A stretch of 53,656 nt of DNA from Lachnospiraceae bacterium (GTDB lineage Bacteria > Bacillota > Clostridia > Lachnospirales > Lachnospiraceae). A program made the position numbers and the translations under genes. This document shows positions 1 through 53,656 of the stretch, piece by piece. Position 1 is the first letter of the stretch, and the number at the start of each line of letters is the position of its first letter. The DNA lies in NCBI GenBank assembly GCA_017614155.1, contig JAGACK010000038.1, forward strand, positions 1 to 53,656, in the 5' to 3' direction. Under the pieces are notes generated by a model. It made no database searches and had not been told where the DNA came from. It saw nothing but the letters and a program-made list of their open reading frames with translations.

Positions 1-125
1 CCATAAAGCTGTTCCTTTCATAATTGATAACCGTATATATTATATGCCTTTACAGGAATAATATCAATGGTGATTTCTTGAAAACATCTGAAATCAACTG
101 CATTCTTCGGCTATACCAAGTATAA

Positions 126-158
126 AAGACCACCTCATACTATCAATGAAGTGGTCTT
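126..158 (-). terminator. Possible terminator hairpin
   Basis: AAGACCAC (126-133) pairs perfectly with GTGGTCTT (151-158) around a 17-base loop. Read on the minus strand the stem runs into TTTTATA. The loop is long, so this is only a moderate call. Confidence 0.4.
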
Positions 159-289
159 CTAAAAATTCTGTTATGATTATTTGGTGAATAGCGGAATGCC
201 CTGATTTACTGAGTTTCAACAACTAACCCTAATGTCTCATAAAGTTTGTCCGTCCTCTACTGGACATTTAGCACCCTTGTAGCCCTGCG

Positions 290-317
290 AAAAGGGACCG
301 GATTTCCGTTCCCTTTT
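290..317. terminator. Hairpin, possibly a bidirectional terminator
   Basis: AAAAGGGA (290-297) pairs with TCCCTTTT (310-317), and inside it CGGA pairs with TCCG around a two-base loop, with one C/T mismatch. The A/T-rich outer ends make either direction possible. It sits 60 bases downstream of the macro-domain remnant. Confidence 0.45.
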
Positions 318-376
318 GTTATGCTCTAAAGCATGTGTTTATGCGATTTTCTACACATAAACATCATTTTTCTGCT

Positions 377-674
377 TTACTCAGGTTTATAGGCAAAGCA
401 GTCGTCAATGTCAAGCATCTTCTCGTTTATCGCCTTCTTATAGGCCTCGAGCGTCCGGTCATCAAAACAGACCATGTAAATCTCATCCATAGAGCACGGA
501 TTATCATGCAGAAAGTCCAGCATAGCTTTGATTGCTGCCTCTGCAGCCTTCTCTACCGGATAACCATATACCCCTGTGGAAATTGACGGGAATGCAATCC
601 TGCGGATGTCGTTCTCCATAGCAAGCTTGAGGGAATTATAATAGCATGATGTCACCTTTTATTGCCTGGATCAT
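377..674 (-). pseudogene. Macro domain (ADP-ribose-binding) gene with internal deletion
   Basis: Macro domains bind ADP-ribose and often hydrolyse O-acetyl-ADP-ribose or mono-ADP-ribosyl groups. The C-terminal half is clear: a stretch beginning SCYYNSLKLA, then IAFPSISTGVYGYP, the conserved ADP-ribose loop. Just upstream, after an AAAGGAG ribosome site, ATG at 674 starts MIQAIKGDI, which matches the usual macro-domain N-terminus, but this frame stops after 12 codons. The two pieces meet out of frame near 645-652, so roughly 80-90 central residues, including the N-terminal Asn/Gly binding loop, are missing. I infer one deletion that left a scar. A functional short protein from an ATG at 655 is unlikely because half the fold is absent. 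Confidence 0.75.
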
Positions 675-728
675 GACCACTCCTTTTACTGTTTTACTAT
701 GCAACAGCAACACTGCTATGCAGAAAAT

Positions 729-1832
729 CTATGATCTTTTGTACGAACTCCTGATGTTGCAGGTTGAATGTATTCCCGGACAGATACTCTCTCTCTTTTC
801 CTCCCAGTCTTCCTTCGTCATCAGACTCACATGTCCCGTCCGTTTCTCATGCATCAGCGGCACATCCACATTCTCTGATTTCCACTGATATCTGAAGCCG
901 CATTTTTCCTGAACACGCTTAGACTTCGTATTGCCCTCATAATACCCAATCCAGACCTTCTGCATTCCACAGTCCTCAAAAGCATGGCGGAGCATTTCTC
1001 TGACAGCCTCTGGCATGATACCCTGTCCCCAGAAAGGCTTTCCAATCCAGTAACCCATCTCGCACTCATCATCCCGGTCAGTCATATCGGTATGCCCGTT
1101 CAGCTTTAGTTCGATTGCGCCAATCGCCTTGCCATCTTCTTTCAGGCAAATGGCATAAGCCTCTTTGCCGTTCAAGACATTCCTGATTACATCACGGCTC
1201 TCATCAATACTCTGATGCACTGGCCATCCTGCAATCGGACCTACATCCGGATCACTGGCATATCTGTATAAATCCTCCGCATCGCTATCCTCCCAGCGGC
1301 GCAGGATCAGTCTTTCCGTTTCCAGACTTCTCTTTATAAACAGTTCAAGATCGATGCAATTCCAAGTGCCAATGGGCATCGCACATTTTCTTCTGCCATA
1401 CTCCTTAAATCCCACGGCTTCGTAACAATGTCTTGCGTTCTCATTATTCTCAAACACGCCCAGATCAATCTTTGAAGCAGAAAGATGCTCCTTTACATAT
1501 TGAATGCCAAGCCGGAGCATTTCTTTTCCGAGTCCTTTGCCCCTCAGGTCAGGGTTCAGGATAACGAAACCAAAGCGAACAGAGCTGTCATCATTTTCTC
1601 GCGGATATCTGATGATGAAATGCCCGACAACTTCATCGTTATCATCCACGGCTGCAAGCGGAAAGAACCGCCCTGTTGCAAGCTGTGGGGTATAGTTCTC
1701 ACTGATGTCATCTCCCGAAAGGGGATATTTGTTAAACCTGTCAGCCGACCATTTGTATAGTTCTTCCTCCGACTGAATCCATGATGCTATGATCGGAGCA
1801 TCTTCCTTTTTGAAATCTTTCAGTTTCATCAT
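729..1832 (-). CDS. Tandem GNAT N-acetyltransferase (two fused domains)
   Basis: GNAT enzymes transfer an acetyl group from acetyl-CoA to amines. This 367-residue protein contains two complete GNAT domains. Domain 1 spans about 1-166, with the acetyl-CoA loop RGKGLG at 97-102. Domain 2 spans about 169-350, begins ETERLILRRW as RimJ/RimL-type proteins usually do, and has its CoA loop in GKPFWGQG (264-271). The last 20 residues look like non-conserved read-through. Start: ATG after AAGGGA; a second ATG follows immediately. Substrates are unknown. The RimJ/L type suggests a protein N-terminus or an aminoglycoside-like amine, but nothing here decides. Its neighbour downstream is the broken macro-domain gene. 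Confidence 0.85.
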   Translation of the reverse strand: MMKLKDFKKEDAPIIASWIQSEEELYKWSADRFNKYPLSGDDISENYTPQLATGRFFPLAAVDDNDEVVGHFIIRYPRENDDSSVRFGFVILNPDLRGKGLGKEMLRLGIQYVKEHLSASKIDLGVFENNENARHCYEAVGFKEYGRRKCAMPIGTWNCIDLELFIKRSLETERLILRRWEDSDAEDLYRYASDPDVGPIAGWPVHQSIDESRDVIRNVLNGKEAYAICLKEDGKAIGAIELKLNGHTDMTDRDDECEMGYWIGKPFWGQGIMPEAVREMLRHAFEDCGMQKVWIGYYEGNTKSKRVQEKCGFRYQWKSENVDVPLMHEKRTGHVSLMTKEDWEEKRESICPGIHSTCNIRSSYKRS

Positions 1833-2075
1833 ATATCAATCCCTTCAACATCAATCCGATAAACCCGGCTGTCTTCGCCGTGCATATCTTTCATCATTTT
1901 CCAGAAAAAACATCCATGCTTCACTCAAGAATATCGTAATCGATATCCTGCAAACTATCTCCTATGATAACACTTTATTTTGCGAATTTATACCTTTGCA
2001 TTGCCAACCATTTTGTGCAGCTTTCGAACCGATATGATAGAATAATCATAAATATGAAGGAGAGGTCTTTGTAAG

Positions 2076-2906
2076 TTGAGCGAAAGAATCAAAAGAAATA
2101 CGGTGTTATCCTGCTGGATCATATTTGCAATACTGATTTTTGTCCATGGATTTGAAGCAATCATTCTTCGCATGGATGAAACCGTGCTTGGGGAGAATTG
2201 CATAAACAAACTGTTTGGTATCCTTGTCGTGTTCTGCGTTTTGAAAATGCTCGGCTGGAAATGGTCAGATATCGGTTTCGCGGGTTCTGGTGTGGTAAAG
2301 AGTATTGCCCGCGGTTTGTTGTTGGGAACAGCATCGTTCATCATATCATATTGCGCAGAGATAATAATTCTGAAAAACCAGGGGCATGAAATAGAATTCG
2401 GGATATTCACGACCGGTTTTTCGCTCACAGGAGAAGCCGAGATTCATCGTGGGATAGGTTTTATACTGATGTGTATCCTCTTTAATATCATCAATGTGAT
2501 CATGGAAGAAGGCACTTTTCGAGGACTCATATACGGTATTATCAGCGTTGATCATTCTGCCAGAATGGCGCTTATTTTTCAGGCATTCCTGTTTGGAGTG
2601 TGGCATATCGTGACACCGCTTCATAATCTTATTGATGGAGATATCAATGTAGCGTCATTTGCTCTTCTCAGCATTGGTTATGTTATTCTTGCCGGAATGA
2701 TGGGTATTAAGTGGGGATTGCTATACCGTATGACCGGAAACCTCTATACAGGGATGGCGGATCATTTCTTCAATAATTGTATAGCAACGAACCTTCTTCA
2801 TGTGATAACGGAAACAGGCACTGATGAAATGATGATCATCCGTGTGACCATAGCACAGCTTATATCATTCATTGCAGTATTTACCGTATGGCTGAAGAAG
2901 CGATAA
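2076..2906 (+). CDS. CPBP family intramembrane metalloprotease
   Basis: CPBP (Abi, CAAX-protease-like) proteins are multi-spanning membrane proteases; some bacterial members process or give immunity to peptides. The motifs are present: EEGTFR at 144-149 (EExxxR), FGVWH at 173-177, and a late histidine/asparagine pair in ADHFFNN (about 229-234). Several hydrophobic segments fill the 276 residues. The start is a TTG at 2076, eight to ten bases after GAAGGAGAGG. It is transcribed toward the ECF S-component gene, whose end is 28 bases away. Because two double-glycine-leader genes lie 0.8-1.3 kb downstream, a role in peptide processing or immunity is possible but only by proximity. Confidence 0.85.
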   Translation: MSERIKRNTVLSCWIIFAILIFVHGFEAIILRMDETVLGENCINKLFGILVVFCVLKMLGWKWSDIGFAGSGVVKSIARGLLLGTASFIISYCAEIIILKNQGHEIEFGIFTTGFSLTGEAEIHRGIGFILMCILFNIINVIMEEGTFRGLIYGIISVDHSARMALIFQAFLFGVWHIVTPLHNLIDGDINVASFALLSIGYVILAGMMGIKWGLLYRMTGNLYTGMADHFFNNCIATNLLHVITETGTDEMMIIRVTIAQLISFIAVFTVWLKKR

Positions 2907-2934
2907 ATCAGGGATAGAGGTTTTTTTATTTCGT

Positions 2935-3501
2935 TCAATCTATTTTTCGTAACGGGAGCCATACAATAAAGAAATATACAAATCCGATAAGGGCGGTTAC
3001 AAACTGGGTTATCGAAAAAGTCATTTGAAGTATGGGCAATTTATCCCTCAGCGGCCCCGCCTCCGGAATAAATGTCGGAAGCAGCCAGAGTGCAATTGTA
3101 AGTCCCATGATAATGCCTTTCGCTGCCGCCGACCCTATTGCCCCTGTAACTGAGCGGACATTTATAAGCGGTCTTCCGCTTGTCACCCAGGGCTTTACAA
3201 AAAGATCAGTCATAACAACTATGACAACATTTCCCAGCATAATAAAGGGTATGATTCCGGGTACTGCGTTCATGACCGGCGATGCCGCTATGATAAATGC
3301 GGTAACCGGTGTAATAACAGCGAGGATTACTCCCCACCTAAGCCCGGCCATCATAACGGTAAGTATCAGACACAGATTGACGACAGGCCCGGTTATATAG
3401 ACGCTCAGGCTCTTCAGAAACTGGCTTGCAATACATATAGCAAGCATCACACCGCTTACCGCAACCTGTTTAGTCAAAGGCACTTTTTTCTCTCTCTTCA
3501 T
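2935..3501 (-). CDS. ECF transporter S component (substrate-binding membrane subunit)
   Basis: Energy-coupling factor S components bind a vitamin or similar small molecule and share an ATPase module encoded elsewhere. The 188-residue protein has about six hydrophobic segments, a short basic N-terminus (MKREKKVPLTKQ) and the compact size of the family. The start at 3501 is chosen because GGAG lies seven bases upstream; an upstream in-frame ATG at 3543 adds 14 charged residues without a good site. No ATPase or EcfT genes are in the window, so it is probably a group II S unit. The substrate cannot be read from sequence. Confidence 0.8.
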   Translation of the reverse strand: MKREKKVPLTKQVAVSGVMLAICIASQFLKSLSVYITGPVVNLCLILTVMMAGLRWGVILAVITPVTAFIIAASPVMNAVPGIIPFIMLGNVVIVVMTDLFVKPWVTSGRPLINVRSVTGAIGSAAAKGIIMGLTIALWLLPTFIPEAGPLRDKLPILQMTFSITQFVTALIGFVYFFIVWLPLRKID

Positions 3502-3614
3502 GATTTCTCCTTCTCGCTCAGATTCTCTTTTTTCCGGGAACAAACGACATTTTTTTCAAACCCTTATCCTTTGCTCTGCAGCGATTCACATCAATGGCAG
3601 CACTCACAAACAGT

Positions 3615-3645
3615 CAATAAAAGGAACAACCTATCCGGTTGCTCC
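3615..3645 (-). terminator. Terminator of the 54-codon leader-peptide gene
   Basis: On the minus strand GGAGCAACC and GGTTGTTCC form a nine-pair stem with one G-U wobble and a five-base loop (stem 3623-3631 with 3637-3645), followed by TTTTATT. It lies 50 bases past the stop of the small gene and ahead of the ECF gene. Confidence 0.75.
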
Positions 3646-3694
3646 TTCATATACCAAAAAAACAAAGCCTTCTCTGTTGCGTGCATCACATAAT

Positions 3695-3859
3695 TCATCT
3701 CCTAGGTTCAAAACAAGTGCCATAATCTCCGCCGCCGGAGACATGCTCCAGTTCATCTTCACTTAAGGACATTTCGTCATCCTCTGTCGTCTCTTTGATA
3801 ACTTCCTTTGTTTCGGTCTTTTCGGCCTTATCCTTAAACCTGTCTGATGATATCATCAT
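3695..3859 (-). CDS. 54-residue double-glycine-leader peptide precursor
   Basis: This short gene encodes a charged N-terminal segment, then LSEDELEHVSGG (residues 32-43), a textbook double-glycine export leader, then an 11-residue tail GDYGTCFEPRR. Cleavage after Gly-Gly would release this 11-mer with one cysteine. The reading frame is supported by AAGGAGG five bases before ATG ATG, a TATAAT box 48 bases upstream and a strong terminator downstream. Known double-glycine peptides are bacteriocins or signalling peptides exported by C39-peptidase ABC transporters, none of which is in this window. The long acidic pre-leader (about 31 residues) is unusual. I do not recognise the mature peptide. The next gene upstream on the same strand has the same leader type. 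Confidence 0.75.
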   Translation of the reverse strand: MMISSDRFKDKAEKTETKEVIKETTEDDEMSLSEDELEHVSGGGDYGTCFEPRR

Positions 3860-3906
3860 ATTCCTCCTTATAAATTGTCTTTAGTTTATAAACAGCCTTC
3901 TGCAGT

Positions 3907-3912
3907 ATTATA
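3907..3912 (-). promoter_or_regulatory. Likely -10 box for the 54-codon gene
   Basis: Perfect TATAAT on the minus strand, 48 bases before the start codon. The -35 region is poor (TTAGAC about 18 bases upstream is the best match), so the promoter may be weak or activator-dependent. Confidence 0.45.
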
Positions 3913-3966
3913 CGACAAAACTGAAAAAAGGTCTAAGTGGTTTCAGGGGCAAATTAAAGACAAATA

Positions 3967-3994
3967 AAAGCACCTGCTGTTAAACAGATGCTTT
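3967..3994 (-). terminator. Terminator of the 70-residue leader protein gene
   Basis: Stem 3967-3976 pairs with 3985-3994 (AAAGCACCTG against CAGATGCTTT, one mismatch), followed on the minus strand by TTTATTTG. It lies 20 bases past the stop codon at 4014. Confidence 0.65.
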
Positions 3995-4013
3995 AATACG
4001 CAGCATTGACGAT

Positions 4014-4226
4014 TCAGTTTTTTCTTCTGACATTTGTTGTTCCGCAATCCGGACATACAAAGGCATTTTCCGGACACTCTTCAAGAGCGGATAAATTGAT
4101 GTCCCACTCATGACCAAATTCACAGATCATTGTCTGCATCACCTGATATTCGCCGTCTCCTCCATTGCCGCCACTGACCTTGTCCAGATCCGCATCTGTC
4201 AGATTCCTTTTATTTTCCTCAGCCAT
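4014..4226 (-). CDS. 70-residue protein: double-glycine leader plus small zinc-ribbon-like cargo
   Basis: The first 20 residues end NLTDADLDKVSGG, a double-glycine leader like that of the 54-residue gene next door. The remaining 50 residues carry a glycine-rich linker, then Cys, a second Cys and a CPDCG knuckle, as in zinc ribbons, and a basic C-terminus (NVRRKN). The start follows AAAGGGGGTTAC. The gene has its own terminator. Small leader-bearing proteins with CxxC cargo are seen in Lachnospiraceae, but I know no proven function; secretion as a peptide, or use of the leader as a recognition tag, are both open. It follows a truncated beta-lactamase-like gene by 62 bases. Confidence 0.75.
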   Translation of the reverse strand: MAEENKRNLTDADLDKVSGGNGGDGEYQVMQTMICEFGHEWDINLSALEECPENAFVCPDCGTTNVRRKN

Positions 4227-4288
4227 TTTTTGTAACCCCCTTTATTTTGTGATCTCCTGATCTATTATGGATTTCTGAGTGGGACACT

Positions 4289-5173
4289 TTAAAACTCCCT
4301 GTCCCTCTCATTTACTAAAAATATAATGACCTTTGAATCAAGATCTATCTTTCCGTCCGTGACAAGCTTCTGCAGGCTGTAATTTACCGAAAACATCTTT
4401 GTTACCGAAGCAAGGTCATAAAGCGTGTCGTTTGTCACGTCTTTGCTGTCCGTGATCCTTTCCCCTTCGGGAGAATATGAATTTACCTTTCCCCAGGAAT
4501 TCTCATATACAAGGATCCCGTTTCGGATGACCGCAAGCTGGGCGCTTGTAAACCCATGCTCTATATCAGACGAGATAATATCCGATACGGCATCCAGTGC
4601 TTCCTGCCTGATGCCTGCCTCCTCCGGCGTTCCCTCCCTGACTTCAGGATAAGGGATATTTATCTTTACCGCTTCCGTCATATCCAGGGGCTCTATTGAT
4701 GAGACCATGACTGTATTTCTCCCGTTCTTTGCAGCATCGGAAAAATCCAGTTCATATACCCCTCCCGGATTGATCCCTGAGGTGTCGGCTTTCCTGTCGT
4801 TTATAAACAGATCAAAGGATTCCACATTGTCCGAAACGGATATATACATCTTTCCCTGGCCGCTGTATCCGTCAAAGCCCGCGATACTGTTCAGGGCAAG
4901 GGTATCATCGACCTTCCCGCGCCGGTCGGGAAATACAGCCTCCGTCTGCCATTCTCCTTCGGGGACGGCTTCCACACTTTCAAGGGAAAGCATTTCCTTT
5001 TTCTGTCCGGATTCTTCTTTGTCCACATCCTGTCCGGACCTATCCTCCTCTTTATCTTCTTTATCTGTACCCGTGGCGTAGATCGTTTCAACTGCCTCGG
5101 TACATCCGGTAAGCAGCCAAACAGCCGCGATCAACACAGCCACGATCTTTTTGTATGATACCCGTTTTTTCAT
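4289..5173 (-). pseudogene. Truncated serine beta-lactamase/transpeptidase-like lipoprotein
   Basis: Class C beta-lactamase-fold proteins (PF00144 type) are serine hydrolases, often esterases or D-Ala-D-Ala carboxypeptidases. The product begins with a lipoprotein signal ending LLTGC, then an acidic low-complexity linker, a domain of unclear type (about 60-180) and the start of the hydrolase domain with its SxxK motif in ASVTKMFS. Sequence similarity ends about 20 residues later, after DLDSKV, and the frame stops at 294 residues. The YxN and HxG catalytic motifs are missing, so an active enzyme is unlikely. The start at 5173 has AGGAG seven bases upstream; an in-frame ATG at 5197 is the alternative. 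It lies 72 bases after the alpha-galactosidase gene on the same strand. Confidence 0.75.
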
Positions 5174-5245
5174 CCTTTTCTCCTGTTCTAAATTCATTGT
5201 GCCTGTAAAAACAGACTAAGGCAGGGAGACATATCTCAGGCCTGC

Positions 5246-7648
5246 TTAAGGTTCAAGATGCATGAAATACATTCTTGAGGCAAAATCCGGAAACAGCCTG
5301 ACTCTTTCATCATACCCGGTACCTGCAAATGCTGGCTTGAGCCTGACTCCTGCCTCCATCAGCACATCTCCGAAGGCTGTGATGTCTTCCCTTTCTCCGT
5401 TCATTTTGTAAACCTTTGCTATCAGATTATGAAGCAGGGAACCCTGTCTGATATGAATGGGGGAAACAGTGTTTACCAGGTCGCCAAAATCCCTGATATC
5501 ATGCTGCAGGTATCTGCCGCAGAAATGATAACAGGCTTTGGGATCCAGGCCGTCGGCCCTGTAATATCCGTATGGCTGATTCGGTGTGAAGAGCTTCTGT
5601 ACCACCATTCCCACGGCTTCCGACTTATCCTTTGAAACAACAGTCCATTCACAGATATCACCGTCGTCAAAGCTGCGGCCGCGGTAAAAGCTTCCGGACT
5701 GCATGAACTGCCTTAAAGACTTGTACAGCTGTATCTGCGACCTGATCTCATCAATCTCCTCTTTTTTCATATCGCAGAGATTGCATTCATATCCGAAGGA
5801 CCCGAAAGCTGCAACTGCAAACCTGGTCTCCAACGGCGTATTCCTGAGAGTCTGATGATTAGGGCACGCGCTGACATGAGCTCCGACGGTCTCCAAAGGA
5901 TAGCCGTAGGAATACCCGTTCTGGATCTGTACCCTGCAGATGGCATCGGTATTGTCGCTTCCCCAGATCTGGGGAAAATAGCACAGCATCCCAAGATCAA
6001 ATCTGTTGCCTCCTGAAGAGCAGCCCTCAAACAGTATCTTCGGGAATCGTCTCACAAGCTCATCCAGTATCCTGTATAATCCGAGAACATATCTGTGAGC
6101 CACCTCTCCCTGCCTCTCAGCCGGAAGGGACGCGGAATAATAATCGCTTATTATCCTGTTCATGTCCCACTTGACATAGGAGATATCCGCGCTTCCAAAT
6201 ACATCTGACATAGCCTCGATGATATGATCCTGGACCTCTGTCCTGCAAAGATCAAGGACTCTTTGATTGCGCCCCTCCGAATGCGGCTTGTCGGGAATGG
6301 CAAGGCACCAGTCCGGATGCTGCCTGTACAGATCGCTGTCAGTGTTTACCATCTCAGGCTCAACCCATATCCCGAATTCAAGTCCCATTCCCCGTATCCT
6401 GTCACAGAGCCTTTTTAGTCCTCCCGGGAGTTTCTTCGGATCCGGAGTCCAGTCTCCAAGCGAGCTTGTGTCATCATTCCTGTGTCCAAACCACCCGTCA
6501 TCCATGACAAAAAGCTCGATCCCCGCCTTTGCCGCTGCCCCCGCAAGCTTTAACAGCTTGTTCTCATTTATATCAAAATAAGATGCTTCCCAGCTGTTGA
6601 GAAGCACGGGGCGTACCCTGTCCTTCCAGTATCCCCTGACTATATGCCTGCGGACAAAGTCATGCATGTTCCGGCTCAGGCCGTTATACCCGTCAGACGA
6701 AAAAGATAGGACAGCCTCCGGGGCTTCAAGGCTTTCACCATCTTTTAAAAGATATGAAAAGCCCACAGGCTGTATCCCCGCAAGCACTCTGGTCTTATTA
6801 TATGGCGTCACCTGGGCGCACTCATAATGATTTCCGCTGTAGATCAGATTGAAACCATAGCATCTGCCTGTTCTTTCAGTCGAATGTTTTTCGGAAAGCA
6901 TCATAAAAGGATTGTTCCTGTTTGAGCTCGTGCCTGTCATGCTCCCGCCGACATAGCTCCCCGTATGGAGGATCCTGCGCTGTCTCTGCATCTCCCTTGC
7001 CCAGCTTCCGTGGAAGGTCGTGAGCATATAGTCGCTGTCATGCAGATCAAGCTGCATGCTCAAAAGCCTTTCGACCCTGATATCTTCACTTCCGCAGTTG
7101 GTCAGGACAGCATGACGCGTGATCACATCACACTCTTCAAAAACGCAGTATACCAGCTTGAGCTCCGTGCCGTATGAACTGTCCTTTAATATGACGGTCA
7201 GTTCAGTTGCTTCATCTTCAGTTTTCTGCGTATCTTCGGTCTCTGCGGATGTGTCCGCTTCAGGATCGAAATATGAAAAAGGCAGGGTCGTCAAAGGTGT
7301 CCTGCCGGATCTGATCTCAAAGCTGTCAAAGATAAAGTCCGAGGTCCTGCTCCCGTCGGGATTTATTATCTCAATGAAAGGTTCCCTTACGTCTCCCCTT
7401 CCGAGGGATGACGCCTCAAGACAGACGTTCTCAAGCGAATACTCTTTGTGATCATTGTCATAGACTATGGTATTTCCCGGAGCATATGCCCATTTTTCCG
7501 TCAATGCTTCGATCCCCGAAAGATCGTCTCCCAGAGTGATGCGTTTTCCATAATAAAGATGCTCCAGGTGACCGGTCTCCATTACTCCGATTACATATGT
7601 AGTATTTCTTGTGCTCAGGACAAATTTTCCTTCTTTATGTATTATCAT
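5246..7648 (-). CDS. GH36 alpha-galactosidase
   Basis: It should release terminal alpha-1,6-galactose from raffinose, stachyose or galactomannan in the cytoplasm. The 800 residues match the GH36 layout: N-terminal beta-sandwich, central barrel and C-terminal beta domain. VMDDGWFGHRND marks the barrel. YVKWDMNR places the nucleophile at Asp495, and CSSGGNRFDLGM puts the acid/base at Asp551. No signal peptide is seen. An acidic low-complexity insert (about 130-148, EADTSAETEDTQKTEDEA) is unlike most family members. It follows the symporter gene by 33 bases after AAGG and is the third gene of the sugar operon. No regulator gene is adjacent. Confidence 0.95.
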   Translation of the reverse strand: MIIHKEGKFVLSTRNTTYVIGVMETGHLEHLYYGKRITLGDDLSGIEALTEKWAYAPGNTIVYDNDHKEYSLENVCLEASSLGRGDVREPFIEIINPDGSRTSDFIFDSFEIRSGRTPLTTLPFSYFDPEADTSAETEDTQKTEDEATELTVILKDSSYGTELKLVYCVFEECDVITRHAVLTNCGSEDIRVERLLSMQLDLHDSDYMLTTFHGSWAREMQRQRRILHTGSYVGGSMTGTSSNRNNPFMMLSEKHSTERTGRCYGFNLIYSGNHYECAQVTPYNKTRVLAGIQPVGFSYLLKDGESLEAPEAVLSFSSDGYNGLSRNMHDFVRRHIVRGYWKDRVRPVLLNSWEASYFDINENKLLKLAGAAAKAGIELFVMDDGWFGHRNDDTSSLGDWTPDPKKLPGGLKRLCDRIRGMGLEFGIWVEPEMVNTDSDLYRQHPDWCLAIPDKPHSEGRNQRVLDLCRTEVQDHIIEAMSDVFGSADISYVKWDMNRIISDYYSASLPAERQGEVAHRYVLGLYRILDELVRRFPKILFEGCSSGGNRFDLGMLCYFPQIWGSDNTDAICRVQIQNGYSYGYPLETVGAHVSACPNHQTLRNTPLETRFAVAAFGSFGYECNLCDMKKEEIDEIRSQIQLYKSLRQFMQSGSFYRGRSFDDGDICEWTVVSKDKSEAVGMVVQKLFTPNQPYGYYRADGLDPKACYHFCGRYLQHDIRDFGDLVNTVSPIHIRQGSLLHNLIAKVYKMNGEREDITAFGDVLMEAGVRLKPAFAGTGYDERVRLFPDFASRMYFMHLEP

Positions 7649-7681
7649 ATGTCTTGCCTTTCAGTATCCTTGCGATGTTAT

Positions 7682-9055
7682 TCATGAACGCCTTTTTTTG
7701 AGTTCCGCGGAGATCTCTACCAGTTTTTCATCCGTCAGGATATATCTTTTTGCAAAAATGAAAACAGCCGCCAGAAGGCCGATGATCGGCAGTATCGTCA
7801 TGGTCATCCTCAGCCCCATGATGGATGATAACGAAGCCGCCGCATCATCTGCAGCATCGGTGCTGTCCTTGATATTGAAAAGATGAAGGCACAGCGATGC
7901 CGCAAAAGCGGAAACTCCGCTTGCAAGCTTGACCACAAAGGTCTGCATCGAAAAGATGACCGATTCATCCCTCCTGTTGTTTTTCAGTTCGCCGTAATCA
8001 ACCGTATTTGCAAGGAACACGGTGGTAAGCACCGTGAGCATCCCAAAGGCTGAAAACACAAAAAACGCGGGGATGAAATAAATATATATGTTCTTTGCTC
8101 CGGTTATCATCAATATCAGCAGCAAAAGATATCCACCGACCGCCATACCGAAGCTTGTATAAAAAACCTTTATGGCCGACATGAATCTCCTTAAAAGCGG
8201 AAAGAAGATCATCATCGATATTATCTGCATACCGCCTCCGAAGGTATTGAACAGGGTATATTCATCGGTCCATTTCGGGCCTCCGATGTCATATTTGAAA
8301 AAGTATATCAGCAGATTGGATGTGATATAAAGAGAGGCGTTTATCAGTACTATGGCTATGACCACAGCCATCGCCTGATCATTCTGGACCAGGCTTTTGA
8401 ACATTTCTCCAACCGACGGCGAGCTGACATCCACCGTGGATTTTTCCTTTATTATGACACATGTAATCAGTTCAAACACAATGAAAAGTATGGCTATAAT
8501 AAGCGCAAACTGCCTGAAGCCCACACGCTCGCTGCCGCCTCCGAGCAGCTCCACGCATTTTACCGTAACGATCGTGATAAGCGCCGAGCCGACTCCCGCA
8601 CAGCTCCTGCCAAGAGTTGAAAGACCCTCTCTCTCCTTTCCGCCTTCGGTAAATGCCGGGATCATGGACCAGAAGGGTATATCCATCATGGTATAGGTTA
8701 CGCCCCAGAGGATGTAGAAAACCGCCGCATAAGCTATGAGGCCCTTGCCGTTAAGCTCCGGCGGGGCTGCAAACATGACATACAGGATGACCGCGTTTAA
8801 TACCGTGCCTATGATCAGCCAGGGACGAAACTTTCCCCACTTTGTTCTTGTCTTTGCTACGACAACTCCCATCACGGGATCATTGAACGCGTCAAAGATA
8901 CGGGCTGCCATGAGAATGATCCCCATGGCTATGGCGCTGACGCCCATTATATCCTGATAATAATACAGGATATATCCGGCAGAGAGCATATATACCATAT
9001 CCTTTCCTACCGCGCCAAGACCGTAGGATGCCTTTTCCTTCAAAGTAAGCTTCAT
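7682..9055 (-). CDS. GPH family sugar:cation symporter (MelB/XynP type)
   Basis: Glycoside-pentoside-hexuronide transporters bring glycosides in with Na+ or H+. The protein has 457 residues and about 12 hydrophobic segments. The N-terminus (KLTLKEKASYGLGAVGKDM) and the loop FDAFNDPVMGVV, carrying the conserved Asp residues of helix II, are typical of MelB relatives. Its start overlaps the stop of the GH2 gene by four bases (ATGA), so the two are translationally coupled. With GH2 and GH36 around it, the likely substrate is an alpha- or beta-galactoside, but this rests on context. Confidence 0.93.
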   Translation of the reverse strand: MKLTLKEKASYGLGAVGKDMVYMLSAGYILYYYQDIMGVSAIAMGIILMAARIFDAFNDPVMGVVVAKTRTKWGKFRPWLIIGTVLNAVILYVMFAAPPELNGKGLIAYAAVFYILWGVTYTMMDIPFWSMIPAFTEGGKEREGLSTLGRSCAGVGSALITIVTVKCVELLGGGSERVGFRQFALIIAILFIVFELITCVIIKEKSTVDVSSPSVGEMFKSLVQNDQAMAVVIAIVLINASLYITSNLLIYFFKYDIGGPKWTDEYTLFNTFGGGMQIISMMIFFPLLRRFMSAIKVFYTSFGMAVGGYLLLLILMITGAKNIYIYFIPAFFVFSAFGMLTVLTTVFLANTVDYGELKNNRRDESVIFSMQTFVVKLASGVSAFAASLCLHLFNIKDSTDAADDAAASLSSIMGLRMTMTILPIIGLLAAVFIFAKRYILTDEKLVEISAELKKRRS

Positions 9056-11511
9056 CTTGCTGCCTCCTTAATGCCGAACTTTACATCAAAATCCAGGGAA
9101 ACCTTTAACCCTTCCACAGTACGCGCCTTGAGTGTCCCCTTTCCTTTCTTTCCGACAGTCCTGACATAGGCGCCGCCCATGCCGCCTGACAGAGCTGTCA
9201 CCGACGGACCCACCAGCTCAATGCAGCCTTCCGTTTCAAGCATTACCGGATCGTTGAAATACGGGAGCACATTCCCCGATGCGTCCACCGCCCTGATCCT
9301 GATGCAGGCAACATCATAACTGTGTTCCTCGGCCAGTGTACATCTGTCTGCCTCCATCTCAAGATTTATCCGCGTCACGGGGCCTTTTATGAGCGTTTTG
9401 ACCACTTTGCCGTCCTTTACCGCCTCAAAACGGTACTGTGTGGATTTGCCGCCCCAGTCTCCTATGTATTTATTATACAGCTGCACCGCATCATCCGGCT
9501 TCATATCATAGAAGAGCATCATCTTTCCGGCTTTCAGCCAGGTCCTTTTTGACATGTTGTACAACCCGGCTTTTGCGGCTTCGTTCAGAACAGCCTTTAC
9601 CTCCTCTGCCCTGGCGGGTGGCATGTTCTCCTCCTGCGCCAGTCTGTCACCGATATAATCATCGATCTCTATCGGCGCATGTTTCAGATGCGGGAACAGC
9701 TTTCCCGTGTCGGTAAATTCCCTGATAAAGATATCGTTTCTGTACATCCTGACGCTGTCCGCGTTTGTGAAGATGAATGTACGTCCTCTGTTGCATCCGG
9801 GATGCTCGCCTATATCCATGGATGAGCTGATCTCAAGCACCGGTCTTTCATCCTGCTGGCTGGCATAGACAAAGGCTGCCATCTTGGGATTTCTGAACAT
9901 GTCCATGACGCCGTGATAGCAGATCCTGTCACCGCTCCCGAAATCCCTGTGGGTATTGTAATCAGTCATACACCATCCGAAGCTTCCGGCTATGTCATCC
10001 TGTCCGTTCACATCATTTAAGACCTTTGCGTGTCTGTATGCATGTTCACTTCTGTGTTCTTCGCAGTCAAAAGCCTTTGTCGGAAACATATGTCCCATGT
10101 ATTCGCTGACAAGATAAGGCCTTTCTTTGTCTGATGTCACGGCAGCTTTTTTCTCACAGCCGCGGTTTTTTCCTGAGTGTACAAAGTCATTGTAGGTAAA
10201 GACATCCTCCAGGAAGCTCCCCTTTTTGTAGCATCTGACTCCGCCGGTGGGACGCGTAGGGTCAAGGCTTCTTGCAAGATCGTTTGTCCTTTTGTAAAAC
10301 TCATCATCATCCACGGATTCATTTATCCTGACTCCCCAGAGGATGATCGAGGCGTGGTTCCTGTACTGCAGTATCATATCCCGGACATTTTCGACAGCCT
10401 GATCCTTCCATGCCTCATCCCCGATATGCTGCCATCCTGGAAGCTCCGTGAAAACAAGAAGACCGATCTCATCGCATCTGTCGATGAAATAATGCGACTG
10501 CGGATAATGCGATGTCCTGACCGCATTGAGCCCGAGCTCGTTTTTCAGTATGTCGGCGTCATGCTCCTGGACTGACTTCGGCATGGCATAGCCCACATAG
10601 GGGAAACTCTGGTGTCTGTTGAGGCCTCTGATCTTCAGTTTCCTGCCGTTGAGATAAAAACCGTTCTTTTTGAAAACAGCCTTTCTGTAGCCGTATCTGA
10701 CGATGCTTTCATCCTTCACTCCCTCCGGCCCGACAAGTTCTGTCTTCAGCATGTACAGAGAAGGACTGTCAACATCCCAGAGTTTTATTTCCCCGGTAGC
10801 AAAATCCGTGTGTATCCTGCAGACTTCGTTTTCCTTCTCCATATCATCAAGCTTCACTTCTCCTATGAACCGGAAGTCTTTTCCGTCACTGACAGACTGA
10901 CGCAGTACCATGCCGGGCATGGGATGCGAGATTTCAATATCGGATATTGCTGTGGATTTTTTGCAGCATTGTATTCCGTCTTTGTTGCCAAATCTGTCGG
11001 CCTGCTTTGTTGATACGAACACATCGAGGATCCTTGACGGTTCCTTCACATCAAGGTATACATCCCTGTATATCCCGCCGTAGGTCATGTAGTCTATAAC
11101 AAATCCAAACGGGGGCACATTCACATCTTCCCTGCTGTCCACCTTTACCGCAAGTATGTTGTCTTTTCCGTAGTCCACCAGACTGCTGATATCCAAAGTA
11201 AAAGCTGTATATCCGCAGCGGTGCTCACCCGCAGGCTTTCCGTTGACATACACGGTGCTGATATGGGCTGCTCCTTCAAGCGTAAGAAGAAGCACTTTTC
11301 CCTCCCATTCAGACGAGACGGACAGCTTTCTCATATATCCGCTCACCATCTGGTATTCCTGCTCATCAAAATAATGCAGGGGTGTATTACAAACCGTATG
11401 CGGCAGCCTGACTTCCTTAAGGTCATCCGCGTTCACGCTGCCGTCAGCCATTTCTTCCGTAAATTTTTCAGAAAAAAACCAGTCATCATTCAGGTAGATT
11501 CTTTTGATCAC
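9052..11511 (-). CDS. Glycoside hydrolase family 2 (beta-galactosidase-like)
   Basis: GH2 enzymes cleave beta-galactosides, beta-glucuronides or beta-mannosides. This 819-residue protein has an N-terminal sugar-binding jelly roll (about 1-160), immunoglobulin-like domain and TIM barrel starting near RGLNRHQSFPYVG, where histidines of the family's active site lie. The acid/base is Glu398 in WGVRINES and the nucleophile Glu470 in LVSEYMGH. A C-terminal extension after about 570 forms extra beta domains. The start is GTG with AGGAGG seven bases upstream. There is no signal peptide. It is first in the operon, 43 bases after the PilZ gene, so co-transcription with PilZ is possible. Activity on beta-galactose is probable, not proven. 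Confidence 0.92.
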   Translation of the reverse strand: MIKRIYLNDDWFFSEKFTEEMADGSVNADDLKEVRLPHTVCNTPLHYFDEQEYQMVSGYMRKLSVSSEWEGKVLLLTLEGAAHISTVYVNGKPAGEHRCGYTAFTLDISSLVDYGKDNILAVKVDSREDVNVPPFGFVIDYMTYGGIYRDVYLDVKEPSRILDVFVSTKQADRFGNKDGIQCCKKSTAISDIEISHPMPGMVLRQSVSDGKDFRFIGEVKLDDMEKENEVCRIHTDFATGEIKLWDVDSPSLYMLKTELVGPEGVKDESIVRYGYRKAVFKKNGFYLNGRKLKIRGLNRHQSFPYVGYAMPKSVQEHDADILKNELGLNAVRTSHYPQSHYFIDRCDEIGLLVFTELPGWQHIGDEAWKDQAVENVRDMILQYRNHASIILWGVRINESVDDDEFYKRTNDLARSLDPTRPTGGVRCYKKGSFLEDVFTYNDFVHSGKNRGCEKKAAVTSDKERPYLVSEYMGHMFPTKAFDCEEHRSEHAYRHAKVLNDVNGQDDIAGSFGWCMTDYNTHRDFGSGDRICYHGVMDMFRNPKMAAFVYASQQDERPVLEISSSMDIGEHPGCNRGRTFIFTNADSVRMYRNDIFIREFTDTGKLFPHLKHAPIEIDDYIGDRLAQEENMPPARAEEVKAVLNEAAKAGLYNMSKRTWLKAGKMMLFYDMKPDDAVQLYNKYIGDWGGKSTQYRFEAVKDGKVVKTLIKGPVTRINLEMEADRCTLAEEHSYDVACIRIRAVDASGNVLPYFNDPVMLETEGCIELVGPSVTALSGGMGGAYVRTVGKKGKGTLKARTVEGLKVSLDFDVKFGIKEAAR

Positions 11512-11554
11512 GCCGGTTCCTCCTTTTCTCCTGGTAGTTCAGGTAACTTTTGTG

Positions 11555-12412
11555 TCATCCCTCAAGCATCGATTCGCATATATCACAGATAAAGCATTTT
11601 TCATCGTCATTCCAGCGCAGCCTGCCTTCCTCGCATACCGGACAGACGCCGCCGTATTTTGAATTCCAGATATAACCGGTCTCTTCACTGACAGGCTCCT
11701 TTTTATCATCCTCAAGCAGCAGCTTTGCCGCAGCCTGTTCTTCCTGCGCGCCTTCTTCAAACTGTGTGGCTCTTGCCAGCCTGTAGGTCTGCTTCAGATT
11801 GATATACTCATTTATGGAGGGCGTTATTGTAAGTATCTCGCAGCCGCAGCGCGCCGAACCATCCCTCTGGATCGTCACATGCAGGATCCTGCCCTTTATA
11901 TAAAAAGTCTTTTTCAGTATCTCATCGGTAAAATGGGTATAGATGAGCCTGTGCATGAGATTCTTTTCCGCCAGCCTCACATCCACATTTGCGCCTATAC
12001 CTGTAACCGATATGTCATTTATGTAGCACGGATATTTTCCGTCCAACAGGCTTATGGTACAGTCAGCCTGTATCCCCACAGGGATCCTCACCGCGCCCCT
12101 CCTGTTTTCCGGCACGCTTTCATCCTTTGACAGTATCGCATACCTTTCCCTGTCCCCAAACTCATGTCTGACCTCTATGCTGTTCCAGATATGGGTACGT
12201 CCGGAAGCCTGATTGGTATAAATAATTGCGAAATTCTCGCACCTGCTGTCCAGATTGAGCGTGCTGCCCGCTACAATGATGGGCGGAATATATATTCCGT
12301 CCTTTTCCTCTCTTTCCTTCGGCTCGATTGAAGTTGTAAAGTTAAATTTCCTTCCCGACAGAAAAAAACTGATAATGATATTGTCGGTTTTCGGGATTTC
12401 CCAGAGATACAT
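11555..12412 (-). CDS. PilZ domain protein with C-terminal zinc ribbon
   Basis: PilZ domains bind cyclic di-GMP and control motility or surface traits. The protein has 285 residues. An N-terminal YcgR-like flagellar brake region (about 1-95) precedes the PilZ domain, with the binding motif RRGAVR (104-109) and NDISVTGIG (132-140). An acidic linker leads to a C-terminal ribbon with CPVC and CDIC (about 253-276), not usual for YcgR. The start has AGGAGG five bases upstream, and a good promoter is visible. Flagellin genes at the other end of the window show the strain is equipped for motility, so a motility-brake role is plausible. Confidence 0.88.
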   Translation of the reverse strand: MYLWEIPKTDNIIISFFLSGRKFNFTTSIEPKEREEKDGIYIPPIIVAGSTLNLDSRCENFAIIYTNQASGRTHIWNSIEVRHEFGDRERYAILSKDESVPENRRGAVRIPVGIQADCTISLLDGKYPCYINDISVTGIGANVDVRLAEKNLMHRLIYTHFTDEILKKTFYIKGRILHVTIQRDGSARCGCEILTITPSINEYINLKQTYRLARATQFEEGAQEEQAAAKLLLEDDKKEPVSEETGYIWNSKYGGVCPVCEEGRLRWNDDEKCFICDICESMLEG

Positions 12413-12455
12413 TCATCCTCCTTAAGCCATACGGACTGTTCAAAAATATGCTTTT

Positions 12456-12485
12456 ATTATACCCTTTAACAGACCATATTTACAA
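12456..12485 (-). promoter_or_regulatory. Promoter of the PilZ gene
   Basis: TTGTAA (12480-12485) and TATAAT (12456-12461) on the minus strand, 18 bases apart, 44 bases before the start codon. Confidence 0.7.
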
Positions 12486-12515
12486 CGCTCAGGCCAATAT
12501 GTTTTTCCGTATAAT

Positions 12516-12548
12516 AAAAACGCCTCCGCTGTGCGTTTTGGCGTTTTT
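12516..12548 (+). terminator. Hairpin between divergent genes
   Basis: AAAAACGCC (12516-12524) pairs perfectly with GGCGTTTTT (12540-12548) around a 15-base loop, followed by further T-rich sequence. It ends two bases before the -35 box of the PAP2 gene promoter. No plus-strand gene precedes it, so it may insulate the promoter or be a relic. Confidence 0.55.
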
Positions 12549-12549
12549 C

Positions 12550-12577
12550 TTGATTTTTCGGAAAACCACTCTATAAT
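12550..12577 (+). promoter_or_regulatory. Promoter abutting the PAP2 gene start (leaderless)
   Basis: TTGATT (12550-12555), 16 bases, TATAAT (12572-12577). The ATG is at 12586, only eight bases after the -10 box, and no ribosome site precedes it, so the transcript would start within one or two bases of the start codon. Confidence 0.7.
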
Positions 12578-12585
12578 AATAATGT

Positions 12586-13050
12586 ATGTCGATAATAAAT
12601 GATCTGATAACAAACCGTATACTCATCACCGGTCTTTTCAGCTGGGCTGTTGCCCAGATCCTGAAGACCATCATATACCTGGCGATAAACAAGACCCTGA
12701 ATCTGGAACGGCTCGTCGGTGACGGCGGGATGCCGAGCGCACATTCTGCAACCGTTACCTCTGTAGCCCTTTCCGTCGGACTGAACTGTTCTTTCGGCTC
12801 GCCCGAGTTTGCCATAGCTGCCATACTGGCCATAATCGTGATGCATGACGCCATGGGCGTAAGGCTCGAAACGGGCAAACAGGCGAAAGCCATCAATGAT
12901 ATGATGTCTTTATTAAACCAGCTGGCTGATTCAAACACTTCACCGGAAAAAAAGCTCAAGGAATTTGTCGGCCACACTCCCATGCAGGTGCTGGCAGGCC
13001 TCATACTCGGTATCGTGACTGCTGCTGTATCCTACAATTTTTTCACATAG
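12586..13050 (+). CDS. Divergent PAP2 family membrane protein (DUF212)
   Basis: This family is related to PAP2 lipid phosphatases but with altered active-site motifs; its substrate is not established. The 154 residues contain four or so membrane segments and the family blocks GDGGMPSAHSA (about 45-55) and VMHDAMGVRLETGKQA. Similar proteins occur across Firmicutes, often close to cell-envelope genes. No ribosome site precedes the ATG, and the promoter lies directly against it. It converges with the third double-glycine-leader gene, ending 20 bases from it. Confidence 0.9.
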   Translation: MSIINDLITNRILITGLFSWAVAQILKTIIYLAINKTLNLERLVGDGGMPSAHSATVTSVALSVGLNCSFGSPEFAIAAILAIIVMHDAMGVRLETGKQAKAINDMMSLLNQLADSNTSPEKKLKEFVGHTPMQVLAGLILGIVTAAVSYNFFT

Positions 13051-13070
13051 CCGGATAAATGTCATCCCAT

Positions 13071-13334
13071 CTAAAAGATGGTATTGCATACTGTGCACTT
13101 GAACCTGCCTCCGGAATACTCCTCGCATTCCTTCTCTGTCTTGCAGGAAGGGCAGTTTTTCATCACTACCGTATATCCGCACTTGCTGCATATTATCCTG
13201 TTCCCGTTCTTTTTGCGTACACCGCCGCATTTGGGGCAGGGTGCCACATCCGTTTCCTGTTCTGTCAGCCGGCCGCCGGATACATTCACGAGTTCATCTT
13301 CGTTCAATTGTTCAAACCTCCTGATTCGAAGCAT
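13071..13334 (-). CDS. 87-residue protein: double-glycine leader plus double zinc ribbon
   Basis: The N-terminal 21 residues end EQLNEDELVNVSGG, the same leader pattern as the two small genes near 4 kb. The rest contains four CxxC knuckles (CPKC, CSKC, CPSC, CTVC), enough for two zinc ribbons. There is no membrane segment or classical signal peptide. The start has AAGGAGG about nine bases upstream and a TATAAT 30 bases upstream. It is a single-gene unit, so no export partner is implied by neighbours. Either the leader sends a zinc-ribbon domain out of the cell or the resemblance marks a different function; I cannot choose. Confidence 0.75.
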   Translation of the reverse strand: MLRIRRFEQLNEDELVNVSGGRLTEQETDVAPCPKCGGVRKKNGNRIICSKCGYTVVMKNCPSCKTEKECEEYSGGRFKCTVCNTIF

Positions 13335-13363
13335 AGTATATGAGCCTCCTTTTCTCTTGTAAG

Positions 13364-13369
13364 ATTATA
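13364..13369 (-). promoter_or_regulatory. Likely -10 box for the 87-residue leader protein
   Basis: Perfect TATAAT on the minus strand 30 bases before the start. No good -35 match is visible, as for the 54-codon gene. Confidence 0.45.
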
Positions 13370-13406
13370 CGAAACACAAACCAAAATGGCTAACATATCG
13401 AAAAAA

Positions 13407-13435
13407 TTGATAAAAAGTTTCTTTTGTGCTAAATT
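13407..13435 (+). promoter_or_regulatory. Promoter for the coiled-coil/SH3 pair
   Basis: TTGATA (13407-13412), 17 bases, TAAATT (13430-13435). The leader of about 50 bases includes a GC-rich inverted repeat (GCCGG...CCGG near 13447) and AAGGAGA before the ATG. Confidence 0.65.
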
Positions 13436-13492
13436 ATCTCTTGGACGCCGGCCCTGCCGGAAATATCCGTTGAAGCTTAAGGAGAAGATCTG

Positions 13493-13810
13493 ATGAAAAA
13501 AATGCCAAAGATCCTTGTGATCGTATCCTGTATCCTTTTTGCACTGACTGTAGCATCTCTGGTAATGCAGAATACTGTCCTTACCATCATCTTTCTGCTG
13601 CTGCACAGTCTGGCTCTCATGGGCTTTATATACTATTCGGTCTTTTATAAAGATCCGGATCTTGACTCGCAGCGCCTCTACAATTCCCTGCAGCAGGCAA
13701 ATGCAAGATTTGAAGAGTACAGGGCCGAAGCCACGGCATCGATCGCGACAAAGGACGAGACGATATCAAGGCTGTGCTCGGAACTTGAGGCCTTCAAAAA
13801 GAAATCCTGA
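13493..13810 (+). CDS. Small membrane protein with coiled-coil tail
   Basis: I do not recognise a family. The 105 residues form two hydrophobic segments (about 5-24 and 27-48), a short loop, then a charged, probably coiled-coil tail (about 58-103). This resembles the plan of LapA-type envelope proteins, but without sequence I would call homology. It has a clear AAGGAGA site, its own promoter, and is followed 15 bases later by the SH3 protein gene, so the two are probably made together at the membrane. Confidence 0.75.
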   Translation: MKKMPKILVIVSCILFALTVASLVMQNTVLTIIFLLLHSLALMGFIYYSVFYKDPDLDSQRLYNSLQQANARFEEYRAEATASIATKDETISRLCSELEAFKKKS

Positions 13811-13825
13811 AAAGAGGGCAGCGAC

Positions 13826-14452
13826 ATGATAAACAAACTGCAAAAACTGCTGACCGTCATGGCAGCAATATATATAGTAATAGCCCTGGCCGGTCTTGGA
13901 ATCGCAAAGTTCGGTCTCCCGGATCCCTCAAAGAGGGCCGAAAAACCTGTCGAAGAGACAGCGCCTCCGGTTGTGGAACCTGAGCCTGTACCCGTGCCGG
14001 AACCCGAACCCGAACCTGTACCGGAGCCGGAGCCCGCGCCGGAACCCGAACCGGAGCCCGAACCTGAACCCGAACCTGAACCTGCGCCCGAGCCGATAGA
14101 GGAAGTTCCCGATGAAGAACTCGAAGCCATCGAGCTTACTGAAGAGCAGGAAGAAGAGGTCGAGCAGAAGATAGAGGATGTCACATCCACGGTTAACGGC
14201 AGATATTATACCTTCTATACCACGAACAGACAGAAAATTCTGAATGTCCGCGAAGGCCCGGGTCTGAATTACAACAGCATTGCCCGTCTCCAGCCGGGAA
14301 CACGCGGTGTCATCCTTGAATACGGCGACGAATGGTCAAAGGTCAAGGTATATCACGGAGATATCTCAGGTTACTGCGCAAATGAGTATCTGGTCCTGAC
14401 AGAAGTGAGTTATGAAACATACAAAAAAGCCATACACAACTCCGGAGTTTAA
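13826..14452 (+). CDS. Membrane-anchored SH3b domain protein with Pro-Glu stalk
   Basis: The 208 residues run: one N-terminal membrane anchor (about 8-30), a stalk of repeated Glu-Pro units (about 45-92) like the rigid arm of TonB, an acidic helix, and a bacterial SH3 domain (about 125-195) with the typical [20 protein letters not shown]. Bacterial SH3 domains often bind peptidoglycan peptides, so a periplasm-spanning or wall-binding role is likely. The ribosome site is GAGGG. The stop codon lies in the loop of its terminator hairpin. Transcribed with the preceding small membrane protein gene. Confidence 0.88.
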
Positions 14453-14472
14453 GCTCCGGAGTTTTTGTATGG
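14430..14472. terminator. Terminator overlapping the SH3 gene stop codon
   Basis: AACTCCGGAG (14438-14447) pairs with CTCCGGAGTT (14454-14463), six-base loop, then TTTT. Flanking CCATAC and GTATGG extend the near-palindrome to about 18 bases per arm. The TAA stop (14450-14452) is in the loop. It may also serve the convergent DUF975 gene ending at 14510. Confidence 0.85.
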
Positions 14473-14509
14473 CTTGATCTTTTCAGTATCGAAGCAAAGA
14501 CTTCGGAAC

Positions 14510-15235
14510 TTATTGTTCTACAGTTCCGTAATAACCCGTCTTACCCTGCTGAGCCTTGAGTTCCTCATAAAGAGCAGCCTGAGTGCTGTATATATAGGGA
14601 TTTACATAGAAGATGGCAAGTATACCGCAGGTAAGGATCGCCAGCACAACCCATCCTATGAAGGACAGATCCAGCACAAATGCGCTCCATTTGTTCCCGT
14701 TCATCATCTCTTTTGACTTTGTAATTGCTTCCATGGAGGACAGTTCCGGATTGTCAGCAAGGATATAAGGAACCATCCTGTAGGAATAGCTCTTGATTAT
14801 CCCGGGAATTACAAACAGCAGGGTCCACAGGAAGATGAAAAGGTCCTTCAGGAACATCGTTCCCACCTTACGTCCGTAATTTGTAAATCCTTCCTTCAGT
14901 TCATTGAGTGATGCAGGTGTCTCCCTTACATTTCTTGAAAAGAAAGCCTGGCAGCCGACCTTGAGCGGGTTAAAAAGAAAAATATTGACAGCTACGCCGA
15001 TTATCAGAGCCACAGCTATAGCACCAAAAACCACAGCTATGATTGTCGGATCGATATTTGAGAGAGCAGACTGCACATCGCCGTTTTCTCCCGATGCGGA
15101 ACGTGCAGAATTGCCGGCAGATCCTCCCGCTCCTCCTGCACATACTCCAAGAATGACTGATACCAGCACACAGTACCAGTAATTGCCCTTAAATGCAGCC
15201 TTACCCCTTTCCTTTATCTCACTTATTGTCCACAT
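14510..15235 (-). CDS. DUF975 family membrane protein
   Basis: The 241 residues match DUF975: the opening WTISEIKERGKAAFKGNYW, a glycine-rich loop, and about five membrane segments with the block GIIKSYSYRMVPYILADNP, in which membrane proteins are followed by a conserved amphipathic helix. The function of the family is unknown. The start follows GAAGGGAG. A serine/glycine-rich insert (about 35-50) is variable in this family. It lies between the SH3 gene (convergent) and the glutamine synthetase gene (same strand, 72 bases upstream). Confidence 0.88.
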   Translation of the reverse strand: MWTISEIKERGKAAFKGNYWYCVLVSVILGVCAGGAGGSAGNSARSASGENGDVQSALSNIDPTIIAVVFGAIAVALIIGVAVNIFLFNPLKVGCQAFFSRNVRETPASLNELKEGFTNYGRKVGTMFLKDLFIFLWTLLFVIPGIIKSYSYRMVPYILADNPELSSMEAITKSKEMMNGNKWSAFVLDLSFIGWVVLAILTCGILAIFYVNPYIYSTQAALYEELKAQQGKTGYYGTVEQ

Positions 15236-15307
15236 ACATTTTCTCCCTTCTTTGATTTGAAAAACAGATTTATGTCTACTTTATCACAACTGACCGAAAA
15301 CCACAAC

Positions 15308-17455
15308 TTATATCTCAAACATCAGCTCTCCGTAGGTCGGGAAAGGCCAGAACCTCCTGTCAACGATCAGCTCGAGCTCATCCGCAGGTTTTCTCAGGTC
15401 ATCCATCAGAACCTTTATCTTATCCTTGTAATAAAAGGCCTGTTCTTTTGCGTCAGCGATCAGAAGTGCCTCTTCCTTGGCCTTTTCCAAAGCATCCGCT
15501 GCTTCCTTCATCTGTTTGAGCCTGTCTGTCACATCGCATAGCAGTCCGCTCTGCACGGATGCATCGCCTCCTGCCGCCTTTACGGCATTGACGGCATCAG
15601 CAAGTTCCTTTGAATACCTGATGACTGCCGGTATTATCATATTTCCTGCCATATCAAGCATCGTGACGGCCTCGATATTGATGGTCTTTGCGTAGGTCTC
15701 ATATATTATCTCCTGCCTCGACTCAAGTTCCGTCTTTGTGAAGATCCTGAATCTTTCAAAAAGCTTCACTGCCTTGTCCGTAGTCAGCGCCGATGCGGCC
15801 TCGATCATCGAGCCGATATTCGGCAGTCCTCTTTTTTCAGCCTCTTTTACCCATTCTTCCGAATAGCCGTCGCCGTTAAAGATCACTCTGTGATGTTCCC
15901 TGAGGTTCTTTTTGATCAGGTCGTGGGCTGCAAGGGCGATATCATCTGCCTTTTCAAGCTCATCGGCAGCCTCGCAGAAGGCTTCGGCCGTGATGGCATT
16001 CAGTATCGTATTGGGGCTTGCGATGGAATCAGCCGATCCCACGGATCTGAATTCGAATTTATTGCCTGTAAAAGCAAATGGCGATGTCCTGTTTCGGTCT
16101 GTGGCATCCTTGACAAAATCAGGGATATTCCTGACTCCTGTTTTCAGTTTCCCGCCCTGTTTTACACTGTTTGCCTCTCCGGTCTCGATCAGCTGTGTGA
16201 CCACATCATCAAGCTGCTCTCCCAGGAAAACTGACATGATGGCAGGAGGCGCCTCGTTTGCACCGAGCCTGTGATCATTACCGACATCTGATGCCGACTG
16301 TCTCAAAAGATCAGCGTGGATATCTATCGCTTTTATTATGCAGGACAGCACCAGCAGGAACTGCATATTCTCATTCGGTGTATCCCCGGGATCCAGAAGA
16401 TTGACGCCGTTATCCGTTGATATGGACCAGTTGTTGTGTTTTCCGGATCCGTTCACTCCCGCATATGGCTTCTCATGAAGGAGACACCTCATGTTGTGTT
16501 TTACTGCGACTCTCTTCATTGTCTCCATGACAAGCTGGTTGTGATCAACCGCGACATTTGCGGTCTCGTATATGGGCGCCAGCTCATGCTGCGCCGGGGC
16601 GACCTCGTTGTGCTGCGTCTTTGCAGTAACCCCCAGCTTCCAGAGTTCATTGTTCAGATCCTTCATGTAGGCGCCGACTCTTTCCCTAATAACGCCGAAA
16701 TAATGATCCTCCATCTCCTGTCCCTTCGGTGCGCTCGCGCCAAAAAGAGTCCTTCCGGCAAACATGAGATCCGGTCTTTTCATGAAAAGATCACGGTCTA
16801 CGAGAAAGTATTCCTGCTCGGGACCGACTGACGGCGTGACCTTCTTTGCCGAGCTGTTCCCGAACAGTCTGACGATCCTCAAAGCCTGGTCGCTCAAAGC
16901 CTGCATGGAACGTAGCAGCGGCGTTTTCTTGTCAAGCGCCTCGCCTGTGTATGAACAGAAGGCTGTGGGGATGCAAAGGATCTTCCCGCAGGATGATTCC
17001 TTTATAAAAGCCGGAGAGGAAGGATCCCATGCCGTATATCCTCTTGCCTCAAAGGTCGCGCGCAGCCCTCCGGAAGGGAAGGAAGAAGCATCCGGTTCTC
17101 CCATTACCAGCTCCTTGCCGGAAAAGTCCATCATGACACGCCCCTCGTCATCCTCATGGGTAATAAAGGCGTCGTGCTTTTCGGCAGTTATGCCGGTAAG
17201 CGGCTGAAACCAGTGTGAATAATGGGTCGCTCCCTTTTCTATGGCCCACTCCTTCATGGCATAGGCCACGACCTCGGCCGTCACGGCATCAAGCTTCTTT
17301 CCTTCTTCCATGGTCCTTTTAAGGTCCCTGTAGACTTTTTTCGGAAGACGCTGCCTCATAACCGTGTCGTTAAACACATTTTCTCCGAATATCTCCGTTA
17401 TCTTTTTCTCTTCCTCGGAAATACCTTTTTTTACTTCAATCTCCGGTTCACTCAT
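15308..17455 (-). CDS. glnN: Glutamine synthetase type III
   Basis: It joins ammonia to glutamate with ATP. The 715-residue length and motifs such as [22 protein letters not shown] and [18 protein letters not shown] are those of the GSIII class, common in Bacteroides and Lachnospiraceae, not the shorter GSI. A good GAGGAGG site precedes ATG. It starts 12 bases after the fucosyltransferase gene, so it may be read from the glycan operon, an odd place for a nitrogen enzyme. No nitrogen-control signal is seen in the short gap. Confidence 0.95.
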
Positions 17456-17467
17456 TTTTATCCTCCT

Positions 17468-18346
17468 CTAGATCCTGACCCATCCCTTCAGGCTCTTTTT
17501 TTCGCTGTCCTGACCGGACAGATACTTTTCGGGATAGATCACTGTTTTGTTTTCGTTGGCATTGAGAAGCGCTCCCCATGTCGAAAATGTTGAATTTGCT
17601 ATGATATTATGATCACAGATGCTCATCAGATACATGTCTTTATAGCTGTCTGCTCCGTCATTTCCGGTCACTATGACCTTGTCTTTGAGCCATCCGAAAT
17701 TCTCCCTGACATAATCCTTGTCATCCGAGAAAATGAAAAATCTCGCATCCGGATTGTCGGACAGTATCACATCTGCAGCCTTTTTATAAAAATCCGTGCC
17801 CAGGTTTATGAATTTTCCTTCATAAACAGATGACAGATAGTCTCCCCTCCTGACATGCAGCGATACCGATGTTCCTTCCCTGATCCGTGATGCCATATCC
17901 TTTACGCCCATCGTTTCTTCATCGGGAAACCTGAAATAATCTCTTATCTCTTCAAGCCTGTCCCTGTAGTACTCTTCCGAGATATAAAAGCCTGTCAGAT
18001 ACCAGTCCGCATTACGGTCAAGCTCATAGTCCGCTGCCATTTCATCCAGTATAAAAGGCTTTCTCTTTTTCTCTGTGAAAAGCCTTATGATTCGGTTAAC
18101 ATAATACAAGCATGGAAAATCCTGCGGAAGCCTGCCGGAGACCTTAAGGACTTCGGTTCTTTTTGCGCTGTCCATTCTGATACCGAACACTTTTTCAAGT
18201 TCGTAGCCCTGATGCTCCTCATGCCAGTCAAACCAGGTCAGATCGGCCTTTACATTTTCACTCCCGTATTTTTTCTGCAGCAGCCTGAAAAAGCAGTACT
18301 GAAACATCTGATTTCCGAGCCCGCTTGAAAATCTCAATAGGATCAT
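17468..18346 (-). CDS. GT11 alpha-1,2-fucosyltransferase
   Basis: GT11 enzymes add fucose from GDP-fucose to a galactose-type acceptor. The 292 residues have the family opening SSGLGNQMFQYCFFRLLQKK, the donor-binding motif HVRRGDYLS (about 163-171), and the late block NSTFSTWGALLN. The protein is cytoplasmic or peripheral. It is the last glycosyltransferase of the minus-strand glycan operon, 10 bases after a GT2 gene. With GDP-heptose made by the facing operon, the donor might be a different GDP-sugar, but fucose is the standard reading. Confidence 0.9.
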   Translation of the reverse strand: MILLRFSSGLGNQMFQYCFFRLLQKKYGSENVKADLTWFDWHEEHQGYELEKVFGIRMDSAKRTEVLKVSGRLPQDFPCLYYVNRIIRLFTEKKRKPFILDEMAADYELDRNADWYLTGFYISEEYYRDRLEEIRDYFRFPDEETMGVKDMASRIREGTSVSLHVRRGDYLSSVYEGKFINLGTDFYKKAADVILSDNPDARFFIFSDDKDYVRENFGWLKDKVIVTGNDGADSYKDMYLMSICDHNIIANSTFSTWGALLNANENKTVIYPEKYLSGQDSEKKSLKGWVRI

Positions 18347-18356
18347 ATATAAAGCT

Positions 18357-19346
18357 TCATTCCTTTCCCGTCAGTTTTCCGATCAGATATCCCAGACTGT
18401 ATCCTACAAGCGTGGTATTTTTTTCGGGACAAACGATATCCCTGATATTTCCCTCGTACATATCCTTCAGGAATCTTCGGTTTTCCTTTCCCGGAGATTT
18501 CAGGAACATTTTCAGCGCCGTTCCGAAGTCCTTCTTCGCTTTTTTCTTCCCGTAATCCGAGATCTGCCTGTACTGCGCAAGCCATTTGGTGACAGTCTGC
18601 GACAGATAGCAGTCATCTTTTATTATATTTCTTTCCATGGCCAGGGAATTCCAGTTTGTCCCCTGTTTTTTCCTGACATATCTCCATGCGCTCATGACTT
18701 CATCCATCCTGTAGATGTCTCCCTGTATCAGCAGGAAAAGCAGGATAATGGCATCATCAACAAAATCATGGGCTCTGTACAGCAAAGTGTAATCATATTT
18801 CTTTTCCGGATATATGTTCCTTGATACTACCGTCGCATAATGCCCCGGCCAGCTTCCGGAATATTTATAATCCTCAAAGGTAAATCTGCCGCTGTAGTCA
18901 TACAGCTTTCCTATCTTTAATATCTCCGGATCCTTTATCTCTTCTGAGGCTTCGTCTATCATCACGCACGAGTGAGTGCAGGCTATGTATTCGGAGTGCG
19001 CCTCCAAAAAATCCACCTGCTTCTGGAGCTTGTGATCATCGCTCCAGTAATCATCGCCCTCAAGATACGCCAGATACTCCCCCCTGCATTCCATGGTGGT
19101 ATCGTACACATTTTTTGTTGGCCTTCCCGTATTCTCGCTGCGGTAGATCTTTTTTACCGTTCTTTCGGGATAATCATTTATCACACTGTCCATGATCTCC
19201 CGGGTACGGTCGGTGGAACAGTCCTCACCTATGACCACCTCAAAATCAAAATCCGTCTTTTGGTCAAGAACGCTCCTTAAGGCCTTTTCAACATATTTCT
19301 CATGGTTATAGGTTATAAATATAACGCTGAGCTTCGGATCCGTCAT
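18357..19346 (-). CDS. GT2 glycosyltransferase
   Basis: A family 2 inverting transferase of 329 residues. SVIFITYNHEKYVEKALRSV opens the GT-A fold and VIGEDCSTDRT binds the nucleotide; the DxD-like EGDDYWSD lies at about 95-102. A C-terminal region of about 110 residues probably sets acceptor choice. Its start overlaps the ABC transporter stop by four bases. It belongs to the operon 22.6-17.5 kb and probably adds one sugar of a surface polysaccharide. The sugar is not known. Confidence 0.88.
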   Translation of the reverse strand: MTDPKLSVIFITYNHEKYVEKALRSVLDQKTDFDFEVVIGEDCSTDRTREIMDSVINDYPERTVKKIYRSENTGRPTKNVYDTTMECRGEYLAYLEGDDYWSDDHKLQKQVDFLEAHSEYIACTHSCVMIDEASEEIKDPEILKIGKLYDYSGRFTFEDYKYSGSWPGHYATVVSRNIYPEKKYDYTLLYRAHDFVDDAIILLFLLIQGDIYRMDEVMSAWRYVRKKQGTNWNSLAMERNIIKDDCYLSQTVTKWLAQYRQISDYGKKKAKKDFGTALKMFLKSPGKENRRFLKDMYEGNIRDIVCPEKNTTLVGYSLGYLIGKLTGKE

Positions 19347-21100
19347 GAAAAGATCTCCTCTTTTTCGACCTTCCTTATCCTGCCGTTCTCAACCCTGAAG
19401 ATCAGCTGGCAGTTTTCTATGGTCGTGAGCCTGTGCGCTATTATTATCAGTGTCTTCCTGCCCATCAGGCTGTCGATCGCTTCCATCACGGCGCTTTCCG
19501 TGTCGCTGTCAAGGGCTGATGTCGCCTCATCAAGGACCAGGATCTCCGGATCATCATAAAGCGCCCTTGCGATCCCTATCCTCTGTCTCTGTCCGCCCGA
19601 AAGCCTGACTCCTCTTTCACCGACCATTGTATCAAGCCCTTCCGGAAGGCTTCGCACAAAATCAGAAAGCTGGGCTTCATCCAGCGCCGCCCAGACCTTA
19701 TTATCATCTATCTCGTCCTCTTCCACGCCGAATGCCACATTATCGCGTATGCTCTCATCAGCCAGAAAGATCGCCTGAGGGATATAGGCAAGCTTCTTTG
19801 ACCAGCTCAAAGGATACTCATGCACATTCATCTTTCCGTACATCACCCTTCCGCTGACCGGGAACAGTATGCCGAGGATAATGTCCGCCATGGTGGACTT
19901 TCCGGCTCCGCTCTGCCCTATGAGCCCGACCGAAGCTCCCAGCGGTATCTCAAAATCAGCGCCTTCAAGGACTTTTTCGTCAAATCCCGGGTAGGAATAA
20001 GTGATATCCTCGATCTTTATGGATACGGGATCGTTATCCTCCACAGGCCTGTCATCCCTGTCTTTTGTCTCCTTTTCGATCATATCCTCTGTCTCCTTTA
20101 TGTCCCTGTAGATGAGGTCTATCGAAGGAGTCAGGAATGAAATGAGATTTGCATAATTACTTATCTTTCCGGCAGAAGGCATCAGCTTGAAAGCGGCCAC
20201 CGCAAATGATCCGAGCATGGGCAGTATCGCCGACAGATCTGTGCCGGTCTTCAGCTTTATGATGAGGACCAGGATGATGCCGCCCACACAGACGGTCTCT
20301 ATGAAATATCTGGGAACCGTGCCGAAGAAATTGGTGTTTATCAGCGCATTCATTTTCTTTTCGCCGCTGTTTACAAATCTGTTTACGAAATATTTTTCCC
20401 TGTGAAGGATCTTTATATCCTTCACTGCGCCAAGAGCCTGATTGATGGACTGGTGCATCCTTCCGTCGTAAAGCTGGTTGATGCGTCCGTATTCATTGAC
20501 CCTTTCCCTGGTAAAATGCCTGTATGCTCCCATGCACAGCAGCAGAAGAGCAGCAAGCGTAAGAGTCATGAAAGGATCGTTTATCAGCAGAAAGAGACCC
20601 AAAAGCACACACAGAAGGGCTTCGCTCAGGCAGTTCAGCACGGACAGTATGAGCTGAAAAAGCCTTTCCGTGTCCAGCATGATATTTCTGATCATATTTG
20701 AAGAATTGTTGTTCAGATGGTAGGTGTAAGGCTTTTTCAGATAGCAGTCCACAAGCCTTCCGGACACCTTCAGCTGGTTCCTGTAGATGAACGAATACTG
20801 AAAGCGGTACATGACGATCAGATAGGCGTTTTTTATCACATATACCGCTATGATCAGGACAGACAGGAAAACAAAGAACGAACTGCTGTCCTTCATGCCG
20901 AAGGCAGTGTAAGCAAAGGAAAGGAACCTGTTTTGCGCGATCATTTCAGGAGCCGAGATGACCTGGATCAGGGGCATGATGAGAGATACCCCGATAAGCT
21001 CAAAAACAGCCCCGATGAATATGGCGATCAAAAGCAGTATCATCGTCCTCTTCTGCTTTTTGTCGAATATGTATGATATTTCGCTGAAGATCTTTTTCAA
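19343..21100 (-). CDS. ABC exporter, lipid-linked glycan flippase type
   Basis: A half-transporter of 585 residues: six membrane helices in about 1-330, then the ATPase domain with Walker A GQSGAGKST, signature LSGGQRQR, and Walker B ILVLDEATSALD. The layout and company match PglK/MsbA-like flippases that turn undecaprenyl-linked oligosaccharides across the membrane. It lies between two GT2 genes, five bases after one and overlapping the next, which supports export of the glycan built by this operon. It would act as a homodimer. Confidence 0.88.
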   Translation of the reverse strand: MKKIFSEISYIFDKKQKRTMILLLIAIFIGAVFELIGVSLIMPLIQVISAPEMIAQNRFLSFAYTAFGMKDSSSFFVFLSVLIIAVYVIKNAYLIVMYRFQYSFIYRNQLKVSGRLVDCYLKKPYTYHLNNNSSNMIRNIMLDTERLFQLILSVLNCLSEALLCVLLGLFLLINDPFMTLTLAALLLLCMGAYRHFTRERVNEYGRINQLYDGRMHQSINQALGAVKDIKILHREKYFVNRFVNSGEKKMNALINTNFFGTVPRYFIETVCVGGIILVLIIKLKTGTDLSAILPMLGSFAVAAFKLMPSAGKISNYANLISFLTPSIDLIYRDIKETEDMIEKETKDRDDRPVEDNDPVSIKIEDITYSYPGFDEKVLEGADFEIPLGASVGLIGQSGAGKSTMADIILGILFPVSGRVMYGKMNVHEYPLSWSKKLAYIPQAIFLADESIRDNVAFGVEEDEIDDNKVWAALDEAQLSDFVRSLPEGLDTMVGERGVRLSGGQRQRIGIARALYDDPEILVLDEATSALDSDTESAVMEAIDSLMGRKTLIIIAHRLTTIENCQLIFRVENGRIRKVEKEEIFS

Positions 21101-21105
21101 ACCTG

Positions 21106-21927
21106 TTACTGTCCCCTGTTCAATAGTCTTTTCCTGATAAAATCCTTTGTCTTTCTTTTTGCTGTATAAAATGACTTTACAAGCCCGGCTCGGATCCTGT
21201 AGAACAGTGTCTCGTTTTCAAGCTCGGCTTTTATCATCTCATTTATTATCCTGTCGTGCTCATTCTCCCTTTCTTTTGAGATCCCGTTTCCTTCCCTGTA
21301 GCCTGTTCCGAAGCATCCCGTGCAGAAAAACCTGTACCGCGCCGACAGCTTCAGCAGAAGCTCATAATCCTCAAAAAGGCTGTGGCCCTCAGCATAGCCG
21401 CCCGCATTTCTCAGCAGTTCGGCCTTTATGATATAATCCCGCATCACCGAATCCCATTTGCTCATGGTCAGCAATGAAAACCGTATATTGCCCTTCAGAT
21501 AATACGATGGCTTTTTCAGCTTTGTAACCGTCTTCGTATCATCTCCATGGAGCACAGCGGTAACCGAATAAGCGATCGTGTCCTCCCCGTGCTCATTTAT
21601 CAGGGCTGTCTCATTTTCCAGCTTCCTTTTGTCATAATATAAATCATCCGCATCGATAAATGTCACGAATTCCGTCTTTACCAGTGAAAGTCCCCTGTTT
21701 CTGACCGCGCTGACGCCTGAATTCTCCGGCAGAAAGACTGTCTCGATATTTGAGTATCTCTTTGACAGGCCTTCGATCACGCTTTTTGAATCATCGGTGG
21801 ATGCATCATCTATTATCAGAATCACGGCAGGCTTTAATGTCTGCTCCTCGATGCTTTCCACACACTGTACGATAAATCCCGATTTATTATAATTCGGTAT
21901 TACAACCGTCAGATCATTTCCCGTCAT
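21106..21927 (-). CDS. GT2 glycosyltransferase
   Basis: 273 residues with TVVIPNYNKSGFIVQCVESI, IIDDASTDDS and the metal-binding TFIDADDLYYD (about 90-100), all classical GT2. It overlaps the acetyltransferase gene by 14 bases and precedes the ABC flippase by five. Probably one step in the same glycan. The C-terminus is basic (KRKTKDFIRKRLLNR), which may hold it at the membrane. Confidence 0.88.
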   Translation of the reverse strand: MTGNDLTVVIPNYNKSGFIVQCVESIEEQTLKPAVILIIDDASTDDSKSVIEGLSKRYSNIETVFLPENSGVSAVRNRGLSLVKTEFVTFIDADDLYYDKRKLENETALINEHGEDTIAYSVTAVLHGDDTKTVTKLKKPSYYLKGNIRFSLLTMSKWDSVMRDYIIKAELLRNAGGYAEGHSLFEDYELLLKLSARYRFFCTGCFGTGYREGNGISKERENEHDRIINEMIKAELENETLFYRIRAGLVKSFYTAKRKTKDFIRKRLLNRGQ

Positions 21928-22591
21928 TCAAGAAAACTCCCGCATCCTTAAATTTCCCGATATTGTCCATGATCCATTTTTCGTCCCTTGCCCACCATTC
22001 GTAAGCACAAAGCTTCTCAAGGGTATCCGGATCAAATCTGTATCGCAGGACTTTTGCCGGAACACCCGCATTGATACTGTAGGGCATGGTATCCTTTGTT
22101 ACTATCGATCCGGCGCCTATCACCGATCCGTCCGCGATCTTTACGCCGCCCATAATAAGTACGCCGTTTCCTATCCATACATCGTTGCCGATAACCGTCC
22201 TCTCCGATCCGGAATCAAACACCGTTTCCTTCACATAGGAAAAACCCACCGTTTTTTCCGCAGATGTAAATGCCGGATGCATCGCAACCTGTCCCTCAAG
22301 CGGGTGCTTTCCTATAACCGTCTTTACATCGGCGCCTATGCTCGTATATCTGCCTATGTCTGCATCTGTCAGGTCGCTCCCGTTGTTCACATAGGACCCG
22401 AAGCCTAAAGTGCAGTTTTTCAGCGTTGCATTCTTACCTATGTAATTTTTTCCTTCCAGCTTCGTGTTCCTGATATAGCTTTTCGGGAGCATGATGCTCT
22501 TTTTTGATATTTCCAGTCCCATACGAACAAAAGGATATATAAATGTCCTGTACAGGCCCGATAATATCTGTGAAATCTTTCGTTTAAGCAA
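21914..22591 (-). CDS. Hexapeptide-repeat acetyltransferase (CatB/LbH type)
   Basis: 225 residues. The left-handed beta helix repeats cover about 40-190, with GNDVWIGNGVLIMGGVKIAD and GAGSIVTKDT, the typical coenzyme A-binding coils of xenobiotic/sugar O-acetyltransferases. It probably acetylates a sugar of the surface glycan. The start is a TTG at 22591 with AAAGGGG nine bases upstream. It heads the minus-strand glycan operon (22.6 to 15.3 kb). Antibiotic acetylation, as in CatB itself, is less likely given the context. Confidence 0.88.
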   Translation of the reverse strand: MLKRKISQILSGLYRTFIYPFVRMGLEISKKSIMLPKSYIRNTKLEGKNYIGKNATLKNCTLGFGSYVNNGSDLTDADIGRYTSIGADVKTVIGKHPLEGQVAMHPAFTSAEKTVGFSYVKETVFDSGSERTVIGNDVWIGNGVLIMGGVKIADGSVIGAGSIVTKDTMPYSINAGVPAKVLRYRFDPDTLEKLCAYEWWARDEKWIMDNIGKFKDAGVFLNDGK

Positions 22592-22697
22592 ATTAAAAAA
22601 CCCCTTTCAGTCAGGCGGCATCTTACGCTTAATCATAACAAAAACACCGCCGCAGTGTCTACTGTTTTAATCCCTGCGGCTCTTCACGCAAAAAGCA

Positions 22698-22726
22698 TTG
22701 CCGTTCCGCTCTATTTTATCTATAAT
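22698..22726 (+). promoter_or_regulatory. Promoter abutting a GT2 gene (leaderless)
   Basis: TTGCCG (22698-22703), 17 bases, TATAAT (22721-22726). ATG is at 22735, eight bases after the -10 box, the same distance as at the PAP2 gene. No ribosome site lies between. Confidence 0.75.
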
Positions 22727-22734
22727 CATATATT

Positions 22735-23592
22735 ATGAAAACATCACTTATCATTTTAACATATAATGACGGAGAGCGTACTTACGACCTTGTCTCAAAG
22801 ATCTGCGGATACAATACGCCTGACAGCATCATCCTTGTTAACAACGCTTCAACGGATGATACCCTCAGCCTGCTTGAAAAAGCGCAAAAGCTCGCGCCTG
22901 AAAAGATCCATGTGATCTCGGCGCCTGAAAACGGCGGCTATGCAAAAGGCAACAACTTCGGGGCTGTATATACGTTAAAGAACCTTTCTCCGGATATCAT
23001 CTTCATGGCAAATCCCGATACATATTTTACGGAAGAGACTGTATATGCCATGACACAGGCGCTTTCCGACAACCCGGGATACGGCGTTGTCGCTCCCCTT
23101 GTCAGCAAAGGCTATAATGTCTGGCCGGTTCCGGGATTTACCGGGCTTCTTGAAAGCCTTTTTCTTATCATGTTCAACATCCACAAAAAAGCCGTGAAAA
23201 AAAGGCTCCTGTCATCCCCTCTTTATCTCGAGGATGCCGGCGTCGTCGAGGGCTCGTTCTTTGCGATCACCTCCGATGCCTACAAACGGATACGCGGCCT
23301 TGACGAAAGGACCTTTATCTACGCAGAAGAGATCATCCTGGCCAGGAGACTCATGAAAGAAAACCTCAAAGTTGGCGTCCTGACGGGACATTTTTATGAC
23401 CATCTTCATTCTGCCAGCATCAAAAAGCTTTCCGGAGGGTCAAAAGCAGCCGTATTCCATCATTTCCATGACAGCTTCCGTATTTATAATAAATACTATC
23501 TGCATACGAACGCTCTGCAGGATCTGATCTTTGAGGCTGCCTACCGGCTTGCTTATCTTGAAAGAAAGATCTACGACCTCATAAAACGCTGA
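22735..23592 (+). CDS. GT2 glycosyltransferase (rhamnosyltransferase-like)
   Basis: 285 residues. SLIILTYNDGERTYDLVSKI and VNNASTDDTL are the GT2 nucleotide-binding parts; APENGGYAKGNNFG and NPDTYF are typical of dTDP-rhamnosyl-type transferases, and a late membrane-associated hydrophobic stretch (about 133-150) is present. It diverges from the acetyltransferase gene. The donor is a guess from similarity. It has its own promoter and appears to be leaderless. Confidence 0.86.
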   Translation: MKTSLIILTYNDGERTYDLVSKICGYNTPDSIILVNNASTDDTLSLLEKAQKLAPEKIHVISAPENGGYAKGNNFGAVYTLKNLSPDIIFMANPDTYFTEETVYAMTQALSDNPGYGVVAPLVSKGYNVWPVPGFTGLLESLFLIMFNIHKKAVKKRLLSSPLYLEDAGVVEGSFFAITSDAYKRIRGLDERTFIYAEEIILARRLMKENLKVGVLTGHFYDHLHSASIKKLSGGSKAAVFHHFHDSFRIYNKYYLHTNALQDLIFEAAYRLAYLERKIYDLIKR

Positions 23593-23630
23593 TCTGCCGC
23601 CTTAATTAGCATCAGTCCCGATGCCTTCGG

Positions 23631-23659
23631 TTGATTTATATCGCGGATTCTACTATACT
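23631..23659 (+). promoter_or_regulatory. Promoter of the heptose operon
   Basis: TTGATT (23631-23636), 17 bases, TATACT (23654-23659). A leader of about 47 bases with a GC-rich inverted repeat (GCCGGCCGG) leads to GGAGGT before ATG 23713. Confidence 0.7.
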
Positions 23660-23712
23660 TGTGTGATAGGCGGGCGCTGTTTGCCGGCCGGAACATCGGA
23701 GGTACGATTTGT

Positions 23713-24849
23713 ATGAAGATCGTGATGATCGGTCCGGTTTATCCCTACACATCCGGACTTTCTTATTATGTATCGCTGCTATACCGTCAGCTATGCAAAC
23801 ATCATGATGTTACGCTTTTGAGCTACAGCTTTCAATATCCCCAGTTTATGTACAAAAGGCCTCAGAAGGATTATGAGGAGGACTCGCTGAAGATCGAAGA
23901 GGCTCAGTATGTGCTTCATACAGCCAATCCGTTCAGCTGCCTGAAGACCGCCAGGCTTATAAACAGCATAAATCCCGACCTGGTGATCTTTCAGTGGCTT
24001 CATCCGTATTTTGCGCCCTGCTATACGATAGTGGCGCGGCACATAAAAAAATCAAGGATACTGTTCATGTGTCATAATGTTTTTCCTCACGAGCGTTTCC
24101 CGCTTGACAGGTTCCTGACAAAAATGACACTGAAGCATGGCGATCATTTCACTGTCCATGCAAAAAGCGACGCCGATGACCTGTTATCGATCCTTCCTGA
24201 TGCCGACTTAAAGGTCACTGTCCATCCGACCTATAACTTTTTCAAGCTTAAAGATATGTCAAAGTCCGAGGCCAGAAAGATCCTGAACATAGATGAGGAT
24301 ACAAATGTCCTCCTGTTCTTTGGGCTTGTAAGGCCCTACAAAGGCCTGCAGCATCTCCTCGACGCTCTGAAGATAATAAAAGATGAGGATCCCGAAAACT
24401 CCCGGAAGCTCCTGCTCCTCGTGGCAGGCGATTTTTCCGGATCCCGTCCGGAATATGACGAAAAGATAGCATCACTCGGCATTGGCAGCCTGATAAACAT
24501 CACTGATGGACACATCCCGATAAGCGAAGTGGAAAAGTTCTTTGCCGCCTCGGACCTGGTAGTCCTGCCCTATGAGGATGCGACCCAGAGCGGGGTTATA
24601 CAGGTGGCATACAGCTTTGACAAACCGGTACTGGCAACAAGGGTCGGCGGCCTCCCTGATGTGGTATTTGATAAAGAGACCGGCTATCTTGTAGAGCCGA
24701 AAAGACCGGACCTTATTGCCGAATCCATAAAGGACTTTTTTGACAACGACCGGGCTGAAGTGCTGGGAGCCGGCATTGAGCGTGAAAAATACAGGTATTC
24801 CTGGGACAGGATGGAAGAACTTATCACGGAGTTTAACAAAGAGAAATGA
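23713..24849 (+). CDS. GT4 glycosyltransferase
   Basis: A retaining, GT-B fold transferase of 378 residues. MKIVMIGPVYPYTSGLSYYV begins the N-terminal Rossmann domain; LLFFGLVRPYKGLQHLLDAL begins the second; PYEDATQSGVIQVAY is the donor-binding E-x7-E region. The start at 23713 has GGAGG nine bases upstream; an upstream in-frame ATG at 23659 lies on the promoter and is rejected. It overlaps hddA by four bases (ATGA), so it is coupled to heptose supply and is a good candidate to use GDP-heptose, though this is inference. Confidence 0.88.
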   Translation: MKIVMIGPVYPYTSGLSYYVSLLYRQLCKHHDVTLLSYSFQYPQFMYKRPQKDYEEDSLKIEEAQYVLHTANPFSCLKTARLINSINPDLVIFQWLHPYFAPCYTIVARHIKKSRILFMCHNVFPHERFPLDRFLTKMTLKHGDHFTVHAKSDADDLLSILPDADLKVTVHPTYNFFKLKDMSKSEARKILNIDEDTNVLLFFGLVRPYKGLQHLLDALKIIKDEDPENSRKLLLLVAGDFSGSRPEYDEKIASLGIGSLINITDGHIPISEVEKFFAASDLVVLPYEDATQSGVIQVAYSFDKPVLATRVGGLPDVVFDKETGYLVEPKRPDLIAESIKDFFDNDRAEVLGAGIEREKYRYSWDRMEELITEFNKEK

Positions 24850-25868
24850 TAATCACTCAGACACCGTTCCGTATGTCGTTTTTCGGCGGCGGGACAGACA
24901 TGGAAGAATTTTTCAGGGAACATGGAGGCGCAGTGCTTTCGACAACGATCGACAAGTACTGCTATGTAAATGTGCGCCATCTGCCCCGTTTTTTTGATTA
25001 TTCTACAGAGCTTGCCTATTCCAGGATCGAAAGGGTAACAAATGTAGACGAGATCCTTCATCCGGCCATCCGAAACGCCATGAAGATGATGGACATGCAT
25101 GAGATAAGGCTTGATTATGAAGCCGATCTACCTGCCAGATCGGGACTTGGCACCTCGAGTTCCTTTGCGGTCGGCATGATAAATGCTTTCTATGCCCTCA
25201 AGGGAAAATATGCGGATAAAAAGAAGCTTGCAGACGATGCCATCAATCTTGAAAGAAATCTGTGCGGCGAATCCGGCGGATGGCAGGATCAGATTGCGGC
25301 TTCCTTCGGCGGCCTGAACAGGATCGTATTCGGAGCCGACGGATACGAAGTCCTTCCCGTCATCATTTCCCCTTCCCGAAAAAAAGAGCTCGACGAAAAC
25401 CTGATGATGTTCTTTACCGGCTTTACCAGGCTCTCATCTGCAGTGCAGAACGCCAACGCCAAATCCGTAAAGGACGAAAATGCAAAGACGGAAAGCCTGA
25501 AAACGATGCTTACGCTTGTAGATGAAGCAGAACAGATACTTGTTAACAAAGACAGGGATCTTTCCGAATTCGGAAAACTTCTCGACTATACATGGAAGCT
25601 GAAAAGATCCACAGGAAGCATGGTGTCAACGGACAAGATCGATACCCTGTATGAGAAAGGCATAAAGGCCGGAGCTGAAGGAGGAAAGCTTTTAGGCGCC
25701 GGCGGCGGCGGATTCCTCCTTTTTTATGTTGAAAAAGACCGGCAGGAAGCGGTCAGGAAGGCTTTATCGGATCTTCTCTACATTCCATTCAGCTTTGAAA
25801 CCGGAGGGTCGAGAGTGATCCATTTCACTCCCGAAACCTATGAGCCGGCAGACAGCAGCAAAGCGTAG
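24846..25868 (+). CDS. hddA: D-glycero-alpha-D-manno-heptose-7-phosphate kinase
   Basis: It phosphorylates heptose 7-phosphate at C1 to the alpha 1,7-bisphosphate, in the GDP-heptose route. 340 residues of the GHMP kinase family: TQTPFRMSFFGGGTD at the N-terminus, the ATP loop LPARSGLGTSSSFAVG (about 98-113), and GGKLLGAGGGGFLLFY near the C-terminus. The HddA subtype is supported by the next two genes, which encode the other pathway steps. It overlaps the GT4 gene by four bases and precedes the hddC-gmhB gene by five. Confidence 0.92.
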   Translation: MIITQTPFRMSFFGGGTDMEEFFREHGGAVLSTTIDKYCYVNVRHLPRFFDYSTELAYSRIERVTNVDEILHPAIRNAMKMMDMHEIRLDYEADLPARSGLGTSSSFAVGMINAFYALKGKYADKKKLADDAINLERNLCGESGGWQDQIAASFGGLNRIVFGADGYEVLPVIISPSRKKELDENLMMFFTGFTRLSSAVQNANAKSVKDENAKTESLKTMLTLVDEAEQILVNKDRDLSEFGKLLDYTWKLKRSTGSMVSTDKIDTLYEKGIKAGAEGGKLLGAGGGGFLLFYVEKDRQEAVRKALSDLLYIPFSFETGGSRVIHFTPETYEPADSSKA

Positions 25869-25873
25869 AAGAC

Positions 25874-27181
25874 ATGAGCGATCAGAACATTACAACTGTA
25901 ATAATGGCAGGCGGTAAAGGAAAGCGGATTTCGGCCCTCTTTCCTGACATACCCAAGCCTCTCATCCCGATAGACGGGATACCGGTTCTCGAACGCGAGA
26001 TCCGCCTGCTTGCCGGCCAGGGTTTTCGCGATATCATCCTGACTGTGGCCTATATGTCAGACAAGCTGGTCTCATACTTCGGAAACGGTGACCGCCTGGG
26101 CGTCCATATCGATTATTACATCGAAGAAACGCCTTTAGGGAATGCCGGAGCGCTGTATGAGATAAAAGACCGGCTGTCCGATGACTTTCTCCTTCTGAAT
26201 GCAGACACAGTTTTTGATGTGGATTTCAGGAGATTTACCGAAAGCCACAGGTCAAGGGGAGGACTTGTCACACTCTTTACCCATCCGAACGACCACCCGT
26301 ATGACAGCGGTCTCATAGTTGCCGACAGGGATATGTCAGTCACGGCCTGGTATACGGCCGAGGATGAAAGACCGGAATACTACAAGAACAGGGTGAACGC
26401 CGGGCTTCATGTCCTTTCAAAAAGGCTGCTTGATAACCGTCCCGACACCTTCAGGGTAGATCTTGACAGACAGCTTTTAAAACCCCTTTCCGGAACAGGA
26501 AAGCTTTTCTGCTATGACAGCCCCGAATATGTCAGGGATATGGGAACTCCCGCCCGGTTTGAAGCAGTCTGCAAAGACTTCGCTTCAGGCAGGATGGAGA
26601 GGAGAAACCTGAAGAACAGACAGAAAGCCATCTTTCTGGACCGTGACGGTACCATCAATAAATATGCCGGTTTTATCAGATCGCCTGAAGAACTGGAACT
26701 TGAGGCCGGAGCCGCAGAGGCGGTAAGGCTCATCAACGATTCCGATCACCTTGCCGTGGTCATAACAAACCAGCCCGTGATAGCGCGCGGGGAAGTAACC
26801 GTGGACGGTCTGTCAAAGATTCACGACAAAATGGAGACAATGCTCGGCAGGTCCGGCGCATACATAGACGGACTTTATTACTGCCCTCACCATCCGGACA
26901 GCGGTTTTGAGGGTGAGATCCCCGAGCTGAAGACCGAATGTGACTGCCGCAAACCGAAGCCCGGCCTGCTCATACAGGCTGCAAAGGATCTGAATATAGA
27001 CCTGGCCCGGTCCTGGATGGTCGGAGACGGCGATAATGATGTCCTTGCCGGAAGAAACGCCGGAACCCGCACGGGAAGGATCCTTTCCCAGGATGCTGAC
27101 AGATCCGGCACAGAGGCTGATATAACAGGCTTCAGCCTGCTTGATGTAATAAAAAAGATTCTAAAGGAGAGCGCGGATTGA
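25874..27181 (+). CDS. Fused heptose-1-phosphate guanylyltransferase and heptose-1,7-bisphosphate phosphatase
   Basis: Two pathway enzymes in one 435-residue chain. Residues 1-235 are a nucleotidyltransferase (HddC type): VIMAGGKGKRI, KPLIPIDGIPV, LLLNADTVFDV. Residues about 250-430 are a HAD phosphatase (GmhB type): AIFLDRDGTINK, then a zinc loop with CPHHPD and CDCRKPKP, and MVGDGDNDV. The phosphatase removes the C7 phosphate, and the transferase then makes GDP-heptose. The stop overlaps the TTG of gmhA (TTGA). The fusion places two consecutive steps together; separate genes are more usual. Confidence 0.92.
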   Translation: MSDQNITTVIMAGGKGKRISALFPDIPKPLIPIDGIPVLEREIRLLAGQGFRDIILTVAYMSDKLVSYFGNGDRLGVHIDYYIEETPLGNAGALYEIKDRLSDDFLLLNADTVFDVDFRRFTESHRSRGGLVTLFTHPNDHPYDSGLIVADRDMSVTAWYTAEDERPEYYKNRVNAGLHVLSKRLLDNRPDTFRVDLDRQLLKPLSGTGKLFCYDSPEYVRDMGTPARFEAVCKDFASGRMERRNLKNRQKAIFLDRDGTINKYAGFIRSPEELELEAGAAEAVRLINDSDHLAVVITNQPVIARGEVTVDGLSKIHDKMETMLGRSGAYIDGLYYCPHHPDSGFEGEIPELKTECDCRKPKPGLLIQAAKDLNIDLARSWMVGDGDNDVLAGRNAGTRTGRILSQDADRSGTEADITGFSLLDVIKKILKESAD

Positions 27182-27831
27182 ACGAAAACATCGAAAAGAT
27201 CATATCACATATAGATGAAACGATAGAAAGATATCCTTCTCTTTCATCCTGCAGACAGTCCATGTCGGATGCATTTTTCATGCTGACAAGCGCCTATGAA
27301 AACGGCGGAAAGCTTCTCGTCGCCGGAAACGGCGGCTCCGCGGCAGACTCCGAGCACATCGCCGGAGAGCTCATGAAAAAATTCCGGCTGTCGCGCCCCA
27401 TACTGCCGGAACTGGCACAGAAGCTTAAAGAGATCGACCCCATAAGGGGAAAAAAGCTTGCGGAAAACCTCGAAAGAAGCCTTACCGTCATCCCGCTTGT
27501 GGCGCATGAAACCCTGACCACCGCATATTTTAATGATGTCGACAGCGAAGGAGTTTTTGCCCAGCAGCTTTGCGGCTACGGAAAGAGCGGAGATGTGTTC
27601 CTGGGCATCTCAACCTCCGGGAACAGCGAAAATATAATAAATACCGCGGTCTGTGCAAGAGCCATGGGAATAAAGGTGATCGCGCTTACAGGAATGACCG
27701 GCGGACAGCTTGCCGGCCATGCAGACATATCCATAAAGGTTCCGGAGACCGAAACCTACAGGGTACAGGAACTTCACCTGCCAGTATATCACTGTCTATG
27801 CATGATGCTTGAAGAGAGATTCTTCGGATAA
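27178..27831 (+). CDS. gmhA: Sedoheptulose-7-phosphate isomerase
   Basis: It converts sedoheptulose 7-phosphate to heptose 7-phosphate, the first step of the pathway. 217 residues of the SIS fold: GNGGSAADSEHIAGELMKKF and GISTSGNSENI. The internal HETLTTAYFNDV holds the catalytic region. The start is TTG overlapping the previous stop (TTGA). The 3' 36 bases overlap the end of a convergent GT2 gene. A longer start is not available. Confidence 0.94.
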   Translation: MNENIEKIISHIDETIERYPSLSSCRQSMSDAFFMLTSAYENGGKLLVAGNGGSAADSEHIAGELMKKFRLSRPILPELAQKLKEIDPIRGKKLAENLERSLTVIPLVAHETLTTAYFNDVDSEGVFAQQLCGYGKSGDVFLGISTSGNSENIINTAVCARAMGIKVIALTGMTGGQLAGHADISIKVPETETYRVQELHLPVYHCLCMMLEERFFG

Positions 27832-28626
27832 AAGATAACGGTTTCTTTTCAGATTGTTCAGGCAGTATCTCTTATTCTCGAGCATTGGAAACAGCCGTGC
27901 CACAGCGGCCTTCAGTTTCCATGTGATCAGTTTTCCGTAATACTTCCCGTCTTTGATGAGCTCTCCCCCATGTTCTATCATGTAGACCTCATCAAAATGG
28001 CGCGTTGATCTCCTGTTTGAGATTCCCTCCCTGTCACATACCGAAATGAACAGATTCATATGCAGAAAGCTTTTATCATCAAAAAAGATCCTTCTGAGCT
28101 GCTCATGGTCCCCCGCGATCCTGAAGGATGTGTCAAATTTGTATTCTTTCAGAGTATCCGCGCTGTAAAAGCATGACTGATGCCCCACCGAAATCCTTCC
28201 GTTCTTTCTGTCAGCATAATGAAGCTGAGGGAAACAGCAGAGTTTCATCACATACAGGGTGTTCCCGAAATAAACATCCGCCTTCTCCTCAAAATAAAGC
28301 GATGCGTTCCTGACAACATTCTCATCATAGAACCTGTCCCCTGCATTCATGAATATGATCTGCGAACCGGTTGCAAGAGCGGCTGCGCGGTTCATTGCAT
28401 CATATATACCGTCATCCTTTTCTGTTATATGCCTGACATAGATTCTTTCATTTGTAATACTTTTCGCGCACCTGTCTATCTTTTCATTCGTCCCGTCAGT
28501 GGAACCGCCGTCCTTTATGATGTACTCGATATCGGCATCTTTTTGCAAAAGGACGCTCTTCATCGTTTCTTCTATGCAGTTTTCGCAGTTTAAGCATATT
28601 GTTATGACAGATACCATTTCAGCCAC
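27796..28626 (-). CDS. GT2 glycosyltransferase
   Basis: 276 residues. SVITICLNCENCIEETMKSV and IKDGGSTDGT are of the GT2 type common in colanic-acid-like and lipooligosaccharide loci; FMNAGDRFYDE takes the place of the usual DxD. It overlaps the preceding GT4 gene by eight bases and runs convergently into gmhA with a 36-base overlap. It is the last gene of the long minus-strand run that begins near 37 kb. Confidence 0.86.
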   Translation of the reverse strand: MAEMVSVITICLNCENCIEETMKSVLLQKDADIEYIIKDGGSTDGTNEKIDRCAKSITNERIYVRHITEKDDGIYDAMNRAAALATGSQIIFMNAGDRFYDENVVRNASLYFEEKADVYFGNTLYVMKLCCFPQLHYADRKNGRISVGHQSCFYSADTLKEYKFDTSFRIAGDHEQLRRIFFDDKSFLHMNLFISVCDREGISNRRSTRHFDEVYMIEHGGELIKDGKYYGKLITWKLKAAVARLFPMLENKRYCLNNLKRNRYLLSEESLFKHHA

Positions 28627-29719
28627 CGTTTATGAGTTCGTATATCCTTTGTACTATGACATCCCAGTTGAATCTTTCCATGATAAACGCCCTGTCGTCT
28701 TCACATTTTTTCTGCCAGTCGATATCAGCCCCGGTCACCCCCGCAATCTTTTCGGCCCAGTTCTCTATATCAAACCCCCTGACTATCATGCCTGCATTTT
28801 CGCTGTACAGCAGGTCATGGGCCAAAGGCACATTGTCTGAGACCAGAAGATAATCACCGAAGCTCAGCGCCTCCGGCAGAACAAAACCAAAACTCTCCCA
28901 TTTTGACGGGAGCACAAACACCTTTGCTTTCTCATATTCTTCCGCAAGCTTTTCCCTGTCAGTGATCTCCCCTGTCAGTATTATCCTGTCCTTCAGGCCG
29001 GGATGCATTCTGACTGTCTCCTCAGCCTTCTTTTTTACTTCCTCGGTACAGGTACCCACCAGACGGAGCTGCCAGTCATGCCGGGAGGCCGATAAAGCAA
29101 AAGCATCTATCAGAAACAGCGTATTCTTCGGCGGTGTGCCAAGCTTTCCGACGGTCATGATCACATTCTTCTTTTTTGAATGATCCGACGGTCCGCTTTC
29201 CGGAACATAAATCCCGTTTGTGATATATTCTGTCTTTTCTCCTGTTTCGTCTGCCAGTTCCTTTACAAGCTTTGTGGTCTCGCCGGAAACTATATCGGCA
29301 AGCTTCAGGGTTCTGCGTTTGATGAAAGATCTCAGGTCATGCTTTCTGATCTTGTCGATCTCTTTCGGCCCCAGATCAAGCTTCAGAAAGATCTTCGCGC
29401 TGCTCTTCAGATACCTCTTTGCCGCCAGACAGTACAGATATGACGAAAGGTTCAGATGATATATATTCAGTACATCTATCCTGTCTGCATTCTTTCTGAT
29501 AAAGCTTATGCCGTCGATATACTTTCCAAGGCTTTTTTTCAGAAAAACCAGCTTCGCATGCTTCAGCCTGCTGCCGGCATAGGGATACTCACCGTTCTTG
29601 TATGTGACAATATATGATCTGACATCGGGATACATTTTCGCAAGGGTCTCGGGGATCATCCCGACATCCTTCAAAAGATGCGCATTTTCGGTTCTTGTAA
29701 ACAGAGTATAAAATTCCAT
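28619..29719 (-). CDS. GT4 glycosyltransferase
   Basis: 366 residues with the GT-B plan. VIMTVGKLGTPPKNTLFLIDAF marks the second domain, and SKWESFGFVLPEALSFG is the donor-binding E-x7-E motif. No membrane segment. It sits between two GT2 genes (27 bases after one, eight overlapping the other), so it belongs to the same surface glycan set. Donor unknown. Confidence 0.87.
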   Translation of the reverse strand: MEFYTLFTRTENAHLLKDVGMIPETLAKMYPDVRSYIVTYKNGEYPYAGSRLKHAKLVFLKKSLGKYIDGISFIRKNADRIDVLNIYHLNLSSYLYCLAAKRYLKSSAKIFLKLDLGPKEIDKIRKHDLRSFIKRRTLKLADIVSGETTKLVKELADETGEKTEYITNGIYVPESGPSDHSKKKNVIMTVGKLGTPPKNTLFLIDAFALSASRHDWQLRLVGTCTEEVKKKAEETVRMHPGLKDRIILTGEITDREKLAEEYEKAKVFVLPSKWESFGFVLPEALSFGDYLLVSDNVPLAHDLLYSENAGMIVRGFDIENWAEKIAGVTGADIDWQKKCEDDRAFIMERFNWDVIVQRIYELINGG

Positions 29720-29745
29720 TGACCTGACTGCAGAAGATGAATCCT

Positions 29746-30696
29746 TTATTTATCGTCCCCGCCTATCTCCATACGGCGTATGCGAAACTGCACATCCTCC
29801 AGCAGCTTCCTGTTTGCGGCTATGATATCCGCCTGGAGACCAAGGATGAATGTCATGAATCCCATCATCACGAGCATTGATGCGACAACAAGCGACTGGA
29901 TATGGCCCATTCCGTTGCCCTGCGCAAAAAACACAAGGAACCTTATGATCATCACGGCTCCTATCAGAAACGGTATGCTCCCGCATATCAGGAAGAACAC
30001 CAGCGGCTTGTACATCATGAAAGCCCTGATTATGGTAAGCATTGATTTTTTGATATATCCGCCCATGCTGTGAAACAGCCTGGATTTCCGAAGCTCGGGA
30101 TTTGTCCTGACAGGGACCGATGTTATGGCCATCCTGTTCCTGCCTGCCTGGACTATGGTCTCAAGAGTATATGTGTAAGAATTAACAACATTTATGTGCA
30201 GGGCAGCATCGCGTGAAAACGCCCTGAAACCGCTGGGCGCATCGGGGATATCGGTCGCCGATGCTTTTCTGACCACAAAGCTTCCGAAATGCTGGAGTTT
30301 TTTCTTTAAAGGCGAGAAGTCCGCGATATCATCTATGGGCCTCTCTCCTATAACTATCTCGGCTTCATTATCAAGGATCGGTCTGACAAGCTTTTCTATA
30401 TCATCACCGCAGTACTGGTTATCTGCATCCGTATTTACGATGATATCCGCTCCGTTCCTGATACACGCATCGATCCCGGCCATGAAGCCCTTTGCCAGGC
30501 CCTTGTTTTTCGGGAAGCTTACGATATAATTGACGCCCCATTCCTTTGCGACCTTTACAGTATCGTCGCTGCTTCCGTCATCTATTATAAGGATCTCGAT
30601 CTCATCCACGCCTTCGATCTTTTTGGGAAGCGCATCAAGCGCGATCGTCAGGGTTTCAGCTTCGTTCAGGCACGGTATCTGGATTATCAGTTTCAT
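29746..30696 (-). CDS. GT2 polyprenyl-phosphate sugar synthase-like, two membrane helices
   Basis: 316 residues. The catalytic part (1-215) has IQIPCLNEAETLTIALDALP, IIDDGSSDDT and VNTDADNQY, similar to dolichol-phosphate mannose synthases. Two membrane helices follow (about 232-258 and 270-295). Such proteins load a sugar onto polyprenyl phosphate for use by GT-C transferases outside. Its ATG directly follows the TAA of the preceding gene (TAAATG). With the next GT2 it may supply donors for the GT-C protein at 42.2 kb. Confidence 0.87.
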   Translation of the reverse strand: MKLIIQIPCLNEAETLTIALDALPKKIEGVDEIEILIIDDGSSDDTVKVAKEWGVNYIVSFPKNKGLAKGFMAGIDACIRNGADIIVNTDADNQYCGDDIEKLVRPILDNEAEIVIGERPIDDIADFSPLKKKLQHFGSFVVRKASATDIPDAPSGFRAFSRDAALHINVVNSYTYTLETIVQAGRNRMAITSVPVRTNPELRKSRLFHSMGGYIKKSMLTIIRAFMMYKPLVFFLICGSIPFLIGAVMIIRFLVFFAQGNGMGHIQSLVVASMLVMMGFMTFILGLQADIIAANRKLLEDVQFRIRRMEIGGDDK

Positions 30697-31650
30697 TTAT
30701 TCATCCTCCCCTTCATCAGAGGTTAGTTTTGCAATATATATGGGTCTTCTTTTTGTCTCAAGATAGGTCTTTGAAAGGTACTGCCCGACTATCCCGATGC
30801 AGAACATCTGTATCCCCGAAAGCATCAGGAGGATACATACCAGAGACGACCATCCGCTGGTCGGATCTCCGAACACCAGCTTCTTTACTATAATAAAAAC
30901 AATCAGCAGAAAAGCCACGAAAGCCATAAAAATCCCAAAATATGTAGCTATCGACAGCGGAGCGGTCGAAAAACCCACTATCCCGTCAATTGCATATTTG
31001 AAAAGCTTCCAAAAAGACCATTTCGACTCTCCTGCGACCCTCTCGATATTTTCATACTCAAGCCATTTGGTCCTGAAGCCGATCCATCCGTAGATACCCT
31101 TCGTGAAACGGTTATATTCCTTCATCGAAAGGATGCTGTCAGCCATCTTTTTCGTCATTATCCTGTAATCGCGCGCGCCGTCCACTATCTCGGTATTTGA
31201 CATTTTGTTTATGATCCTGTAAAAGCATCTGGCAAAAAAAGACCTGATGGGCGGCTCACCCTTTCTGGTCACTCTCCTTGTTGCGGCAGAATCATAGCCC
31301 TCATCAAGGATCGCGCCCAGCATTTCAGGAAGCAGCGACGGCGGATCCTGAAGATCCGCATCCATCGTAACGATCAGATCGCCCCTTGCATGTTCAAGGC
31401 CGGCAAAAAGCGCCGATTCCTTTCCGAAGTTCCTTGAAAAGGAAACAAACCTGACTCTCCGGTCTTCCTTCCTCAATGACTTTATGACATTTAATGAGTC
31501 ATCTTTTGAGCCGTCATCCACAAAAACGATCTCGATGTCAAGGTCCTTCCGGCTGTTCTTCAGGACTTCGGCTTCCTTCGTTATTTCTTTGTAAAAGATG
31601 GGTATGGCTTCCTGCTCGTTGAAAGCAGGGACCACAACGGTCAGCAGCAT
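30697..31650 (-). CDS. GtrB-like bactoprenol glucosyltransferase
   Basis: 317 residues. VVVPAFNEQEAIPIFYKEI, VFVDDGSKDDS, FGKESALFAGL and TMDADLQDPP are characteristic of GtrB/YfdH enzymes that make undecaprenyl-phosphate glucose. Two C-terminal membrane helices (about 230-260 and 268-292) anchor it. It starts six bases after the U32 peptidase stop. A GtrA-type flippase is not in the window. The sugar may not be glucose. Confidence 0.9.
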   Translation of the reverse strand: MLLTVVVPAFNEQEAIPIFYKEITKEAEVLKNSRKDLDIEIVFVDDGSKDDSLNVIKSLRKEDRRVRFVSFSRNFGKESALFAGLEHARGDLIVTMDADLQDPPSLLPEMLGAILDEGYDSAATRRVTRKGEPPIRSFFARCFYRIINKMSNTEIVDGARDYRIMTKKMADSILSMKEYNRFTKGIYGWIGFRTKWLEYENIERVAGESKWSFWKLFKYAIDGIVGFSTAPLSIATYFGIFMAFVAFLLIVFIIVKKLVFGDPTSGWSSLVCILLMLSGIQMFCIGIVGQYLSKTYLETKRRPIYIAKLTSDEGEDE

Positions 31651-31656
31651 GATCTG

Positions 31657-32880
31657 TTATTCCCTTCTTCTCAGAATATCATATTTATCGCAGTGTCCTG
31701 ACAGCCTTACTTTCAGTTCCTGCTCGGGATGCGGGGCGCTTTCCTGCTCGTTTCCTTCCATGTCCTCAATGGAGAGTACCACGGCTGTCTCATTTGAAAA
31801 GTCCGGTTTCATTATCTCGATCTCTTCTCCCTTTACGAACTTGTTCTTCTGCCGGAGAAGTACCGTACCGTCCTCATCGACCTCATCAGCTCTTCCAAGA
31901 TAGGTGTATTCCCTGATATATGTGTTATTGTCATATATCTGCGCTTCTTCAGACGGCTTCCCATAATAAAAACCTGTCGTAAAATCTCTTATGGTGCATT
32001 TTCTGATCTCTTCATCGTACCAGCTGATATTACATCTGTACTTTTCAGGATCTTCAAAATAATCATCTATCGCTTTTCTGTATGTTCTTGCTACAGTCGC
32101 AACATAGAGGGCATTCTTCATCCTTCCTTCGATCTTGAAGCTGTTTATCCCCGCTGCCACCAAATCCGGGATATGATCTATCATGCACAGATCCTTCGAA
32201 TTAAAGATATATGTGCCCCGTTCGTTTTCAAAGACCGGAAAATACTGTCCCGGCCTTGACTCCTCAGAAAGGCTGTACTCCCATCTGCAGGGATGCGTGC
32301 ATTCACCCTTGTTCGCATCTCTTCCTGTCAGATAATTCGACAGCAGGCATCTGCCCGAATATGAAATGCACATCGCTCCATGCACGAAGCTTTCGATCTC
32401 CATATCATCGGGAATGTGATCCCTGATGTCCCTGATCTCCGACAGTGAGAGTTCTCTGGCTGAAACAACCCTCTTTGCCCCCTGGTCCTTCCAGAAAAGA
32501 AAAGAAAGGTAATTTGTATTGTTAGCCTGGGTGCTTATATGTATATCTATCCGGGGGCATATCTTTTTTGCCAGAGTGAACATACCCGGATCCGATATTA
32601 TCAGCGCATCGGGGCCGATATCTTTCAGAAGCTTGAAATACTCCTCTGCCTCGGCAAGATCCGCATCATGAGCCAGGACATTTGCTGTCACATGGACTTT
32701 CACGCCTCTTTCATGAGCAAAAGCGATCCCCTCCCTCATCGATTCGGGCGTAAAATTCCTTGCCTTTGCGCGGAGTGAAAAAACCTCTCCGCCGATATAT
32801 ACAGCATCTGCCCCAAAGATCACTGCCGTCTTCAATTCTTCCATCCCTTTTGCAGGGATCAAAAGCTCAGGTTTTTTCAT
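31657..32880 (-). CDS. Peptidase U32 family protein
   Basis: 407 residues. The family includes collagenase-like proteases and tRNA/ubiquinone hydroxylases, and often carries an iron-sulfur cluster. Here AMCISYSGRCLLSNYLTGRD and GECTHPCRW give the conserved Cys cluster, and the C-terminal extension (about 330-407) is the usual beta domain. In Clostridia the gene normally follows the O-methyltransferase gene, as here (four-base overlap). A TrhP-like role in tRNA uridine hydroxylation is possible. Confidence 0.9.
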   Translation of the reverse strand: MKKPELLIPAKGMEELKTAVIFGADAVYIGGEVFSLRAKARNFTPESMREGIAFAHERGVKVHVTANVLAHDADLAEAEEYFKLLKDIGPDALIISDPGMFTLAKKICPRIDIHISTQANNTNYLSFLFWKDQGAKRVVSARELSLSEIRDIRDHIPDDMEIESFVHGAMCISYSGRCLLSNYLTGRDANKGECTHPCRWEYSLSEESRPGQYFPVFENERGTYIFNSKDLCMIDHIPDLVAAGINSFKIEGRMKNALYVATVARTYRKAIDDYFEDPEKYRCNISWYDEEIRKCTIRDFTTGFYYGKPSEEAQIYDNNTYIREYTYLGRADEVDEDGTVLLRQKNKFVKGEEIEIMKPDFSNETAVVLSIEDMEGNEQESAPHPEQELKVRLSGHCDKYDILRRRE

Positions 32881-33524
32881 CCTCGTTTCACGCTGACCGT
32901 GATACCGTCACCTGCGGAAAGCACCGCGCTGACCAGGCTGTCATCATTTTTAACTGCCAGGAGATAATCTCTCATCCTACGGTGTATGGTTCGGTCCCGT
33001 CTTTCTACCACAAACCTTGATTCCAGTATGTCTCCCCCACCCAGACAGTTATCCGATATCAGTATCCCGCCGTCTGAAAGCAGTCTTTTTGCCTCGGGGA
33101 AAAAGCGGATATACTGTCCCTTTGCGGCATCCATAAATACAAGATCAAAGCTTCCTTCAAGTGTCGGGAGCACTTCTGCCGCATCCCCCCGTATCAGCTT
33201 TATCCTGTCCCCATATCCCGAAAGGGCTATATTCTTTTCTGCCCGGCGTATCCTTTTATCATAGTTTTCTATGGTCACTATCTCCATATCCTTCGGCCCG
33301 TATTCAGCCATCAGGATAGCGGAAAACCCAACTGCCGTCCCTATCTCCAGAAGTCTCTTCGGTTTCTTCATCTCAAGCACGACCTTTAAAAGGCTTTGTA
33401 CTTCTTTTCTGATGACAGGGACATTGTCAGCCTTTGCCGTTTTTTCAAGTTCATCAAGGAACGGGGTATTCTCCTTTTCAAGCGAATTGATGAAAACCTC
33501 CGTCCTGACCTTTTCATTCTCCAT
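32877..33524 (-). CDS. Class I SAM O-methyltransferase
   Basis: 215 residues of the TrmR/caffeoyl-CoA-type family. LLEIGTAVGFSAILMAEYGP is the SAM loop, then IENYDKRIRRA and FDLVFMDAAKG. In Bacillus the related TrmR modifies tRNA uridine, which would fit with the next U32 gene (a TrhP relative), but this is a suggestion. The start at 33524 begins the family's usual N-terminus; the longer frame from 33629 runs inside the MltG-like gene. It overlaps that gene by 11 bases. Confidence 0.9.
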   Translation of the reverse strand: MENEKVRTEVFINSLEKENTPFLDELEKTAKADNVPVIRKEVQSLLKVVLEMKKPKRLLEIGTAVGFSAILMAEYGPKDMEIVTIENYDKRIRRAEKNIALSGYGDRIKLIRGDAAEVLPTLEGSFDLVFMDAAKGQYIRFFPEAKRLLSDGGILISDNCLGGGDILESRFVVERRDRTIHRRMRDYLLAVKNDDSLVSAVLSAGDGITVSVKRG

Positions 33525-34071
33525 CTGTGCTCTTGTTTTCTTCCTCTTCGGAGCTCTCCTCTTCGGATGAACCGGCATCAGGATTGTCTCCGGCGTCTTC
33601 ATCGATCGCGCCGCTTTCCGAGGTAACATCCACCGTTACATTGCTGCTTCCTTCCGAAGATGCCGCTGTGGAGCTTTCCTCCTCATCCTCATTCTCTTCC
33701 CTGTCGGCTCCTGCCATTACCTTCATCATGTCTTCCGCCGTCATCGAAGTATTCAGGACATAATCTCCGGGGTTAAGCTTACCTCTGTAAGAAGAAAGCA
33801 GGACCTGAATATAAAACAGCTTTTCATCCCTGATAAGTCCTTTGTTCTTCAGAATCTTTCCGATATCCATCGCAGATGAACCTACAGGGATGACTACTTC
33901 ATTATCAAAGCCCACACCTTCCGTCATCGGCCTTTCCGAAAAGACTCTGTAGCCGTAATCATAGGAGGTCAGGCAGACCTTTTTGATCAGCGAAAAAGCT
34001 ATCACCAGTATGGCGATCCTTACGGACGCATTTAAGATTCCCAATACTATCTTTCTTACCGTTGACAACAT
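33514..34071 (-). CDS. Short MltG-like membrane protein without catalytic domain
   Basis: 185 residues: one membrane helix (about 12-34), a LysM-like domain of MltG type (about 58-122, with IPVGSSAMDIGKILKNKGLI and LNPGDYVLNTSMTAEDMM), then a long acidic serine-rich tail. MltG ends glycan strands during wall growth; its catalytic YceG domain (with the key Glu) is absent. Clostridia often have this short form in the same operon position. It probably recognises peptidoglycan or partners. One base separates it from YlbF. Confidence 0.82.
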   Translation of the reverse strand: MLSTVRKIVLGILNASVRIAILVIAFSLIKKVCLTSYDYGYRVFSERPMTEGVGFDNEVVIPVGSSAMDIGKILKNKGLIRDEKLFYIQVLLSSYRGKLNPGDYVLNTSMTAEDMMKVMAGADREENEDEEESSTAASSEGSSNVTVDVTSESGAIDEDAGDNPDAGSSEEESSEEEENKSTDGE

Positions 34072-34072
34072 A

Positions 34073-34411
34073 TCAGAATTCCATATTATCCATTATCCTG
34101 CTGAACACATTCTGTACCATGCTGAAAAAAGCCCATTCCGTCATGAGAAAATCGCTGACCTCCGGCCTGTACAGGATATCTTCATTCTTTTTCCTGAGGT
34201 TTTCGACTTTCTCGTATATATCTTCTCCCTTGGGAGCATGCTGCAGAAAATAATTATCCTTTCTGAACTCATACACCTTTGCCTTAACATCGGGACTCTC
34301 GTCAAGGATCCTGGATGCATGCTTGTATTCCCTGTATTCTCCGGTATTCTTCAGATAATCGATCAGGGCATCGACCCGTTCATTCAGTTCATCTTCAGGG
34401 TTCATCTTCAA
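34073..34411 (-). CDS. YlbF family regulator
   Basis: 112 residues, all-alpha, YlbF/YmcA type. In Bacillus these proteins bind RNase Y and affect mRNA processing, competence and sporulation. Motifs include YREYKHASRILDESPDVKAKV and the C-terminal acidic helix. It overlaps the RNase J gene by four bases, so two RNA-decay factors are made together. Confidence 0.85.
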   Translation of the reverse strand: MKMNPEDELNERVDALIDYLKNTGEYREYKHASRILDESPDVKAKVYEFRKDNYFLQHAPKGEDIYEKVENLRKKNEDILYRPEVSDFLMTEWAFFSMVQNVFSRIMDNMEF

Positions 34412-36081
34412 ACCTCCATGATGATCGGCAGGATCATCGGTCTCCTTCTGGTCTTTTTCCAGAAATAATCACCCACATTGTCCCTCAGGGAATTCTTCAT
34501 CTTGCTCCAGTCCGTGATACCCCTGTCAGACAGCTCATCCATAGTCTCCTGGAGTACATCATAGGCGTCATCCATCAGTTCATCGGAGTCCCTGACATAC
34601 ACAAAGCCTCTTGAAACGATATCGGGACCTGCCAGTACCTGTCCCGTTCCCTTTTCCAGGGTAAGAGCTATCACAACTATACCGTCATCTGCAAGTCTCT
34701 GTCTGTCACGGAGCACTATATTTCCAACATCTCCGACTCCAAGTCCGTCGACATATACTGCCCCGGTCTGGACCCTGTCCACGATCTTCGCGTTGTTGCA
34801 GTTGATCTCAAGTACATCACCCGAATGCATCATTATGATCCTGTCCGACGGGATCCCGAGTTCTGATGCTATCTCTGACTGGGCATGCCTCTGTCTGTAT
34901 TCTCCGTGGACCGGTATGGCATACAACGGCTTGACCAGTGAATAAATGAGCTTTATCTCTTCCCTGCAGGCATGTCCCGAAACATGGACATCCTGGAAAA
35001 TGACCTTTGCGCCCTTTGCTTCCAGTTCGTTTATGACCTTTGATACAGCCTTTTCATTGCCCGGGATCGGGTTTGAACTGAAAATAATGGTATCCCTGGG
35101 TTTGATGGTTATTTTGCGGTGAAGATCCAGCGCCATGCGCGACAATGCCGCCATGGATTCTCCCTGGCTTCCCGTCGTGATGATCACAAGCTTCTCATCG
35201 GGATAGTTTTTCAGCTGGTCGATATCTATCAGTGTATTATCCGGGACATTGATATATCCAAGTTCCTGGGCAGTCTCGATCACATTGACCATCGATCTGC
35301 CCTCGACAACGACCTTTCTGTCAAACTGCTCGGCGGAGTTCAGTATCTGCTGGACCCTGTCCACATTTGAGGCAAAGGTCGCAACGATGATGCGTCCCTC
35401 TGAATGCTCGGCAAACAGGGTATCAAATATCTTTCCGATGGTCCTTTCCGAATTGGTAAATCCCGGTCTCTCTGCATTTGTACTGTCACACATCAGCGCG
35501 AGCACGCCCTTCTTTCCGATCTCTCCCAGGCGCTGCAGATCTATAGCATCCCCGTATACCGGAGTATAATCCACCTTGAAATCCCCGGTATGCACCACAC
35601 AGCCTGCCGGCGAATATATCGCAAGAGCCGAAGCATCCGCTATGGAATGGTTGGTCTTTATGAATTCAATGCGGAACGACCCCAGATTGATGGACTGTCC
35701 GTGGTTTATGACCTTTCTTTTCGTTATATCCTTCAGGTTATGCTCTTCAAGCTTTCTGTCTATCAGCCCTATCGTAAGCTTTGTCGCATAGATGGGCACA
35801 TTTATCTCCTTGAGAATATAGGGCAGGGCTCCTATATGATCCTCATGTCCGTGAGTGATGACAAATCCCTTGACCTTGTCAATGTTGTCCTTCAGATATG
35901 TCACGTCAGGTATGCACAGATCGATACCCAGCATATCGTCCTCGGGAAAAGCAAGCCCGCAGTCGACAACAATAATGCTTTCACCGTATTCAAAGGCAGT
36001 GATATTCAGGCCGATCTGCTCTAACCCACCCAGCGGAATGATCCTTAGCTTTGAATCCGGATCCATATTTAGTTTTTTCAC
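34408..36081 (-). CDS. rnj: Ribonuclease J
   Basis: It has 5'-to-3' exo- and endonuclease activity in mRNA decay and rRNA processing. 557 residues with the metallo-beta-lactamase zinc motif THGHEDHIGALPY (HxHxDH), CDSTNAERPG, and the beta-CASP part with SGHACREE. It is full length. It lies six bases after the DUF1292 gene and overlaps YlbF. No second paralog is seen in the window. Confidence 0.95.
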   Translation of the reverse strand: MKKLNMDPDSKLRIIPLGGLEQIGLNITAFEYGESIIVVDCGLAFPEDDMLGIDLCIPDVTYLKDNIDKVKGFVITHGHEDHIGALPYILKEINVPIYATKLTIGLIDRKLEEHNLKDITKRKVINHGQSINLGSFRIEFIKTNHSIADASALAIYSPAGCVVHTGDFKVDYTPVYGDAIDLQRLGEIGKKGVLALMCDSTNAERPGFTNSERTIGKIFDTLFAEHSEGRIIVATFASNVDRVQQILNSAEQFDRKVVVEGRSMVNVIETAQELGYINVPDNTLIDIDQLKNYPDEKLVIITTGSQGESMAALSRMALDLHRKITIKPRDTIIFSSNPIPGNEKAVSKVINELEAKGAKVIFQDVHVSGHACREEIKLIYSLVKPLYAIPVHGEYRQRHAQSEIASELGIPSDRIIMMHSGDVLEINCNNAKIVDRVQTGAVYVDGLGVGDVGNIVLRDRQRLADDGIVVIALTLEKGTGQVLAGPDIVSRGFVYVRDSDELMDDAYDVLQETMDELSDRGITDWSKMKNSLRDNVGDYFWKKTRRRPMILPIIMEV

Positions 36082-36087
36082 AGGTAA

Positions 36088-36354
36088 CTAAGCCTCCGTA
36101 TGTATTTCTATCTCCGTATCGTCCAGAAGTTTTCCAAACACTTCCGCAACGGCATCCAGTTCCGTATCGTCTTCGATTTCCGTATACACCGCCGTTTCCT
36201 CGTCCCCGGAGTTTCCTTCTTTCAGTATGAGGGCTTCACAGTCCTCATCCTCTGACTCGGCCACAAGGATATAAGTATTCCCGGAAAGAGTCGTGCTTTC
36301 CAGTACATAGTATTCCCTTGTGCCGCTGTCTGTTTCAAATCTGATCTTTTCCAT
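36088..36354 (-). CDS. DUF1292 protein (YrzB-like)
   Basis: 88 very acidic residues. The family usually lies next to ruvX and ireB in Firmicutes, as here. YYVLESTTLSGNTYILVAES is the conserved core. Function unknown. It overlaps ruvX by 20 bases. Confidence 0.88.
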   Translation of the reverse strand: MEKIRFETDSGTREYYVLESTTLSGNTYILVAESEDEDCEALILKEGNSGDEETAVYTEIEDDTELDAVAEVFGKLLDDTEIEIHTEA

Positions 36355-36799
36355 GTTCGTTTCGGCGCATATTCAGGTAATCCTCCAGTATGATCGCAGC
36401 CGCCATACTGTCAATATGCTCCTTTCTGTCCTTTTTATGATTGCCGGTAAGCCTGATCAGCTCATCGGCTTCAACGGTTGTGAGCCTCTCATCGACCATC
36501 ACGGGCCTGATCCCGGTACGCCTTTCAAGCATGCCGGCAAACTCCCTGGCCTTTGCGGCTCTTTCACCTTCTTTGCCGTTCATGTTCAGAGGCAGTCCGA
36601 CAACAATGGTGTTTATGTTCTTTTCGGCTATTATCTCTTCGATCCTGGCACAGGTCTTCCTTAAGTGGTTTTCCTTTTCACGCCGGATGATCTCACAGCT
36701 TACAGCTGTAAGACCTATCTCATCCGAAATAGCGACACCCACCGTCTTCGAACCGTAGTCCAGGCCGACAGCCCTGACTCCTTCTATTTGTCGTCCCAA
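36335..36799 (-). CDS. ruvX: RuvX/YqgF Holliday junction resolvase-like nuclease
   Basis: 154 residues with an RNase H-like fold; the family processes Holliday junctions or pre-16S rRNA ends. Key parts: [20 protein letters not shown] with the first catalytic Asp, [13 protein letters not shown], and [10 protein letters not shown]. The start is TTG at 36799, seven bases after AAGGAA, overlapping ireB by 16 bases. Part of the conserved ireB-ruvX-DUF1292 order. Confidence 0.92.
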
Positions 36800-37050
36800 T
36801 GATTATTCCTTATGTACTCTGTCAGAAGTTCCTCTACCAGCTCATCCCTTTCAACCTTCATGATCAGGCTTCTGGCATTATTATGGCTGGTGATATATGT
36901 AGGATCACCCGACATGATATATCCTACTATCTGATTCACGGGATTGTAGCCTTTTTCATTGAGCGCCTCATAGACAGTTGAAAGGACTACCCTTACGCCG
37001 GTTTCCGGCTCTGTCTCAACCTTGAAATATTGTGTGCTTCCTAAATCCAT
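36784..37050 (-). CDS. ireB: IreB family protein
   Basis: 88 residues (DUF965). In Enterococcus IreB is phosphorylated by the IreK kinase and tunes cephalosporin resistance. Conserved parts are [19 protein letters not shown] and [16 protein letters not shown]. The start at 37050 has GGAGG eight bases upstream; a longer frame from 37068 lies over the ribosome site. First gene of the 37-27.8 kb minus-strand run. Confidence 0.93.
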
Positions 37051-37121
37051 GATTACCTCCTGTAACATTTATTAAAATAGCCGGCACATCCTGCCGGAAA
37101 AACAGTTCTGATCCAAAACAC

Positions 37122-37139
37122 ATCTTATAATTATAAGAT
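37122..37139. promoter_or_regulatory. 18-base perfect palindrome over the ireB -10 box
   Basis: ATCTTATAATTATAAGAT is a perfect inverted repeat that contains TATAAT on both strands. It may be an operator or just a symmetric -10 region. Confidence 0.4.
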
Positions 37140-37158
37140 ATTTGAGGAAAAAAGGCAA
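37130..37158 (-). promoter_or_regulatory. Promoter of the ireB operon
   Basis: TTGCCT (37153-37158) and TATAAT (37130-37135) on the minus strand, 17 bases apart. The leader of about 75 bases holds a small hairpin, CCGGCA with TGCCGG (37081-37097). Confidence 0.75.
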
Positions 37159-37179
37159 ATCTGCGGCGTCCCTTGCCGG

Positions 37180-37920
37180 TCAGTTCTCAAACCTGTATAC
37201 CAGCCATGACAAAAACACCATTGCCGCAGTCTCGGTCCGAAGGATCCTCTTCCCCATTGATACCGGTACGATGCCCGCGCTCCCGGCAAGGGCTGCCTCG
37301 TCCTCGTCGAACCCGCCTTCGGGTCCGATAAACACAGCCATGTCCTTATTATCCGAAAGTCCCTCTATGATATCCCTTGTGAGCGAAAAACCGGATGCCA
37401 GCTCATATGCCATGACTGCCGTATCGTATCCGGCTGCCTCCTTTACGGCCTTTTCAAATGTCAGGACTTCCGACACAGCCGGTATATGCGATCTTCTGCT
37501 CTGCTTTGCCGCTGCCTCGCTTATCGAATTCCATCTGGCAACCCTTGATGCAGCCTTTTTCTCATCAAGCCTGACCACCGATCTTTTTGATGCCACGGGA
37601 ATGATCTCATACACTCCAAGCTCCACGGCCTTCTGTATGATGAATTCCATCTTGTCTGCCTTCGGAAGGCACTGATAAAGCCTGACCCTGACCGGAAGCT
37701 CGCATCCCGCTTCCTTTACGAAATCAAGACGGCAGGCCACCTCATCCTCCCTGAAGGATTCTATATGACATCTGTACTCCCTGTCGGATACTCCGTCTGA
37801 AACAGAGATCACATCTCCCTTCTTCAGCCTGAGCACATTTTTGATATGATTGACATTATCCCCTTTCAGAAATATGTCATTTCCCCTGATATCTGAAGGA
37901 TCTGCAAAAAAATGGTTCAC
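37180..37920 (-). CDS. rsmE: 16S rRNA m3U1498 methyltransferase
   Basis: 246 residues of the SPOUT class. MNHFFADPSD, the N-terminal PUA-like domain, then KADKMEFIIQKAVELGVYEIIPV and the knot region FIGPEGGFDEDE and GKRILRTETAAM. GTG start overlapping the prmA stop (GTGA). The prmA-rsmE order is common in Firmicutes. Confidence 0.95.
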   Translation of the reverse strand: MNHFFADPSDIRGNDIFLKGDNVNHIKNVLRLKKGDVISVSDGVSDREYRCHIESFREDEVACRLDFVKEAGCELPVRVRLYQCLPKADKMEFIIQKAVELGVYEIIPVASKRSVVRLDEKKAASRVARWNSISEAAAKQSRRSHIPAVSEVLTFEKAVKEAAGYDTAVMAYELASGFSLTRDIIEGLSDNKDMAVFIGPEGGFDEDEAALAGSAGIVPVSMGKRILRTETAAMVFLSWLVYRFEN

Positions 37921-38891
37921 TTATCTCCTCCGTATACAGAAACGAGAGCGCTCCACTCCTTTTCCTCTTTTTCGGAGATTATGTCAAAACCGGCTTCCCT
38001 CAGGGCTTTTATTACGCCCTCCTTCTTTTCGGTCAGAATGCCTGAAAAGATGATCATCCCGTCCTTCTTTGCAAATCCTTCCAGAAAAGGACAAAGGGGT
38101 ATCAGCACCTGCGGCAGGATATTTGCGACAACGATATCATATTCACCGCCTATCTCGCCCCTCAAAGACCCGTCCGTACATACATCTCCCAGAAACAGCC
38201 TGAAATCTTCTTTTTCAAGACCGTTTTTTACAAAATTCTCTTTTACGACAGGCTCCGCGTTGCTGTCAATCTCCGTCGCCCTGACAGATGAAGCGCCCAG
38301 CATGAACGCTGCCATTGAAAGAATCCCGCTGCCGGTCCCGAGATCAAGCACACGGCATCCCTTTTTCACATATTTTGAAAGCTCTCTGATGCACAGCCTG
38401 GTCGTCTCATGCGCGCCCGTCCCGAAAGCCGTGCCGGGATCAATATGGATGCAGATATCCGAATCCGGAAGCACGCTGTCTTCCTCCCACGACGGGATGA
38501 TCCCCATCTTTCTGCCGCCTTCGATATCGATATAAAAAGGCCTGAAAAACTCCTTCCACTTGTCGATCCAGTCGGCATCCTCCGTTTCCGAGGCCGTGAC
38601 AGTGCCGTCTCCTATATCACTGTATTCCTGAAGTTCCTCAAGGGCGTTCAGCGCGGATACGAGAAGCTGTTTTGCGTTTTCATCATCCTCAAGATAAAAG
38701 GACACATATGCCAGTCCCTCAGGTATATCCTTTACAGGAACTTCATCAACAAAGATCTCTTCCAGATCTTCCTTTGAAAAAGGCTGTCCGTCCTCTATCT
38801 CAAGACTTACGATCCCCGCCTCGTAAAGAGCCGCGCACACTATATCCTCTGCATCCGTTTTTGTCTTTATCGTATATTTCCTGTATCTCAT
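37917..38891 (-). CDS. prmA: Ribosomal protein L11 methyltransferase
   Basis: 324 residues. It methylates L11 with SAM. HIDPGTAFGTGAHETTRLC and VLDLGTGSGILSMAAFMLG are typical, followed by DIVVANILPQVLI. The start at 38891 is preceded by GAGG at five bases; a GTG two codons upstream is the alternative. It is seven bases after the HAD gene. Confidence 0.95.
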   Translation of the reverse strand: MRYRKYTIKTKTDAEDIVCAALYEAGIVSLEIEDGQPFSKEDLEEIFVDEVPVKDIPEGLAYVSFYLEDDENAKQLLVSALNALEELQEYSDIGDGTVTASETEDADWIDKWKEFFRPFYIDIEGGRKMGIIPSWEEDSVLPDSDICIHIDPGTAFGTGAHETTRLCIRELSKYVKKGCRVLDLGTGSGILSMAAFMLGASSVRATEIDSNAEPVVKENFVKNGLEKEDFRLFLGDVCTDGSLRGEIGGEYDIVVANILPQVLIPLCPFLEGFAKKDGMIIFSGILTEKKEGVIKALREAGFDIISEKEEKEWSALVSVYGGDK

Positions 38892-38898
38892 AGGCACC

Positions 38899-39561
38899 TC
38901 ACAATAAAAGCCTTCTCTGTATCCGAAACCTTCCCAGTATCACACTGTCGATCCCTGCATTTGCAGCAGCCAGAGCATCCCTGTCCTTGCGGTCACCCGT
39001 CATCACGATCTTTTCTTTCGGTATATCAGGGTAATGTCCCATAATAAATCCAAGTCCTTCCGGATCCGGCTTCATCTTCCTTATCCCGTCATCCCCGCAG
39101 CAGAAGATCATAAGGTCTTTTGGCAGCCCCAGCGCTTCGCATTTATCCTTTGCAGGATAATCCGAATAAATACATACCTCTTTCCCGTCCGACAAAAGAG
39201 CCCTGACAACCTCCGCCAGGTCATGGTCCGCGCTCAATTTCACGGCATCGAGAGGGAGCACGAACATCCACCTGTCTATGATCTGCCTGATCCTTTCCAT
39301 GTCGGTGCCGTATTGTTCCGAAAGCCTCGAAAAAAACACATCATCATCGGCTTCTTGGGAACTGTCATGGTCCTCACGAAGCTTCCTGTAGCCAAGGATG
39401 ATCTTCATATCCTTCATCCCACCTTTATCAAACAAAGCATGCATCATGAGCCTGATGCCCATTCTGACCTGCATGCTTTTTTGAAAATACATGGTACCGT
39501 CCATGTCAAATATGATCAGCGAGTAATCTGAAAGTTTTTTGTAAAGTTTCCCGTACATCAT
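38899..39561 (-). CDS. HAD family hydrolase
   Basis: 220 residues. IIFDMDGTMYF is motif I with both aspartates; SDYPAKDK gives motif II; the Lys of motif III is in RKMKPDPEG; MTGDRKDRDA is motif IV. A helical cap (about 25-120) separates motifs I and II. It overlaps the radical SAM gene by four bases. In this company a polyprenyl-phosphoryl-ribose 5-phosphate phosphatase role is conceivable (see findings), but the sequence itself says only phosphatase. Confidence 0.85.
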   Translation of the reverse strand: MMYGKLYKKLSDYSLIIFDMDGTMYFQKSMQVRMGIRLMMHALFDKGGMKDMKIILGYRKLREDHDSSQEADDDVFFSRLSEQYGTDMERIRQIIDRWMFVLPLDAVKLSADHDLAEVVRALLSDGKEVCIYSDYPAKDKCEALGLPKDLMIFCCGDDGIRKMKPDPEGLGFIMGHYPDIPKEKIVMTGDRKDRDALAAANAGIDSVILGRFRIQRRLLL

Positions 39562-41009
39562 TTCCTGAACAGATTGACCACCAGCTTTATGCCGTATTTG
39601 CAGTAATTAAAGAATACCGACGGATGGGTGATGCACTCCCCCATCTTTCTGAAGATATATACGGGCCTCAGGTAAAATCCCAGCAGTATGCTGCGGCGCA
39701 GCTTCACAACCTCATCCATGGAAAGATACTTTGTACCGGTCATGCTCGAATGGAAGAAATCGCTGCCGAGCACATTTTCCGCAAGAAGTCCTTCTTCCTT
39801 ACATGTGTCATACAAAGGAGTTCCATAATAAGGGAGCGCGATCGTTATCTCGATGAAATCAGGATCAGCCCTGTGAATGAGTTTTTTTGTCTGCATTATG
39901 TGTTCCTTTGTCTCCCAGGGGAAACCGATCACAAAGAAGCCCCAGAAAGGAAGTCCCACTTCATGGCACCATTTTGCAGCCTGCAGATTCTGCTCCACGG
40001 TGGCGCCCTTTCGTATCTTTTTCAGTATCTCATCGCTTCCCGACTCAAATCCGAAAGCGACCATGAAGCATCCGGCTTTTTTCATGATCTCCAGAGTTTC
40101 TTTCTTCAGAGGGTTCACTCTGGAATTTGCCGTGAAACGGATCTTTCCGTAAAGAGGCGACTCTATTATCATGGTGCAGAGTTTTTCAACCCAGTCCGCA
40201 TTGATCGTAAATGTATCAGCCTTGAAGAAAAAGTCACGGATCCCGAATTTCTCATAGCATTCTGTCAGCTCCTGCATCACATTTTCAGGGCTCCTGAACC
40301 TGACACACTTTCCGGAGATGCCGGGCGTGAGACAGAACACACACTGCGACGGACATCCTCTGGCCGTCTGTATCGTAGCCATGGGATCATCCGTATCCGG
40401 TCTGGTATACAGTGCATTGTTCATGTATTCGCGCGCAGGGAACGGCTGCGAGTCAAGATCCTCGCCCCACACATGAAACTTTGTCCGTCTGAAAGTACCG
40501 TCCTCATCCCTGTAGAGGATATTGTCGACCTCTTCTATCCGGCCTTCACCCTTAAGCGCGAAATCCGCAATCTCACCGATGGCAAAATCCACTTCCCCGC
40601 CTATCATATAATCCGTATGCGAAAGATCGAGCAGATCGAGCATCGCCTGCTCGGGATCGTAAAAGATCGCACCCTTGAGCACCGTGACAGGACCGAATTT
40701 ATCCTTCAGGTCATTTATCAGCTTTATATCATCAAATACCGTAGTATTCGTAGTGCTGAGCATGATGAGGTCGGGCCTGTATTCATCTATCTCTTTGTAC
40801 ATCTGCTCATTCGAACAAAGTTCGGTCTGAAAATCCCGAAGCTTTATATCATAACCCCTCTTCAGGAGCACAGCCGCGGCATAGCCCAGATCATTGCAGG
40901 CTCTCATCGCCTGCGCCGAACCCTCATCGACATTTTGCTGGCATCTGTCTTCTCCGCGCTGGAACATGGGTCCCGGGGGATAAAAAAGCAGTATCTTTTT
41001 CTTTTCCAT
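39558..41009 (-). CDS. B12-binding domain radical SAM protein
   Basis: 483 residues. An N-terminal Rossmann region of cobalamin-binding type (about 1-150; no clear DxHxxG motif is visible) is followed by the radical SAM barrel with the iron-sulfur motif in ARGCPSQCVFC (CxxxCxxC) and a late membrane-leaning basic C-terminus. Relatives include HpnJ-like and methyltransferase enzymes acting on sugars or lipids. It lies 72 bases after the UbiA gene and is coupled to the HAD gene. Substrate unknown. The start has GGAGAGAG upstream. Confidence 0.88.
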   Translation of the reverse strand: MEKKKILLFYPPGPMFQRGEDRCQQNVDEGSAQAMRACNDLGYAAAVLLKRGYDIKLRDFQTELCSNEQMYKEIDEYRPDLIMLSTTNTTVFDDIKLINDLKDKFGPVTVLKGAIFYDPEQAMLDLLDLSHTDYMIGGEVDFAIGEIADFALKGEGRIEEVDNILYRDEDGTFRRTKFHVWGEDLDSQPFPAREYMNNALYTRPDTDDPMATIQTARGCPSQCVFCLTPGISGKCVRFRSPENVMQELTECYEKFGIRDFFFKADTFTINADWVEKLCTMIIESPLYGKIRFTANSRVNPLKKETLEIMKKAGCFMVAFGFESGSDEILKKIRKGATVEQNLQAAKWCHEVGLPFWGFFVIGFPWETKEHIMQTKKLIHRADPDFIEITIALPYYGTPLYDTCKEEGLLAENVLGSDFFHSSMTGTKYLSMDEVVKLRRSILLGFYLRPVYIFRKMGECITHPSVFFNYCKYGIKLVVNLFRK

Positions 41010-41081
41010 TTACATCTCTCTCCGCAAAAAACCAACATTACTCAGGATGACGCCCTGACATACCCGAAAGCATTGCATTTA

Positions 41082-42008
41082 TCATATATGTATCAGGAAC
41101 GGCTCCTGGAAAAGCTTCAGTCCGGGTATATCGACAACTGTCAGTATCACGGCGATCAAGACAATGATACCGACAAAGACCATGAGCTTTCTTTCCTTGT
41201 ACAGCTTTTCAGGCTTCTGGACCGCCGAATCATCCTTGAAAGCAATATACAGATAATAAACAAAAAGCAGGAACAGGAAAGGCATGAGCAGCACATACTC
41301 CAGCCTGTACTTTATCAGGAATATGCCCATACAGAAGGTGGAGCAGAATGCGTAAAACATGCTCGAGCACAAAAGCGTCCTCTCCGAATATCTGGCAAAA
41401 GATTTACGGTAAAGGCCGGCTGTCTTTGGATCTCCTATCATCCTGTATTCCGCGAAACGCTTGATACCCATCAGAAACGCTCCGCCCATCCAGTATCCGA
41501 GCAGTATGCTTCCCGGGGGCATCTCGGAGCTTGTCACCACAAACCATCCCAGCAGAAGGCGTATCATATTGTTCACCGACTCCGAGATAACATCCAGGAA
41601 CGGTATGTCCTTGGTCCTCATGGGCCTGACATTATATACGATCCCCATGACAAGCAGCCAGACTTCCGTGACAAGAAAACTTAAATTGATCAGAAACGAA
41701 AGAGCCAGTCCCGCCAGAGCAAGGCCCGCATACTCCAGCATCACGATCGCAAAGCTCATATTCTCCGACACCACGGGACGATATTTCTTGGTTGGATGGT
41801 ACTTGTCAAATTCCGCATCCAGCCACTCATTTATCACATAATTTGCCGAAGCGATCATGCAGGTTGCCAAAAACGCGATCAGAAACCTGTACAGGAGCAC
41901 CCCGGCCGGAGGAAACTCAACAAGCAGAAATGCTACTCCCAGTCCCGGGATGATGAAAATATTCTTGACCCAGTGATCAGGCCTGGCGATCTTCACATAT
42001 TTTTTCAT
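41082..42008 (-). CDS. UbiA prenyltransferase, decaprenyl-phosphate phosphoribosyltransferase type
   Basis: 308 residues with about nine membrane helices. The first polyprenyl/Mg2+ motif reads NEWLDAEFDKYHPTKK, close to the NDxxDxxxDxxHPTK form of mycobacterial DPPR synthase (Rv3806c), which moves ribose 5-phosphate from PRPP to decaprenyl phosphate. The opening ARPDHWVKNIF is also typical of that group. It faces the GT-C gene and precedes the radical SAM and HAD genes. A menaquinone or heme UbiA would have a different motif. Confidence 0.87.
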   Translation of the reverse strand: MKKYVKIARPDHWVKNIFIIPGLGVAFLLVEFPPAGVLLYRFLIAFLATCMIASANYVINEWLDAEFDKYHPTKKYRPVVSENMSFAIVMLEYAGLALAGLALSFLINLSFLVTEVWLLVMGIVYNVRPMRTKDIPFLDVISESVNNMIRLLLGWFVVTSSEMPPGSILLGYWMGGAFLMGIKRFAEYRMIGDPKTAGLYRKSFARYSERTLLCSSMFYAFCSTFCMGIFLIKYRLEYVLLMPFLFLLFVYYLYIAFKDDSAVQKPEKLYKERKLMVFVGIIVLIAVILTVVDIPGLKLFQEPFLIHI

Positions 42009-42116
42009 CTCAATCCTCTTTCACACAGTTACGATTCAGCGTTTTACCAACTGATGTCACGAATTGCTCCTGACGCGGTCAAACCAGACTTCAGTATATC
42101 ATCTTTGCTAACGCCT

Positions 42117-42145
42117 TTGCAATGCCACCGGATGCGTTGTAAAAT
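42117..42145 (+). promoter_or_regulatory. Promoter abutting the GT-C gene (leaderless)
   Basis: TTGCAA (42117-42122), 17 bases, TAAAAT (42140-42145). ATG is at 42152, six bases later, which would put the transcription start at or next to the A of ATG. Confidence 0.65.
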
Positions 42146-42151
42146 AGGTTC

Positions 42152-43537
42152 ATGAAAGCACTGAAGGAAAAGCTTCCGCTGATACTTGCGACAGCGGGTT
42201 TGCTTGTTTATCTGACTCTTATATTCAATAATAATGTCTGGATGGATGAGGCGTTTACGGCGCTCCTCGTCAGAGGCTCCTTTGCCTCCATGATGGAGCG
42301 TTCTCTTGCCGACACCCTTCCGCCTCTGTACAATATCTGGGCGTGGACATTTGCAAAGCTGTTCGGCTTTCACACTCTCACACTCAAGCTTTCATCCGTC
42401 ATACCGATGATTGCCCTCCTTTATTACAGCGCTGTCAGGGTCGCTCATCTGTATAATAAAAACACCGCGTCCTGTTTCGTACTGACGCTTGTATGCATGC
42501 CTCACCTTCTGTCCTGCGCCGTCGAAATAAGGATGTACGCTTTCTGCCTTTCATTTGTCACCATGGCAGTCATAAGCGCTCTGTATCTTTTGAACCTGCC
42601 TTCAAAAAAGGATCTTGTGCTTTTCGGGATCTTCACTCTGCTTGCAGGTTATTCCCATCACTACGGACTGATCAGCCTGCTCTTTGTCTGGGCAGCCCTG
42701 CTGATCTATTTCATCAGAAAAAAAGAGGGGCTTAAAAGCTTCATCATATGCGCCTTTATTACCGCTGTCCTTTTCATACCATATATCATCATCACGCTTT
42801 ATCAGATAAAAAATGCCTCCGCCTATTTCTCGGCGCCATCCGGACCCTCGCTTGCATCCTTTGTCTCATCGCTCCGGTTCCCCTTTGTGACAAACATCAC
42901 TCCGCTGTCTGCCCTGCTCCTGCTTGCGGTCATATCCGTCATGATCTTCGGGAACAGAAAAAAAGAAGGCCGGGCGCTTACAGGACTGTATGCGTCAGTC
43001 CTGTGCCTTTCATACCTTCTCATGCTAATCTCGGGCAGATCCTTCTTTTCAGGGCGTTACCTCATACCATCCTTTGGAGCTTTGTGGCTCGGCTTTTCCA
43101 TCCTGCTGTTTTCAGACAGGCTTCACCTGCCCGGAAAACTGCCTGAGGCGGCCTGTGTACTGATACTGCTGATACTGGTTGTTTCCGGGATCGTGGATTT
43201 CGCCGGCGCCTTCAGGGATGAGTACTCGGGAGATGTGAAAGAGATGCTTGCCTTTTTTGATGAAAACCTCGAAAAAGATGACGGCTATATCATCTATGAG
43301 GACGAGTATCAGATCGAATGGTGCCTCAAATATTATGAGCCGGATCTGAAGAAATATGACCCGGAAAAAATGGAAAATATCAGGGGAAAAATCTGGTGCT
43401 TTATCACCCCGAAATACGCATGGATGCTTGACGAAATGCCCGTAAAAGCGTATAATAAAGACTACAAAGGCGAGTTGTCATTTGACAGGTACCGGTTCTC
43501 GGTTTACCTGTTGGAAAGACAGGATGACAGGAGGTAG
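42152..43537 (+). CDS. GT-C membrane glycosyltransferase (GT39/ArnT-like)
   Basis: 461 residues with about ten membrane helices. The first outer loop has NNNVWMDEAFT with the Asp-Glu pair typical of GT-C enzymes that use polyprenyl-phosphate sugars. A C-terminal soluble part (about 355-461) lies outside. It would transfer a lipid-linked sugar to a surface glycan or protein. It is divergent from the UbiA gene, which could make polyprenyl-phosphate pentose, and in the same window as two GT2 polyprenyl-sugar synthases. No ribosome site is seen. Confidence 0.85.
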   Translation: MKALKEKLPLILATAGLLVYLTLIFNNNVWMDEAFTALLVRGSFASMMERSLADTLPPLYNIWAWTFAKLFGFHTLTLKLSSVIPMIALLYYSAVRVAHLYNKNTASCFVLTLVCMPHLLSCAVEIRMYAFCLSFVTMAVISALYLLNLPSKKDLVLFGIFTLLAGYSHHYGLISLLFVWAALLIYFIRKKEGLKSFIICAFITAVLFIPYIIITLYQIKNASAYFSAPSGPSLASFVSSLRFPFVTNITPLSALLLLAVISVMIFGNRKKEGRALTGLYASVLCLSYLLMLISGRSFFSGRYLIPSFGALWLGFSILLFSDRLHLPGKLPEAACVLILLILVVSGIVDFAGAFRDEYSGDVKEMLAFFDENLEKDDGYIIYEDEYQIEWCLKYYEPDLKKYDPEKMENIRGKIWCFITPKYAWMLDEMPVKAYNKDYKGELSFDRYRFSVYLLERQDDRR

Positions 43538-43542
43538 TTGTT

Positions 43543-43734
43543 ATGGATGGTATTTCCCCTATATCAGCATCACTGGTTACAAACCTAAAAGGGATCTCTG
43601 CTCCTTCAAAGGTTGGCGTTGCCATGCTTTCAAAGGAACTTGATACCCAGAAAAAGGCTGCATCAGAGATGGTGAAGATGATGGAAATGTCAGTCAATCC
43701 CGCTATCGGATCCAATATTGACGTTTCCGCCTGA
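43543..43734 (+). CDS. YjfB family putative motility protein
   Basis: 63 residues: a short N-terminus, VGVAMLSKELDTQKKAASEM, and a small hydrophobic/methionine-rich end (MVKMMEMS). The family lies near flagellar genes in Firmicutes and is sigma-D-linked in Bacillus; its role is unknown. Start follows AGGAGGTAG. It follows the GT-C gene by five bases and has a strong terminator. Confidence 0.85.
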   Translation: MDGISPISASLVTNLKGISAPSKVGVAMLSKELDTQKKAASEMVKMMEMSVNPAIGSNIDVSA

Positions 43735-43745
43735 ATCAATGTTAC

Positions 43746-43778
43746 AAGACCTGCATCATCTGATGCAGGTCTTTTTTT
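43746..43778 (+). terminator. Rho-independent terminator after YjfB
   Basis: AAGACCTGCATCA and TGATGCAGGTCTT form a near-perfect stem (43746-43758 with 43761-43773), followed by seven T. Confidence 0.95.
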
Positions 43779-43800
43779 ATGCCATTTTTATTCAACCGAC

Positions 43801-44742
43801 TCAATGTCCGACGATCAGTCTGATCGCTATGAATACAGCTCCCAGGATCAGGCCGAGAGATGCAGGAAGCGTGAAAACATGAATCTTTTCCGCTCCGTCT
43901 TTATTTCGTGAAAACATCCGGTGAAAGACTTCCTCCCTGCCTTCCATGGACGCCATGGCCTTCAGCAGAAAGACCGATAATCCCGCTGCCACAAGCCCGA
44001 CGATCAAGAGGATGGGGATCATTGCTATCACCTGGCTCCTCATGACAGGGTCATCAAAAGACTGTGTACTCTGCGATACGAGTTCTTTCGGAAGCCTGCT
44101 CATGACCATTATGGCCGCAACACTTACCGAATTGATCAGCATGTGGCCCACATAGCCGCACCAGACACTTCCTGTCACGGACACCACCATTCCAAACGCA
44201 ATGCCCATCACTGCCGCATAGGCCATCTGGTTGAGATTCAGGTGCAGAATGCCGAACATCAGCGCGGAAAGCAGAACGGACGCAAATAACCTGCCGCTCT
44301 TTAGCAGTCCCGAAAGAATGGCTCCCCTGAAACAGAATTCCTCTATGAGCGGTCCCAATATACCGACCGAAAGGAGCATCAACGCAGGATGAATCCCGTC
44401 AAAGCTCTCCGACAGTTCAATAGCTGCATTATCCGTAAACAGCATCGTAAATGCGTTGCAGGCTCCTATCAGAGGATACCACATTATGGTATAGAGAACC
44501 GTCAGCAGGAGCGTCGGGATCCTGACTGCCCTTATCGAAAAGGTATCCTTTATTCCCGAGCGCGATATGATCCAATAAACAATAACGGGAAGAATGACCA
44601 TCCCCTGGCTCATCAAAAGCTCCAGAAGGATGCCCATTTCCGCCCGTCCTCCAAAAAGCAGCCGGACTATGTTTGCCACAATGAAAAGCTCCATTATGAC
44701 CAGATACAGCCATCCGGTCCTGCTCACTCTTTTTTTGTCCAT
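43801..44742 (-). CDS. CPBP family intramembrane metalloprotease
   Basis: 313 residues with about eight membrane helices. The motifs are EEFCFRG (EExxxR), FGILHLNLNQ and GHMLINS. A second CPBP protein is at 2.1 kb, but the two are not close copies. It follows the 77-residue gene by three bases and has no ribosome site of its own, so coupling is likely. Last gene of the thioesterase-CvfB-RidA run. Substrate unknown. Confidence 0.9.
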   Translation of the reverse strand: MDKKRVSRTGWLYLVIMELFIVANIVRLLFGGRAEMGILLELLMSQGMVILPVIVYWIISRSGIKDTFSIRAVRIPTLLLTVLYTIMWYPLIGACNAFTMLFTDNAAIELSESFDGIHPALMLLSVGILGPLIEEFCFRGAILSGLLKSGRLFASVLLSALMFGILHLNLNQMAYAAVMGIAFGMVVSVTGSVWCGYVGHMLINSVSVAAIMVMSRLPKELVSQSTQSFDDPVMRSQVIAMIPILLIVGLVAAGLSVFLLKAMASMEGREEVFHRMFSRNKDGAEKIHVFTLPASLGLILGAVFIAIRLIVGH

Positions 44743-44745
44743 TTT

Positions 44746-44979
44746 TTACTGATTCATCATGAAGTTCACAAGCCTGTCGATATCTTCGGGCTCGTATGCA
44801 ACAAGTTCAAGTTCCCTGATAGTGCCGTCTGAAAAGATATTTGCCATTGAAACATACTGGGAGAGCTTTGATTTGAGATTCAGTCTGTCGCCCTCTCCCG
44901 TCACAAGCTCAACCTTTCCCTTGCACTGATCAACCACCTTGAAGAACTGCTCAATGTCATGGATATTCTGTACTTTCAT
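44746..44979 (-). CDS. Conserved small protein of unknown function
   Basis: 77 residues, no membrane segment, no cysteine cluster. The pattern MKVQNIHDIEQFFKVVDQC then GDRLNLKSKLSQYVSM looks like a small alpha/beta protein; I recall similar ones in Lachnospiraceae but no function. The start has GAGG eight bases upstream. It lies between ridA and the CPBP gene. Confidence 0.8.
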   Translation of the reverse strand: MKVQNIHDIEQFFKVVDQCKGKVELVTGEGDRLNLKSKLSQYVSMANIFSDGTIRELELVAYEPEDIDRLVNFMMNQ

Positions 44980-45020
44980 TTCGATTACCTCTCTTTCATA
45001 AACTCATTTACTTCAGTTAT

Positions 45021-45824
45021 TTATGATTCATCTGCCGGAGTCGTTGCCTCTTCCGGCGCTGTATCTGCTTTTTTCTTTGCGGCTGTTTTCTTCTTTGCAG
45101 CCGGTTCTTTTTCGGGATCTGCCTTTGAAGAAGCCACCTTTCTCTTTACCGGCGCCTTTTTTGCGGTCTGTGTCTTTTTTGCAGCCGGCGCTTTTTCTTC
45201 CGGTTTCTTTTCCTCTGGCTCGGTCTTTTCGATCTTCAGTTCATCTATCTTTATCTCTTCAAGCTCGACTTCAGGCTCCGCGCTGACCTCGACCACCGGG
45301 ATCTGTGAAATCTCGGGCTCAGCCTCTGCCTTCTTTGCCGTCGTCTTTTTCGCGGCCGGCTTCTTTGCGGCAGCTGTCTTTTTCACGGCTGTCGTTTTCT
45401 TTGCCGTCGTACTCTTTTCAGGCACATCCTCTTTATCGGAAGCGCTCTCTCCTTTTTCGGCTATGGCCTCCAGTTCTATCTTTACATCCTTCGGAAGCCT
45501 TGAGACCTCGACACAGCTCCTGGCGGGATACGGCTCCGAAAAGAAGGTCGCATAAACATCATTGACCCTTTTGAAATCCCTCATATCCTTGATGAACACC
45601 GTGGTCTTTACCACCTTCCTGAGTGAGCTTCCGTTATCCTTCAAAAGATTTGAAAGATTCTTCAGAACCTGCTCCGTCTGGGATTCTATGGTCGCCCCGG
45701 CTATCATTCCCGTTTCCGGCACTACCGGGATGATGCCTGAAGTGTATATGAGCTTTCCCGTATAGATAGCCTGTGAATAAGGTCCTATTGCCTCAGGTGC
45801 TCCCTTTGAACTCAATCTCTTCAT
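45021..45824 (-). CDS. RidA enamine/imine deaminase with Ala-Lys-rich histone-H1-like tail
   Basis: Residues 1-127 are a complete RidA domain, which removes reactive 2-aminoacrylate: GPYSQAIYTGKLIYTSG, and ARSCVEVSRLPKDVKIELEA with the catalytic Arg. Residues about 128-267 are an extension with AAKK/TAKK-type repeats, an acidic middle and more AAKK repeats, as in H1-like or bacterial SWIB/HctA tails. RidA proteins normally end near 125-130. The tail has the base use of the flanks and no stop, so it is a true fusion. It overlaps cvfB by 32 bases and has AAGGAGGG upstream of ATG. The tail may bind nucleic acid. Confidence 0.87.
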   Translation of the reverse strand: MKRLSSKGAPEAIGPYSQAIYTGKLIYTSGIIPVVPETGMIAGATIESQTEQVLKNLSNLLKDNGSSLRKVVKTTVFIKDMRDFKRVNDVYATFFSEPYPARSCVEVSRLPKDVKIELEAIAEKGESASDKEDVPEKSTTAKKTTAVKKTAAAKKPAAKKTTAKKAEAEPEISQIPVVEVSAEPEVELEEIKIDELKIEKTEPEEKKPEEKAPAAKKTQTAKKAPVKRKVASSKADPEKEPAAKKKTAAKKKADTAPEEATTPADES

Positions 45825-46455
45825 TTATTATCCCTCCTTTAAGAACCACACTGTTGTCCGCTATCTCAACTTTGCCTTCTTTGAGCAGATGTCCCACTCC
45901 TTTTTTGAAAGCATTGCGGCTCAGATTGCATTCTTTTTTTATCTCTTCAGCATCAGACCTGTCGCCTACAGGCAGCTTTCCGCCTCTTTCGTTCAAGAGC
46001 CTGAGTATATGCCTGGCATCTTCTTCCACCCTGAAAAGCGCGTCATTTTCAGTCTTTACCCACTGGGTGGCCGCAAGCCTTCCGCTTTTGTCCACATACA
46101 TCTTTACAGGGATCCTGTCGTGCTCCTTTGTATCCCTTTTCATCTCATGATAGGGCAGGAGCAGATCTCTTTCAAGTCCCATATCAAGAAATGCGCCGAT
46201 GCCGGTTATCTCCTTTACCTCAAGTATCGCCGGCTCATCAATAGTTATATAGGGTTTCTTCGTCGTGGCTATGAGCCTGTCCTTTGAATCCCTGTACAGA
46301 AAGACCTCGATCTCGTCTCCGTTTTTTGCGCCTGCCGGAATCTGCTTTTTGGGAAGCAGGACGCGTTCCGGACTTTCGGTGCTCTCTGCCAGATATACGC
46401 CGAAATCCGTCTTTTTTACCATTATAAGCTTTTGGATCCTGCCTAATTCAAGCAT
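45793..46455 (-). CDS. CvfB-like S1 RNA-binding protein
   Basis: 220 residues. Two S1-like domains (about 1-130, with TDFGVYLAE and GIGAFLDMGLERDLLLPYHE) and a C-terminal winged helix (about 150-210). CvfB binds RNA and affects virulence in Staphylococcus. Here it is shorter than the usual 280 residues because one S1 domain is absent or reduced. It overlaps the thioesterase gene by 13 bases and ridA by 32. Confidence 0.86.
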   Translation of the reverse strand: MLELGRIQKLIMVKKTDFGVYLAESTESPERVLLPKKQIPAGAKNGDEIEVFLYRDSKDRLIATTKKPYITIDEPAILEVKEITGIGAFLDMGLERDLLLPYHEMKRDTKEHDRIPVKMYVDKSGRLAATQWVKTENDALFRVEEDARHILRLLNERGGKLPVGDRSDAEEIKKECNLSRNAFKKGVGHLLKEGKVEIADNSVVLKGGIINEEIEFKGST

Positions 46456-47180
46456 TTAAATTCCACCAATGCATATTCTTTTCCGTCACTGTCATTCAGT
46501 GAAACAGCACAGTAACCGTCGCTTTCATAAACCACGGGATACATGGTATCTCCAAGAAGCGCGGCCTTCTTGTATTCCGCCCTCATCCTGTCGACCCTGA
46601 AGCCTCTTTTCACATAATCCAGCGCCATCTGCACATACTGCCCGTTGTTTACATGGTTGTTTGCATCCAGGTGCTGTCTTCTGACCTCAAACGGATCCCG
46701 GCTCGACTTTGACACATTTTCCGGTATCTTTATTTTCCGGGCCTCATATTCCATATCCAGCTTTTTCATCTCGCCGTAGGCTTCTATCACGTTTTGCGGA
46801 ACCCGATCCGGCTTTCCCGTATTCAGATTCAAAAATGTCCAGAGTGTATTTCCAACGGCCGCCCTTTTTCCCTCCGCATCATCAAGGTAAAAATTCCTGA
46901 ATCCCAGAAAACCCTTGCAGTCATAGGGCGAAGTGCCGATCGTGATCTTCTCGCACATCCGCGGATATCTGTATACATCTATCTGCCAGTAGTTGAGCAC
47001 CCAGAAGCATCCCGTCTTCTTGAGTACATCATATCCGACGCCCGCATCCTCTGCATGAAAAGTCGAGCAATCCTGAAAATAATTGAGTATCGCAATCAGC
47101 GTCAGTTTTTCATTTTCATCCGTTTCGCTGTAGCGCACTCTGCCTTCAAAGCTGTACATCCTCTGTATCCGGGAAAACAT
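46443..47180 (-). CDS. Acyl-ACP thioesterase
   Basis: 245 residues, double hot-dog fold. It releases fatty acids from acyl carrier protein. YSFEGRVRYSETDENEKLTL and ILNYFQDCSTFHAED are the first hot-dog, and HLDANNHVNNGQYVQMALDY holds the catalytic Asn/His region. An alternative start is ATG 47159 (MYSFEG, the usual family N-terminus); neither has well-spaced ribosome sites. A promoter and a hairpin lie upstream. First of five genes. Confidence 0.88.
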   Translation of the reverse strand: MFSRIQRMYSFEGRVRYSETDENEKLTLIAILNYFQDCSTFHAEDAGVGYDVLKKTGCFWVLNYWQIDVYRYPRMCEKITIGTSPYDCKGFLGFRNFYLDDAEGKRAAVGNTLWTFLNLNTGKPDRVPQNVIEAYGEMKKLDMEYEARKIKIPENVSKSSRDPFEVRRQHLDANNHVNNGQYVQMALDYVKRGFRVDRMRAEYKKAALLGDTMYPVVYESDGYCAVSLNDSDGKEYALVEFKCLN

Positions 47181-47224
47181 CTCCCCATCCCGGTATGGGG
47201 TTAAACCAAAAAACTACAGGGAGT

Positions 47225-47253
47225 ATTATACACATGAGCGCGAACATGGTCAA
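47225..47253 (-). promoter_or_regulatory. Promoter of the thioesterase operon
   Basis: TTGACC (47248-47253) and TATAAT (47225-47230) on the minus strand, 17 bases apart, 44 bases before ATG 47180. In the leader, CCCCAT and ATGGGG (47183-47188, 47195-47200) can pair and cover GGGGAG before the start. Confidence 0.8.
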
Positions 47254-47278
47254 ACCAGGAGGCAGAGGAGACAGGGGG

Positions 47279-47307
47279 GGAGACAGGGGGACGGTCCTCT
47301 TGTCTCC
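47279..47307 (+). repeat. Palindromic interspersed repeat, copy A
   Basis: 29 bases: GGAGACA arm, inner GGAC-G-GTCC, TGTCTCC arm. Preceded by an extra partial GGAGACAGGGG (47268-47278). Forms an inverted pair with copy B, 101 bases between. Confidence 0.9.
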
Positions 47308-47335
47308 TTTTCACACTTCGCCAGGCTCCCGCAGG

Positions 47336-48046
47336 TCACCCCCCACACCTTGCGCTCCAGTAGGTGCTCGGCATGGGGCCCCCCTGCTCGCGCCTGTATT
47401 GTTTTTTAGGAGACAAAAGGACCGTCCCCCTGTCTCCCCCGAAAATACACTCGGATAGAACATATCTTTTTTTGAGAAGAACATCTCTGTCGGATAGACC
47501 TGCAAGAGAATACATTTTTGCGATGAGATCCTCGGGAAGCGCGTAAAACAGGATATGATCATCAGGAAAGACATCCCGGGCGCGCAGCAGTCCTTTCAGA
47601 TAGTTTTTTTCGTCTGTTTCAAGTCCCATCATGATCCTGTCACGATGATGCGCCACTGCTTCTTTGTCATATGATCTGCATTTTCGATCTGAAAAAAACG
47701 ACGGAAAGAAAACATTTTTCAGTCCTATCCTGCGAAAAATTTCGTAGGTTTCCCTGTCAGGGATGAAGATCCTGTTATTATTATCAGCCAGAGCAGGACA
47801 AAACAGATTCGGAGCCGGGTAAGAATAGATCCAGAAAAAACCCGGAAGGGAGGTTTTTTTGCAGATATCCGAGATCTCCTCATCAAAATCCAGAGAAAAA
47901 ACAGCATCCGCTCCACATGCCGGGATCACCGAAGTCAGATCTTTTTTGTCACAGATGACCGAACTGATCGACCTTTCGGCAAGATCATCGGCAAAGCTGT
48001 ATGTAACATCATCGCTTATGCCTTTTACTATGATAATCTTTTTCAA
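47336..48046 (-). pseudogene. Truncated DUF3880/CgeB-like glycosyltransferase, 3' end replaced by repeat sequence
   Basis: The N-terminal 200 residues look like the first domain of CgeB-type glycosyltransferases: FFWIYSYPAPNLFCPALADN followed by FIPDRETYEIFRRIGLKNV. The reading frame then enters repeat copy B (47409-47437), adding about 35 residues of repeat-derived sequence, and stops at 47336. Intact relatives have a second GT-B domain of about 150 residues or more. Start is TTG with AAGGAG upstream, 17 bases from the divergent GT2-TPR start. Function probably lost. Confidence 0.65.
47409..47437 (-). repeat. Palindromic interspersed repeat, copy B
   Basis: 29 bases, inverted relative to copy A; inner stem GGACCGTCC; flank arms GGAGACA and TGTCTCC. 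It lies inside the 3' end of the truncated glycosyltransferase frame. Confidence 0.9.
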
Positions 48047-48051
48047 TATGC

Positions 48052-48057
48052 TATACT
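48052..48057 (+). promoter_or_regulatory. Likely -10 box of the GT2-TPR gene (leaderless)
   Basis: TATACT, six bases before ATG 48064. The -35 region is weak. There is no ribosome site for the plus-strand gene; the CTCCTT here is the minus-strand site of the divergent gene. Confidence 0.5.
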
Positions 48058-48063
48058 CCTTTC

Positions 48064-49104
48064 ATGGATATTTCAGCAGCTATGATAATCAAAAGAGGAG
48101 AAGAAAAGGAACTTGAACGGTGCCTGAAGTCACTGAAGGGGATCGTTTCGCAGATAGTTGCCGTGACTTCTCCGAAAAATGAAAAGGAAGATGAGACCGA
48201 CCGGCTTCTGTCAGACTTCGGCGCCGATGTTTTTTACCTTGAATGGCCCGGAGATTACAGTGTTGCACGAAATGAAAGCCTTAAACATGTGACGGGCGAT
48301 TATGTGCTGGTCATAGATACAGATGAGTATATAAAGCGCTTCGATTTTTCGCCAAATCCTGATGTGCATGTCTACAGGCTTCTTCGCGAAAACGAATATA
48401 CCGATTCGGACATGGCTCTTTCAAACAGAGAACGGCTGAACCGGATCTTTAAAAACGGACTGTTTCATTATGAAGGAAGGGTTCATGAACAGCTCGTGCC
48501 AAATGACGGAAAGGAATGTATCACCGAACTGACTGATGTGATCCTCGGACATACCGGATATACAGATCCCTCATCCATGCTTGAAAAAAGCCGGTCATAC
48601 AGGGAAATGCTCTTTTCGATGCTTGAGGATTCCCCGTATGATCCTTATGTTCTCTTTCAGATCGGACGCACTTATTATGTGGAAAAGGACTATGAGAATG
48701 CAGTCATATATTTTGAAAAAGCGCTGAATCTCGATCCTGACCCGGATCTGGAATATGTGGAATCGCTCCTTGAGACCTACGGCTATGCCCTATTAAACCA
48801 CGGCGAAGCAAAAAAAGCAATGTCTCTTTTGGGAGTCTATGATGAGTTTTCACGCTTTGCGGATTTTCTCTTCCTTTGCGGACTGATATATATGAACAAT
48901 GCGCTCTTTGACGAGGCTATAGCCGAATTTGAAAAGGCAGCAGAAACCGATCGTTTCAGCGTTGAGGGTGTCAATTCCTATCTGGCATTTTACAATTGCG
49001 GTGTAATAAAAGAAGTCCTGGGCGACAGATCTGCCGCCATTTCCTATTATAAAAAATGCGGAGATTATCCCCCCTCAAAAGATGCCATAAAACGTTTGGG
49101 TTGA
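48064..49104 (+). CDS. GT2 glycosyltransferase with TPR repeats
   Basis: 346 residues. The N-terminal GT2 domain (about 1-170) has SAAMIIKRGEEKELERCLKS, VARNESL and the metal site IDTDEY. TPR repeats (about 195-340) follow, with YVLFQIGRTYYVEKDYENAVIYF-type units. This SunS/WaaE-like architecture is used for protein glycosylation in several Firmicutes, and the flagellin genes are 2.5 kb away, so flagellin glycosylation is a fair guess. Its last 63 bases recur near 50.4 kb. Confidence 0.88.
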   Translation: MDISAAMIIKRGEEKELERCLKSLKGIVSQIVAVTSPKNEKEDETDRLLSDFGADVFYLEWPGDYSVARNESLKHVTGDYVLVIDTDEYIKRFDFSPNPDVHVYRLLRENEYTDSDMALSNRERLNRIFKNGLFHYEGRVHEQLVPNDGKECITELTDVILGHTGYTDPSSMLEKSRSYREMLFSMLEDSPYDPYVLFQIGRTYYVEKDYENAVIYFEKALNLDPDPDLEYVESLLETYGYALLNHGEAKKAMSLLGVYDEFSRFADFLFLCGLIYMNNALFDEAIAEFEKAAETDRFSVEGVNSYLAFYNCGVIKEVLGDRSAAISYYKKCGDYPPSKDAIKRLG

Positions 49105-49115
49105 CACCAAGATAT
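49041..49115 (+). repeat. 75-base direct repeat, copy 1 (3' end of the GT2-TPR gene)
   Basis: Covers the last 21 codons, the stop and 11 bases beyond. Copy 2 at 50357-50431 differs at two positions. Contains TTGACA overlapping the stop. Confidence 0.95.
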
Positions 49116-49134
49116 TCAAGAATTATGCACTTAT

Positions 49135-49163
49135 TTGACAATTCCTGTTTATAATGATAAATT
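49135..49163 (+). promoter_or_regulatory. Promoter of ATPase gene 1
   Basis: TTGACA (49135-49140), 17 bases, TAAATT (49158-49163). An AT-rich leader of about 75 bases contains GATTTAT three times at 19-20 base spacing (49182, 49201, 49221). Confidence 0.65.
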
Positions 49164-49244
49164 TTTATGAAGAATTATAAAGATTTATTAAAAGAATGAT
49201 GATTTATGATAATTTATAGAGATTTATGAAAGAAACAAGGAATT

Positions 49245-50288
49245 ATGAAAGAAAACAATCCTTTTACCCTGACATTTGGAAAACTCCCAAACGAATATAT
49301 ATCCCGAAATGACAACATATACGATATAGTAAGCTGTTTTGATGCCGATAACCCCGTAAGTCAGACATTCCTGATCGAAGGGGTACGCGGAAGCGGAAAA
49401 ACCGTGTTAATGACAGCTGTCAGTGCCGATCTGACAGAAAGAAAAAGGTGGATATCGGTTGATCTGAATCAAACCCAGGATCTCCTGAAAGATCTGGCAA
49501 TGAGACTTGTCATAGCCTGCAAAAAAGCGCCCGATATAATGAAAACAGGGTTTAATATATCATTTGCAGGTTTTGGAGTGGGAATAAACGACAGCAGCGG
49601 ATTTTATGATGAGGTTAGCATCATCGAAGAAATAATGGAGCAGCTCAAAAAAAAGAATAAAAGGCTGCTGATAACCATAGATGAAGTTTCAAATAGTGAG
49701 AATATGCGCAGATTCGCCAGCCAGTTTCAGCTGTTTGTGCGAAAAGACTACCCGATCTTTCTTATTATGACAGGACTGTATGACAATTTATACTCGATAC
49801 AAAATGACCCATCCCTGACCTTCCTTTTGAGAACTCCAAAGATCAGAACCGAACCTCTCGGTCTGAACCGCATCGCAAGACAATACTCTTCAATCTTTGA
49901 GATATCCGGTAATGAAGCCGCGGATCTTGCCATGATCACAAAGGGATATGCCTTTGCTTTTCAGGCTTTGGGAATGATCTATTATGAGCATAGAAACGGA
50001 TCAACTCTTGATGAAATGATCAACATGCTTGATGACATGCTCGACGACTTTGTATACAAAAAAATCTGGTCAGAACTATCGGGACGGGATAGAAATATCA
50101 TTCTATCAATCACAGAAGACAGGATGAAAGTCGGAGATATTTGCAAAAAAAACGACATGACATCAAACAATTTTTCCATCTATAGAGATCGTTTAATAAA
50201 AAAGGGAATACTCACTTCTCCGCAGCACGGATATCTTTCCATAGCACTCCCACGATTCAGAGAAGTTGTAAGTTCTTATCTGGAATGA
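49245..50288 (+). CDS. P-loop ATPase with C-terminal winged helix, paralog 1
   Basis: 347 residues of an AAA/Orc1-Cdc6-like NTPase group found in many Lachnospiraceae. Walker A is GVRGSGKTVLM (about 45-55), Walker B LLITIDEVS; FLIMTGLYDN holds the sensor region. The last 70 residues look like a winged helix (MTSNNFSIYRDRLIKKGILT). NNPFTLTFG is the family N-terminus. Function is not known. Ribosome site AAGGA. A paralog follows 195 bases later; the two are alike along their whole length but clearly diverged. Confidence 0.85.
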   Translation: MKENNPFTLTFGKLPNEYISRNDNIYDIVSCFDADNPVSQTFLIEGVRGSGKTVLMTAVSADLTERKRWISVDLNQTQDLLKDLAMRLVIACKKAPDIMKTGFNISFAGFGVGINDSSGFYDEVSIIEEIMEQLKKKNKRLLITIDEVSNSENMRRFASQFQLFVRKDYPIFLIMTGLYDNLYSIQNDPSLTFLLRTPKIRTEPLGLNRIARQYSSIFEISGNEAADLAMITKGYAFAFQALGMIYYEHRNGSTLDEMINMLDDMLDDFVYKKIWSELSGRDRNIILSITEDRMKVGDICKKNDMTSNNFSIYRDRLIKKGILTSPQHGYLSIALPRFREVVSSYLE

Positions 50289-50324
50289 TCATTATTTTCA
50301 CATCATAGAAAACTCTGCCAAGGG

Positions 50325-50353
50325 GGAGACAGAAGGACCGTCCCCCTGTCTCC
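50325..50353 (-). repeat. Palindromic interspersed repeat, copy C
   Basis: 29 bases; identical to the reverse complement of copy D and identical to copy E. It ends four bases before the 75-base duplicate of the GT2-TPR gene end. Confidence 0.92.
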
Positions 50354-50356
50354 TTT

Positions 50357-50431
50357 TTCCTATTATAAAAAATGCGTAGACTATCCCCCCTCAAAAGATG
50401 CCATAAAACGTTTGGGTTGACACCAAGATAT
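50357..50431 (+). pseudogene. Fragment of a second GT2-TPR gene 3' end (75-base repeat, copy 2)
   Basis: It reads in frame to KKCVDYPPSKDAIKRLG and a stop at 50418-50420, against KKCGDYPPSKDAIKRLG in the intact gene. One change alters Gly to Val; the other is silent. The upstream part is missing and repeat C takes its place. Confidence 0.85.
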
Positions 50432-50444
50432 AAAAGGATATAAA
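50417..50444 (+). promoter_or_regulatory. Promoter of ATPase gene 2, with -35 box inside the duplicated segment
   Basis: TTGACA (50417-50422), 16 bases, TATAAA (50439-50444). The -35 overlaps the fragment's stop codon. Confidence 0.6.
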
Positions 50445-50474
50445 ATTCTCTCATAGATATAAAAGGATATAAAA
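50427..50474 (+). repeat. Two 19-base direct repeats before ATPase gene 2
   Basis: GATATAAAAGGATATAAAA occurs at 50427-50445 and 50456-50474, ten bases apart, each itself nearly two copies of GATATAAAAG. The second ends ten bases before ATG 50484. They overlap the promoter and could be operators. Confidence 0.85.
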
Positions 50475-50483
50475 GGTGCCATT

Positions 50484-51521
50484 ATGAATAACCCTTTCAA
50501 CATTTCATTTGGAATAATCCCTCCGCAGTTCATCTCGAGATTATCGCAGACTTCGCAGATTCTCGACACCTTCAGGTCTGATACCCCGTCAAGCATGACA
50601 TATATACTAACAGGAGTCAGAGGTTGCGGAAAAACTGTTCTGATGACTTCTATCTCCGAATCTCTCAAGAGGGAAAAAGACTGGATCACTTTGGAATTAA
50701 ACCCCGAACGTGATCTATTGACACATCTGGCCGCCTCTCTCTATGCCATTCCGGAATTCAGAAAAATATTTGTTGAGGTCGGACTTGATTTTTCGGCATT
50801 GGGACTTGGCGTGAGCCTGGAAAACTCTGTTCCGGTATCAGATGCGGAAGTTGCAGTCGACCGAATGCTGTCATATATCAAAAAAACTAATAAAAGACTG
50901 CTGATAACCATAGACGAAGCAGCAAACACTGCTAATATGCGTGTATTTGCTGCATCTTATCAGATCTTTATCCGAAAAAACTATCCGCTCTACCTGCTTA
51001 TGACGGGATTGTATGAAAACATCTACACTCTCCAGAATGAAAAATCACTTACTTTTCTCTACAGAGCCCCCAAGATCATACTTGATCCTTTGAATTACAC
51101 TGCCATACGAGCTCATTATAAAAAAATATTTAACATATCAGATGATAAGGCAGAGAAAATGGCTGCTCTGACAAAGGGCTATTCATACGCTTTTCAGGTT
51201 CTCGGTTTCCTGATGTGGGAAAAACCCGAATGCTCTCTGGAAGACATACTCCCGGAATACGACCAATATCTTGAGGAATATGTATATAATAAAATATGGT
51301 CTGAATTATCTGATATAGACAGGAAAGTTTTGTACGCGATAGCCTCAACCGGAACAGAAGAAGTCACATCTATACGGAATTCCCTGAATATGAGCACTGA
51401 AAAATTCTCAGTATACAGGGATCGTCTCAAAAGAAAGGGTCTTATAGACACATCCTCATATGGAAGAATATCTCTTATTCTCCCAAGATTTGAATCTTTT
51501 ATAAAAATGCGTCTTGCATGA
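50484..51521 (+). CDS. P-loop ATPase with C-terminal winged helix, paralog 2
   Basis: 345 residues. Walker A GVRGCGKTVLM, Walker B LLITIDEAA, then LLMTGLYEN, matching paralog 1 in order and spacing. The C-terminal winged-helix region is MSTEKFSVYRDRLKRKGLID. Most of the divergence lies at about 85-130. The ribosome site is AAGGTG. It converges with flagellin 1. Confidence 0.85.
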   Translation: MNNPFNISFGIIPPQFISRLSQTSQILDTFRSDTPSSMTYILTGVRGCGKTVLMTSISESLKREKDWITLELNPERDLLTHLAASLYAIPEFRKIFVEVGLDFSALGLGVSLENSVPVSDAEVAVDRMLSYIKKTNKRLLITIDEAANTANMRVFAASYQIFIRKNYPLYLLMTGLYENIYTLQNEKSLTFLYRAPKIILDPLNYTAIRAHYKKIFNISDDKAEKMAALTKGYSYAFQVLGFLMWEKPECSLEDILPEYDQYLEEYVYNKIWSELSDIDRKVLYAIASTGTEEVTSIRNSLNMSTEKFSVYRDRLKRKGLIDTSSYGRISLILPRFESFIKMRLA

Positions 51522-51590
51522 ATGTGTGCATTTCCAAATCCGACCCAAAAACACCTATTTTCACATGTTAAATATCTCTGTCAAAGCATT

Positions 51591-51622
51591 AAAAAGAGAA
51601 CCGGCGATTTACGCCGGTTCTC
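51591..51622 (-). terminator. Terminator of flagellin 1
   Basis: GAGAACCGGCG and CGCCGGTTCTC (51596-51606, 51612-51622) form an 11-base perfect stem with loop ATTTA, followed on the minus strand by TTTTT. Confidence 0.95.
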
Positions 51623-51663
51623 CTTAAAGGGGTTATTTAGAGCTGTTTCAGCCTTATTTTTGA

Positions 51664-52887
51664 TTAGCCGAGGAGTGAGAGTACGCCCTGGTTGCTCTGG
51701 TTTGCCTGTGCGAGCATTGACTGACCTGCCTGCATCAGGATGTTATTGTTGGAGTATCTCACCATCTCAGTAGCCATATCTGTATCACGGATCTGGCTCT
51801 CAGCTGCAGTTGTGTTCTCAACTACATTGTCGAGGTTCTTGATGGTGTGCTCAAGCCTGTTCTGGATAGCACCAAGTCCTGACCTCTGCTCTGATACACT
51901 CCTGATAGCTGCTTCGATGCTGTCGATAGCATAGGTTGCGTTTGCAGGTGTGTTGCCTGTAACTGAAATTCCCTTGATTCCAAGACCTCTGGAATCCATC
52001 TTCTCTATATTGAAACTGATCTTGTTCTCAAAGTCCGCATCTGCACCAACATGAAGTGAAAGAGAAAGATCCTTCTTTGTCTTTACCTTTGCTACTTCAA
52101 CCTCAAGACCACTTGCTGATTTAAGGGCATCTTTATCCTGATTCATTGCAGTATTTCCAGAGATAAGTGATCCACCCTCAAATACTCCAATCTTATTGGC
52201 TCTAACTATTTCAGCAGCCATCTTATCCAGAGCATCATCCGCAGTTATCGTATTTGTGTTGTCATCGGTCGCCGTTCCTACAGTGTATTTTGTTCCGTCA
52301 ATAACTATCTCATCCCCAACATCAGGAGCATTCGCAGTTACCTTTACCTTTGAAGGATCTACAACTCCGTTAGCATCTTTGACCTCTTCTACCTTGAAGT
52401 ATTTTGCAAAACCTGCATCCTTGAAAGTCTGGTATTCTTCCTTCTTTCCAACTGGATCATCATCCGTCGGATCTCCTTTAAGAAGATAGGTCTCATTGAA
52501 CTTGGTTGTCTCTGCTACTCTGTCGATCTCGGTTGTGAGCTGCTTGATCTCGTTCTGGACATCCTGTCTGTCGGATGAGCTCATGGTTCCGTTTGCTGCC
52601 TTGGTTGCAAGTTCGTTCATTCTCTGCAGCATATCGTGTACTTCGTTGAGTGCACCTTCTGCTGTCTGAACTGCTGATATACCGTCTTCTGCGTTGGCTG
52701 ATGCCTGGGTAAGTCCTCTCATCTGCCTTCTCATCTTCTCGCTGATCGAAAGGCCTGCTGCATCATCTGCTGCACGGTTGATCTTGTATCCTGAAGAAAG
52801 CTTCTCGCTTGACTTTGCCTGTGCTCCTGTTGTGACACCGAGCATCCTGTTTGAATTCATTGCTGTGAGATTGTGCTGTACTACCAT
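51664..52887 (-). CDS. Flagellin
   Basis: 407 residues. The D0/D1 ends are standard: MVVQHNLTAMNSNRMLG and LSSGYKINRAADDAAGLSISE at the N-terminus (1-140), and the C-terminal coil ending MLAQANQSNQGVLSLLG. The middle (about 145-300) is variable and has a sequence close to KDLSLSLHVGADADFENKIS that is shared with flagellin 2. No signal peptide, as expected for type III export. AAGGAGGG precedes ATG and a sigma-28 promoter lies upstream. Confidence 0.97.
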   Translation of the reverse strand: MVVQHNLTAMNSNRMLGVTTGAQAKSSEKLSSGYKINRAADDAAGLSISEKMRRQMRGLTQASANAEDGISAVQTAEGALNEVHDMLQRMNELATKAANGTMSSSDRQDVQNEIKQLTTEIDRVAETTKFNETYLLKGDPTDDDPVGKKEEYQTFKDAGFAKYFKVEEVKDANGVVDPSKVKVTANAPDVGDEIVIDGTKYTVGTATDDNTNTITADDALDKMAAEIVRANKIGVFEGGSLISGNTAMNQDKDALKSASGLEVEVAKVKTKKDLSLSLHVGADADFENKISFNIEKMDSRGLGIKGISVTGNTPANATYAIDSIEAAIRSVSEQRSGLGAIQNRLEHTIKNLDNVVENTTAAESQIRDTDMATEMVRYSNNNILMQAGQSMLAQANQSNQGVLSLLG

Positions 52888-52977
52888 AATTTTTCCCTCC
52901 TTGAATTTGGACTTATTGGGGCATCCGCCCCATCCTTGAAGCTCGATGCCGATTCAACAAATAGCTATCTGACCTTT

Positions 52978-53004
52978 ATATCGACAGTTAATAAAAAAAC
53001 TTAA
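52978..53004 (-). promoter_or_regulatory. Sigma-28 (SigD/FliA) type promoter of flagellin 1
   Basis: On the minus strand TTAA (53001-53004), 15 bases, GTCGATAT (52978-52985), close to TAAA-N15-GCCGATAT. The leader of about 85 bases has a small hairpin, GGGGC with GCCCC (52918-52931). Confidence 0.8.
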
Positions 53005-53027
53005 CCCCTTTTTTTAATTTTTTTTCG

Positions 53028-53056
53028 GGAGACAGGGGGACGGTCCTTCTGTCTCC
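53028..53056 (+). repeat. Palindromic interspersed repeat, copy D
   Basis: 29 bases with arms GGAGACAG and CTGTCTCC, inner GGAC-G-GTCC and a GG/TT mismatch. It lies 24 bases upstream of the flagellin 1 -35 box. Confidence 0.92.
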
Positions 53057-53097
53057 TTTTAAAAACCACAGAAAACCCTTGATTTTACGAGCCCGAA

Positions 53098-53126
53098 GGA
53101 GACAGAAGGACCGTCCCCCTGTCTCC
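53098..53126 (-). repeat. Palindromic interspersed repeat, copy E
   Basis: Exact reverse complement of copy D, 41 bases away, plus an extra partial CCTGTCTCC (53127-53135). With D it makes an inverted pair between the two flagellin genes. Confidence 0.92.
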
Positions 53127-53156
53127 CCTGTCTCCCTAAATTTTTAAAAATACAGC

Positions 53157-53176
53157 ACCCCGGCATATGCCGGGGT
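53157..53176 (-). terminator. Terminator of flagellin 2
   Basis: ACCCCGGCATATGCCGGGGT is a perfect palindrome; on the minus strand it is followed by GCTGTATTTTT. It lies 52 bases past the flagellin 2 stop. Confidence 0.85.
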
Positions 53177-53228
53177 ACTGATTCGTACGTTTTTGAATGA
53201 ATGATAGCAGAATTTTGTTGGTTCGGTA

Positions 53229-53656
53229 TCAGCCGAGAAGTGAAAGGACACCCTGGTTTGTCTGATTTGCCTGTGCGAGCATTGACTGCCCGGCCTGCAT
53301 CAGGATGTTGTTGTTTGAATACTTCACCATTTCGGAAGCCATATCTGTATCGCGGATCGCGCTCTCAGCTGCTGTCGTATTCTCAACTACATTGTCGAGG
53401 TTCTTAATGGTGTGCTCAAGCCTGTTCTGGATTGCTCCAAGTCCTGACCTCTGCTGTGATACGCTCTTTATCGCTGCTTCAATGCTGTCGATTGCATAAG
53501 TTGCATTTGCAGGTGTGGTTCCTGTTACGGTGATATTCTTGATACCAAGTCCGTTGGAATCCATCTTCTCGATGTTGAAGCTGATCTTGTTCTCGAAGTC
53601 TGCATCTGCTCCTACATGGAGTGAAAGGGAAAGATCCTTAGTTGTTGTTACTGTAG
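53229..53656 (-). CDS. Second flagellin, cut by the window end
   Basis: The C-terminal 142 residues are present; the frame is open to the window edge, so the N-terminus lies outside. Apart from a few exchanges (SQQRSG for SEQRSG, SAIRDTDMASEMVKY for SQIRDTDMATEMVRY) it matches flagellin 1 over this region. Tandem flagellins are common in Lachnospiraceae. Confidence 0.95.
   Translation of the reverse strand, partial: TVTTTKDLSLSLHVGADADFENKISFNIEKMDSNGLGIKNITVTGTTPANATYAIDSIEAAIKSVSQQRSGLGAIQNRLEHTIKNLDNVVENTTAAESAIRDTDMASEMVKYSNNNILMQAGQSMLAQANQTNQGVLSLLG

Follow-up and report, generated by a model that had tools for sequence, protein, structure and literature searches.

A short double-glycine-leader gene in a Lachnospiraceae genome, apparently one of a family with conserved leaders and mostly different tails

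The window (the whole stretch of 53,656 nucleotides that was analysed) carries, on the minus strand at 3859-3695, a 54-codon frame that, as far as sequence can tell, is apparently a real and monocistronic gene for a double-glycine (GG)-leader precursor. At a probability of roughly 0.6, we read it as a genuine gene of a leader family with a shared promoter motif, whose 11-residue product would be exported by a C39 exporter (PCAT), which belongs to a repertoire with swapped tails, and whose role is that of a secreted signal or a competition peptide. The initial annotation had proposed a self-contained 54-codon gene with such a leader and an 11-residue tail, and its frame is confirmed, on the minus strand. 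Its picture of a lone gene was incomplete, as about 20 GG-type ORFs (counted by hand) occur in the genome and nine of them, the 3859-3695 gene included, carry one promoter motif. Two observations go beyond it: the promoter motif common to nine GG genes, and relatives in which leaders are conserved and tails mostly different. The parts of the gene are as follows.

3731 to 3859, minus strand: double-glycine leader of 43 residues (42 if M2 is the start), ending LSEDELEHVSGG; profile match at E 1.7e-9 against 58 leaders of other genomes
3698 to 3730, minus strand: predicted mature peptide GDYGTCFEPRR, 11 residues; the cut after GG follows C39 specificity
3695 to 3697, minus strand: stop codon TGA, read from the sequence
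3863 to 3869, minus strand: Shine-Dalgarno site AAGGAGG; its spacing favours the second ATG, at 3856
3907 to 3914, minus strand: -10 element CGTATAAT, from promoter scan and motif match
3931 to 3936, minus strand: -35-like element TTAGAC, which fits TT[AG]G[AC]C-N16-CGTATA
about 3621 to 3647, minus strand: hairpin AAGGAGCAACC-GGATA-GGTTGTTCCTT followed by TTATT, likely terminator; fold z -3.1 for 3605-3694
3967 to 3994, minus strand: terminator-like hairpin between the 54-codon gene and the GG zinc-ribbon gene at 4014-4226, from the terminator scan

Read from 3859 to 3695, the frame consists of the leader MMISSDRFKDKAEKTETKEVIKETTEDDEMSLSEDELEHVSGG, with L-12, E-8, L-7, V-4 and G-2G-1, then the one-cysteine tail GDYGTCFEPRR as originally read, and then the stop, which falls inside 3695-3859. 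Both upstream signals that had been claimed are present. The TATAAT box lies at 3912-3907 (scan score 10 of 12, with TAGACC 17 nt upstream) and the AAGGAGG site at 3869-3863. The site leaves a gap of only 3 nt before the first ATG but 6 nt before the second, so translation may begin at M2 and yield 53 residues. The claimed terminator stands in part: the hairpin at 3647-3621 is stable and begins about 50 nt past the stop codon, but its T-run is weak and short and it is missing from the output of the terminator scan, which makes the label likely, not certain. The upstream terminator-like hairpin at 3994-3967 lets the gene be read as a separate unit. Its neighbours are a protein without assignment, the GG zinc-ribbon gene and a beta-lactamase-like gene; no receptor, receptor kinase, regulator, exporter or immunity gene was recognised beside it.

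Several other frames of the window were noted in passing. The GG-leader gene at 4014-4226 (minus strand) has a zinc-ribbon-like tail (CEFGHEW...CPDCG) and lacks the shared promoter motif; tails of this type (C..HEW/HQW..CxxC) also occur in the related loci L091, L102 and L136. The frame at 4289-5197 (minus strand, 302 residues) is of the beta-lactamase family and covers only positions 9-79 of the 329 in the profile; a similar frame in the related locus L145 has 733 residues, so this copy, beside the GG genes, looks truncated. At 49245-50288 and 50484-51521 (plus strand) lie two adjacent, similar ORFs of 347 and 345 residues that are ATPase-like by eye.

Membership in the leader family was assessed with a profile of 58 distinct leaders, none of them from the window genome, which was searched against 1529 stop-to-stop frames of the window. 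The 3859-3695 frame is the top match (34.3 bits, E 1.7e-9), followed by 4226-4014 at 18.7 bits, and the best of 38167 frames in 20 Markov-shuffled windows reaches 10.6 bits. The earlier argument that the gene is more than chance is thereby upheld. In a genome-wide search with alignment A3, the same leader has E 1.6e-7. An evenly drawn sample of 299 genomes of the family contained the window genome and, from the same genus, G041; eight of the 299 have a leader match at E 1e-6 or better, and both of these genomes belong to the eight. On these matches, the leader family is concentrated in the source genus, with scattered members outside. A profile scan of named genome contigs (alignment A2) gave 24 loci, mostly labelled Lachnospiraceae and including isolates AC3007 and AD3010, with one locus each labelled Ruminococcaceae and Atopobiaceae; many of the isolate codes belong to what we take to be ruminant sets. 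Viral carriage of the family was considered and dropped, as no relative was found in the viral contigs searched with A2.

Homologues with a conserved frame were an expectation for a real gene, and here leader and tail have to be separated. Of the 48 genus genomes, 34 have leader matches, up to 22 in one genome (G027), at E 0.01 with alignment A1, which includes the 3859-3695 peptide itself. For the tail, the DNA flanking the gene was searched in the genus and matched in 27 of the 48 genomes, the window's own among them. The peptide is absent from the 11 other flank-matched loci fetched, each a few kb long, so no conservation of GDYGTCFEPRR is demonstrated. Established protein models were compared as well. 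For TIGR01847 (bacteriocin_sig, cut-off 15.7 bits), the peptide scores 14.6 bits by hmmscan, and 14.7, or 16.1 with its frame neighbours, in the genome search. It scores 12.4 bits for the class II bacteriocin model PF10439 (cut-off 27.1), is not among the matches of the ComC model PF03047, and is not among the matches at E 10 of the Nif11-like leader model TIGR03798 (curated cut-off 32.3 bits), for which one relative's peptide scores 11.7 bits.

The promoter motif TT[AG]G[AC]C-N16-CGTATA was derived by eye from the regions upstream of GG genes in this genome and was then searched throughout its 2.64 Mb, where it has 11 sites against one for the reverse-read control. The site of the 3859-3695 gene is 3909-3936. 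Nine of the 11 sites precede GG-leader ORFs, namely the 3859-3695 gene, a GG zinc-ribbon gene at 13334-13071 in the window and seven elsewhere, one of which (C42, LNDDMLENVSGG) was missed by the pattern of the script and read by eye; the remaining two lie upstream of ORFs of 96 and 477 residues. Since eight of the 11 sites, including that at 3909-3936, were used in the derivation, the fair test within the genome is small: one of three new sites precedes a GG gene. At roughly half of the GG ORFs, the adjacent 4226-4014 among them, the motif is missing; some of these ORFs are the second or third gene in a row. The third GG-leader gene of the window, 13071-13334 (minus strand, LNEDELVNVSGG), contains several CxxC pairs and has the shared motif at 13366-13393.

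Related forms of the motif were found in other genomes. CGTATAA stands no more than 150 nt upstream of 27 of 63 leader genes of relatives, which are related to each other and not independent, compared with 5 of 329 control ORFs. A form TTGCCA-N14..17-CGTATAA has 101 sites in the 48 genomes against 33 reverse-read controls. A GG-leader ORF follows 15 of the 30 such sites that were examined in loci, or 10 if a narrower ORF pattern is used; L221 and L238, two of these 30, are members from which the promoter form was derived. Random positions precede a GG ORF in 133 of 6000 cases when taken from the same loci and in 29 of 5040 when taken from other loci. The TTNGCC form has no overall excess in the genus (91 sites, 120 controls), with single genomes at 8 against 1 (G029), 5 against 1 (G026) and, in the window genome, 10 against 4. 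Either sigma-A or an alternative sigma factor may recognise the motif; a TATAAT with 17-nt spacing may be a plain sigma-A promoter, and a literature search for a known sigma factor of the motif found none.

Export is suggested by the exporters of the genome and by the leader itself. Four C39 peptidase domain matches are present, in ORFs of 714-780 residues (best 136.5 bits), and the leader has the GG, L-12, L-7 and V/I/L-4 residues of PCAT/C39 substrates. For the C39 protease LahT150, the available parts of one report describe that the residues equivalent to L-12, L-7, V-4 and GG matter and that 13 leader residues are enough for cleavage (PMC6363468). By analogy with established C39 exporters, one of the four PCATs would bind the leader, cut after GG and release GDYGTCFEPRR outside the cell. 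In the genus, leader matches occur in 34 of 42 genomes with C39 domains and in none of six without (48 genomes, Fisher p 0.0002), where G030, with a weak C39 match of 25 bits, is counted as without; counted as C39-bearing, it gives 34 of 43 against 0 of 5 (p 0.001). Restricted to the 22 high-quality genomes, the comparison becomes 16 of 18 against 0 of 4 (p 0.002), or 16 of 19 against 0 of 3 (p 0.013) with G030 counted as C39-bearing. As the genomes are related, all these p values are optimistic.

Whether leader genes lie physically close to exporters was also considered. Across the genus, 3 of the 63 strong leader genes have a C39 domain within 10 kb, against an expectation of 1.6. This is no clustering; linkage is unsupported for them, and the leader genes are mostly orphans. 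When all 125 entered leader matches (E 1e-3 or better) are counted, 12 lie within 10 kb of C39 against 3.1 expected, a weak support. The one clear case is L080 (in G041), where an exporter pair is flanked by two leader genes. In the window genome, two loci (L036 and L037, on C10 and C32) hold C39 exporters with companion genes; L037 also has a long-leader GG precursor and a 651-residue neighbour that is possibly a maturase, by eye.

For the role of the released peptide, our best guess, a weakly supported one, is a secreted signal or competition peptide, with a signal more likely than a killer. The two roles proposed in the initial annotation, signalling peptide and small bacteriocin, both stand as candidates. 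The charge-balanced 11-mer, its acidic and basic residues being equal in number, suits a signal better than a pore-forming bacteriocin; leader matches, however, number up to 22 in a genome, which is many for pheromones. A small, unmodified bacteriocin, exported by a PCAT to kill or inhibit neighbours, would fit the GG leader, which class II bacteriocins also have, and an arsenal would be in keeping with numerous, diverse tails in each genome. Class II bacteriocins are mostly 25 residues or longer, and the tail here has 11 and is not amphipathic by eye. Five NCBIfam models match the peptide weakly; four of them are bacteriocin or peptide-pheromone models, but all five fall below their cut-offs. 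With no immunity gene recognised beside the gene either, we consider a bacteriocin unlikely.

The peptide might instead be the precursor of a RiPP, with the tail modified before export by an enzyme encoded elsewhere, as in prochlorosins. In favour of this, the N-terminal half of the leader is conserved beyond the 13 residues that the C39 protease LahT150 needed, and NHLP/N11P precursors can sit far from modification and export genes, according to the sections available of PMC2887384. The enzyme search covered LanC-like domains (PF05147), which are absent from the window genome and present in one of 48 genomes of the genus, one without a leader match; moreover, the short tails of relatives are poor in cysteine (3 in 641 residues), against which the single Cys of GDYGTCFEPRR is unusual. 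A RiPP thus appears improbable. A modified product as such is possible, a lanthionine is unlikely, and the lanthipeptide reading is disfavoured by the near absence of LanC-like domains.

How tails and leaders have evolved was followed in 63 distinct leader-family ORFs, collected by leader pattern within loci L080-L142. Their tails have 3-79 residues (median 16). Where two leaders share at least 85% DNA identity (63 pairs), the tails are less than 65% identical in 50 pairs and at least 80% identical in 10. The leaders have a median pN/pS of 0.33 (46 leaders of 42 residues, 168 pairs) and, on this ratio, are under purifying selection. Several genomes carry, in differing flanks, a 13-residue tail of the GEFTAYNPNDRPR kind in which G1, F3 and Y6 are fixed; for this tail, purifying selection was not found in five aligned copies (pooled pN/pS about 1.2). 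GDYGTCFEPRR resembles this group slightly better than permutations do (p 0.03-0.04), which is suggestive of membership only and no proof, because the test covered 20 tails, and among the 15 controls one scored better (p 0.014).

Three sets of loci bear on how tails change. In five loci, the last 36 leader codons are identical in DNA and the tails differ by five nucleotide changes, all of them amino-acid-changing (p 0.001 for this confinement to the tail), with assembly error possible because three of these loci start at contig ends. L122, L123 and L124 have contig starts that fall within the leader, roughly 140-150 nt ahead of the point where the tails first differ, as though the sample contained one leader sequence with several alternative tails. 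Loci L129 and L139 are 93.5% identical over 3.8 kb with near-identical flanks beside the ORF, and the ORF itself is replaced (leader pS 0.25; tails AKFGFAPNPPR and NGGFYPAPGRLM). Finally, a gene in L100 (G027) is about 95% identical to copy 1 of a tandem pair in L084 (G040) in its upstream region and N-terminal leader, and about 95% identical to copy 2 in its C-terminal leader, tail and downstream region. The change-over is inside the leader, which is what recombination between leaders would leave, and the gene looks like a crossover product of two tandem leaders. By extension from these relatives, the 3859-3695 precursor would belong to a repertoire in which the leader is retained for export and recombination, inside the leader or in its surroundings, replaces or diversifies the tail.

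Further features of the related loci were recorded. About a dozen GG-peptide genes with different short tails stand in a row at 4616-9957 of L138 (isolate SIG339), and several of their leaders are very similar. Very short aromatic tails follow the GG in L115, L087, L083 and L091 (WSWKWK, FSWPWK, FHWPWG and FPRWFG). HD-GYP, GGDEF-EAL, EAL, response-regulator and histidine-kinase genes lie near short-tail leader genes in L081, L092, L101, L103 and L104; no such signal-protein neighbours were seen beside the 3859-3695 gene.

The same data allow a tail without function to be weighed: the leader would spread or recombine as a cassette, and the tail would be whatever sequence runs up to the next stop, or the copy would be decaying. 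The one tail group tested gave no sign of purifying selection, GDYGTCFEPRR has no orthologue in the loci fetched, and the median of 16 codons is near the 13.7 expected from read-through. The distribution of lengths is nevertheless not geometric (60 genes after three of the 63 were dropped as near-duplicate tails, chi-square p 2e-6), with 1 tail of fewer than 5 codons against 13.4 expected, 41 of 5-20 against 25.9, 4 of 21-37 against 12.0 and 14 of 38 or more against 8.7. In the short tails, G, P, N and D are abundant and Cys is rare, the 13-residue tail recurs across genomes in different flanks, and the 3859-3695 gene keeps its promoter, Shine-Dalgarno site and hairpin. A functionless tail is therefore given a still smaller share of our belief. 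A chance open reading frame with a chance promoter, which the shortness of the gene and the undemonstrated conservation of its own tail would allow, is very improbable given the leader match to an independent profile (E 1.7e-9) and a 22-bit promoter motif at the expected place, although the derivation of the motif drew on this gene too.

Our preferred reading, a PCAT-exported 11-mer from a tail-swapping repertoire, can be extended to a tentative picture that we hold to be doubtful in its full form. The genus would run a promoter-defined set of PCAT peptides in which the leader serves as export tag and recombination platform, tails are exchanged like cassettes, and short tails, including GDYGTCFEPRR, act as lineage-specific extracellular signals. 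Small GG peptides of fewer than 60 codons are easily missed, and scattered ones are not tied to an exporter by their neighbourhood. The shared promoter motif is a handle for finding some of these genes independently of the peptide. Should tail exchange on a constant leader prove real, these bacteria would hold a natural combinatorial peptide library, whose expression, processing and role the motif and leader profile make directly testable.

Among known systems, the streptococcal GG pheromones (CSP, BlpC, BriC) are short peptides exported by PCATs behind a GG leader. The peptide described here is likewise short and stands behind a GG leader; it differs in that no receptor kinase or regulator was recognised beside its gene and PF03047 was not matched. 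Small GG-motif proteins involved in biofilm are described for Synechococcus elongatus in the available parts of PMC4997328; by that description, they are similar in size and in the GG secretion motif, and their extracellular role is one other than killing, as would hold for a signal here.

The literature searched, as far as its accessible text goes, contains no recognised description of this leader family, nor of the short Cys-poor tails, the shared promoter motif or leader crossover, and the main text of a Hungate1000 bacteriocin survey, in the portion available, does not name AC3007 or AD3010 (PMC13289728). The closest parallel comes from Lachnospiraceae bacterium C6A11, whose nine precursors LahA1-9 combine relatively conserved double-Gly Nif11-type leaders with diverse cores, and where the C39 protease of LahT, the PCAT of the LahA cluster, cut all seven precursors tested, in the accessible account (PMC6363468). 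Conserved double-Gly leaders and diverse cores or tails are common to both systems. LahA forms one lanthipeptide cluster, whereas the genes of the genus are mostly scattered, their short tails contain little Cys and LanC-like domains hardly occur. Conserved GG leaders, hypervariable cores and orphan locations are likewise described for NHLP/N11P precursors (PMC2887384), and conserved leaders with diverse cores for prochlorosins (PMC10783134), in the parts of these papers at hand. With both, the present family has in common a leader ending ELxxVxGG-like, a hypervariable core, large paralogous sets and genes away from export and modification loci (PMC10783134, PMC2887384, same parts). The leaders of relatives are mostly 42-49 residues long, in contrast to an average GG position of 83 in NHLP and 70 in N11P (PMC2887384, same parts), and here TIGR03798 is not reached and the LanC-like search found no lanthionine machinery. 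The general design, that is, conserved GG leaders with hypervariable cores encoded by orphan genes, is thus of a kind already known from NHLP/N11P, prochlorosins and LahA.
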